From assembly GCA_017635875.1 (NCBI GenBank), contig JAGBKP010000194.1, positions 1 to 34,950 on the forward strand: 34,950 bases of DNA, given 5' to 3'. The notes under the pieces were generated by a model. That model worked only from the letters and a program-made list of their open reading frames with translations, searched no databases and had not been told where the DNA came from. Positions 1 through 34,950 of this stretch are shown piece after piece (position 1 is the first letter of the stretch; every line of letters begins with the position of its first letter). This DNA is from Selenomonadaceae bacterium. Its GTDB lineage: Bacteria; Bacillota; Negativicutes; Selenomonadales; Selenomonadaceae. The position numbers and the translations under genes were made by a program.

Positions 1-30
1 AAAAGTACCAAAAGAAAAAAAGAAAAAGAA
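1..30 (+). repeat. Triplex-type mirror/inverted repeat, cut by left edge (element 0)
   Basis: Only the 3' end of the element is in the window. Bases 1-9 are the end of the first purine arm plus the GTACC linker. Bases 10-30 are the second purine arm of 21 bases, with G at arm positions 5, 13 and 19. This matches the layout of the complete element at 20013-20086, which has the same arm length and linker. It faces element 1 (71-204) across an AT-rich spacer containing CTAATCAATAGAG at 48-60. Confidence 0.75.
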
Positions 31-70
31 TTTTAATATTAAAAAAACTAATCAATAGAGTTTGATAAAA

Positions 71-204
71 TTTTCTTTCTCTCTTTTCTTCTTTGTTACT
101 TTCATACAATATCTTAGTGCTTTAGCACTTAGATATTGCTGTGCTTCGTGAGTACTTCTTTTCTTTCTTTCTTTTATAAAAGAAAGAGAGAAAAGAAGAA
201 AGTA
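71..204 (-). repeat. Triplex-type repeat with hairpin insert (element 1)
   Basis: The purine strand is the minus strand. On the plus strand a 24-base pyrimidine arm (71-94) is followed by the linker GTTAC (95-99). An insert then carries an imperfect hairpin (about 106-137), and the second pyrimidine arm (155-175) pairs with the purine arm 178-201 across a two-base loop. The arm 71-94 is the exact mirror of the complement of 178-201 over 24 of 24 positions. The inner pyrimidine arm has one mismatch and is shortened by the insert. The element ends 30 bases before the start codon of the PII gene. Confidence 0.85.
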
Positions 205-233
205 AAGAATTGATAACTTAAGGAGGAAGTTTA

Positions 234-608
234 ATGAAACTTACGAAAATAGATATTGTAACGCGTCCCGAGAAACTCGACGAGTTAAAGGAAGCGTTAA
301 ACGCTATCGGCGTGCTTGGAATGACGGTAAGTCAAGTGTATGGCTGCGGACTACAGAAGGGGCATAAAGAAGTTTACAGAGGTCAGTCCTATGAAATAAA
401 CCTAGTGCCAAAGATAAAACTTGAAACCGTGGTATGCGAAGTGCCTGTTGAAAGCGTGCTAAAAGCCGCAGAAAGCGTTCTTCGCACGGGGAAAATGGGC
501 GACGGCAAGATTTTTGTCTACGAACTTACGGACGCTGTTCGTATCCGCACAGGGCAAAGAGGCGCGGACGCCATTAAGGATATACCGGGCGAAACGCCCG
601 AAAAATAG
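234..608 (+). CDS. PII nitrogen regulatory protein (GlnB/GlnK family)
   Basis: This is a small cytoplasmic signal protein of 124 residues that senses ATP/ADP and 2-oxoglutarate and controls nitrogen metabolism by binding target proteins. The family signature is clear: the N-terminal beta strand, GMTV near residue 29, QKGH at 41-44, then the T-loop with YRGQSY and Tyr53 at the place of the uridylylated Tyr51 of E. coli GlnB. GKMGDGKIF follows near residue 86, then RIRTG. The start has a strong AGGAGG site at 220-226. No ammonium transporter or glutamine synthetase gene is next to it, so GlnB and GlnK cannot be told apart. The leader region begins directly after triplex-type element 1, and the gene ends at a terminator shared with convergent folB. 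Confidence 0.95.
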   Translation: MKLTKIDIVTRPEKLDELKEALNAIGVLGMTVSQVYGCGLQKGHKEVYRGQSYEINLVPKIKLETVVCEVPVESVLKAAESVLRTGKMGDGKIFVYELTDAVRIRTGQRGADAIKDIPGETPEK

Positions 609-616
609 GCATAACA

Positions 617-654
617 AAAAAAGAGCCGTCACATCCGGACAGCTCTTTTTTTAT
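617..654. terminator. Bidirectional intrinsic terminator between PII gene and folB
   Basis: The stem AGAGC/GCTCT (622-626 with 642-646) continues after one mismatch with GTC/GAC. It is flanked by an A-run on the left and a run of eight T on the right, so it can end transcripts from both convergent genes. Confidence 0.8.
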
Positions 655-1017
655 TTATTTTCTTGTTCTCGTTGTTTCGACTTCAATGTAATCAATAGGT
701 CCCGCGATAGGTACGGAGGGCTTTCTTATCGTTGCCGTTACCGAGCTTATGTTGGGGTATCTCTCCAAGAGTTTATCGCCTATATGCGCGGAAAGCGAAA
801 TTAAGAGCTGATAACGCTGATGTTTTACAGCTTCTCCTACGATGTCGTAAACAGCCGCAGAATCAACGGCATCGTTTACGCTGTCGGTCTCGATAGCCTT
901 TGTGTCGTCCATTTCGATTTCAACGTCAATAAAGAATTTTTGCCCCTGCTCGCGCTCGTATTCGTAAAAACCATGAAATCCATAAAACATCATATTTTGA
1001 ATACGAATCTTTGCCAT
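655..1017 (-). CDS. folB: Dihydroneopterin aldolase
   Basis: FolB converts 7,8-dihydroneopterin to 6-hydroxymethyl-dihydropterin and glycolaldehyde in folate synthesis. The 120-residue product has the family pattern: the YGFHGFYEYEREQGQKF segment near the N-terminus, the DVEIEMD strand, a central AAVYDIV helix, and the C-terminal IRKPSVPIAGPIDYIEVE strand. I chose the ATG at 1017 because AAGGAG lies eight bases upstream. A GTG three codons earlier (1026) overlaps that ribosome site and is unlikely. No other folate genes are adjacent, so it seems to be a single-gene unit convergent with the PII gene. Confidence 0.92.
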   Translation of the reverse strand: MAKIRIQNMMFYGFHGFYEYEREQGQKFFIDVEIEMDDTKAIETDSVNDAVDSAAVYDIVGEAVKHQRYQLLISLSAHIGDKLLERYPNISSVTATIRKPSVPIAGPIDYIEVETTRTRK

Positions 1018-1070
1018 AACGGTCACTCCTTATATAAAATTACTCAAAATAATTTCTGAAAATTAAATTC

Positions 1071-1099
1071 GTGACAAACACAAAAAATCCTGCTAGAAT
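1071..1099 (+). promoter_or_regulatory. Sigma-70-type promoter for the small ORF and MBL gene
   Basis: A -35 box GTGACA (1071-1076), a 17-base spacer and a -10 box TAGAAT (1094-1099) lie just upstream of the small ORF at 1136. Confidence 0.65.
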
Positions 1100-1135
1100 A
1101 TTGTAAAAAATTTAGAATATTTAGAAGGTGAAACA

Positions 1136-1225
1136 ATGTTTGAATATATAGGAGATATTGTGTTGCTCGTGGTGATTTGTTTGGGGATATATTATTCTCT
1201 CGGCGAAGAATTGTTTTATGATTGA
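1136..1225 (+). CDS. Putative 29-residue small membrane protein
   Basis: The reading frame runs from ATG at 1136 to TGA at 1225. It encodes a short acidic/polar start, then a hydrophobic stretch DIVLLVVICLGIYY (about residues 7-20) that could span the membrane, then an acidic tail. It has a good ribosome site (AAGGTG, five bases before the ATG) and sits about 37 bases after a well-formed promoter. It is followed after 38 bases by the MBL-fold hydrolase gene, so the two may share a transcript. I do not recognise the family. Such short frames can occur by chance, but promoter, ribosome site and hydrophobic core together favour a real gene. Confidence 0.55.
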   Translation: MFEYIGDIVLLVVICLGIYYSLGEELFYD

Positions 1226-1263
1226 TTGTATCTAAACCGTAAATTTATGGAGGTTTTGCTACT

Positions 1264-1887
1264 ATGCAAATAATACCTGTACCGGTATGCAAGGATATTG
1301 ACGAGTTTGCGTATTTTTACGCGGCGGACGATAATTCTGCCGCGCTGATAGACCCCGGCGCAGAGCCGGAGAAACTCAAGAGTGTTGCGAAAGAATACGA
1401 TTTAAAGTTAAAAGCTATACTTATCACACACGGTCACGCGGATCATATAGGCGCGGCTGAAGAACTTGCAGAGTTTTACAATGCGCCGATATACATTGGC
1501 GTCGGCGGAAAAAGTTATACAAGCGACCCAAAGAAAAATCTTTCGTATTTTATGAGCGGACACATACAATTTGACAATGTTATAGAAAAAGACGACGGCG
1601 ATATTATAGAAATTGGCGAAAATTGCAAACTTAAAATAATAGCAACTCCCGGGCATACTTTAGACGGCGCAACGTATTACGACGAGGTAAACGGTATCGC
1701 TTTTGTGGGCGATACTATTTTTGAAGGAAGTTACGGCAGAACGGATTTCTACGGAGGCAATGAAGAAACTCTGTTTAAAAGCATAAGGGAAAAAATTTTT
1801 GCTCTGCCGGATAATACTAAACTTTTTTCGGGTCACTCAAGACCTACTACTGTTGAAGTTGAAAAGACAAGAAATTTTTATAATTAA
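1264..1887 (+). CDS. MBL-fold metallo-hydrolase (glyoxalase II-like)
   Basis: This is a 207-residue soluble metallo-beta-lactamase-fold hydrolase. The zinc-binding motif THGHADH is at residues 55-61, with further ligands in TPGHT (His131), VGDTIF (Asp150) and SGHS (His191). Length and motif order match the short glyoxalase II-like group (COG0491), which lacks the C-terminal helical domain of true hydroxyacylglutathione hydrolases. Its substrate is therefore not certain and may be another thioester. The start has GGAGG about nine bases upstream. The stop is nine bases before deoB, so the two genes are probably co-transcribed. Confidence 0.9.
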   Translation: MQIIPVPVCKDIDEFAYFYAADDNSAALIDPGAEPEKLKSVAKEYDLKLKAILITHGHADHIGAAEELAEFYNAPIYIGVGGKSYTSDPKKNLSYFMSGHIQFDNVIEKDDGDIIEIGENCKLKIIATPGHTLDGATYYDEVNGIAFVGDTIFEGSYGRTDFYGGNEETLFKSIREKIFALPDNTKLFSGHSRPTTVEVEKTRNFYN

Positions 1888-1896
1888 GGTGATATT

Positions 1897-3015
1897 ATGC
1901 GAGTATTTTTTATCGTGCTCGACAGTTTCGGGATAGGCGGCGCAAAAGACGCGGCTGCTTTTGGCGACGAGGGAGCAAATACGCTTTTGTCCCTTACGAA
2001 AACCGAAAATTTTAACGCGCCGAATTTGCAAAAATTGGGGCTTTTTAACATAGACGGATTGGAGTATAATCTAAAAGTTGATTCTCCTATAGCGTCTTAC
2101 GCGCGTATGCGAGAACTTTCCGCGGGCAAAGACACAACAGTTGGGCATTTTGAACTTATGGGCGCGGTTTCAAAAAGACCTTTTCCCACCTACCCAAACG
2201 GTTTCCCGAAAGAGATTATTGATAAACTTGAAGCCGCTTTCGGTCGGAAAATTCTTTGCAATAAACCCTATTCCGGAACTGCTGTGATAAACGATTACGG
2301 CGACAAGCACGTAAAAACCGGCGCGCTCATAGTTTATACTTCGGCTGACTCCGTGCTTCAAATAGCCGCCCATGAAGATGTTGTACCCGTAGACAAACTT
2401 TACGAATATTGCAAAATCGCAAGAGCGATTATGACGGGAGAACACGCGGTAGGACGCGTTATCGCAAGACCTTTTGTCGGAAGTAACGGGAACTATACGA
2501 GAACGCCTCGCCGTCACGATTTTTCAGTAACGCCGCCTTCTAAAACGGCGCTTGACGAACTTAAAGACAAAGGCTTTGATACCATAGGCGTCGGTAAAAC
2601 TTACGATATATTTGCGGGATGCGGAATCTCCGAAAGTCTCGGGGTAAACGAAAACAACGCGGACGGTATGAAGAAAACCGAAAACTTGCTCTCGCGCGAT
2701 TTTAACGGCATCGCTCTTATAAATTTGGTGGATTTTGATATGGTTTACGGTCACAGACGCGACTCCGTCGGCTACGCTAAAGCTATTATGGAATTTGACG
2801 CTTGGCTATATGGTTTCCTGCCGAAGTTAAAAACGGACGATACGCTTATAATAACGGCTGACCATGGTTGCGACCCCGATTTTAAAGGCACGGATCACAC
2901 CCGTGAAGACGTGCCTCTCCTCATATACAACAAAGGCGCGTCGCCAAAAAATTTGGGAACAGCGGATTCTTTCACTTTCGCGGCAGATTATGTAAGAAAA
3001 ATATTTGGGATTTAA
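1897..3015 (+). CDS. deoB: Phosphopentomutase
   Basis: DeoB interconverts ribose- or deoxyribose-1-phosphate and the 5-phosphate in nucleoside salvage. The 372-residue protein is an alkaline-phosphatase-superfamily enzyme. The first metal ligand Asp9 lies in FIVLDSFGIGG, the expected phosphorylated Thr in AGKDTTVGH (about residue 80), and the C-terminal metal site in TADHGCDPDFKGTDHTRE. The start is an ATG with AAGGTG upstream, just after the MBL gene stop. No pyrimidine or purine phosphorylase gene is adjacent. The 3' side runs into an AT-rich region with a possible promoter and triplex-type element 2. Confidence 0.95.
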   Translation: MRVFFIVLDSFGIGGAKDAAAFGDEGANTLLSLTKTENFNAPNLQKLGLFNIDGLEYNLKVDSPIASYARMRELSAGKDTTVGHFELMGAVSKRPFPTYPNGFPKEIIDKLEAAFGRKILCNKPYSGTAVINDYGDKHVKTGALIVYTSADSVLQIAAHEDVVPVDKLYEYCKIARAIMTGEHAVGRVIARPFVGSNGNYTRTPRRHDFSVTPPSKTALDELKDKGFDTIGVGKTYDIFAGCGISESLGVNENNADGMKKTENLLSRDFNGIALINLVDFDMVYGHRRDSVGYAKAIMEFDAWLYGFLPKLKTDDTLIITADHGCDPDFKGTDHTREDVPLLIYNKGASPKNLGTADSFTFAADYVRKIFGI

Positions 3016-3057
3016 AGAGGAATTTTTAGATTTTTGTTGAAAAAAGTAGAAAGAGAC

Positions 3058-3084
3058 TTGATATATAAAATAAAAAAATATAAT
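3058..3084 (+). promoter_or_regulatory. Possible promoter upstream of element 2
   Basis: TTGATA at 3058-3063 and TATAAT at 3079-3084 are separated by 15 bases, which is shorter than ideal. If used, triplex-type element 2 would be in the 5' leader of the gene at 3240. Confidence 0.3.
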
Positions 3085-3114
3085 GAATAATCTTGAAATT
3101 TAAAACTGATAAAA

Positions 3115-3194
3115 TTTTTTCTTTTCTCTTTTTCTTTGCTACTTTCTTTTTCTCTTTTCTTTTTTATAAAAAAGAAAAGAGAAAAAGAAAGTAG
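3115..3194 (-). repeat. Triplex-type mirror/inverted repeat (element 2)
   Basis: On the plus strand the pyrimidine arm 3115-3137 (23 bases), linker GCTAC (3138-3142), pyrimidine arm 3143-3165, a two-base loop and purine arm 3168-3190 follow each other. The two pyrimidine arms are exact mirror images (23/23), and 3143-3165 is fully complementary to 3168-3190. The CTAC/GTAG ends extend the duplex. The arm sequence is identical to element 5a at 17.6 kb. It ends 45 bases before the start codon at 3240. Confidence 0.93.
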
Positions 3195-3239
3195 GGTTTT
3201 TAAAAATATCTTACAGAAAATTCATAAGAAGGTGTTTTT

Positions 3240-3599
3240 ATGAAAAATTTATTGTCAACTGCGCTTGTTTTAATACCAAGCGTTGCGTTTGCCGCTCCTA
3301 TGCCGCCGGCGGAAGAAATGAAGGTGGAGCCGCGTCTGTTTTCGCCTATGATGACGGATGTCTTCGTAGTCCTTTGCTTTATTATGAGCTTTATTTTAAT
3401 CGGCGCGGTTATTTACCTATATTTGCAAAATCAAAATTTCAAATCCCACGGCAAGAAGATAAACAGCATTTCAAGGGATTTAAAAGCCGCCATAGCGGAA
3501 CTTCACAACATCAACGCCTATCTTTTCCCCAGCAAGGATAAAGAGGAAAAAAAAACAGTAACGCCTCCTCCTAAAGAGGAAAATCCGCCAAAACCGTAA
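3240..3599 (+). CDS. Membrane-anchored protein, N-terminal part of a split gene
   Basis: The 119-residue product starts with a signal-peptide-like segment that ends in SVAFA followed by AAPMPP, then a membrane segment at about residues 40-62 (VFVVLCFIMSFILIGAVIYL). A short helical stretch and a Lys/Glu/Pro-rich linker ending in NPPKP follow. The start has AAGGTG six to seven bases upstream. The stop at 3597-3599 is suspicious, because the next frame is open from 3575 and continues with a well-formed domain up to 4009. One extra G at 3596 would join both parts into one protein of about 256 residues. I do not recognise the family. Confidence 0.7.
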   Translation: MKNLLSTALVLIPSVAFAAPMPPAEEMKVEPRLFSPMMTDVFVVLCFIMSFILIGAVIYLYLQNQNFKSHGKKINSISRDLKAAIAELHNINAYLFPSKDKEEKKTVTPPPKEENPPKP

Positions 3600-3652
3600 A
3601 AAGAGAGGTTTGGCAGGAATTTATCGACGCGTACAACAATTTAGCTAACAGT

Positions 3653-4009
3653 ATGGAAGTGCCAAAGGCAGACATTGCTTGCGAAAACTTCATAAAAGAG
3701 CATAATTTGTCACTCTTCAAATTAGAAAGCAAAACCGAAGGACAACCGCCCGTATTTGCGCAAGGCGATAAAACCGCCGCTTATTGGGGATATCAAATTC
3801 CAAACGAGGAGCGTTTTGCGGTGGTTGTCAGCCCGAAACTTACCTTCGACGAAAAACTCTACAAAGAAGGCGGCTTGAAGGAAAGTTTCGCCTCCAACTT
3901 TGAAGATATGAAAGAAATTCAAAAAGTAGCCGTAAAAATCCCCGCGATTATGACGAAAAAAGACGGGAAATACATAATAAATCAACCCGGACTTTTAAGA
4001 TTTTCTTAA
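3653..4009 (+). CDS. C-terminal domain of the split membrane-anchored protein
   Basis: The frame is open from 3575. Before the first ATG (3653) it reads VKREVWQEFIDAYNNLANS, which looks like real protein, and that ATG has no ribosome site. The segment is therefore most likely the continuation of the gene at 3240 after a one-base deletion, or by a -1 frameshift, rather than a separate gene. From 3653 to the end it is a 118-residue acidic/basic mixed domain without membrane segments. In the joined protein it would be held outside the membrane anchor by the proline linker. Function unknown. Confidence 0.6.
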   Translation: MEVPKADIACENFIKEHNLSLFKLESKTEGQPPVFAQGDKTAAYWGYQIPNEERFAVVVSPKLTFDEKLYKEGGLKESFASNFEDMKEIQKVAVKIPAIMTKKDGKYIINQPGLLRFS

Positions 4010-4010
4010 A

Positions 4011-4081
4011 ACCGTTCTTTTCTTTTTCTCTTTTTTATAAAAAAGAGAAAAAGAAAAGAACCAAAAGAAAAAGAGAAAAAA
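4011..4081 (+). repeat. Triplex-type mirror/inverted repeat (element 3)
   Basis: The pyrimidine arm 4015-4036 (22 bases), a two-base loop, the complementary purine arm 4039-4060 and linker CC are followed by the second purine arm 4063-4081. That arm is the exact mirror of the first over 19/19 positions, with G at 5, 11 and 13. The outer tetramer is GTTC paired with GAAC, where related copies have GTAC with GTAC, a compensatory change. It lies between the 3' ends of two convergent genes. Confidence 0.9.
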
Positions 4082-4090
4082 TTTTAATAA

Positions 4091-4131
4091 AAAATACTCC
4101 CAAAGATGCGAAAATCTTTAGGAGTGTTTTT
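4091..4131. terminator. Bidirectional terminator between the split gene and addA
   Basis: The stem ACTCC plus AAAGAT pairs with ATCTTT plus GGAGT (about 4096-4125) with one C/A mismatch. It is flanked by A-rich sequence on the left and seven T on the right. Confidence 0.8.
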
Positions 4132-7100
4132 TTATACGCTTATAATTTTTCCTACGCTTAACAAATAAATATAACTCTCGTTGACTTTTCGTTTTAGAAT
4201 TTCTTCTGCGGCTTCCCTGTAGAGAGAAATTTGAATAGAGTAGCGTTCTTTTATTGTTTTGACGCTTGACGTATTGTCTGTTTTATAATCGACTAAAACA
4301 AGTTTGTCGCTTTCGTCTATAAAGAGTAAATCTATTATGCCTTGCGTTATTATTTTTTCGTTTTGGGCTTCTTTATAAATTCTTTCGGCGTTTATAAATC
4401 TGCTGAACGGCAGCTCTTTATAAACGCTTTTTGCTTGCTTTAAACGCTCTCCTATATCGGAATGAAAAAAGCTCAAAACATTATTTAAGTTTATGCGTTT
4501 TTCGTCCTCTTTTTTTATAATATCGCGCGTCAATAATCTTTTAATTTCCTCTTTAACGCTTCCTAAATCATTAGCATTTTTATGGTCGATATGTTCCATA
4601 ACGCTGTGCATAAGCGTGCCGTATTCGGTACTTGTAAGTTTGGCGTTTTCCTGTAAAAATTCGGGACGATTATAAACTGCTTCTTCTTTAAAAATGTTTT
4701 CGGAATCAGATTCAATTTCAAGAAAACGACGCTTTAATTCCGTAACGGAAATTTTGCCTTTTGCCTCGCTTAAACCTTTAAAATCATACTTCCAATTTAA
4801 AATATTTTCTACCTCTTTTTTGTAAATTGTTTGTGGCAAATTTTCGTTGTTTTTGATTTTAATAAGAGTATCGTCGTAATCTAAAACTATGTCGTCCGTA
4901 TCTTTTGAAAACGGCGAAAAAATATTTATTTCCCATTTTGAATTATCATTGTAATTCAAGAATTTTACCGGCGTTTCGTAACATTCTGCGGCTTCTCTTA
5001 AAACTTCTCCGTCGGGGTGACGAATTAAGGACATTACTAAAAAATCTAAAAAAGAGCTTGCGTTAAAACTTTGAAAAGAAGGAAGTTTTACGTTTGTACT
5101 TTTTACATACGCGGAATATCTCTTTAACTTTTTTTGAAAACTTTCCTCTCCTTTTGCGCTGCCAATCATTATAAGTTTTTCTCGCGCCCGCGTCATAGCG
5201 ACGTAAAATACGCGAAGTTCTTCCGCCAAGTTTTCGGCAAAAATTTTTGAAGATATGGCGACTCTCGGGAACGTCGGGTACCTATACGAAGAATCCGTAT
5301 CTATAAAATAAGGGCCTAAACCTAATTTTGAATGAATCAAAAGGTCTGCCGAAGTATCGAGTAAATTCCAACTTTTGCCTAAATCCGCCAAAATTACCAC
5401 GGGAAATTCAAGCCCTTTGCTCTTATGAATACTCATAATTCTGACGGCGTTTTCATTTTCCGATACCGTCTTTGCGGAGGATAAATCCGTATTTGTTTTT
5501 TCTATTTTTTTGACAAATTCCAAAAAGCGGAAAAGCCCTCTGTAATCGGTTTCTTCATAAGATGCGGCGCGATCGATTAAAAGCCGCAAATTTCCCTGTC
5601 GAACGGAGCCGTTCGGGAGCGCGCCGATATAATCGTAAAGTCCCGTTTCGTTATAGAGTAAAAATAGTAAATCCGCCACGGAATTTTCTCTTGAAAGAGT
5701 TTTAAAGCGGGATAATTTTTCCAAGAAAATTGCGATTTTATTTTTTAGATTTTCGTCTAAATCAGATTCAATAGATGTTGAAAAAATGAGCGCGCCGAAC
5801 AAATCGTCGTCTTCTTTTTGCAACCTCACTTGCGCTATTTCTTCATAACTAAAATTTCCGATAGGCGACGCTAAAACTGCGGCAAGAGGTATGTCTTGAC
5901 GGGAATTGTGCAAAATCGTAAGAAGCGAAAGAGTTAGCCTTATTTCTGTATTTGCGAAAAATCCGCCGTCAATAGTCGCGTGGGCCGGAATATCGTAAGC
6001 GCGCAAAATTTCCAAAATAGTTTCCGCTTTATTTTGGACGGAACGGAGCAAAATTACAATATCTCTGTATGAAATTTGACGGTATTTCTTCGTTTCTTTA
6101 TCAAAAACCATTCGCTTTTCCGCGATAAGTTTTTTTATTTGTTTTGCAATATAATGCGCCTCTTCTTCAAGAGGTGAAATCTCATCTTTTTCGTTTTCTT
6201 CCCCCTCTTTTTCCTTGTCGGTTTTTCTTACAAAAATCGTAAGTTCTATCGGGCTTTTTAAAGAATTTTCAATTTCGGGATAATTTGCGCCAAGGTAAAG
6301 CGCTTCTTCTTTTCCGTAATTTAATTCCATTGTTTCTTCATTCATCACTTGAGAAAAAATAAAATTTATCGCGGAAATAACTTCCTCTCTGCTCCTAAAA
6401 TTTTTCGCCAAATCTATGCGGGCAAAATTTTCGCCCAAAGCGTTGTACTCGCGATATTTTTTTAAGAACAGCGAAGGATCTGCAAGTCTAAAACGATATA
6501 TGCTCTGCTTTACATCACCCACGCAAAAGAGTTTTGCGCCGCCCGCCTTTGTCAAAAGCGAGATTAACGCCTCTTGCGCGCCGCTTGTGTCTTGATATTC
6601 GTCTATCATAATCTCTTTGAATTTTTCGCCGATAGATATTGCAATTTTTGAAGGTTTTATTATTCCTTCATTATATGCTTCTTCGTCCGTTAAAAGTTTT
6701 AAAGCGTAATGCTCTAAATCGGAAAAATCCAATATGTTTTTGGCGCGTTTTAAATTTGAATATTTTTCCTCAAATCCGTTTACAAGCCTAATGAGTTCCG
6801 CCATATCTTTTGACGCGATTTTTAAATTTTCTATATATTCTTTTTCGTCTATCTGAAAGTATTTTTCCTTTAAATTTTTAACAATATCCTTATAATAATC
6901 CCTCGGATTTTTTACTATGTTTTGAATAAGAATTTTCGTTTCATCGTCCGCTCCCCTTACGGTCGGAAGTCTTGTGAAATTCGCCGCCGAAAATGCGGCT
7001 GACAGCGCGGAAAAATCCTTTTCGTTAAGAGCGTTTAAAATATTTTCAAGCTGAAAAATATCGTCTTTTACGGTATCAAAAAAAGTTTCAAGGGAAAATT

Positions 7101-7818
7101 CCTCCGCTTTTTCAAGCGCGATTTTTGCGGTTTCAAAAGCGTCTTGCATTTGAATTTTAATATCTTTTTCAACTGTTTCGTACCATATCGTATCACTTAA
7201 TTTTGTATCTTCGGTTAAATTTAAAATATCCCTAACAAAGTTAAGCCATTTTTTAGGATTTCTTTCGCTTCTTGAAAATTCATAGAGCCGCATAACGAGC
7301 TGATAGAGTTTCGTATCTCCTCTTGCGTCCCCTCCGTAAGCGTCGGTGAAACGCACAAAAGCCTCGCTGCCTTTTTCGTATTCTTCTTCAAAAAGAGAAG
7401 TTATCGCGTCGTCTTTTATAAGCCGAAGTTCTTCTTCCCCTCCCATTCTAAATTCCGGATCTAAATCCAAAAGCGAAAAATTCAGACGGATAATTCTTTG
7501 ACAAAAAGAATGCAGAGTGGAAATATTTGCGCCGGAAAGCAAAATTTTTTGACGCTCCAATACCGCGATTGTATTTTCGTCTGTTTCCGTCTCAAGTTTA
7601 TTCGATATTGCGTTTTCGATTCTTTCGAGCATTTCGTCCGCCGCTGCATGCGTGAAAGTAAGAGCTAAAATTTCATCTACGTTTACATTTCCTTCGAGAA
7701 TTTTTCTTATGATTCTTTCAACAAGCACCGCAGTTTTTCCCGACCCCGCCGCCGCCGCCACAAGCAAATTTTTATCTTCCGTGTTTATTGCAAGCTCTTG
7801 TTCATCCGTCCACGCCAT
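4132..7818 (-). CDS. addA: ATP-dependent helicase/nuclease subunit A
   Basis: AddA is the UvrD-type 3'-5' helicase and nuclease subunit of the AddAB complex, which resects double-strand breaks up to a Chi-like site for RecA-dependent repair. The 1228 residues start with the Q-motif region and Walker A AAAAGSGKT (21-29). Later come DEYQDT (motif II), GDVKQSIYRFR, SIHKSKGLEFPVV and FYVAMTRAREKL. The C-terminal RecB-like nuclease has IDLLFID and LVLVDYKTD near the end. Length is normal for the family. It lies downstream of addB in the same direction, but 276 bases with two triplex-type elements separate them, which is unusual for this gene pair. The start ATG at 7818 follows AAGGAGAAT. Confidence 0.97.
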   Translation of the reverse strand: MAWTDEQELAINTEDKNLLVAAAAGSGKTAVLVERIIRKILEGNVNVDEILALTFTHAAADEMLERIENAISNKLETETDENTIAVLERQKILLSGANISTLHSFCQRIIRLNFSLLDLDPEFRMGGEEELRLIKDDAITSLFEEEYEKGSEAFVRFTDAYGGDARGDTKLYQLVMRLYEFSRSERNPKKWLNFVRDILNLTEDTKLSDTIWYETVEKDIKIQMQDAFETAKIALEKAEEFSLETFFDTVKDDIFQLENILNALNEKDFSALSAAFSAANFTRLPTVRGADDETKILIQNIVKNPRDYYKDIVKNLKEKYFQIDEKEYIENLKIASKDMAELIRLVNGFEEKYSNLKRAKNILDFSDLEHYALKLLTDEEAYNEGIIKPSKIAISIGEKFKEIMIDEYQDTSGAQEALISLLTKAGGAKLFCVGDVKQSIYRFRLADPSLFLKKYREYNALGENFARIDLAKNFRSREEVISAINFIFSQVMNEETMELNYGKEEALYLGANYPEIENSLKSPIELTIFVRKTDKEKEGEENEKDEISPLEEEAHYIAKQIKKLIAEKRMVFDKETKKYRQISYRDIVILLRSVQNKAETILEILRAYDIPAHATIDGGFFANTEIRLTLSLLTILHNSRQDIPLAAVLASPIGNFSYEEIAQVRLQKEDDDLFGALIFSTSIESDLDENLKNKIAIFLEKLSRFKTLSRENSVADLLFLLYNETGLYDYIGALPNGSVRQGNLRLLIDRAASYEETDYRGLFRFLEFVKKIEKTNTDLSSAKTVSENENAVRIMSIHKSKGLEFPVVILADLGKSWNLLDTSADLLIHSKLGLGPYFIDTDSSYRYPTFPRVAISSKIFAENLAEELRVFYVAMTRAREKLIMIGSAKGEESFQKKLKRYSAYVKSTNVKLPSFQSFNASSFLDFLVMSLIRHPDGEVLREAAECYETPVKFLNYNDNSKWEINIFSPFSKDTDDIVLDYDDTLIKIKNNENLPQTIYKKEVENILNWKYDFKGLSEAKGKISVTELKRRFLEIESDSENIFKEEAVYNRPEFLQENAKLTSTEYGTLMHSVMEHIDHKNANDLGSVKEEIKRLLTRDIIKKEDEKRINLNNVLSFFHSDIGERLKQAKSVYKELPFSRFINAERIYKEAQNEKIITQGIIDLLFIDESDKLVLVDYKTDNTSSVKTIKERYSIQISLYREAAEEILKRKVNESYIYLLSVGKIISV

Positions 7819-7846
7819 TTTTATTCTCCTTATTGTTTTAAATTCT

Positions 7847-7975
7847 TACTTTCTTTTTTCTCTTTCTTTTTTGTAAAAAAGAAAGAGAAAAAAGCACTCA
7901 AGAGTATAAGCATTTCTAATCGATAAATCGATAAGAAATGCTAAAAAGTAACAAAGAAAAAAGAGAAAGAAAAAA
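7847..7975 (+). repeat. Triplex-type repeat with hairpin insert (element 4a)
   Basis: The pyrimidine arm 7850-7872 (23 bases) pairs across loop GT with the purine arm 7875-7894. An insert then begins CACTCAAGAG and holds the hairpin 7909-7942 (a 9-bp stem, one A/A mismatch, a 6-bp ATCGAT stem and loop AA). After GTAAC (7948-7952) the second purine arm 7953-7975 is the exact mirror of the complement of the pyrimidine arm (23/23; G at 4, 11, 13, 17). Its outer end is 29 bases before the addA start codon. Confidence 0.9.
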
Positions 7976-8027
7976 CTTTATCAGTAAAAATAATGGTAAT
8001 TGTTACTTTTTTATTTTTATATTAAAA

Positions 8028-8089
8028 TTCTTTTTCTTTCTTTTGGTACTTTTCTTTCTTTTTCTTATAAGAAAAAGAAAGAAAAGTAC
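8028..8089 (-). repeat. Triplex-type mirror/inverted repeat (element 4b)
   Basis: The pyrimidine arm 8028-8044 (17 bases), linker GGTAC, pyrimidine arm 8050-8066, a two-base loop and purine arm 8069-8085 are followed by GTAC. The mirror match is 17/17 and the complementary match 17/17. The copy is identical in the arms to element 5b. It lies six bases past the addB stop codon and faces element 4a. Confidence 0.93.
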
Positions 8090-8094
8090 GGTTT

Positions 8095-11000
8095 TCAAAT
8101 TTTTTTCATATCTTCGTAAATATCTTCTTCGCTTTTTTCTTCCAATTCGCGATAGTTAAAGCCATCAATTCTGCTGTCAAAACCGCAAAAAACATCGTAG
8201 GGGCAATAGACGCAGGGCGTTTTTGCGCCAAGTTTATAAGGCGTTCTGTCTATGTTCCCCGTTAAAATTTCTTCGCCCGTATTTTTTAACAAATTATCCA
8301 TATATTCAAGCAGAATTTCAAATTCTTCTTCGGTTTTCACACTTCCCTTGTAACTTGAATGAATACCTGTTTTGGAGAATTTAATCTTTAAAAAATGCAG
8401 ACTTTCGTCGATGGATTTTATAATATCTTCGTCCGCCAAAATCCAGCCGGGCATTTTTAATTTTTTTTCTATTTCCGCCTTAACGCTTTCTTTATCCATA
8501 GGACTGTTTTTCGTAATCATGGGATAGCGCAAAAAGAAATAAAGCATACCTGCAGGAATTTTATTTTTCTCGTTTTTCTCCGTGAAATTTTTCGCCGCCA
8601 AAAGATAGGTTAATAGTTGCATCTTTAAGCCGTAATAAACCTCAAGTAAATTTATCGCTACATATCCCGTTTTATAATCAATTATCAAAAAATATTTGCC
8701 GTCGTCCGAAAAATCCATACGATCTATTTGCCCCAAAATTTCCAAGGTTACGTCTTTACTCAGCCGATATTGCAGAGGATTTTTTTTGCCGCCGCCAAAG
8801 GAAGTTTCATAAAAAGCCGGGTGAAATTTGCTGACCTTATCCAACGCGATAAGGCGATTTATGCTCTTTTTGGCAAGCAGAGCAATTCTGTCTTTTTGAT
8901 GCGAATATTGCGCGGTACTTAATAAAATTTTTCCCCTTAATCTGGGGATTATTTCTTCTAAAATCTTATCCAATATTTCTTCCGCTTCTTCTTCGGTAAC
9001 GTCTGCCCAAGAACGATGATTTTCCTTTAAATTTTTGCCGAAAGCATATAACGCGCTATGAAGCAAACTCCCTAAATCGAACGCGTGAAAATCGTACGTT
9101 TCCGCTTCTTTTAAGCGAAGACCGTATTCAGCGAAATGTTTAAACGGGCAACTTTTAAAACTTTCAAAGCGTGTTACGCTGCCTCTCATTTTTCCGTTTT
9201 TAGCGAATAATTTTTCGGTAATTTCTTCTGATAAATTTTCGGTTTTACCCGTTTTAAAAAGTCCCGAAAGCGCGATATTTTTTATATCCGCAAGTTCTTC
9301 GTTTGACAGTAAATAATTGTAAACGTCGTTTTGCCACAGCTCTGTTTTTTCCCCCTCTTTTTGTTTTCTAAGCCCGGAAATTAAATTTGAAAGAGCCTTT
9401 TTGGGATATGGAATTTTTAATTTTTCTTCTATCGTAAGCGCGCTTTTATTTTCATCTTCAACGCTAAAATTCTCGTCTGCCGATACCGATATTTTTTTTA
9501 CGTTCGGCAAAATTTTTTGCAATCTTGCGATTAACGGCGCGGGCGACAGAGGACTCCCCTCGTCGTCCGAGGTTGCGTAAGATACGATAAGTTTTTCCGT
9601 AGGCTCGTTAAACGCGCGGTACAAGAGATAATTTTCCGCCAAATTGCCGTCTTTAGAGCCGGAGGCGATTTCTTTACCCGTTTCCTTTAACTTTAATCTG
9701 TCCGCGTCGGTAAAAAAACCGCTCTCCCTTATGTAACGCGGCATAACGCCTGCGTTTACTCCCAATATATAAATCGCTCTCGCGTTAAAAAGACTGTTTT
9801 GGTTTAAAGATGCGATGGTTACTCCGTCAAGTCCCGGCGGAATAATGGAGGTTTCAAGGGAAATTAAACCTTCTTCAATAAGTTCGCTAAACGCTTTAAG
9901 TCCGATTTTTTCATCTCCCGCGATGTCAACGGCTTGGTCAAAGAGAGCCATAATATCTTTCCAAACTTTGGCGTTCAGCGCGGCGGCTTCAAGTCTGCCC
10001 TCTTTTTCGGCAATTTTTGTCCATTCGTCCAGCTTTGCGGGCGCATTTCCCTTCTCGATATAATCGTAAAGCGCAACAGTCCGCTCCCTTACGGTTTTTG
10101 CAACCTTCATCGCGTCTTTTAAATCTAAAAGCGGCTTTATGGCGACGCGTCTTATGAAATTTATCTCGCTTAAGAAATTTTTTTCCGCCTCTTTCGCCTC
10201 GTCCTCATAGTTTAACGCGCGCTTGCGATAATCCCAATCATCTTCGGCGCGCCAGCGTTTTTCGCCGCGAATGTTGAAGGCTATAACATAATTTTCCAAA
10301 CGATCTACCGCGTCTTGAGGAAGATTGAAAAAACCCGCGCGAAACACTCTGAATATGCTCTCATAGGAAAAAGTAGCCACAGCTTCAAGACTTGAACGAA
10401 TAAATTCCGCAAGAGCGTGATTGGTCGCGCTCTTTTTTTCGTCGGAGAAAAACGGAACATTCGCCTCTCTCAATGCGCGACCCAAAAAGGTATTGTAAAT
10501 TTCATCGCGCGTCAGAACGCCTATATCTTTATAGCGGTAATTTTCTTCCCGCGCAAGGCGAATGATGTCGGCAACGACGGCTTCCGCTTCCGCGCGTCTG
10601 TTTGCCGCTTCAAAAATCATAACGCCGCCTTCGCTATTTTCCGAAACGTTCGCCCTTGAAAACAAACCTTTCTCAACGGCTTTTAAAGCGGGCGTCGCCG
10701 AACGCTTATTTTCCGTCAACCTCGTTATGACAATTTCTTTGCCTTCTTCTTTGGCGATTTTTTGAATTTCCTTCATAGTCGCGAATGCGCGGTTAAACAG
10801 CCCGATTTCTCGCGTATTTTCGGAGGAAGTTAAATTCGAGTCCATAGGCAGCGTTATATGAATAGCGGCCGCGTATTTCATAAGGGAGCGCAAAATCTCT
10901 TTTTCCTGCGGGTTAAAGAATATAAATCCGTCTACCCATACTTCTATTCCCCGCAAAAATTCAGCGTCCGACAAGCGCATAATAAGATCTGCAAGCACAT

Positions 11001-11529
11001 CTTCGCTGTCGTTGCAACGGCTTTCCATAGCGTTTTGAAATTCAGCCGCAAGAATCGACAAATCCGTAAGTTTCGCGGCGAGGGTTTCGTCTTTCGTAAC
11101 GCTTGCCGCGTCTTTTAAATCGTCCGCGCTCAAACGATAGGTTTTAATCTCTTTTATGGCGTCGGAAAGAATTTTGGAAAAACCTTTCTTTTTGGCAGCT
11201 TTCGCAAAAAAGGAGAGCTTTTCTCCGTTTTTGCGCAAAATATTTTTCAATATTAAATTTCTTCCGACTTCCGAAATTCTCGGCAAATTGAGTCCGCCCG
11301 TCTTTAAGAGAACAGACCTCGCAAAGCGGCGAAAACCGTAAACCTCCGCGCGAAAAAATCCGCCGCCGGTTAAATTTAAAAGTTCCCTCTCCGCTTTATA
11401 AGTCATATGTTCCGGCAAAAGCAAAAGAAGGGGAGCCCCAATAGGATTTTCTTTTATTCTCTTTGCAATATTTAAAAGCGCGGCGCGACTTTTTCCCGCG
11501 CCCGCGCGTCCTATGACAAATTCAATCAT
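8095..11529 (-). CDS. addB: ATP-dependent nuclease subunit B
   Basis: AddB is the inactivated-helicase, Chi-recognising and nuclease subunit that pairs with AddA. The 1144 residues begin MIEFVIGRAGAGKS, with the Walker A at 7-14. The C-terminal part has the Fe-S/nuclease arrangement: Cys in SFKSCPFKHFAEYGLRL, the nuclease motif LIIDYKTGY, and the three closing cysteines in TPCVYCPYDVFCGF. Together these four cysteines would hold the 4Fe-4S cluster. I start at 11529 rather than an upstream Met at 11577 because AAGGAG lies seven bases before this ATG and the protein then starts as its family does. It is divergent from the metallophosphoesterase gene with a promoter in the 90-base gap. Confidence 0.96.
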   Translation of the reverse strand: MIEFVIGRAGAGKSRAALLNIAKRIKENPIGAPLLLLLPEHMTYKAERELLNLTGGGFFRAEVYGFRRFARSVLLKTGGLNLPRISEVGRNLILKNILRKNGEKLSFFAKAAKKKGFSKILSDAIKEIKTYRLSADDLKDAASVTKDETLAAKLTDLSILAAEFQNAMESRCNDSEDVLADLIMRLSDAEFLRGIEVWVDGFIFFNPQEKEILRSLMKYAAAIHITLPMDSNLTSSENTREIGLFNRAFATMKEIQKIAKEEGKEIVITRLTENKRSATPALKAVEKGLFSRANVSENSEGGVMIFEAANRRAEAEAVVADIIRLAREENYRYKDIGVLTRDEIYNTFLGRALREANVPFFSDEKKSATNHALAEFIRSSLEAVATFSYESIFRVFRAGFFNLPQDAVDRLENYVIAFNIRGEKRWRAEDDWDYRKRALNYEDEAKEAEKNFLSEINFIRRVAIKPLLDLKDAMKVAKTVRERTVALYDYIEKGNAPAKLDEWTKIAEKEGRLEAAALNAKVWKDIMALFDQAVDIAGDEKIGLKAFSELIEEGLISLETSIIPPGLDGVTIASLNQNSLFNARAIYILGVNAGVMPRYIRESGFFTDADRLKLKETGKEIASGSKDGNLAENYLLYRAFNEPTEKLIVSYATSDDEGSPLSPAPLIARLQKILPNVKKISVSADENFSVEDENKSALTIEEKLKIPYPKKALSNLISGLRKQKEGEKTELWQNDVYNYLLSNEELADIKNIALSGLFKTGKTENLSEEITEKLFAKNGKMRGSVTRFESFKSCPFKHFAEYGLRLKEAETYDFHAFDLGSLLHSALYAFGKNLKENHRSWADVTEEEAEEILDKILEEIIPRLRGKILLSTAQYSHQKDRIALLAKKSINRLIALDKVSKFHPAFYETSFGGGKKNPLQYRLSKDVTLEILGQIDRMDFSDDGKYFLIIDYKTGYVAINLLEVYYGLKMQLLTYLLAAKNFTEKNEKNKIPAGMLYFFLRYPMITKNSPMDKESVKAEIEKKLKMPGWILADEDIIKSIDESLHFLKIKFSKTGIHSSYKGSVKTEEEFEILLEYMDNLLKNTGEEILTGNIDRTPYKLGAKTPCVYCPYDVFCGFDSRIDGFNYRELEEKSEEDIYEDMKKI

Positions 11530-11548
11530 ATTACTCTCCTTGTACAAA

Positions 11549-11577
11549 ATTAAATTTATATAGCTTTTTACCTTCAA
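11549..11577 (-). promoter_or_regulatory. Putative addB promoter
   Basis: On the minus strand TTGAAG (11572-11577) and TTTAAT (11549-11554) are separated by 17 bases. They match the sigma-70 consensus at four and five of six positions and lie about 20 bases before the addB start. Confidence 0.5.
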
Positions 11578-11580
11578 CTG

Positions 11581-11589
11581 TGATATAAT
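11581..11589 (+). promoter_or_regulatory. Extended -10 promoter for the metallophosphoesterase gene
   Basis: TGATATAAT is a perfect extended -10 (TGn plus TATAAT). No good -35 box is visible 17 bases upstream. It lies about 30 bases before the GTG start codon. Confidence 0.55.
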
Positions 11590-11619
11590 TCCTCATCATT
11601 TGTTTAGAGGTGTTTATCT

Positions 11620-12774
11620 GTGAATATCGCATTTTTTCTTACTATACTTGTCGCATTGTTGTTGGTGTTGCTCTTTGCCGCGCTTTGGGCGCTTTCAAAA
11701 ATAACCGAAGATTATACCTATATATTTTGGCGGCGAATTTTAATTTCTCTGCATATTTTAGCCATAGCGGTCTTTTTTGCGGGATATACGGCTCTTTCCG
11801 GCGAAGCCTTCACAGGAATGCTTATTCGTTTTGCTACAGTAATGGTCGTAGCCGAACTTATGTTTACTCTGTTCGTTTTCGTTGGTTTTGTAGTGAAAAA
11901 AATCCAGAGCATAGGCGAATCCACGCCGTTTAACAGAAGCCGAAGAAATCTTTTAAAGGGCGCGCTTTCTTACCCCGCCGCAGCCGCCGTCGCAACGGTT
12001 TACGGCGCGACAAAGGGAATTGACGATACGGTTGTCCGCGAATATCAAATCCCCGTGAAAAATTTGCCCGAAAATTTAAAAGGTTTCCGTATGGCGCAAC
12101 TTTCGGACATACATCTCGGTATGTTCTTTTCTTTGGAGCGTCTGAAAGAGCTCTTAAAACAGACAGCGGACGGCAAACCCGACGCGCTTCTTTTAACCGG
12201 CGACATCTTCGACGATAAGAAACTTAACGCCGAAGCGGTGAAAATTATAGACACTTTTGCGGACGCTTTTCCAAAGGGAATTTTCTACTGCTTCGGAAAC
12301 CACGAACATTTTCGCGGAGCAGAAGCTATTGCCGAAATGCTGAAAAATTCCAAGATTAAACTTTTAAACAATACCTCCGCCGTAGTTGCCGGCGGCAAGC
12401 GTCCTCTTTGTTTTTTGGGTGTTGATTATCCCGCCTCTCGCGAAGACAAAAAATTTAACGAAGAGATGCGAAGCTATACGAAAGACGCGTTAAAAGGCGT
12501 TCCGAAAGACGCGGTGAAAGTGCTTTTGGCTCATCACCCCGAATATATCGACGTTGCGAGAGAAAACAATATCGAACTCACCCTCGCTGGACACACACAC
12601 GGCTCTCAATTCGGAATTTTGGGGAAACCTCTCTTTCCCGTCTTTAAATATACGAGAGGTTTTTACAATCAAAATGATTCTTTCGGCTATGTACATTCCG
12701 GAAACGGCAGTTGGTTCCCATACCGCATAGGTTGCCCGCCTGAAATTGCATATTTTACGCTTAGATTAGGATAA
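11620..12774 (+). CDS. Membrane-associated metallophosphoesterase
   Basis: The 384-residue protein has three or so N-terminal membrane segments (about residues 3-23, 40-60 and 72-92). A twin-arginine-like motif SRRNLLK at 107-113 is followed by an alanine-rich hydrophobic stretch, and then comes a calcineurin-like phosphoesterase domain. Metal ligands are visible in QLSDIHLG (Asp163, His165), LLTGDIFDD (Asp195), FGNHEHF (226-230), LAHHPEY and AGHTHGSQ. This is the YaeI/YkuE-like group, whose members are thought to act on lipid-linked or envelope substrates. The substrate here is not known. The start is GTG with GAGG nine bases before it. Its last 14 bases overlap the 3' end of the convergent DUF445 gene. 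Confidence 0.88.
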   Translation: MNIAFFLTILVALLLVLLFAALWALSKITEDYTYIFWRRILISLHILAIAVFFAGYTALSGEAFTGMLIRFATVMVVAELMFTLFVFVGFVVKKIQSIGESTPFNRSRRNLLKGALSYPAAAAVATVYGATKGIDDTVVREYQIPVKNLPENLKGFRMAQLSDIHLGMFFSLERLKELLKQTADGKPDALLLTGDIFDDKKLNAEAVKIIDTFADAFPKGIFYCFGNHEHFRGAEAIAEMLKNSKIKLLNNTSAVVAGGKRPLCFLGVDYPASREDKKFNEEMRSYTKDALKGVPKDAVKVLLAHHPEYIDVARENNIELTLAGHTHGSQFGILGKPLFPVFKYTRGFYNQNDSFGYVHSGNGSWFPYRIGCPPEIAYFTLRLG

Positions 12775-13960
12775 TTATAATTTTCATAACAGCCCCGACG
12801 ATAGCTCCCACAATAGAGCCGTTCATACGAATCCAAAGCAAATCGTCCTCCACTTTTTCATAGACGATTCTGTTTAATTCTTCGTCGGTAAGCGCGCTAA
12901 TCGCATCGGTTACTATTTCTCCGGTTTTACCTTGGGCGTAGAGCGCGCTTCTTGCTATTACGTCATAGATAAGATGCTCGAAAATATTGTGAATATGCCC
13001 GTCGTTTTCGATTAAATTTATCATTTTGGAGTATTCGTCTTTTAGCGTTATTTTGAAATCGTTTTCCGACAAATTACGCAAAATGTTTTCAATATTTTTT
13101 TCTGCGGAAAGCGCGGTAAAAATTTCATTTATCCATTCGTTTCTCGCGTCAAAATTTTCTTCGCTTGTCAAAAATTCATTGGCTTTTTTATGCAAAAGCG
13201 CAAGTATATCGTCTTGCGCTTTTGCATTTTTTTCTGCGTCTTCAAAAAACTTGGCAAACTTTTCCTGAAATATATTTGTTCCTTCGTCAAAATCCACAAC
13301 GCCAAAACTTTTCGCCGCTATATTTAACAAAAAATTCAATTCGTCCTCTACTTTTTTGGCCTCAAAATTTTTAAAAGCGTTGTAGATAACTTCTCTGAAT
13401 TCATCGGTTTCAACCTTCGCTTTTAAATAAATAACGCATTTTTTTAAAAGCTCTCTGTCCTCGCCGCTTTTCCTTAAATTCGACAAAAATTTCAAAATAA
13501 TTTTGGGTAATTCAGCTTTAAACGATTCTATAATATTGTCCTTACCCGAATACTTTAATTCGTTTAAATTTGACACGATTAAATTTAAAATTTCTTCTCT
13601 TATATTATCCGATTTTAAGAAACTTATCATAAAAGAAAAAACTTCAAAGTTCTTTAAATGATAGATTATTTTTTTACGCGAAAAAAACTCTTGCTCAACC
13701 ATAATTATAGTCGCGTCCGTAAGTTCTTTTCGCTTTTTCGGAAGGAGCGCGGTGTGATACGGAAACCCTAAAGGTTTCTTAAAAAGCGCGGTCACGGCAA
13801 ACCAATCGGCTATGCCGCCCACAAGCGCAGCTTCGGAAACAAAAAGCAAAAAATCCGCCAACATATTGCCTTTAAACTCTATATTAAGCGCAAGAAAAAA
13901 TATAAAAAGCGCCGCGGCAAGAACGAGCGTTTTATCCGCTTTGTTTAAATGTTTTGTCAT
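12761..13960 (-). CDS. DUF445 family membrane protein (copy 1)
   Basis: The 399 residues start with a hydrophobic segment followed by the family signature GGIADWFAVTALFKKPLG near residue 50. A long helical, charged middle region follows, then a closing hydrophobic segment (GSIVGAIVGAVMKIIIILI). This is the DUF445/YheB-type layout with membrane anchors at both ends. The biochemical role is not established. The gene begins two bases after the stop of a second DUF445 gene, so the pair is surely co-transcribed and probably translationally coupled. Confidence 0.88.
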   Translation of the reverse strand: MTKHLNKADKTLVLAAALFIFFLALNIEFKGNMLADFLLFVSEAALVGGIADWFAVTALFKKPLGFPYHTALLPKKRKELTDATIIMVEQEFFSRKKIIYHLKNFEVFSFMISFLKSDNIREEILNLIVSNLNELKYSGKDNIIESFKAELPKIILKFLSNLRKSGEDRELLKKCVIYLKAKVETDEFREVIYNAFKNFEAKKVEDELNFLLNIAAKSFGVVDFDEGTNIFQEKFAKFFEDAEKNAKAQDDILALLHKKANEFLTSEENFDARNEWINEIFTALSAEKNIENILRNLSENDFKITLKDEYSKMINLIENDGHIHNIFEHLIYDVIARSALYAQGKTGEIVTDAISALTDEELNRIVYEKVEDDLLWIRMNGSIVGAIVGAVMKIIIILI

Positions 13961-13962
13961 AC

Positions 13963-15183
13963 TTAAAACGCCCTCTCCGCCATATAAATTATCGCATACA
14001 AAAACATACCGACAGCTCCGCCGACTATCGCGCCGTTTACCCTAATCATCTGCAAATCGTCGTTGACTTTTTCTTCGACAAAACCCGCAAATTCTTCTTC
14101 CGTAAATTCGTCCAATCTCTCTTTTGCAATACTTGCCAATATATCGTGATTTTGTACTATTCTTTCGCTTATAAATTTTTTTATCCATTCGTCGAATTTT
14201 AATTGCATTTCTTCGTTTCTTACAAATTCATCGAATTTATTATGCAAAAATTTTTCAACTGTTCCTTTTATTTTTTTATCCGCTGTTTGGGATTTTAAAA
14301 TTTTATCTATCACATCTTCAACGAAAAGATTGTCCTCAATGTACTCCCTTATGTTGATTATTTTTTCGGAAAACATTTCCGAAGATTTTATTTCGCTTAC
14401 AAGCGCGGGGATTTTCAATTTTAAATTTTCGTAAGTCTCCTCTTCCCCGCTTTTTATTTCGCTTGTTTTGTTTAGAAATGCCGTTTCTATTTCACTAAAA
14501 ATCGTGTCTTCGTTTAAATCTAGCATCTCTATCATCATAGAACGCCCGAAACTATCTTTTGAATATTCCGTCAGCGCCTCTTTTATATTTGATTTTAACA
14601 TTTTTTGCGTTTCTTCAAGTTTAAAAATATCTTCCGCAATATCGCTTAATAACGTTAAAGCGGAGAGTTCGTTTTTTGCAAAAATATCGAGTAATTTTTC
14701 TGCGTTTTCTTTTTCAAAAAACACAAACAGCCCCTCTTTTACCGTAGGGGCTAATTTTTTTGCTATTTTTTTCGTGTCCGTCGCTTTCAGCCACGCATCC
14801 AAAACTTCTATCACCGCAACCGTTACGCGGTCTCTTCCCCCGCGTTCGTTTAAATATGCGACAAGAAGTTTTGCCATATTTTCTTTTCCCAAAACGCGCA
14901 TAATGTTTTCGCCGCTTAATATGTCGTTAGCGACAAATTTTACTATTTCATCCATTATGCGCTCTTTATTGCGCTTTAAAATCTCCGAACGATATGAAAT
15001 TCCAAGAGGTTTTCTAAAAAGCGCGACTACAGCGTACCAATCGGCAAGACCGCCTATTAAAGACGCTAAAAATCCGTGATGTAAGAGCGAGCCTATAAAA
15101 CCCTGCGCGGAAAAAGTTGCCGCCGTCCCCAAAAGACTTACAACAAGAGCAGAAGTCGCTATTTTTTGTTTTTGAAAATTCAT
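13963..15183 (-). CDS. DUF445 family membrane protein (copy 2)
   Basis: The 406-residue paralogue of the downstream gene has the same plan. A hydrophobic N-terminus is followed by GGLADWYAVVALFRKPLG, a long helical region with many Glu/Lys residues, and a final membrane segment (GAIVGGAVGMFLYAIIYM). Its ATG overlaps the galU stop as ATGA, so it is read from the galU transcript. Two DUF445 proteins in tandem suggest a hetero-oligomer. That is inference from context only. Confidence 0.88.
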   Translation of the reverse strand: MNFQKQKIATSALVVSLLGTAATFSAQGFIGSLLHHGFLASLIGGLADWYAVVALFRKPLGISYRSEILKRNKERIMDEIVKFVANDILSGENIMRVLGKENMAKLLVAYLNERGGRDRVTVAVIEVLDAWLKATDTKKIAKKLAPTVKEGLFVFFEKENAEKLLDIFAKNELSALTLLSDIAEDIFKLEETQKMLKSNIKEALTEYSKDSFGRSMMIEMLDLNEDTIFSEIETAFLNKTSEIKSGEEETYENLKLKIPALVSEIKSSEMFSEKIINIREYIEDNLFVEDVIDKILKSQTADKKIKGTVEKFLHNKFDEFVRNEEMQLKFDEWIKKFISERIVQNHDILASIAKERLDEFTEEEFAGFVEEKVNDDLQMIRVNGAIVGGAVGMFLYAIIYMAERAF

Positions 15184-16058
15184 TTCATCTTTCCCGTTAA
15201 ATCCTTCAAATAATTTGCAAAATCTTCGCCTAAATCCTCGCGTCTTAATGCAAATTCAACCGTCGCCTTTAAAAATCCCAACTTATCGCCCACGTCGTAG
15301 CGTTTGCCTTCAAAATCGTAAGCGTAAACGGTATCAAGTTCCGCGAGTCTGCAAAGCGCGTCGGTAAGCTGAATTTCTCCGCCTTTTCCGGGCTTTGTTT
15401 TTTCCAAAAGCTCAAAAATCTGCGGTTTTATAATGTATCTTCCAAGCACCGCCAACGTGCTTGGAGCTTCGTCTATCGCAGGTTTTTCCACCATGTTTGA
15501 AACGCGCATAAGCCGTTCGTTTTCCGTTTCTTCTCCGGCTACAATGCCGTAAGAGGAAACATCTTCCGGACGCACATTTTGGCAACCAAGCACAGAGCCG
15601 CCCGTAGCGTCGTAAATATCCATTAACTGTTTTAACGCGGGTTTCGCGGGATTATATACTACGTCGTCGCCCAAAAGCACGGCAAAAGGCTCGCCCTCCA
15701 TAAATGATTTCGCGCAAAGTATCGCGTCCCCAAGCCCGCGCATATAACGCTGGCGAATGTAGTGAATGTTCACGTCCGCAGTATCTCTAACGAGTTTTAA
15801 AAGGTCGAGTTTATTCTTTGATTTCAGTTCCATTTCAAGAGCGGGCGCGGAATCAAAATGGTCTTCAATGGCACGCTTGCCGTGACCACTGATGATTAAG
15901 ATTTCCTCAATGCCGCTCTCCATAGCCTCTTCAACTATATATTGAATAGTAGGCTTATCGACGATTGGCAGCATTTCTTTCGGCGTCGCTTTTGTTACGG
16001 GCAAAAACCTCGTTCCGTATCCCGCCGCAGGTATAACCGCTTTTCTGATTTTTTTCAT
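15180..16058 (-). CDS. galU: UTP-glucose-1-phosphate uridylyltransferase
   Basis: GalU makes UDP-glucose from UTP and glucose-1-phosphate for envelope polysaccharides. The 292 residues begin KAVIPAAGYGTRFLPVTKATPKEMLPIVDKPTIQYIVEEA, the typical nucleotide-binding start, and contain LGDDVVYN and VEKP(A)IDEAPS. Length matches the family. It is the third gene of a minus-strand run corA-tadA-galU-DUF445-DUF445, with short gaps or overlaps. Its product would feed the UDP-glucose dehydrogenase domain encoded at 23.9-25.1 kb in this window. Confidence 0.96.
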   Translation of the reverse strand: MKKIRKAVIPAAGYGTRFLPVTKATPKEMLPIVDKPTIQYIVEEAMESGIEEILIISGHGKRAIEDHFDSAPALEMELKSKNKLDLLKLVRDTADVNIHYIRQRYMRGLGDAILCAKSFMEGEPFAVLLGDDVVYNPAKPALKQLMDIYDATGGSVLGCQNVRPEDVSSYGIVAGEETENERLMRVSNMVEKPAIDEAPSTLAVLGRYIIKPQIFELLEKTKPGKGGEIQLTDALCRLAELDTVYAYDFEGKRYDVGDKLGFLKATVEFALRREDLGEDFANYLKDLTGKMK

Positions 16059-16066
16059 ATTTAAAA

Positions 16067-16513
16067 CTATCTCCTGTCTTTAAAGAATTTTTGCAAAAGC
16101 GCCTTACATTCGTCCTCAAGAACTCCCGCGCGAATTTCTGTATCTGCGCTTAATTTCTTATGCGAGAGTATCGCAAAAAGCGACTCCACCGCGCCCGCTT
16201 TTATATCCGTCGCACCGTACACCAAACGGCTTATGCGACTGTTTAATATCGCGCCGGCGCACATCGGGCAAGGCTCTAATGTAACATACATCGTTAAATC
16301 CGTCAGCCGCCACGATTTTAATTTTTTGTTCGCCTCTCGTATGGCGATTATTTCCGCGTGAGCCGTCGCATCGTTTGCGGTTTCCCTTAAATTATGCGCC
16401 CTCGCTATTATTTTTCCGCAGCTATCCGTTATTATCGCGCCCACGGGAACTTCGCCCATTTTCGCCGCTTTTTTTGCCTCGTCAAGAGCGAGTTTCATAA
16501 AATCCGCGTCCAT
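16067..16513 (-). CDS. tadA: tRNA adenosine(34) deaminase
   Basis: TadA deaminates A34 to inosine in tRNA-Arg(ACG). The zinc and catalytic residues are visible as the HAE motif (TAHAEIIAI) and PCPMCAGAI, in the usual order for a cytidine-deaminase-fold enzyme. I use the ATG at 16513 (148 residues). A TTG eight codons earlier lies inside the corA gene and is unlikely. A later Met in DFMKLALDEA is also possible. The ATG is three bases past the corA stop, and AAGGA about 13 bases upstream is the nearest ribosome site, so translational coupling to corA is likely. Confidence 0.94.
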   Translation of the reverse strand: MDADFMKLALDEAKKAAKMGEVPVGAIITDSCGKIIARAHNLRETANDATAHAEIIAIREANKKLKSWRLTDLTMYVTLEPCPMCAGAILNSRISRLVYGATDIKAGAVESLFAILSHKKLSADTEIRAGVLEDECKALLQKFFKDRR

Positions 16514-16515
16514 TT

Positions 16516-17466
16516 TTAAAACATATTCCTTCGCCAAAAAGTATACGCAAGCACCGCAGAACCAATAACCGCGATAATCATAATATACAAAAATCCGTTC
16601 TGGTTCTCGCTAAACGGCACGGGTACGTTCATACCGAAGAAACTTGCGATAACGGTGGGTATCGCGATAATTATCGTCATCGCCGCCAAAAATTTCATCA
16701 CGGAGTTTTGGTTATTTGATATTATCGAAGAAAAAGTATCAGCCTGCCGCGCGAGGATTTTTCCGTACATCTCCACCATTTCACGCGCCTGCTTGTTTTC
16801 TATGATAACGTCCTCCAAAAGCTCCTCGTCCTCTTCATAAATACGAATAATATTAGTCGGCACATGATTTGCGCGCACTCTTAAAAGTTTATCCAAAACA
16901 ACACCGTCGGAGCGAAGCGCGGCGTTAAAATACGTAAGACCTTTTTGAAGTTCCAACAGTCTTAAAATATCGCGGTTTTTCATCGAGACTCTGAGTCTGT
17001 CCTCAATCTCTTCCGACTGACGGCTAATCTGTCTTAAATATCTTAAGTAATACGTTGCGGATTTATAGAGTATTTGAAATAAAAATCGCGTTTTCTTAAA
17101 AGTTCGGAAAAGTCTTGCGGTCCGTTCGTTAAATTCGGACATAACCACGGTTTCTTCCAAACATACAGTAATTATATAATCTTCCGTCAAGATTATAGCC
17201 AGCGGCAGAGCGTCGTATTCGCCGTCCCTCACAACCGGCACGTTCGTCAATACCATAACTGCGTTATCCTCAACGTCCGTATGGCTTCGCTCTTCATCGT
17301 CAAGGGCGGAGCGCAAAAAATCCGGCTCTACCTCTGTTACTTCCGCGACAATTTTTAATTCGTAAGGCGTTGGGTCTGTAATACTTATCCACGCGCCCGG
17401 CTTTAAAGTGTCAAGGGTGAGTTCTGTCAGCTTGCCGTCCGCGTCCGAACAATAAATATTTAGCAT
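16516..17466 (-). CDS. corA: CorA family magnesium/divalent cation transporter
   Basis: The 316-residue protein has the long cytoplasmic N-terminal domain, the long stalk helix (EEIEDRLRVSMKNRDILRLL onward) and two C-terminal membrane helices. The selectivity motif GMN lies at the end of the first (IASFFGMNVPVPF). It forms homopentameric Mg2+ (or Co2+/Ni2+) channels in the inner membrane. I start at 17466 because AAGGAG is eight to ten bases upstream; a Met at 17487 would lie in the leader hairpin. The leader has a 12-bp hairpin ending at the ribosome site, and triplex-type elements 5a and 5b lie farther upstream. Confidence 0.93.
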   Translation of the reverse strand: MLNIYCSDADGKLTELTLDTLKPGAWISITDPTPYELKIVAEVTEVEPDFLRSALDDEERSHTDVEDNAVMVLTNVPVVRDGEYDALPLAIILTEDYIITVCLEETVVMSEFNERTARLFRTFKKTRFLFQILYKSATYYLRYLRQISRQSEEIEDRLRVSMKNRDILRLLELQKGLTYFNAALRSDGVVLDKLLRVRANHVPTNIIRIYEEDEELLEDVIIENKQAREMVEMYGKILARQADTFSSIISNNQNSVMKFLAAMTIIIAIPTVIASFFGMNVPVPFSENQNGFLYIMIIAVIGSAVLAYTFWRRNMF

Positions 17467-17483
17467 AAGCGGCTCTCCTTCCC

Positions 17484-17518
17484 GCAAGAAGACCGCTAAA
17501 AAATGTCGGACTTCTTGC
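17484..17518 (-). promoter_or_regulatory. Hairpin in the corA leader
   Basis: GCAAGAAGACCG (17484-17495) pairs with CGGACTTCTTGC (17507-17518), leaving one A/A mismatch and an AT-rich loop. On the corA strand the 3' arm ends directly before the GGGAAGGAG ribosome site, so folding could affect access to it. It is not a recognised M-box. Confidence 0.45.
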
Positions 17519-17586
17519 TATAATTTTTTACATCGCGGGTTGTCGTCCAATTCTTTCACTTCCTTTTTTTGTATTTTTTAAAACCC

Positions 17587-17665
17587 TACTTTCTTTTTCT
17601 CTTTTCTTTTTTATAAAAAAGAAAAGAGAAAAAGAAAGTAGCAAAGAAAAAGAGAAAAGAAAAAA
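17587..17665 (+). repeat. Triplex-type mirror/inverted repeat (element 5a)
   Basis: The pyrimidine arm 17590-17612 (23 bases), a two-base loop, the complementary purine arm 17615-17637 and linker GTAGC are followed by the second purine arm 17643-17665. That arm is the exact mirror of the first over 23/23 positions, with G at 4, 10, 12 and 17. The arms are identical to element 2. Together with element 5b it fills most of the 329-base gap between corA and the next gene. The remainder is the corA leader hairpin and AT-rich sequence. Confidence 0.94.
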
Positions 17666-17723
17666 TTTTAATAAACTCTATTGATTAGTTTTTTCTATTC
17701 TTTAAAAGATTTTTATATTAAAG

Positions 17724-17785
17724 TTCTTTTTCTTTCTTTTGGTACTTTTCTTTCTTTTTCTTTCAAGAAAAAGAAAGAAAAGTAC
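17724..17785 (-). repeat. Triplex-type mirror/inverted repeat (element 5b)
   Basis: The pyrimidine arms 17724-17740 and 17746-17762 are mirror images (17/17) around GGTAC, and the second pairs fully with purine arm 17765-17781. It faces element 5a. The spacer between them holds CTCTATTGATTAG at 17676-17688, the reverse complement of the spacer motif of other pairs. The pair as a whole (about 17581-17790) starts AAACCCTAC and ends GTACGGTTT, a near-inverted repeat. Confidence 0.94.
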
Positions 17786-17795
17786 GGTTTTACTA

Positions 17796-18626
17796 CTACA
17801 ACAATCCCATACCGCGTTGAAATTCCTCTATGGCGGCTTTTTTCGTTCTCATCTTCGTGTCGCTCTTCTTTAACGCTTCTTCTATGGCTTTTAATTTTTC
17901 CGGCGATATTTCGCCTTTTTCGGCTAATTTTTCCAAATCGTCGCAAGCGTCTTTTCGCTCGTCTATCCAGACGACAAAATCTTCGTTCGCCTCTTTTAAT
18001 TTATCCCTTTCCTCTTTGCTTAAATGCTCGGAGAATTTTTGCTCTTTAAACTGCGCTTTATATTCTTCCAGTTTTTTATTGAAATTTTCAATATCTTGAC
18101 GCGCTTTTGATTTGTCCGCATCGCCCTTTGAAAACGCCGCTAAAACGTTGTTCCAAAGGTTTTTCCACCCATCGTCTATCGCGCTTATTCTTCTTTCAGT
18201 CGCCTCGTTCCACTTTGCAAACTCCATTTTCTTCAACTCTTTGGTCTTTGCATCGTCTTTTTTATCCGCATCGCCGTTTTCATCGCCTGCTACAACTGCG
18301 GCCGCGCTTTTGCTTTCGCTTGCTTTTTGCTCAACTTTAGGCGGCGCGGGCGGGGCTTCTTCTTCCCCTTTGTCTTGAAAATACGCGGTAATTCCTATAA
18401 CTCCGGCAAAAATCAATACGGCGATAAGGCAACCTATTTGCCCTTGACTTTCTTTTTTCTTCTCCGCCGCTTTTGCCGCCTGTTTTGCTTTCATCTTTGC
18501 CGCGTACTCCAAATACGCTTCTCTTTTGCTTGGCGGCAGCGTTTTTAGATATTCGTCAAGTTCCTCTTTGCTGCAATCCTTGTACGCTTCGTAATCCCGC
18601 ATTAAATTCGCGTCTATCTTTGCCAT
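17796..18626 (-). CDS. Coiled-coil membrane protein of unknown function
   Basis: The 276 residues begin with a charged helical region (EAYKDCSKEELDEYLKTLPPSKREAYLEYAAKMKAKQAAKAAEKKK). One membrane segment follows at about 64-83 (GCLIAVLIFAGVIGITAYF), then a Pro/Ala/Glu-rich linker, then a long Lys/Glu-rich helical domain with coiled-coil character. A topology with a short cytoplasmic part and a large outer domain is likely. I do not recognise the family. It starts three bases after the glmM stop, so it is the last gene of the glmM transcript, which may link it to the cell envelope. Confidence 0.75.
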   Translation of the reverse strand: MAKIDANLMRDYEAYKDCSKEELDEYLKTLPPSKREAYLEYAAKMKAKQAAKAAEKKKESQGQIGCLIAVLIFAGVIGITAYFQDKGEEEAPPAPPKVEQKASESKSAAAVVAGDENGDADKKDDAKTKELKKMEFAKWNEATERRISAIDDGWKNLWNNVLAAFSKGDADKSKARQDIENFNKKLEEYKAQFKEQKFSEHLSKEERDKLKEANEDFVVWIDERKDACDDLEKLAEKGEISPEKLKAIEEALKKSDTKMRTKKAAIEEFQRGMGLL

Positions 18627-18629
18627 AGC

Positions 18630-19979
18630 TTACCCCTGCTCTTTTTTTACAACATCTGCTATATCGTTGCAAATTTTCTTTAGTTCGTCTTCGTCCTGCC
18701 CTTCCGCCATAACCCTTATGAGTTCTTCCGTGCCGGAAGGTCTTACAAGCACTCTGCCGTTCTCGCCCAAGAGTTTTTCGCCTTGTTCTATGGCTTTTTT
18801 AATCGCCGCGTTTTCTTCCCAACCCTCTTTGGTCTTTACTTTAACATTTACCAAGAGTTGCGGATATGTCGTCATCATCGCGGTGAGCTCCGACGCTTTT
18901 TTACCGCTTCGCTTTACAGACGACAATACTTGAAGCGCGGTTAAAAGTCCGTCTCCCGTCGTGCTGTATTCCGTGAAAATAATATGCCCGGACTGTTCGC
19001 CGCCGATTATGTAATCGTTTTTAAGCATATTTTCAAGCACATATCTGTCTCCGACTTTTGTTATTTCTACGTTTATTCCTTCGGCTTTCAAAGCTTTATG
19101 AAAACCGATATTCGCCATAACCGTTGAAACAACAGTATTGTTTTTAAGCGTTCCCGCTTTTTTCATCTCGGAGGCGCACATCACCAAAATATGGTCGCCG
19201 TCTATTACTTCGCCCTTTTCGTCTACGCAAAGGCAACGATCGGCGTCTCCGTCGTGAGCGATGCCAAAATCCGCGTTGTTTTCGATTACGGCTTTTTTAA
19301 GCGACTCAAGATGCGTCGAGCCGCAACCGTCGTTTATGTTTATTCCGTTTGGAAGCGCGTGAATAACTTTTACCTCCGCCCCGAAACGCCTTAAAACTTT
19401 GGGCATAACGTCCGACGCCGCGCCGTTGGCGCAATCAAGCACTATTTTCATTCCTTCAAAATGTTCGTCCGTAGTAGTCATCAAAAAATCTTCGTACTGA
19501 CGGACTAAATCGTTCCTGTATTCTATATGTCCGATAGCTTTTCCGGTGGGTCGCGGCAAATTGTCATCTTCTTCTATTTGCCTTACGATATTTTGAAGTT
19601 CGTCCTCCACAGCGTCGGGAAGTTTATAGCCGTCGCCGCCGAAGAACTTTATGCCGTTGTCTTGAAAGGGATTATGCGACGCGGAAATTACAATACCCGC
19701 CTTCGCGTGAAGTTTTTTTGTGAGATACGCAACGCCCGGCGTAGGTATTACTCCGATAATCGTCGCTATACCGCCCGCAGAGCAAATTCCCGCCGCAAGC
19801 GCGGTTTCAAACATCTGACCCGAAATTCTCGTGTCGCGTCCGATTAAAATAATCGGCTGTTTACTAGAAACTTTCCCAAAATAAATGGTTGCCGCTCTTC
19901 CTAATCTATAAGCAAGCTCCGGCATTAAATTTATGTTCGCTTCTCCTCTTACTCCGTCTGTTCCAAATAATCTAGCCAT
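18630..19979 (-). CDS. glmM: Phosphoglucosamine mutase
   Basis: GlmM converts glucosamine-6-phosphate to glucosamine-1-phosphate, the branch point to UDP-GlcNAc for peptidoglycan. The 449 residues start MARLFGTDGVRGEAN. They have the phosphoserine loop VISASHNPFQDNGIKFFG with catalytic Ser101, the metal loop DGDADRC, GGEQSGH, and the phosphate-binding loop RPSGTEELIRVMAEG near the end. It lies in the same direction downstream of cdaA, ybbR and a flavoprotein gene. CdaA-CdaR-GlmM is a known conserved cluster in which GlmM binds and restrains CdaA. Triplex-type elements 6a and 6b separate it from the flavoprotein gene. The ATG has GGAGG upstream. Confidence 0.97.
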   Translation of the reverse strand: MARLFGTDGVRGEANINLMPELAYRLGRAATIYFGKVSSKQPIILIGRDTRISGQMFETALAAGICSAGGIATIIGVIPTPGVAYLTKKLHAKAGIVISASHNPFQDNGIKFFGGDGYKLPDAVEDELQNIVRQIEEDDNLPRPTGKAIGHIEYRNDLVRQYEDFLMTTTDEHFEGMKIVLDCANGAASDVMPKVLRRFGAEVKVIHALPNGININDGCGSTHLESLKKAVIENNADFGIAHDGDADRCLCVDEKGEVIDGDHILVMCASEMKKAGTLKNNTVVSTVMANIGFHKALKAEGINVEITKVGDRYVLENMLKNDYIIGGEQSGHIIFTEYSTTGDGLLTALQVLSSVKRSGKKASELTAMMTTYPQLLVNVKVKTKEGWEENAAIKKAIEQGEKLLGENGRVLVRPSGTEELIRVMAEGQDEDELKKICNDIADVVKKEQG

Positions 19980-20012
19980 ATTTTCCTCCGTTATTATTAT
20001 TTATTTAAAGCC

Positions 20013-20086
20013 GTACTTTTCTTTCTTTCTTTTTCTTATAAGAAAAAGAAAGAAAGAAAAGTACCAAAAGAAAGAAAGAAAAAGAA
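20013..20086 (+). repeat. Triplex-type mirror/inverted repeat (element 6a)
   Basis: The pyrimidine arm 20017-20037 (21 bases), a two-base loop, complementary purine arm 20040-20060 and linker GTACC are followed by purine arm 20066-20086, an exact mirror (21/21; G at 5, 9, 13, 19). Compared with 4b and 5b it has one extra 4-base unit, and that unit is present in all three arms. Its outer end is 34 bases before the glmM start. Confidence 0.94.
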
Positions 20087-20146
20087 TTTTATTATAAAAT
20101 TTCAAAAAAGCAATAGAGAAAAACTAATCAATAGAATTTATTAAAG

Positions 20147-20249
20147 TTTTCTTTCTCTCTTTTCTTTTTTGTTACTTTTTTCTTTTCTCTCTTTCTTTTT
20201 CCCTCCGCAAGGGAGGACAGGCAAAAGAAAGAGAGAAAAGAAAAAAGTA
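20147..20249 (-). repeat. Triplex-type repeat with 23-base tip insert (element 6b)
   Basis: The pyrimidine arm 20147-20170 (24 bases), linker GTTAC and pyrimidine arm 20176-20199 are exact mirrors (24/24). The second pairs fully with purine arm 20223-20246. The tip loop (20200-20222) carries a 23-base insert able to form a CCTCC/GGAGG stem; the same insert is found in element 7. It faces element 6a, with CTAATCAATAGAA at 20124-20136 in the spacer. Confidence 0.93.
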
Positions 20250-20266
20250 AATAAATAATTTTATGC

Positions 20267-21865
20267 TTATCCTTCAAACTTTTTCAAATACGCCATAGCC
20301 GCGTTTATTCCGTCCGCCGCCGCGCTCATAATGCCGCCCGCGTATCCCGCGCCTTCGCCTATCGGGTAAAGCCCCGCTGTGTTTAGCGACTGCATACTCT
20401 CTTTATCGCGAAGTATTCTGAGAGGGGCGGAAGACCTGCTCTCAACGCCCGTTATAGGCGCGTCTTTTGCGGCAAAACCCTTTATTTTTTTATCGAAATG
20501 CAATAATCCTCGTTTTAGAGGCTCCGTTACAAAATTTGGCAAAATTTCTCTGAAATCGCAAATTTTAACTCCCGGACGATATGTCGGATTTATCAAAAAC
20601 GTTTTGCTTTTGTACATATCGTTTAAAAAATCTCCAACCGTTGCGACAGGCGCAAAATAATTTGCTCCCGCCGCCCTGTACGCTCGTTCTTCAATCTCGT
20701 CTTGAAAAAGCATACCCGCAAGCGGACTGTTATCTTTAAAATCCGTAGGATTTACCGAAACCAAAAGCGCGCTGTTGGCTATGCCGGAATCACGCTTAAA
20801 ATTGCTCATACCGTTCGTCACAACTTGATTTTCGCCGGACGCCGCCGCAATCACAAACCCTCCGGGACACATACAAAAAGAATATACTCCTCGCCCCGTA
20901 TCGTCCCGATACGTAAGCGCGTAGGAGGCGACGGGAAGTTTGGGATGTCCCGCGTCTTTTCCGTACTGCGCTCTGTCTATAAACTCCTGCGGATGTTCTA
21001 TTCTAACGCCTACGGCAAATGGCTTCGCTTCAAGTTTTACGCCTTTTTCATATAGCATTCTGTAAGTATCTCTCGCCGAATGTCCTACGCCTAAAAAGAC
21101 TGCGTTCGTTTCTATGCGCTCTTCGCCGTTTACGATAACGGCGCGTATTTTGCCGTCCTTTGTTTCTATATCCGTGACCTTTGAATAATTTCTTACCCTT
21201 GCGCCTAAATAATAAAGTCGTTGTCGCAAATTCCTAACGATATTTATTAAATTATCCGTACCTATATGTGGTTTCTGCTCGTAACAAATCTCTTCGGGCG
21301 CGCCGAATTCGACAAAATCTTCTAAAATATTTCTCATTACAGGCGAAGTATTTCTCGCGGTGAGTTTGCCGTCGCTGAAAGTTCCCGCGCCGCCCTCGCC
21401 AAACTGTACGTTTGCGTTTTCATAAAGTCTTCCGGTATTCCAAAACGTTCTCACCGCATTATATCTGGTTTCGACATCCGCTCCTCTTTCGAGCACAATC
21501 GGATTAAGCCCCGCTCTTGCAAGGGAGAGCGCGGCAAACATTCCCGCAGAGCCAAAACCCACCACCACGGGCGGAAGTTCGCTTTTGAAATTGTGAAAAA
21601 AATTTATCGGTTTTTCATTCGGCGCAAGGGCAATATCTTTTTCTCCGACTAATTTTTTTAGAGTAGTTTTTTCCCCTTTTATTTCTACGTCCAGCGTATA
21701 TATGAAAAGAATCGGTTGCCCCTTATACCTTCTCGCGTCAATAGTCTTTTTTACGATATATACGCATTTTATTAAATCTTCCGAGATTTTTAATTTTTTC
21801 GCCGCAAGCTCCGATAAATCGATTTCATCGTCAAAGGCTACGGCAATATTAGATATGCGAATCAA
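20267..21865 (-). CDS. Uncharacterised FAD-dependent dehydrogenase (COG2509 type)
   Basis: The 532-residue soluble flavoprotein has a short N-terminal domain with RRYKGQPILFIYTLDVEI. The dinucleotide-binding motif VVVGFGSAGMFAALSLARAG follows (around residue 100), ending in LERG. Further segments are FGEGGAGTFSDGKL, FLGVGHSARDT and the C-terminal FAD contact YPIGEGAGYAGGIMSAAADG. These fit the large FAD-dependent dehydrogenase group COG2509; its substrate is not known to me. It sits between ybbR (gap nine bases) and glmM, the position I associate with Negativicutes genomes, and is probably co-transcribed with cdaA and ybbR. Confidence 0.88.
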   Translation of the reverse strand: MIRISNIAVAFDDEIDLSELAAKKLKISEDLIKCVYIVKKTIDARRYKGQPILFIYTLDVEIKGEKTTLKKLVGEKDIALAPNEKPINFFHNFKSELPPVVVGFGSAGMFAALSLARAGLNPIVLERGADVETRYNAVRTFWNTGRLYENANVQFGEGGAGTFSDGKLTARNTSPVMRNILEDFVEFGAPEEICYEQKPHIGTDNLINIVRNLRQRLYYLGARVRNYSKVTDIETKDGKIRAVIVNGEERIETNAVFLGVGHSARDTYRMLYEKGVKLEAKPFAVGVRIEHPQEFIDRAQYGKDAGHPKLPVASYALTYRDDTGRGVYSFCMCPGGFVIAAASGENQVVTNGMSNFKRDSGIANSALLVSVNPTDFKDNSPLAGMLFQDEIEERAYRAAGANYFAPVATVGDFLNDMYKSKTFLINPTYRPGVKICDFREILPNFVTEPLKRGLLHFDKKIKGFAAKDAPITGVESRSSAPLRILRDKESMQSLNTAGLYPIGEGAGYAGGIMSAAADGINAAMAYLKKFEG

Positions 21866-21874
21866 AACATCAAC

Positions 21875-22777
21875 CTACTTTTTTACATTTACCGTAACGG
21901 AATTTATTTTTGACTTAACCCCGTCGGGTAGGATTATTTTGGCGTTTATATTGCCTTCGCCGCTTATTTTTATCGGCTCGGTCTGAATTTCCGTTATATT
22001 TTCCACTACTTTTTCTTCGCCCGTTATTTCAACGAAAGCCGGCGTTACGCTTACCGTCTGCATCGCATTCTTTTCAAGCATAATCGGCTCTACGCTTACA
22101 TTTTTTGAAATAATGGGTCTTTTCATCTTAACTTTTACATAAGTTGTGGGATTTATCACTTCAACCCCTGAAACTTCGCTTCCGGCTTCGTCCACGGGGA
22201 TTAAAATCACCGACTGTTCAAAATCCGCTTCTTTTCCGATTAAATCCACATAGCCAGTCAGTCTGTGAACTTTCGCCGTATTTTTTGCAACGCCTTTTAT
22301 TTCCTTCATAGACTCGGTTTTTTCTATAGTCGCCACCCTCGCTATATCTTGACTTGAACCGCGTTCTTTAATATCCACCATAATAGGGACCATTACGTAA
22401 GGGTCCAGCGTCACGCGCACTTTATCCAGATTTTTTTCAATGGATTCGTAGCCTTTGGGAAGTTCTATCAAAATCGATTTTTCAACGATGCCGCTGTTTC
22501 CCGATTCGCTTAAATCCACCGTAGCACGCATTTTTTCCGTGTTAAGCGTTGCAAAATAAATGCGTTTAGCCGCTATTCTAATTTTAACGTTCTTTTTTGA
22601 AAGGGTATATTCGCAGTCCTCCGGGGCTTTTGCCACCTCTATGGGAAGAGTGAAATTTCGCTCTATGGTGGGATTTTCGTTTTCCATAACGAACAGCCAA
22701 AGCACAACGGAAAATACGACAGCCATAAGTTTGGCGAGAAAATTATGCTTTATTGTACGCTTTATGGTTTTTAACAT
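21875..22777 (-). CDS. cdaR: YbbR-domain protein, regulator of CdaA
   Basis: The 300-residue protein has one N-terminal membrane segment (about residues 13-31, FLAKLMAVVFSVVLWLFV). It is followed by repeated beta-rich YbbR domains with LPIEV, VRVTLDPY, VDLIGKEADFE and VEITGEEKVVENI as recognisable pieces. CdaR/YbbR proteins bind the membrane diadenylate cyclase CdaA and tune its activity from outside. It directly follows cdaA (15-base gap), which supports that role. The reading starts at an ATG with GGAGCGAGAG upstream. Confidence 0.92.
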   Translation of the reverse strand: MLKTIKRTIKHNFLAKLMAVVFSVVLWLFVMENENPTIERNFTLPIEVAKAPEDCEYTLSKKNVKIRIAAKRIYFATLNTEKMRATVDLSESGNSGIVEKSILIELPKGYESIEKNLDKVRVTLDPYVMVPIMVDIKERGSSQDIARVATIEKTESMKEIKGVAKNTAKVHRLTGYVDLIGKEADFEQSVILIPVDEAGSEVSGVEVINPTTYVKVKMKRPIISKNVSVEPIMLEKNAMQTVSVTPAFVEITGEEKVVENITEIQTEPIKISGEGNINAKIILPDGVKSKINSVTVNVKK

Positions 22778-22792
22778 CTCTCTCGCTCCTTA

Positions 22793-23644
22793 TCACCATT
22801 TTCCGTCCCGTCGCCAATTTTTTATAGATTCGATAATGCCGCTCTTGTTTCCCACAAATAGAGGTATGAGTTTTGCGTATAATTTTTCGCCGTTAAGCCG
22901 TCTGGTTAAACGCCCGTTATCCGCTATAGAAATAATGCCGGTTTCCTCAGAAACTATTACAATAAGCGCGTCGCATTGTTCCGATAATCCAATAGCGGCT
23001 CTGTGCCTCGTGCCGAGCTCGGTTGAAAGCGAACGATTATCCGTTAACGGCAAATAACAGCCGGAAGCGATAAGTCTGTTGCCGCGTATTATCGTTGCGC
23101 CGTCGTGAAGCGGCGTTCCGACTATAAATACATTTAGTAAAAATTCCGATTTTATAAGCCCATCTATATGTATGCCCGTCGAGGCTATATCGTCAAGCCT
23201 TATATCGCGCTCTATTACGATAAGCGCGCCGGTTTTTGTCCTTGAAAGTTCTTCAACGGTCGTTACTATTTCTTTTGCAATCGCGCTTGCCTCATCCGCG
23301 TCCAAAAATACTGTGGAGCGGAAAAATTGCCCCTGCCCCAAATGCTCCAACGCGCGGCGAAGCTCCGGCTGAAACACGATGGGAAGCACGATAAAAAAGA
23401 GCGGTATCGCGCTTTGTAAGAGCCAGCTCATAAGGCGCAGTTCAAGCGCGCTCGTTATAGCAGTTATAACCATAAATACGATAACTCCTTTGACAAGCGT
23501 AGCAGCTCTCGTATTTTGAAGCATATCGTATATTTTGTAAAAGAGCATAGCCACCAAGATTATGTCTATAATCTCTATGGGTTCAACGGTGGTAAGCACG
23601 CTCGAAATTTGCGTGGGAATATTTATATCAATGTCGTTCGGCAT
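22793..23644 (-). CDS. cdaA: Diadenylate cyclase (membrane type)
   Basis: CdaA condenses two ATP to c-di-AMP, an essential second messenger for potassium and osmotic balance and wall homeostasis in Bacillota. The 283-residue protein has three hydrophobic segments in the first 95 residues, then the DAC domain with the catalytic DGA motif (LHDGATII, 181-183) and RHR (GTRHRAAIG, 213-215). The start ATG at 23644 follows AAGGGGA. The ribosome site can pair with a distant upstream segment of the leader. Element 7 lies between this gene and the upstream HD-dehydrogenase gene. It heads the cdaA-ybbR-flavoprotein-glmM run. Confidence 0.97.
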   Translation of the reverse strand: MPNDIDINIPTQISSVLTTVEPIEIIDIILVAMLFYKIYDMLQNTRAATLVKGVIVFMVITAITSALELRLMSWLLQSAIPLFFIVLPIVFQPELRRALEHLGQGQFFRSTVFLDADEASAIAKEIVTTVEELSRTKTGALIVIERDIRLDDIASTGIHIDGLIKSEFLLNVFIVGTPLHDGATIIRGNRLIASGCYLPLTDNRSLSTELGTRHRAAIGLSEQCDALIVIVSEETGIISIADNGRLTRRLNGEKLYAKLIPLFVGNKSGIIESIKNWRRDGKW

Positions 23645-23653
23645 AAAAACTTC

Positions 23654-23733
23654 CCCTTATATGCGAAAAATAACCTATCTAATTTATTCGATTATTTTTT
23701 TCAAAAATCCTTCATTATTTTTGTATATAAGGG
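23654..23733 (-). promoter_or_regulatory. Possible ribosome-site-sequestering stem in cdaA leader
   Basis: CCCTTATAT (23654-23662) is fully complementary to ATATAAGGG (23725-23733), 62 bases apart. On the cdaA strand the downstream half contains the AAGGGG ribosome site. The length and AT content mean chance cannot be excluded. Confidence 0.3.
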
Positions 23734-23746
23734 CATCTTTTTATTT

Positions 23747-23849
23747 ACTTTCTTCTTTTCTCTCTTTCTTTTGCCTGTCCTCCCTTGCGGAGGGAAAAAG
23801 AAAACAGAGAAAAGAAGAAAGTAACAAAGAAGAAAAGAGAGAAAGAAAA
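23747..23849 (+). repeat. Triplex-type repeat with 23-base tip insert (element 7)
   Basis: The pyrimidine arm 23749-23772 (24 bases) is followed by a 23-base tip insert (23773-23795), identical in sequence and relative orientation to that of element 6b. A purine arm with two small defects (23796-23820), linker GTAAC and purine arm 23826-23849 follow. The last arm is the exact mirror of the complement of the pyrimidine arm (24/24; G at 4, 7, 12, 14, 16, 20). It lies between the HD-dehydrogenase stop and cdaA. Confidence 0.9.
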
Positions 23850-23881
23850 CTTTGTCAAAAAACAAATTCTTAAAGATGTCA

Positions 23882-25918
23882 TTAATCTTTAAAAAATAAA
23901 TCTCTCGTATATACTTTCTCTTTCACATCGTCTAAAATTTCATCATAGCGATTTGCTATAATCAGTTTGCTTTGTCTTTTAAAACTTTCAATATCGTTTA
24001 CGATTTTACTTCCGAAAAAAGTCGCTCCGTCTTTTAGCGTCGGCTCGTAAATAATCACCGTCGCGCCCTTCGCTTTTAAACGCTTTATAATGCCTTGCAC
24101 GCTTGAAGAGCGAAAATTATCGCTTCCCTTTTTCATAGACAAAAGATACGCGCCTATTACGATTTCCCCTTCCCTATCGTAAGAAAAAGCCTCGTTCATA
24201 TTGTACGCGCCGCTTTTTTTCAAAATTTCCGAAGCTATAAAATCCTTTCGCGTCGCGTTGCTGTTTACTATCGCTTGAATGAGATTTTCCGGCACTTCGC
24301 TGTAATTCGCCAAAAGTTGCTTTGTGTCTTTCGGGAGGCAATACCCGCCGTAACCGAAAGAAGGATTGTTGTAAAAGTTTCCTATACGCGGGTCGCAAGA
24401 TACGCCATTTATTATGTGAAGCGTATCAAGCCCTTTAGCCGCCGCGTAAGTATCGAGTTCGTTAAAAAACGATACTCTTAACGCCAAATAAGTGTTGGCA
24501 AAAAGTTTTACCGCTTCCGCCTCCGTCTCTCCCATAATCAGCGTTGGAATGTCATCGTCAAGAGCGGCGTTTTTAAGCATATTTGCAAATTTTTCCGCAT
24601 CGTCTATATATTTATTATCCGCCCCAATGATTATTCGTGAAGGGTGTAAGTTGTCGTAAAGAGCCTTTCCCTCCCTTAAAAATTCGGGGCTAAAAAGAAT
24701 ACGCGCGTCGCCGTATTTTTTATTCAAATTCGCGGTAAAACCTACCGGCACCGTGCTTTTTATAACCACAACAGCGTCTTTGTTGACTTTTAAAATATCG
24801 TCAACAATAGTTTCCACAATGGAGGTATCAAAAAAATTTTTCTGCGGGTCATAATTTGTAGGCGCGGCAACGATTATTATATTAGACTCGCTATACGCTT
24901 TATTGCCGTCCGTTGTAGCCTTCAAATTCAGGTTTTGGTTTTTTAAGTATTCCTCAATCTCTTTATCCTTAAAAGGAGCTTTACGATTATTTATTAAATC
25001 AACCCTGTCGCTGTTTACGTCAACGGCTGTTACATCGTGTTCAACCGCTAAAAGCGTCGCAAGGGAAAGCCCCACGTAGCCTAAACCCACTACAGTTATT
25101 TTTTCCATAATCACATCTCCTTTAATTGGTATCTCCTCATTCAAACATTTTTGCATACGTTGATATTTTTCTTCCGTTTCAGCGTTTAAAAACTTTATAT
25201 CGAACATCTTGTTAAAATATCCGTCCTCTATTACTTTTTTCTTTGAAGCCGCTATTTTTAGTCCGAAGAATAAAGCCTCATGAGCGAGCAAAAAATCGGC
25301 TAACGTCTTTCTTTTATTATAATCCGCCGTACTATGATTATAAAAAGCCGCCTCTATTTCGGGGCTTATATCGGTTTTTGCAATTTCAGCTTTATCCGCG
25401 CCGTACATCTCTTTATAGCCGGCCTTTGCAATAGCGCGGAAAATATCTATTTTATCCGCCTCTCTTATAATCTCGCAAAAAAGCTTTTCTCTTTCGGTTA
25501 AATTTTCAGGCAAAGATAAATCGCCGTGATGATAAATCGCTTTTCTCATAACGATTTTATCTTCGCGAGGCACTTCGTCGTAATTTATTATAATATCTTC
25601 AATCATCTTGCGGCGAAAAAGCAGTTTCGCGCCCATATGAGCGTGATTATACCTATCGGAATCCTTAAAAGTGCGAGTAATAATAGCTTGCCCAAAACGG
25701 GCGAAATCGTGCAAATATCCTATAATCCACGCAATCGCCGTATCATATTCGTTTAGCTTTAATTCTTTGGCAAGATACAGCGAATTTTTCGCAACTTCTC
25801 TGCTGTGGATAATTTTTCGCCTGCACATAACGCCAATATCTCCGGTTATCATATTGTAAAGCTCGAAATAATCCTCGCAATTTTTCCTTATTTCTTCTAT
25901 GTCAAAGATATTTTCCAT
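23882..25918 (-). CDS. HD-domain protein fused to UDP-glucose 6-dehydrogenase
   Basis: This is one frame of 678 residues. Residues 1-270 form an HD-superfamily metal-dependent phosphohydrolase domain with His38 (KIIHSREV), His70-Asp71 ([10 protein letters not shown]) and further His/Asp positions ([16 protein letters not shown]). Residues 271-678 are a complete UDP-glucose dehydrogenase with the NAD site [23 protein letters not shown], and the catalytic Cys in [15 protein letters not shown] (Cys257 of that part). It would oxidise UDP-glucose to UDP-glucuronate. The junction encodes an AAAGGAG site seven bases before ATG at 25108, so a separate 408-residue dehydrogenase is very likely also made, or the frames became joined by loss of a stop. 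The HD substrate is unknown. Confidence 0.85.
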
Positions 25919-25938
25919 GAACGCTCCCTAATTTTAAT

Positions 25939-25963
25939 AATAAAAAAAGCTCCTTGCGGAGCT
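25939..25963 (-). terminator. Intrinsic terminator after the three-tRNA operon
   Basis: AGCTCC/GGAGCT (25948-25963) with a short GCAA loop on the minus strand is followed there by seven T. Confidence 0.85.
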
Positions 25964-25970
25964 GGATTTT

Positions 25971-26047
25971 TGGTGGCGGCACAGAGATTTGAACTCCGGA
26001 CACTACGGGTATGAACCGTATGCTCTAGCCAACTGAGCTATGCCGCC
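25971..26047 (-). tRNA. tRNA-Met (CAT), elongator
   Basis: The acceptor stem GGCGGCA/TGCCGCC, the D-arm TAGCTCAGTTGGCTAGAGC, the anticodon stem TACGG/CCGTA with loop TTCATAC, and the TTCAAAT T-loop are all present. CCA is encoded. The acceptor pairs fully, unlike the initiator, and the sequence resembles the Bacillus elongator tRNA-Met. A tRNA-Ile with modified CAT cannot be fully ruled out. Confidence 0.93.
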
Positions 26048-26054
26048 ATAAAGA

Positions 26055-26130
26055 TGGAGCTGATGACCGGGATTGAACCGGTGACCTTATCCTTACCAAG
26101 GATACGCTCTACCGACTGAGCTACATCAGC
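26055..26130 (-). tRNA. tRNA-Thr (GGT)
   Basis: The acceptor stem GCTGATG/CATCAGC, D-arm TAGCTCAGTCGGTAGAGC, anticodon stem TATCC/GGATA with loop TTGGTAA, T-loop GGTTCAATCC and an encoded CCA are visible. Confidence 0.95.
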
Positions 26131-26135
26131 AAAAT

Positions 26136-26211
<76 letters not shown>

Positions 26212-26238
26212 ATGAATTTTGTCTGTCAACGTTTACAA

Positions 26239-26267
26239 ATTATACAACATTAAATTTGTTTTGTAAA
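26239..26267 (-). promoter_or_regulatory. Promoter of the fMet-Thr-Met tRNA operon
   Basis: On the minus strand TTTACA (26262-26267), a 17-base spacer and a perfect TATAAT (26239-26244) lie about 28 bases before the initiator tRNA gene. Confidence 0.85.
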
Positions 26268-26280
26268 GCGTTTTTTTATT

Positions 26281-27072
26281 TTAATTCGCGCTTCCCGACA
26301 AAATAAGTCTTATGCTGACAAACAACATAGCGAGCGCGAGCACTGTTAAAATAGTTTTGGATTTTGTCTTTCTCGAAATTTTCGCGCCTATCTGCGCCCC
26401 TATCGCCGCGCCTGCGCTTATCGCTATCGCGGGTATCCAAACTATATGGCTTAAAAGAAAATGCGAAATTACTCCTCCAAGCGAAGAAATCATAAGTATA
26501 AAAGTTGAAGTTGCGGTTGCGATATGCACGGGGAAATTCAAGAGATAGACCATAAGCGGCACATGAATAATGCCGCCGCCCACTCCGAAAATGCTCGACA
26601 AAAAACCGACGCCCATACTTGCCGCTATGCCTACGGTTTTATTATACGAAAAATCGGGAGAAATCTCCAAAATGTCGTCGCGCTTTTTTTTCATAGCGTT
26701 TATAAAGATAACGGCCGCCATAGCGCCAATGAATAAACCGTAATAGAAATTTAACATTTCAAACGAAAATTTATCCACTATATAAGAGCCTAAAAATGCG
26801 CCGGGAAGCGTCGCCAGTGAAAACGGAATTGCCGCCGAAAAAAGTATGCGCTTTTGCCTGATATAGGCGATTGCGCCGGAGAGCGCGTTTATTAAGACGA
26901 CAAAAAGAGAAGTCCCCGTAATTTCTGCGGCTGTTTTAAAATACGGAAAAACTCCTCCGTCAGATAAAAAGAAAATAAACACGGGAACGCAGATTAAACC
27001 GCCGCCTATTCCCACAAGAGAGCCAAACACTCCTACTCCAACGCCTAAGAGCAAAAAAAGAATAATTTCCAC
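26281..27072 (-). CDS. TauE/SafE family permease (sulfite exporter-like)
   Basis: The 263-residue integral membrane protein has about eight hydrophobic segments in two halves. Each half carries the glycine-rich family motif: GSLVGIGGGLICVPVF near residue 18 and SSIFGVGGGIIHVPLMVYL near 160. The family moves sulfur-containing or other organic anions across the inner membrane. The substrate of this member cannot be told from sequence or neighbours. The start is GTG at 27072, with only a weak AAAGAAG site upstream. It is flanked by tRNA transcription units on both sides and appears to be a single gene. Confidence 0.88.
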   Translation of the reverse strand: MEIILFLLLGVGVGVFGSLVGIGGGLICVPVFIFFLSDGGVFPYFKTAAEITGTSLFVVLINALSGAIAYIRQKRILFSAAIPFSLATLPGAFLGSYIVDKFSFEMLNFYYGLFIGAMAAVIFINAMKKKRDDILEISPDFSYNKTVGIAASMGVGFLSSIFGVGGGIIHVPLMVYLLNFPVHIATATSTFILMISSLGGVISHFLLSHIVWIPAIAISAGAAIGAQIGAKISRKTKSKTILTVLALAMLFVSIRLILSGSAN

Positions 27073-27089
27073 GGTATCACTTCTTTACG

Positions 27090-27118
27090 CAAAAAATTAA
27101 CCCCGCAAGATGCGGGGA
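27090..27118 (-). terminator. Intrinsic terminator after tRNA-Ser
   Basis: CCCCGCA/TGCGGGG (27101-27117) with a three-base loop is followed on the minus strand by TTAATTTTTT. Confidence 0.85.
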
Positions 27119-27131
27119 TATTTTCATATTA

Positions 27132-27218
27132 TGGCGGAGGGGGTGGGATTCGAACCCACGGTGCTGACGCATCACCGGTTTTCAAGACCGGCTCCTTAAA
27201 CCGCTCGGACACCCCTCC
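27132..27218 (-). tRNA. tRNA-Ser (TGA)
   Basis: The 87-base gene has the acceptor stem GGAGGGG/CCCCTCC, discriminator G, anticodon stem CCGGT/ACCGG with loop CTTGAAA, a long variable arm typical of Ser, T-loop GGTTCGAATCC and encoded CCA. Confidence 0.96.
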
Positions 27219-27234
27219 GAAAATCACAGAGCCC

Positions 27235-27263
27235 ATTTTAAGCGGTTTTTTTTATTTTGTCAA
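27235..27263 (-). promoter_or_regulatory. Promoter of tRNA-Ser
   Basis: On the minus strand a perfect TTGACA (27258-27263), a 17-base spacer and TAAAAT (27235-27240) lie about 17 bases before the tRNA gene. Confidence 0.85.
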
Positions 27264-27270
27264 GATTTAT

Positions 27271-27795
27271 TCACATATTTAAATTCAAATCCTGCGCGCG
27301 ATGTTTAACGGCAAAAGGCGGCACAAAGAACGCCGTCGCAAGATTTTTCGTAACCGCCACAAGGTTTGGGATGCCTTTTAAGGCTTTATGAAATTTCTCG
27401 ACAAAGAGTTCCTCGTTCATAAGTATGGCGCAAGCAAGGCGCATAGCGTCCGAATGAACGTCTATATCCATACTGTTTAAATAACTTTCGTGAATCCCGT
27501 CAACATCTTTAAAAAGAAGATAAAACGCCACTTGATACACAGTTGCAAATCGCTGCTCTTTTGCGTCTTTGCTGGCGTTTACCGCAATACTTTCAAGGCT
27601 GGTGTCAAATTCGCCGTCGCGATTTGTTATCTTTAATCTTGAATAAACGCTCGGCGCAAGATTTAGCGCGGGCGCAACCCTAAGCCCCGCCGCCGCCACG
27701 ATTTTTGTGACTGAAGGCTTGTAGCACGGCTCTATATCGGCTTTTAACAAAATCTCTTCCGCTAAATTTTGTATCTCGATATGTGAAAGCTCCAT
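27271..27795 (-). CDS. ImmA/IrrE-like protein lacking the metalloprotease motif
   Basis: The 174 residues follow the layout of the ImmA/IrrE (COG2856) family. An N-terminal helix and beta region is followed by ESIAVNASKDAKEQRFATVYQVAFYLLF, where the family has a strand, then QRF, then the zinc motif HExxH. Then come SDAMRLACAILMNEELF (family: an E/A-rich helix ending in LLMP) and a C-terminal LATAFFVPPFAVKHRAQDLNL resembling the closing recognition helix. At the zinc positions it has Tyr87-Gln88 and Phe91 in place of His-Glu and His, so it should not be a protease. No phage or repressor gene is next to it. It may be a binding-only sensor. The family call is by eye. Confidence 0.55.
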   Translation of the reverse strand: MELSHIEIQNLAEEILLKADIEPCYKPSVTKIVAAAGLRVAPALNLAPSVYSRLKITNRDGEFDTSLESIAVNASKDAKEQRFATVYQVAFYLLFKDVDGIHESYLNSMDIDVHSDAMRLACAILMNEELFVEKFHKALKGIPNLVAVTKNLATAFFVPPFAVKHRAQDLNLNM

Positions 27796-27886
27796 TTACG
27801 CATCCTACTTTCTGAAAATGATATCTACTGACGAATATATTCAACGAAAAAAAATTTTTTCCTGCTTTTGTTATAAATTATGTTGT

Positions 27887-28675
27887 TTATTTTCCAAAAA
27901 TCGGTTTTTTCGCGACGATAACGCTTTCGCCGCCCGCAGTCTTTACTATTTCAGAATCCACGCCGAAAACTTTTAAAATTGTTTCTTTTGTAAGAATTTC
28001 AGCAGGTTTTCCCGTTTTATAAATTTCGCCGCTCTTTATAATCACCGCGCTGTCCGCGTATCTTATCGCGTGGTTTAAATCGTGCAGCACCATTATTACC
28101 GTTATATTGTTTTTAAAGTTAAGTTCCTTTACTATTTCCATAACCTCAAGCTGATGCGAAATATCAAGATAAGTGGTAGGTTCGTCCAAAAGCAAAAGCG
28201 CGGGCGTCCCCGAAAGCGTCATGGCAAGATTTGCCCTTTGCCGCTCTCCGCCCGATAAATCCTTTAATCTGCGGTTTCTTAAATGAAATACTTTAGCAGA
28301 ATGCAGCGCAAATTCCACGGCTTTTTTCGCCGTTTTTTCGTCTTCGCCGCCAAAAAAACTTCTGTAGGGATGCCTGCCGTAAAAAGCTAATTCTTCGACC
28401 GTAAGATCCTTTGGAGCCTCTAAATGTTGAGGCAAAAATCCGACTTTTTGCGCGAAAATCTTTCGTTTTATATCTTTTATATCCGTGTTGTCAAGAAAAA
28501 TATCGCCTTTATAGTCGATTAAATTTGCTATTCCCCGGAGTAAAGTGCTTTTCCCCGCGCCGTTCGGGCCTAAAATCGCCGTAATCCTGCCCGTTTCAAA
28601 TTTAACGGAAATATCCGTTAAAATAGGCTTTTTGCCCGCATAATACGAAATATGTTTTGCCTCGACATTCATCAA
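27887..28675 (-). CDS. ABC transporter ATP-binding protein (FepC/BtuD type)
   Basis: The 262-residue ATPase has Walker A GPNGAGKSTLLRG, Q-loop FLPQHLEAP, signature LSGGERQRANLAM, Walker B ALLLLDEPTTYLD and H-loop VLHDLNHAIRYAD. It drives a binding-protein-dependent importer for iron-siderophore, heme or cobalamin-type substrates. Its ATG overlaps the stop of the permease gene by four bases, and it is the last gene of the importer set (binding protein, permease, ATPase). Confidence 0.95.
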   Translation of the reverse strand: MMNVEAKHISYYAGKKPILTDISVKFETGRITAILGPNGAGKSTLLRGIANLIDYKGDIFLDNTDIKDIKRKIFAQKVGFLPQHLEAPKDLTVEELAFYGRHPYRSFFGGEDEKTAKKAVEFALHSAKVFHLRNRRLKDLSGGERQRANLAMTLSGTPALLLLDEPTTYLDISHQLEVMEIVKELNFKNNITVIMVLHDLNHAIRYADSAVIIKSGEIYKTGKPAEILTKETILKVFGVDSEIVKTAGGESVIVAKKPIFGK

Positions 28676-29640
28676 ACTTCCCTCCGAAGCAAATATAAAA
28701 AGAATGGCGCGCCCAAAATAGCCGTCAATATGCCGACGGGAAGTTCGGTAGGAGAAAAAGCGACTCTTGCGACGGTGTCCGCTATGGTAAGCGTCGCCGC
28801 GCCAAGTAGCGCGGAAGCGGGAATAAGTTTTTTAAAATCGCTTCCTATAAGGAGCCTTGCCGCGTGAGGCACTATTAAGCCGATAAAGCCCAAAAGCCCC
28901 GCGACCGATACCGCGCTCGCGGCAAGCAGAGCCGCCGTCGCCGTTAAAAAAAGGCGCGACTTTTCAACGCTTACTCCCAAAGATTTCGCTGATTCGTCGC
29001 CAAGTTGCAAAATATTTAAAGTCCTCGCGCCGAGTATCGCAAAAAAAATGCCAAGCGCGGCGTAAGGCAAAATAATTTCAACATGAGGCCAACTTCTTGC
29101 GGATAAACCTCCCACCATAAAGAGCAGCGCGCTTTGCGCTCGGTCGCTGTAAAATATAAGCATAGCGGAAATGCCCGCGCCCAAAAAAGCGGAAACCGCG
29201 ACGCCGGCGAGTATCATACGCACGGGACGAATACCGCCTTTATACGCCAAAATATAGATTAAAACCGCGGCTCCCATCGCGCCGATAAACGCTATCGGCG
29301 TAACAAAATTTATCGCTTCCGGATAAGAGAGCAAGACAAAAATCCCACACAACCCCGCGCCCGAAGATATTCCGATAATATGCGGATCTGCGAGGGGATT
29401 TTTCATAATTCCCTGCAAAACTCCCCCCGACACCGCAAGCGACATTCCCACAAGAGCGGCGACAATGGTTCTCGGCAAGCGGATATTTAAAAGTATCTGT
29501 TCCTTTGTCCCCACTTCGCCGTAATAAAGATTTATTACGTTGTTAAAAGTAATTTCGGCGGAACCGAGCAAGATACTGATAAAAAAGCCGCCTACCGCTA
29601 AAATAACGAAACCGATAAAATATAAAAAATCCTTTTTCAC
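28672..29640 (-). CDS. FecCD/BtuC-type ABC transporter permease
   Basis: The 322-residue protein has about nine to ten hydrophobic segments and the FecCD signatures NIRLPRTIVAALVGMSLAVSGGVLQGIMKNPLADP and LGFIGLIVPHAARLLIGSDF. It would form the homodimeric channel of the importer together with the neighbouring ATPase and lipoprotein. The start lies nine bases after the binding-protein stop. Confidence 0.95.
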   Translation of the reverse strand: MKKDFLYFIGFVILAVGGFFISILLGSAEITFNNVINLYYGEVGTKEQILLNIRLPRTIVAALVGMSLAVSGGVLQGIMKNPLADPHIIGISSGAGLCGIFVLLSYPEAINFVTPIAFIGAMGAAVLIYILAYKGGIRPVRMILAGVAVSAFLGAGISAMLIFYSDRAQSALLFMVGGLSARSWPHVEIILPYAALGIFFAILGARTLNILQLGDESAKSLGVSVEKSRLFLTATAALLAASAVSVAGLLGFIGLIVPHAARLLIGSDFKKLIPASALLGAATLTIADTVARVAFSPTELPVGILTAILGAPFFLYLLRREV

Positions 29641-29649
29641 ACAGCGCCC

Positions 29650-30573
29650 CTATTTAATATGCTCCGCCATCTCTTCAACCGCTTTTGGGTAATGTATACC
29701 GGGGCTGAACAAAAAATGCTCTTGGCTTAAAAAATATACTTTTTTGTTTTTCACCGCGTCTACCGCGCCCCACGCCGGATTTTCCTCCATAGACTTAAGC
29801 ATAGCGGATTCGATTTCCTTTTCTTTTCCCATAGTGGTGACAAAGATAATATCGGGATTTTTTTCCGCTAATGTTTCAAGGCTGTACGGCGCGGCAGACG
29901 GATTGTTCGGAAGAGCTTTCATATCGTCCGCTATGTTTTGAAGACCTAACATTTCCGCGATATTTCCCGCTATGCTCGTTTTCGTTTCAAGCGTTACGTT
30001 TTGGCTTGTGCCGTGAAGTATGGCGATTTTCGGTTTACCTTGAGGCAGTTTTGTTTTTACGCTTTCGATTTCTTTATCCATAGTTGCAATTATTTCTTCC
30101 GCTTTTTTTTCGTTTTCCGTAAGTTTTGCGAATAGCGAAAGAGTTCGTTTTACTTCTTCGTAAGTTTTCATCTCGACAATAATAGTTTTTATCCCGCTTG
30201 CTTCAAGGGTTTCTATCAGTCTTTCGTTTTTGCCCTTGTTTATAACGACCAAATCCGGCTCTAATGACAAGAGTTCTTCCGCGTCCACTTGGTACACTTT
30301 TCCTATGACTTTAGCTTTTTTTGCGGCGTCCGGTATCTTCATCTTTGAATCGGGTCTGCCGATTATCTCGCCTCCCACGGCGTAGAGCGGCTCTATAAAC
30401 GACGCGGAAGTTACGATTATTTTTTGCGGCTTTTTGTCAAACGCTATTTCTCGCCCGTTATCGTCCGTTATTACGATATTTTCCGCCTTTTCCGCGCTCT
30501 TTTTCTCGGAGCCGCAAGCGGAAACCGCGCATAAAAAAACTACGGAAAGAAATACGGACAAAATCTTTTTCAT
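29650..30573 (-). CDS. ABC transporter substrate-binding lipoprotein (FepB/BtuF type)
   Basis: The 307-residue protein has a lipoprotein signal peptide ending in AVSAC with the lipidated Cys at residue 20. It is followed by the periplasmic-binding-protein type III pattern: IVVTSASFIEPLYAVGGEIIG, LLSLEPDLVVINKG, LETLAEKNPDIIFVT and VKNKKVYFLSQ. It would capture a chelated metal or corrinoid and deliver it to the permease. The neighbouring cobI makes a corrinoid-related substrate plausible but not proven. It starts one base after the cobI stop. Confidence 0.92.
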   Translation of the reverse strand: MKKILSVFLSVVFLCAVSACGSEKKSAEKAENIVITDDNGREIAFDKKPQKIIVTSASFIEPLYAVGGEIIGRPDSKMKIPDAAKKAKVIGKVYQVDAEELLSLEPDLVVINKGKNERLIETLEASGIKTIIVEMKTYEEVKRTLSLFAKLTENEKKAEEIIATMDKEIESVKTKLPQGKPKIAILHGTSQNVTLETKTSIAGNIAEMLGLQNIADDMKALPNNPSAAPYSLETLAEKNPDIIFVTTMGKEKEIESAMLKSMEENPAWGAVDAVKNKKVYFLSQEHFLFSPGIHYPKAVEEMAEHIK

Positions 30574-30574
30574 T

Positions 30575-31270
30575 TCACTTTCTCCTTGTAAGTATCGTTG
30601 AAAGATAATTTAACTTTACGTCGTTTACGGATTTTATATCTATTTCCCGCTCGTTTTCAAGCCCCAAGCGGCTCACCATAAGCGCGTTTTCCTCCATACC
30701 GCTCTCTTTTAAAAGTTCCCGCACTTCTTCAAAATTGTGGTAAACCTTCATAAGCACCGCGCTCTTCGACGCTTTGAGGGCGTTTTTTATATTCTCTTTA
30801 TTTGCCGTCGCGGGAATAACGGAAAGTATATCGTCCCCTTCCACTATGGGGCGGTTATATTTTGACGCTATCGCAACATAAGCCGGAATTCCGGGGATTG
30901 TTTCAATATTTATCCCGTCTTTTTTAAGCAAACGCAAAACGTAGATATAAGTGCTGTAAAACATCGGGTCGCCAAGGGTTAAGAAAGCGACGTTTTTGCC
31001 CTCGCTTAAAAAGCCGACTATTTCGTTTTTATTCGCCTCCCAAGCGGAAGAATCATTTTGAAAATCCTTCACCATCGGAAACACTTGATAACATATTTGA
31101 ACGTCTGCCTTTAAGTATGGGCGCGCGATATTAAGGGCTACGCTGCCCTCTTTTTTTTCAGTTTTCGGGGCGATAACCACATCGATTTTTTGCAAAATTT
31201 TAGTCGCCTTCACGGTTAAAAGTTCGGAATCTCCGGGGCCTACCCCTATTCCGTAAAAAACTCCTGCCAT
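30575..31270 (-). CDS. cobI: Precorrin-2 / cobalt-factor II C20-methyltransferase
   Basis: This SAM-dependent methyltransferase of the corrin ring has 231 residues from the chosen start. The N-terminal MAGVFYGIGVGPGDSELLTVKA, FLTLGDPMFYSTYIYVLRLL and ETIPGIPAYVAIAS are the standard tetrapyrrole methylase motifs, and the first two fit CobI/CbiL. I use ATG at 31270, with GAGGA eight bases upstream, overlapping the radical SAM gene end. An upstream ATG (31285) lies inside that gene. No other cobalamin genes and no cobalamin riboswitch are visible here, so the rest of the pathway must be elsewhere or absent. The gene sits in one transcript with an importer. Confidence 0.9.
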   Translation of the reverse strand: MAGVFYGIGVGPGDSELLTVKATKILQKIDVVIAPKTEKKEGSVALNIARPYLKADVQICYQVFPMVKDFQNDSSAWEANKNEIVGFLSEGKNVAFLTLGDPMFYSTYIYVLRLLKKDGINIETIPGIPAYVAIASKYNRPIVEGDDILSVIPATANKENIKNALKASKSAVLMKVYHNFEEVRELLKESGMEENALMVSRLGLENEREIDIKSVNDVKLNYLSTILTRRK

Positions 31271-31271
31271 A

Positions 31272-31931
31272 TCATTTATCCTCATATACTCTGACGCGAA
31301 GATTTAAGCCGCGAGATGCGCAAAGCTCCCTGCATTTTTCGATTTCCTCCGCGTCCTCCACTTTTTCAACCACAGTTAAAACAACATTCGGAACGTATTT
31401 TTTTGCGTGTTCGGCGAAAGTAAGCATAGCGTCAAAGGATTTTTCACCGTATTTCGCGTTTGTGAGTTCATAATACCGCTTGGCGTTTGACGCGTTTAAG
31501 CTGATAGATACGGTGTCCAAAATATTTTCAAAGTCTTTTGCGATTTCTCTTTCGTGTTCAAGTTCCCCAAGACCGTTGGTATTTAAGCGCGTCGGCATAT
31601 CTTTATGCGTTTCTTTTACGTATTTTAAAAGTTCGGTCAACGCGTCAAGCCGTAAAGTCGGCTCACCAAAACCGCAGAAAACGATTTCGGACACTTTATC
31701 CCACGGAAGATTATCCAGTTCTGCTTTTACTTCTTCAACCGTAGGTTCTTTATCGAGCCATAAACTTGCGTCCTTTGCCATATCCTTCTTTGAACGCAGG
31801 CAAAAAGTACAGGCGCAGTTGCAACGATTGGTAAGGTTTACGTAAATTCCCCGCTTTTTATCCGGGATTTCACGAAAACTTTTTTCGACGGGCGTATATT
31901 TCCCGCCAGTGTGTACAGCATAAACTATCAT
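31272..31931 (-). CDS. Radical SAM protein (TatD-linked type)
   Basis: The 219-residue protein has the radical SAM cysteine motif CxxxCxxC at Cys37, Cys41 and Cys44 (NRCNCACTFCLR). It also has the glycine/Glu motif FCGFGEPTLR, RLNTNGLGEL and ISLNASNAKRYYELT. It resembles the short radical SAM proteins that are linked to TatD nuclease genes in many Bacillota; no tatD gene is visible here. The reaction is unknown. It overlaps or abuts both neighbours (a glycosyltransferase upstream, cobI downstream), so all are co-transcribed. Confidence 0.85.
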   Translation of the reverse strand: MIVYAVHTGGKYTPVEKSFREIPDKKRGIYVNLTNRCNCACTFCLRSKKDMAKDASLWLDKEPTVEEVKAELDNLPWDKVSEIVFCGFGEPTLRLDALTELLKYVKETHKDMPTRLNTNGLGELEHEREIAKDFENILDTVSISLNASNAKRYYELTNAKYGEKSFDAMLTFAEHAKKYVPNVVLTVVEKVEDAEEIEKCRELCASRGLNLRVRVYEDK

Positions 31932-31932
31932 A

Positions 31933-32868
31933 TTAACCTCCGCGATGCTCCAAGATTTCTTTCATTTCGTTTATGGCGACGGTATAGGCCCCAAAATGCG
32001 GCTCGTCTTCGTATACGTGAACAAACGGCAAAATATCCCTCTCGTATTCCGCTACGATTTTCGACAACAAATGCGCGTATTCCTTCCACTGCGTCAGGAA
32101 AATTCGCTTTAAATAATAATCCGTACCCAGCATAAACCATTCGATGCGAGAGCGTAAAATACTGTCACGCTTCATACTGACTTGCCCCGGATGCCTTCGA
32201 TATAAACTGAGCGGGTCCTTAAAGACGGCGCACTCTCCGCCGCCTTCCAAAATATCAAGCCACATCGCAACGTCGGCTATCATTCGATAGCCTCTTGAAT
32301 TTGCCCTGAAATAATGATTTTTCAAATCCCGCCAACGAAAAAGCGCGGCGGAAACCTCTCCTATGGGATTTTTGAAATCCTCTAAAATTACGTTTCCTAT
32401 TTCCCTTCCCTTATAAACGCCGTAAAGCCCGTCGATTATAAGTTCCGTTCCCATTTGCCCAACGTAATTTCCGTCTTCGTCTATTACGCCCCTTCGGCTT
32501 GTTACGAGTTTTACCCTTTTTTCCTGTTTAAAACAGCGTATCATATAATTTAACTTATTGGGTAAAATCATATCATCGTCCATAAGCCACTGAATAAACT
32601 CTCCTTTGGCGATTTCCTCGAAAATTTGAAACGTTTCCACCTTCGTTGCCGCAGGATCGTGCAAATACGTAAGTTTATCGCTTCCTCTAAACTTATGCAT
32701 AAGTATTTGCGTATCTTCGTTTCTGCTCGCGTCCGCAACTATTATCTCGTAATTTGAATAATTTTGATTAAGCGCGCTTTCAAGACACTTTTCAAGATAT
32801 TCGGGTCTTTCAAAAGTAGGTATCAAAATACTTACAAACCAAGGAATGAGTTCCTTTTTTCTTGCCAC
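31933..32868 (-). CDS. Family 2 glycosyltransferase
   Basis: The 311-residue protein has the GT-A start VSILIPTFERPEYLEKCLESALNQNYSNYEIIVADAS. A DxD-type motif follows in IQWLMDDDMILPNKL, and then a C-terminal part rich in aromatic residues and without membrane segments. It would transfer a sugar from a nucleotide donor to a polysaccharide, lipid or protein. Acceptor and sugar cannot be inferred. The start is GTG at 32868, with AGGAG about nine bases upstream. It is the first gene of the run to the ABC importer, only one or two bases before the radical SAM gene. Element 8 lies 38 bases upstream of the start. Confidence 0.9.
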   Translation of the reverse strand: MARKKELIPWFVSILIPTFERPEYLEKCLESALNQNYSNYEIIVADASRNEDTQILMHKFRGSDKLTYLHDPAATKVETFQIFEEIAKGEFIQWLMDDDMILPNKLNYMIRCFKQEKRVKLVTSRRGVIDEDGNYVGQMGTELIIDGLYGVYKGREIGNVILEDFKNPIGEVSAALFRWRDLKNHYFRANSRGYRMIADVAMWLDILEGGGECAVFKDPLSLYRRHPGQVSMKRDSILRSRIEWFMLGTDYYLKRIFLTQWKEYAHLLSKIVAEYERDILPFVHVYEDEPHFGAYTVAINEMKEILEHRGG

Positions 32869-32906
32869 TTCAACTTGCTCCTAGCGTAATTCTGTTACAT
32901 TATTTT

Positions 32907-32987
32907 ACTTTCTTCTTTTCTCTCTTTCTTTTGAAAAAGAAAGAGAGAAAAGAAGAAAGTAACAAAGAAGAAAAGAGAGAAAGAAAA
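32907..32987 (+). repeat. Triplex-type mirror/inverted repeat (element 8)
   Basis: The pyrimidine arm 32909-32932 (24 bases), a two-base loop, complementary purine arm 32935-32958 and linker GTAAC are followed by purine arm 32964-32987. That arm is an exact mirror (24/24; G at 4, 7, 12, 14, 16, 20). This is the cleanest copy of the variant also seen in elements 1 and 7. Confidence 0.95.
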
Positions 32988-33041
32988 CTTTAATAAAAAT
33001 AATAATATGGGTATGTGGCAATAATAATTATAAAAATTATT

Positions 33042-33866
33042 CTATCGTAATTCGGTTAAATATTCCTCAAATGGAAGCCCGTAATTCCACGGCAGATTTA
33101 AGTCTTCGGCGAAGTTTACCGCCTTATTTATAAAATCCGCCGCTTTTTGAACGGCAAAATGCAAACCTTCTCCGTTTATAAGGCTTCCCATAACGATAGC
33201 GGAAAACGCGTCGCCTGTCCCCGAGCGATCGCCGCCTATCGCCGTTGTTGAAATTATCTTGCTCCCTATATTTTCTTCGTAAATAAAATTTTTGATAATG
33301 CCGTTTTCGCGAAGTCCCGTTATTACGATTCGCTTAGGCCCTTTCTCGTTTAGGCGTATCGCCATATTTAAAAGCTCGTCTTCGGTAACTTCGCCGTTTT
33401 TGGGATAGGGTATTCCCAAAAGCTCCGCGGCTTCCGTTAAATTCGGCGCGATAACGTCTGCGTAAGACAAAAGTTTACGCATCTCTATGCACATTTCTTC
33501 CGTATAAGACGCGTATCTTTTGCCGTGGTCGCCCATAACCGGGTCTACCATAACAAGCGTGTTGTTTTTGCGAAATTTTTTTATAAAATCAATGGCTATG
33601 TCTATCTGTTCCTTCGAACCGAAAAATCCCGTCAAAATTCCGTCAAATTCGAGGGCGTTTTTTTCCCAGCTCTCCATATAATCCCGCATTTTTGCCGTAT
33701 AATCGTCCATAAAATACGTCGGAAAGCCCGTATGCACGGAAAGCACCGCAGTAGGAAAGGGCGAGGCTTCTATTTTAAGGGCGGATAACACGGGAAGTTC
33801 GATGGTAACGGAACAACGCCCAAAACCCGTGATGTCGTTTATAAGGGCGACTTTTTTTTGTTTCAC
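33042..33866 (-). CDS. Pyridoxal/pyridoxamine kinase (PfkB/ribokinase fold)
   Basis: The 274-residue ATP-dependent kinase would phosphorylate pyridoxal, pyridoxamine or pyridoxine in vitamin B6 salvage. Motifs include the N-terminal [35 protein letters not shown], the [12 protein letters not shown] segment, [12 protein letters not shown], and the anion-hole/catalytic [15 protein letters not shown]. It resembles the PdxY/PdxK type more than ThiD. The GTG start overlaps the queF stop as GTGA, so translation is coupled to queF. The 3' end faces element 8. Confidence 0.88.
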
Positions 33867-34348
33867 CTGTTATCAACTCTTTCCATAGCGTATAAATCGT
33901 GCGCCTTAAAGCGTTCCCACGCCATTTCTTCGTATTTTGTGCCTTCTTTTCCATAATTGGCGAAGGGGTCTATGGAAATACCGCCGCGGGGCAAAAATTT
34001 TCCCCATACTTCGATATATTTAGGCTCCATAAGATTTTTTAAATCGTTTAAAATAATATTTACCACGTCCTCGTTAAAATCGCCGTGATTTCTGAAACTT
34101 ACCAAATATAACTTAAGCGACTTGCTCTCCACCAATTTTTCGTCGGGTATATAGGAAATATAAAGGGCTGCGTAATCGGGCTGCCCCGTGATAGGGCAAA
34201 GCGTAGTAAATTCCGGCGTGTTAAACTTCACCCAATAATCCCTTTCGGGGTGCTTGTTTAAAAAAGTTTCCAAAAATTCGGGACGGTAATCAAAAGCGTA
34301 AGCCGTATCTTTTCCCAAAGAACGCAAATTATCTTTTTCTCTTTCCAT
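33863..34348 (-). CDS. queF: NADPH-dependent 7-cyano-7-deazaguanine reductase
   Basis: QueF reduces preQ0 to preQ1 in queuosine synthesis for tRNA. The 161-residue single-domain form carries the catalytic Cys in [14 protein letters not shown], the substrate Glu in [23 protein letters not shown] and the QueF signature region SKSLK. The C-terminal [12 protein letters not shown] is typical. I start at ATG 34348, where AAGGA is eight bases upstream. The ATG two codons earlier is too close to that site, and the farther Met at 34402 has none. No preQ1 riboswitch is recognisable upstream. It is followed directly by the pyridoxal kinase gene. Confidence 0.94.
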
Positions 34349-34447
34349 TTTCATTTTCCTTCTTATTTTAATTTTAACTTTTAAAATCCTATCATAACCC
34401 ATTTACATTTGCAAGAAATTATCAAAAAAACCTTGATAAAGAATAAA

Positions 34448-34484
34448 ATAAAAAAGCTGCGAGAAAATTTCCTCGCAGCTTATC
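34448..34484 (-). terminator. Intrinsic terminator upstream of queF
   Basis: AAGCTGCGAG (about 34454-34463) pairs with CTCGCAGCTT (34472-34481) over ten bases. On the minus strand TTTTTTATTTTATTC follows. It ends the transcript that comes from the right edge of the window. Confidence 0.9.
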
Positions 34485-34485
34485 T

Positions 34486-34595
34486 TTACACCGACGCGGT
34501 AGCAAGACCGACGGTATCGGGCAGTGTCTCCTTAATGATAGCGTTCTGGCAAATTCATAGACACCGTCTTCCTTTTTATTTTTAAACATTGTCAT
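34486..34595 (-). pseudogene. Short frameshifted gene before the terminator
   Basis: A start ATG overlaps the stop of the upstream gene (TAATG at 34597-34593). The frame reads MTMFKNKKEDGVYEFARTLS. One base then seems to be missing near 34531-34534, because the -1 frame continues as KETLPDTVGLATASV and stops at 34486-34488, right before the terminator. With one extra A the product would be about 36 residues. Unshifted, the frame would run through the terminator hairpin, which is implausible. Family unknown. Loss could be real or a sequencing error. Confidence 0.35.
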
Positions 34596-34950
34596 TAGTT
34601 TTTGTATTTAATTCTCTCCCAATCTTCCCTTTGCAATAATAATTGATCGTTTTTAGGAACGCGAGGATTATGAATCCATTTTCCATTCTCAAAAATTTTA
34701 TTTCTACTCATCGTCCCGCCATTCCCACAATGCGCCAACGGATATATTTGAGACTCTACACCACCGCATTGAACGGTGAAACATATGTTATTTTCAAGAA
34801 ACTTATTAAAATTATTTTTGAAATCATCAAATTCAGAGGCTTTTTTGCCAGTTAACGCTTCATAAGAGTATGCGAAGTTTTTTTGCCTAAGCAAAGAATG
34901 TTTTTTGGCTCTAAAATATCGCAAAGTCGTTTAAAATATTCCATATCGTT
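34595..34950 (-). pseudogene. Frameshifted gene at the right edge, perhaps DNA-glycosylase-like
   Basis: The frame ending at 34595 has 109 residues from a TTG at 34924, but its first residues look wrong. The other frame from ATG 34944 reads MEYFKRLCDILEPKNILCLGKK. It joins the long frame (NFAYSYEALTGKKASEF...) if one A is added to the seven-A run at 34878-34884. The joined product of about 120 residues has PKNILCLGK, like the core strand of uracil-DNA-glycosylase-fold proteins, and later YPLAHCGNGGTMSRN. That is a weak resemblance only. The gene may continue past the window edge. Confidence 0.5.

Follow-up and report, generated by a model that had tools for sequence, protein, structure and literature searches.

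The window analysed here is a stretch of 34,950 nucleotides from a Selenomonadaceae bacterium (assembly GCA_017635875.1, contig JAGBKP010000194.1), which encodes a CdaA-like diadenylate cyclase whose nearest named relatives belong to Selenomonadaceae, mostly rumen MAGs. Its positions 17581-17790 are occupied by two convergent elements, 5a and 5b, lying tip to tip, with the linkers GTAGC and GTACC, respectively. From 5' to 3', an element is made of a foot (N'TAC), a pyrimidine arm Y1, a short loop, a purine arm R1, the linker GTANC, a second purine arm R2 and (C/T)TTTA. The hairpin made by Y1 and R1 is perfect. R2 repeats R1 in mirror image and not in the direct sense. Thus, R1 of 5a terminates with ...GAGAAAAAGAAA and its R2 opens with AAAGAAAAAGAG... 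Intrastrand triplexes are built in this way, from a hairpin joined to a mirror arm. A previous sequence-only reading of this DNA had described a convergent pair at these positions, which is confirmed; the main feature, i.e., mirror symmetry with three-way covariation, is absent from its interpretation. The pair is composed as follows.

17581-17585, + strand: AAACC, inner end of a TIR-like outer sequence, partner of GGTTT at 17786-17790
17586-17665, + strand: element 5a, whole
17586-17612, + strand: 5a foot CTAC (17586-17589) and pyrimidine arm Y1 (17590-17612)
17613-17614, + strand: 5a loop AT, whose A covaries with T at 17666 (an A-T pair in 5a and G-C in other copies)
17615-17637, + strand: 5a purine arm R1, 23 nt, perfect complement of Y1
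17638-17642, + strand: 5a linker GTAGC, of which GTAG is paired to the foot CTAC; foot and N of GTANC covary
17643-17665, + strand: 5a second purine arm R2, exact mirror of R1 (third strand)
17666-17723, no strand: AT-rich spacer, 58 nt, containing TCTATTGATTAG at 17677-17688
17724-17785, - strand: element 5b, whole
17724-17740, - strand: 5b second arm, the mirror of the 5b R1, read as pyrimidine Y2 on the + strand
17741-17745, - strand: 5b linker (GTACC on the - strand)
17746-17785, - strand: 5b hairpin with a 17-bp purine/pyrimidine stem, a 2-nt loop and the foot GTAC
17786-17790, - strand: GGTTT, matching outer end on the right side

As the earlier reading had it, the outer sequence of the pair is AAACCCTAC at its start and GTACGGTTT at its end, with TA outside on both sides. 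Beyond the TAAAACC/GGTTTTA core, pair 5 has no clear TIR or TSD. The hairpins have fold energies of -25 to -33 kcal/mol with z below -6, values that concern the hairpin alone, the third strand being outside the energy model. Scanning the window with Rfam at gathering scores gave tRNAs only and no match to the elements. Low-threshold Rfam matches to the hairpin, mostly microRNA precursors far below cut-offs, were rejected as reflecting the A/U composition of the stem. Compared with intrinsic terminators, whose G/C-rich hairpin runs straight into a U-tract, the stem is A/T-rich; its purine form is followed by C and R2, and its pyrimidine form by GG and TTTT at CC-type feet. Element 5b is listed as terminator-like only in antisense to both neighbouring genes.

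Other elements are found in the window, among which the pairs 0/1, 4a/4b and 6a/6b that the sequence-only reading had recognized.

1-206: pair 0/1, cut by the window start; an insertion around 104-154 interrupts element 1
3110-3194, - strand: single element 2, with the same arms as 5a
4013-4081, + strand: single element 3, linker GAACC
7849-8089: pair 4a/4b; R1 and linker of 4a are separated by a nested hairpin insertion (about 7895-7947)
20013-20250: pair 6a/6b; a G/C hairpin is inserted in the 6b loop
23744-23849, + strand: single element 7, with a G/C hairpin in its loop
32905-32987, + strand: single element 8

Elements 4a and 1 are broken by their nested insertions. The small palindromic insertion AGCATTTCTTATCGATTTATCGATTAGAAATGCTTATACTCTTGAGTGC is found, with small differences, between R1 and linker of two elements (7895-7947 in the window and L108 4255-4543), and is a second, nested mobile hairpin. 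The loops of 6b (20192-20222) and 7 (23772-23803) share a common G/C hairpin, GCCTGTCCTCCCTTGCGGAGGGA. The spacers of three of the four window pairs contain CTAATCAATAGA (48-59, 20124-20135 and, reversed, 17677-17688), always adjoining the GTAAC/GTAGC-type arm; this had already been pointed out, the reversed copy being one base off the position first given. A combined hairpin and mirror scan of the window led to 18 matches, i.e., about nine elements, each at two linker lengths, versus 0.03 in block-shuffled windows; block shuffles served as control since mirror repeats survive sequence reversal.

The repeat was searched in three genomes of one Selenomonadaceae genus, G000 (2.39 Mb), G001 and G002, whose assemblies are 85-91% complete. 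The counts of the exact pattern R13-GTANC-R16 are 272 (134 + 138) for G000, 117 for G001 and 49 for G002. Read backwards, the pattern has no occurrence genome-wide; 57 further genomes from the family and class do not contain the exact pattern. These copy numbers are lower bounds, as many contigs break inside elements (G000 C3:55, C40:43 and C42:7; ends of L108 and L110). Among 189 genomes of the family, a close pattern is found only in G000-G002 and, as 11 identical copies, in a single genome from a different genus. These 11 copies (G127; L125, L129 and L133) are of a single element, AAAAAGAAAAAAAGTACCAAAGAAAGAAAAA, whose mirror is imperfect. With the linker left free, a scan covering 1.7 Mb of G000-G002 led to about 316 elements, with linkers nearly all of the form G(T/A)A(A/G/C)C. 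Pairing is the rule, 54 of the 55 adjacent pairs being convergent. Pairs mostly combine a GTACC, GAACC or GAAAC member with a GTAAC, GTAGC or GAAGC member, on both sides of an AU-rich spacer of 37-77 nt. The proposal that single elements are mere remnants of pairs is not borne out: in most of them the three-strand arrangement is still perfect and the position relative to genes narrow.

Among the 180 elements with a detectable hairpin, 171 have an R2 that mirrors R1 to within 2 nt of the full stem length. The three genomes harbour 40 distinct perfect arms (32 in the first set) of 17-27 nt, made of about 80% A and about 19% G. In the set of 32, which was built from perfect copies so that mirror identity to their own third arm is 1.00 by construction, mirror identity to the third arms of other copies is 0.72 and direct-repeat identity 0.66. 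The dinucleotide GG is nearly absent (none in 32 arms, where 21.5 would be expected, and one in all 40 arms). In the pyrimidine motif, C+·G-C triplets are unfavourable as neighbours, so that A-rich arms with isolated G are preferred, while the purine motif would want runs of G; A-rich arms without GG are as expected for the pyrimidine motif. Two other positions covary. The foot pair of GTANC is A-T in 109, G-C in 39 and C-G in 27 of 180 elements, and the first loop base with the base after R2 is G-C in 96 and A-T in 26 of 125. Pairing of the foot and triplex formation may be alternative states, because a fold with all four foot bases paired leaves a single base into the third arm, which is sterically tight.

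None of 26 pairs has identical arms in its two members, and an origin of pairs by simple inverted duplication of one arm was rejected on this ground. Furthermore, comparison of G001 with G002 reveals orthologous sites that share their flanks while carrying different arms (L031/L088, L096/L235, L100/L247 and L213/L266). At these sites Y1, R1 and R2 change together, and so does the pair between loop and closing base where it is different. Ordinary template copying cannot yield mirror copies; sequence drift with a conserved mirror therefore needs selection or the exchange of whole cassettes.

Other genera of Selenomonadaceae carry short forms with a stem of 7-10 nt and a linker that is mostly GTAGC (up to 159 pattern matches per genome). 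In the 16 short forms with readable flanks, there is a tendency for the loop to complement the bases that follow R2, as in GCGCGACC with GGTCGCGC, GCGAA with TTCGC or CGAG with CTCG. Their own partners form 4.3 pairs on average versus 2.2 for swapped partners (permutation p<5e-5). This covariation of a second stem in the short forms leads to a predicted fold of H-type pseudoknot, in which the mirror arm would cross the deep groove of the long stem. In the genus of the window, the arms are longer and the second stem is reduced to one covarying pair. An RNA triple-helix pseudoknot calls for a second stem joining the hairpin loop to the flank of its third strand; covariation shows one in the short forms, and a single pair of it in this genus.

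The elements are narrowly placed relative to genes. The end that faces the gene is the foot, at a median of 12 nt from the stop codon or 35 nt from the start codon, versus 78 and 147 nt for the tip (p 3e-14 for stops and 1e-8 for starts). The foot is the closer end in 100 of 133 cases, and most feet are found either 2-20 nt past a stop codon or 21-45 nt ahead of a start codon; gene ends come from an in-house ORF caller, so individual distances may be wrong. Both orientations relative to transcription are frequent, and perfect arms occur as often in one orientation to the neighbouring genes as in the other (45/47 after stops and 46/51 before starts). Single elements between codirectional genes favour a foot at the downstream start (65 versus 41). 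The short forms of other genera have no tight gene spacing. A promoter beyond the tip was rejected as an explanation, the best sigma-70 matches being no better than those of shuffled sequences.

Several observations bear on mobility. Some pairs end in a 17-bp inverted repeat, GGGCATCTCTAAAAACC, and the transposon-type ends of this subset, about 17 bp long, can be written GG(G/C)(C/A)A(T/A)CTCTAAAAACC...GGTTTTTAGAGATGCC. The AAAACC seen at many feet is the inner end of this terminal repeat. Such TIRs belong to a subset (L062, L103, L108 and L057); most copies have no recognisable TIRs, and those of pair 5 are not clear. Likely 4-bp duplications flank two paired units (TTAA at L103:5470-5716 and TTTA at L108:4255-4543) and are not clear in others. 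A 985-bp stretch of G000 (C209:7867-8851) is bounded by the same TIRs. MITEs of about 89 bp, with the TIR GGGCATCTCTAAAAAC and a G/C hairpin, were also observed (L229 2204-2292, L229 11930-12018 and L224 3845-3934), the two of L229 with likely 4-bp duplications (TGAA and TTTA); their ends are common to some triplex pairs.

Empty sites, which the sequence-only reading had named as a check on mobility, were found in relatives. The clean one is seen by comparing L214 of G002 with L104:15124 of G001, and its joint has the 8-nt near-repeat AAAAGTGA/AAAAGTAA. The pair at L074:703-909 of G000 is absent from both G001 and G002, where the two genes are a few bases apart. In G001 and G002, whose flanks are 84-97% identical, many sites have the same element. 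L240 and L256 carry elements of opposite orientation at an orthologous site, possibly the two members of an older pair. For pair 5 itself, no ortholog exists among the compared stretches of relatives and no crisp insertion joint was found. A nested insertion, GATTCGCTTAGTGCTTTAGCACTTAGCGAATCTTATATGCGTAGC..., lies inside the R1/loop of several elements (L220 703-830, L267 9812-9932 and L227 versus L100 7615) and is absent from the orthologous element of the sister species. A pair-bearing stretch is 99.8-100% identical between G000 (L047 833-1035) and G001 (L097 12235-12437), other orthologous flanks being mostly 71-94% identical; this could reflect a recent transfer or a contig binned into both MAGs.

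Profile searches with DDE_Tnp_1 (PF01609), DUF4096 (PF13340), DDE_Tnp_1_2 (PF13586) and Y1_Tnp found no transposase with matching ends; DDE_Tnp_1 has no match in G000, and its matches in the relatives lack these ends. The hypothesis of an insertion into terminator loops was rejected, the outer flanks of pairs having no excess complementarity. The MITE-like unit proposed from the sequence alone is supported in part: the rule of pairing, the ends of about 17 bp and likely 4-bp duplications of a subset, and the empty sites speak for it, while TIRs on most copies, or on pair 5 beyond its core, and a transposase with matching ends lack support. MITE-type spread is supported for a subset of copies.

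The explanation that seems probable is that of paired intrastrand-triplex (pseudoknot) hairpins that have spread as MITE-like units and are held by selection on the three-strand fold. The unit would be an intergenic repeat of two convergent, non-identical hairpins. In each of them, a single strand would fold into a Y·R:Y triple helix: Y1 would pair with R1, and the mirror arm, as the pyrimidine strand (Y2), would lie parallel to R1 in the major groove, with T/U·A-T/U and C+·G-C triplets. Pairs between the loop and bases adjoining the third arm would close the tip, giving an H-type pseudoknot. Transposon-type MITE movement would account for at least part of the spread of units between intergenic sites, and gain, loss and exchange would concern whole cassettes. 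What selection keeps would be the triplex fold and not the sequence, so that the three arms remain complementary while the sequence drifts. The anatomy, the covariation of the three arms and of the second stem, the narrow placement at gene ends, presence or absence at orthologous sites and the exchange of cassettes are seen in the sequences; we infer triplex formation in the cell and its being the target of selection. Its role would most likely be that of a compact fold at gene boundaries that would protect processed mRNA ends, or one needed for the persistence of the unit as DNA, protection of mRNA ends being the leading functional idea. Some points argue against this explanation. Both orientations are equally perfect, so no single transcript strand is required; the single base that a fully paired foot leaves is a tight passage into the third arm; copies are phylogenetically non-independent, many of them having one common arm; and the tip side has no promoter enrichment. 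The triplex of the related E. coli TMECO, too, was not detectable in vivo or as a duplex (PMC4666352).

An action of the elements in RNA is a tentative alternative. On the pyrimidine-sense transcript, an element would then be a U·A-U pseudoknot triple helix lying shortly before the ribosome-binding site and, on the other side, a hairpin just after the stop, and a convergent pair would provide two protected ends flanking an AU-rich cleavable spacer between operon genes, as proposed for REP. The position of the feet, just outside the Shine-Dalgarno sequence before starts and close behind stops, is consistent with it, as are the AU-rich spacers, the stability of the hairpins, the preference of codirectional singles for downstream starts and a pyrimidine-strand topology matching that of pseudoknots with loop 1 in the deep groove. 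However, many copies are transcribed in the purine form, incapable of U·A-U triplets, and yet are equally perfect; the loose spacing of the short forms also argues against it. The broader proposal that hundreds of dispersed, naturally covarying triple-helix pseudoknots work as RNA at mRNA ends, distributed by MITEs and kept by selection on the fold, with caps resembling the telomerase pseudoknot ahead of ribosome-binding sites and hairpins behind stop codons, is speculative to a similar degree.

It is unlikely that the elements serve as DNA structures that stall forks and promote rearrangement nearby, a role claimed for TMECO in E. coli. Such a role would fit the deletions, replacements, opposite orientations and nested insertions seen at orthologous sites, as well as the near-repeat at the clean empty-site joint, but this instability may be a consequence and not a function, and placement at gene ends is left unexplained. 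Plain MITEs with hairpin ends, whose mirror symmetry would simply follow from low-complexity purine arms and founder copies, with no selection on a triplex, would account for the TIRs and TSDs of a subset, the empty sites and the exchange of cassettes. This appears quite improbable: arms of different families reach the low mirror and direct-repeat identities given above, whereas own arms match over 17-27 nt in 40 sequences, and covariation is seen in the second stem as well as in the pair between loop and after-arm base. REP/BIME-type elements moved by a RAYT (Y1) transposase also form convergent palindrome pairs in intergenic DNA, but this origin is disfavoured to the point of being very improbable, since Y1_Tnp (PF01797) has no match in the three assemblies, which are 85-91% complete, while the same search was positive in 5 control genomes including E. 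coli.

Intrastrand triplex repeats of bacteria, the nearest known relatives of the present repeat in kind, were described by Holder et al. 2015 (PMC4666352), the E. coli TMECO being the PIT element of Hoyne and Maher. TMECO includes five convergent pairs that always join a linker of type A with one of type B (TTA with CCG), forms a triplex in vitro as a single strand and showed neither promoter nor terminator activity (PMC4666352). Three E. coli TMECO pairs were re-read for comparison. The parallel is close: both repeats have the Y-R-R order with three complementary arms per strand, are intergenic without strand bias and form convergent pairs whose members usually have different linkers. TMECO differs by its G/C-rich, nearly invariant and almost self-mirrored arms of 9 nt, present in up to 143 copies, with no distance trend to genes and no TIRs reported, whereas the present repeat is narrowly placed and some of its copies are bounded by TIRs. 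Its A-rich pyrimidine-motif arms are 17-27 nt long and asymmetric, with hundreds of copies, 40 arm sequences and covariation of foot and loop. It does not follow the TMECO consensus CCCTCNCCC-N3-6-GGGNGAGGG-N3-GGGNGAGGG, its arms being A-rich and its linker different. It does have the three consecutive complementary homopurine/homopyrimidine blocks in one strand that characterize an intrastrand triplex, with class II and class III strands. The ITxF survey covered only stems of 6-15 nt and loops of 1-6 nt (PMC4666352); this range is a setting of the survey and not a mechanistic requirement, and it is exceeded by stems of 17-27 nt (with loops of 2 and 5 nt) while the short forms (7-10 nt) fall within it. 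The literature searched, most subscription papers being outside its coverage, holds no description of the present repeat.

A selected role for bacterial intrastrand triplexes has been in question since the description of PIT elements. The arms of the E. coli repeat are short, nearly invariant and almost self-mirrored and have no placement trend, so selection on a third strand cannot be read from their sequence. By comparison, 40 arm sequences varying on three strands and a covarying second stem are the evolutionary signature expected of a folded triplex. The natural arm variants also provide a ready-made compensatory set, with which it becomes testable whether bacterial triplexes have any function.

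Other known systems share some of these traits. Like MITEs, the units are non-coding, of about 210-290 bp, with inverted ends and likely 4-bp duplications on a subset and with empty sites; unlike them, most copies have no recognisable TIRs, no autonomous partner was found and the arms diversify under a three-strand constraint. The intergenic paired palindromes recall REP/BIME, from which the repeat differs by its mirror third arm and by a RAYT gene that was not found. U·A-U pseudoknot triple helices are known from the telomerase RNA pseudoknot and the SAM-II riboswitch, in which the pyrimidine loop 1 is parallel to the purine strand of stem 2. The present repeat differs from these by a much longer stem 2, by its dispersed copies and by being known from DNA sequence, without an Rfam match at gathering scores. 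In the same way as in these RNAs, its predicted fold would place a pyrimidine strand parallel to the purine strand, together with a short second stem.
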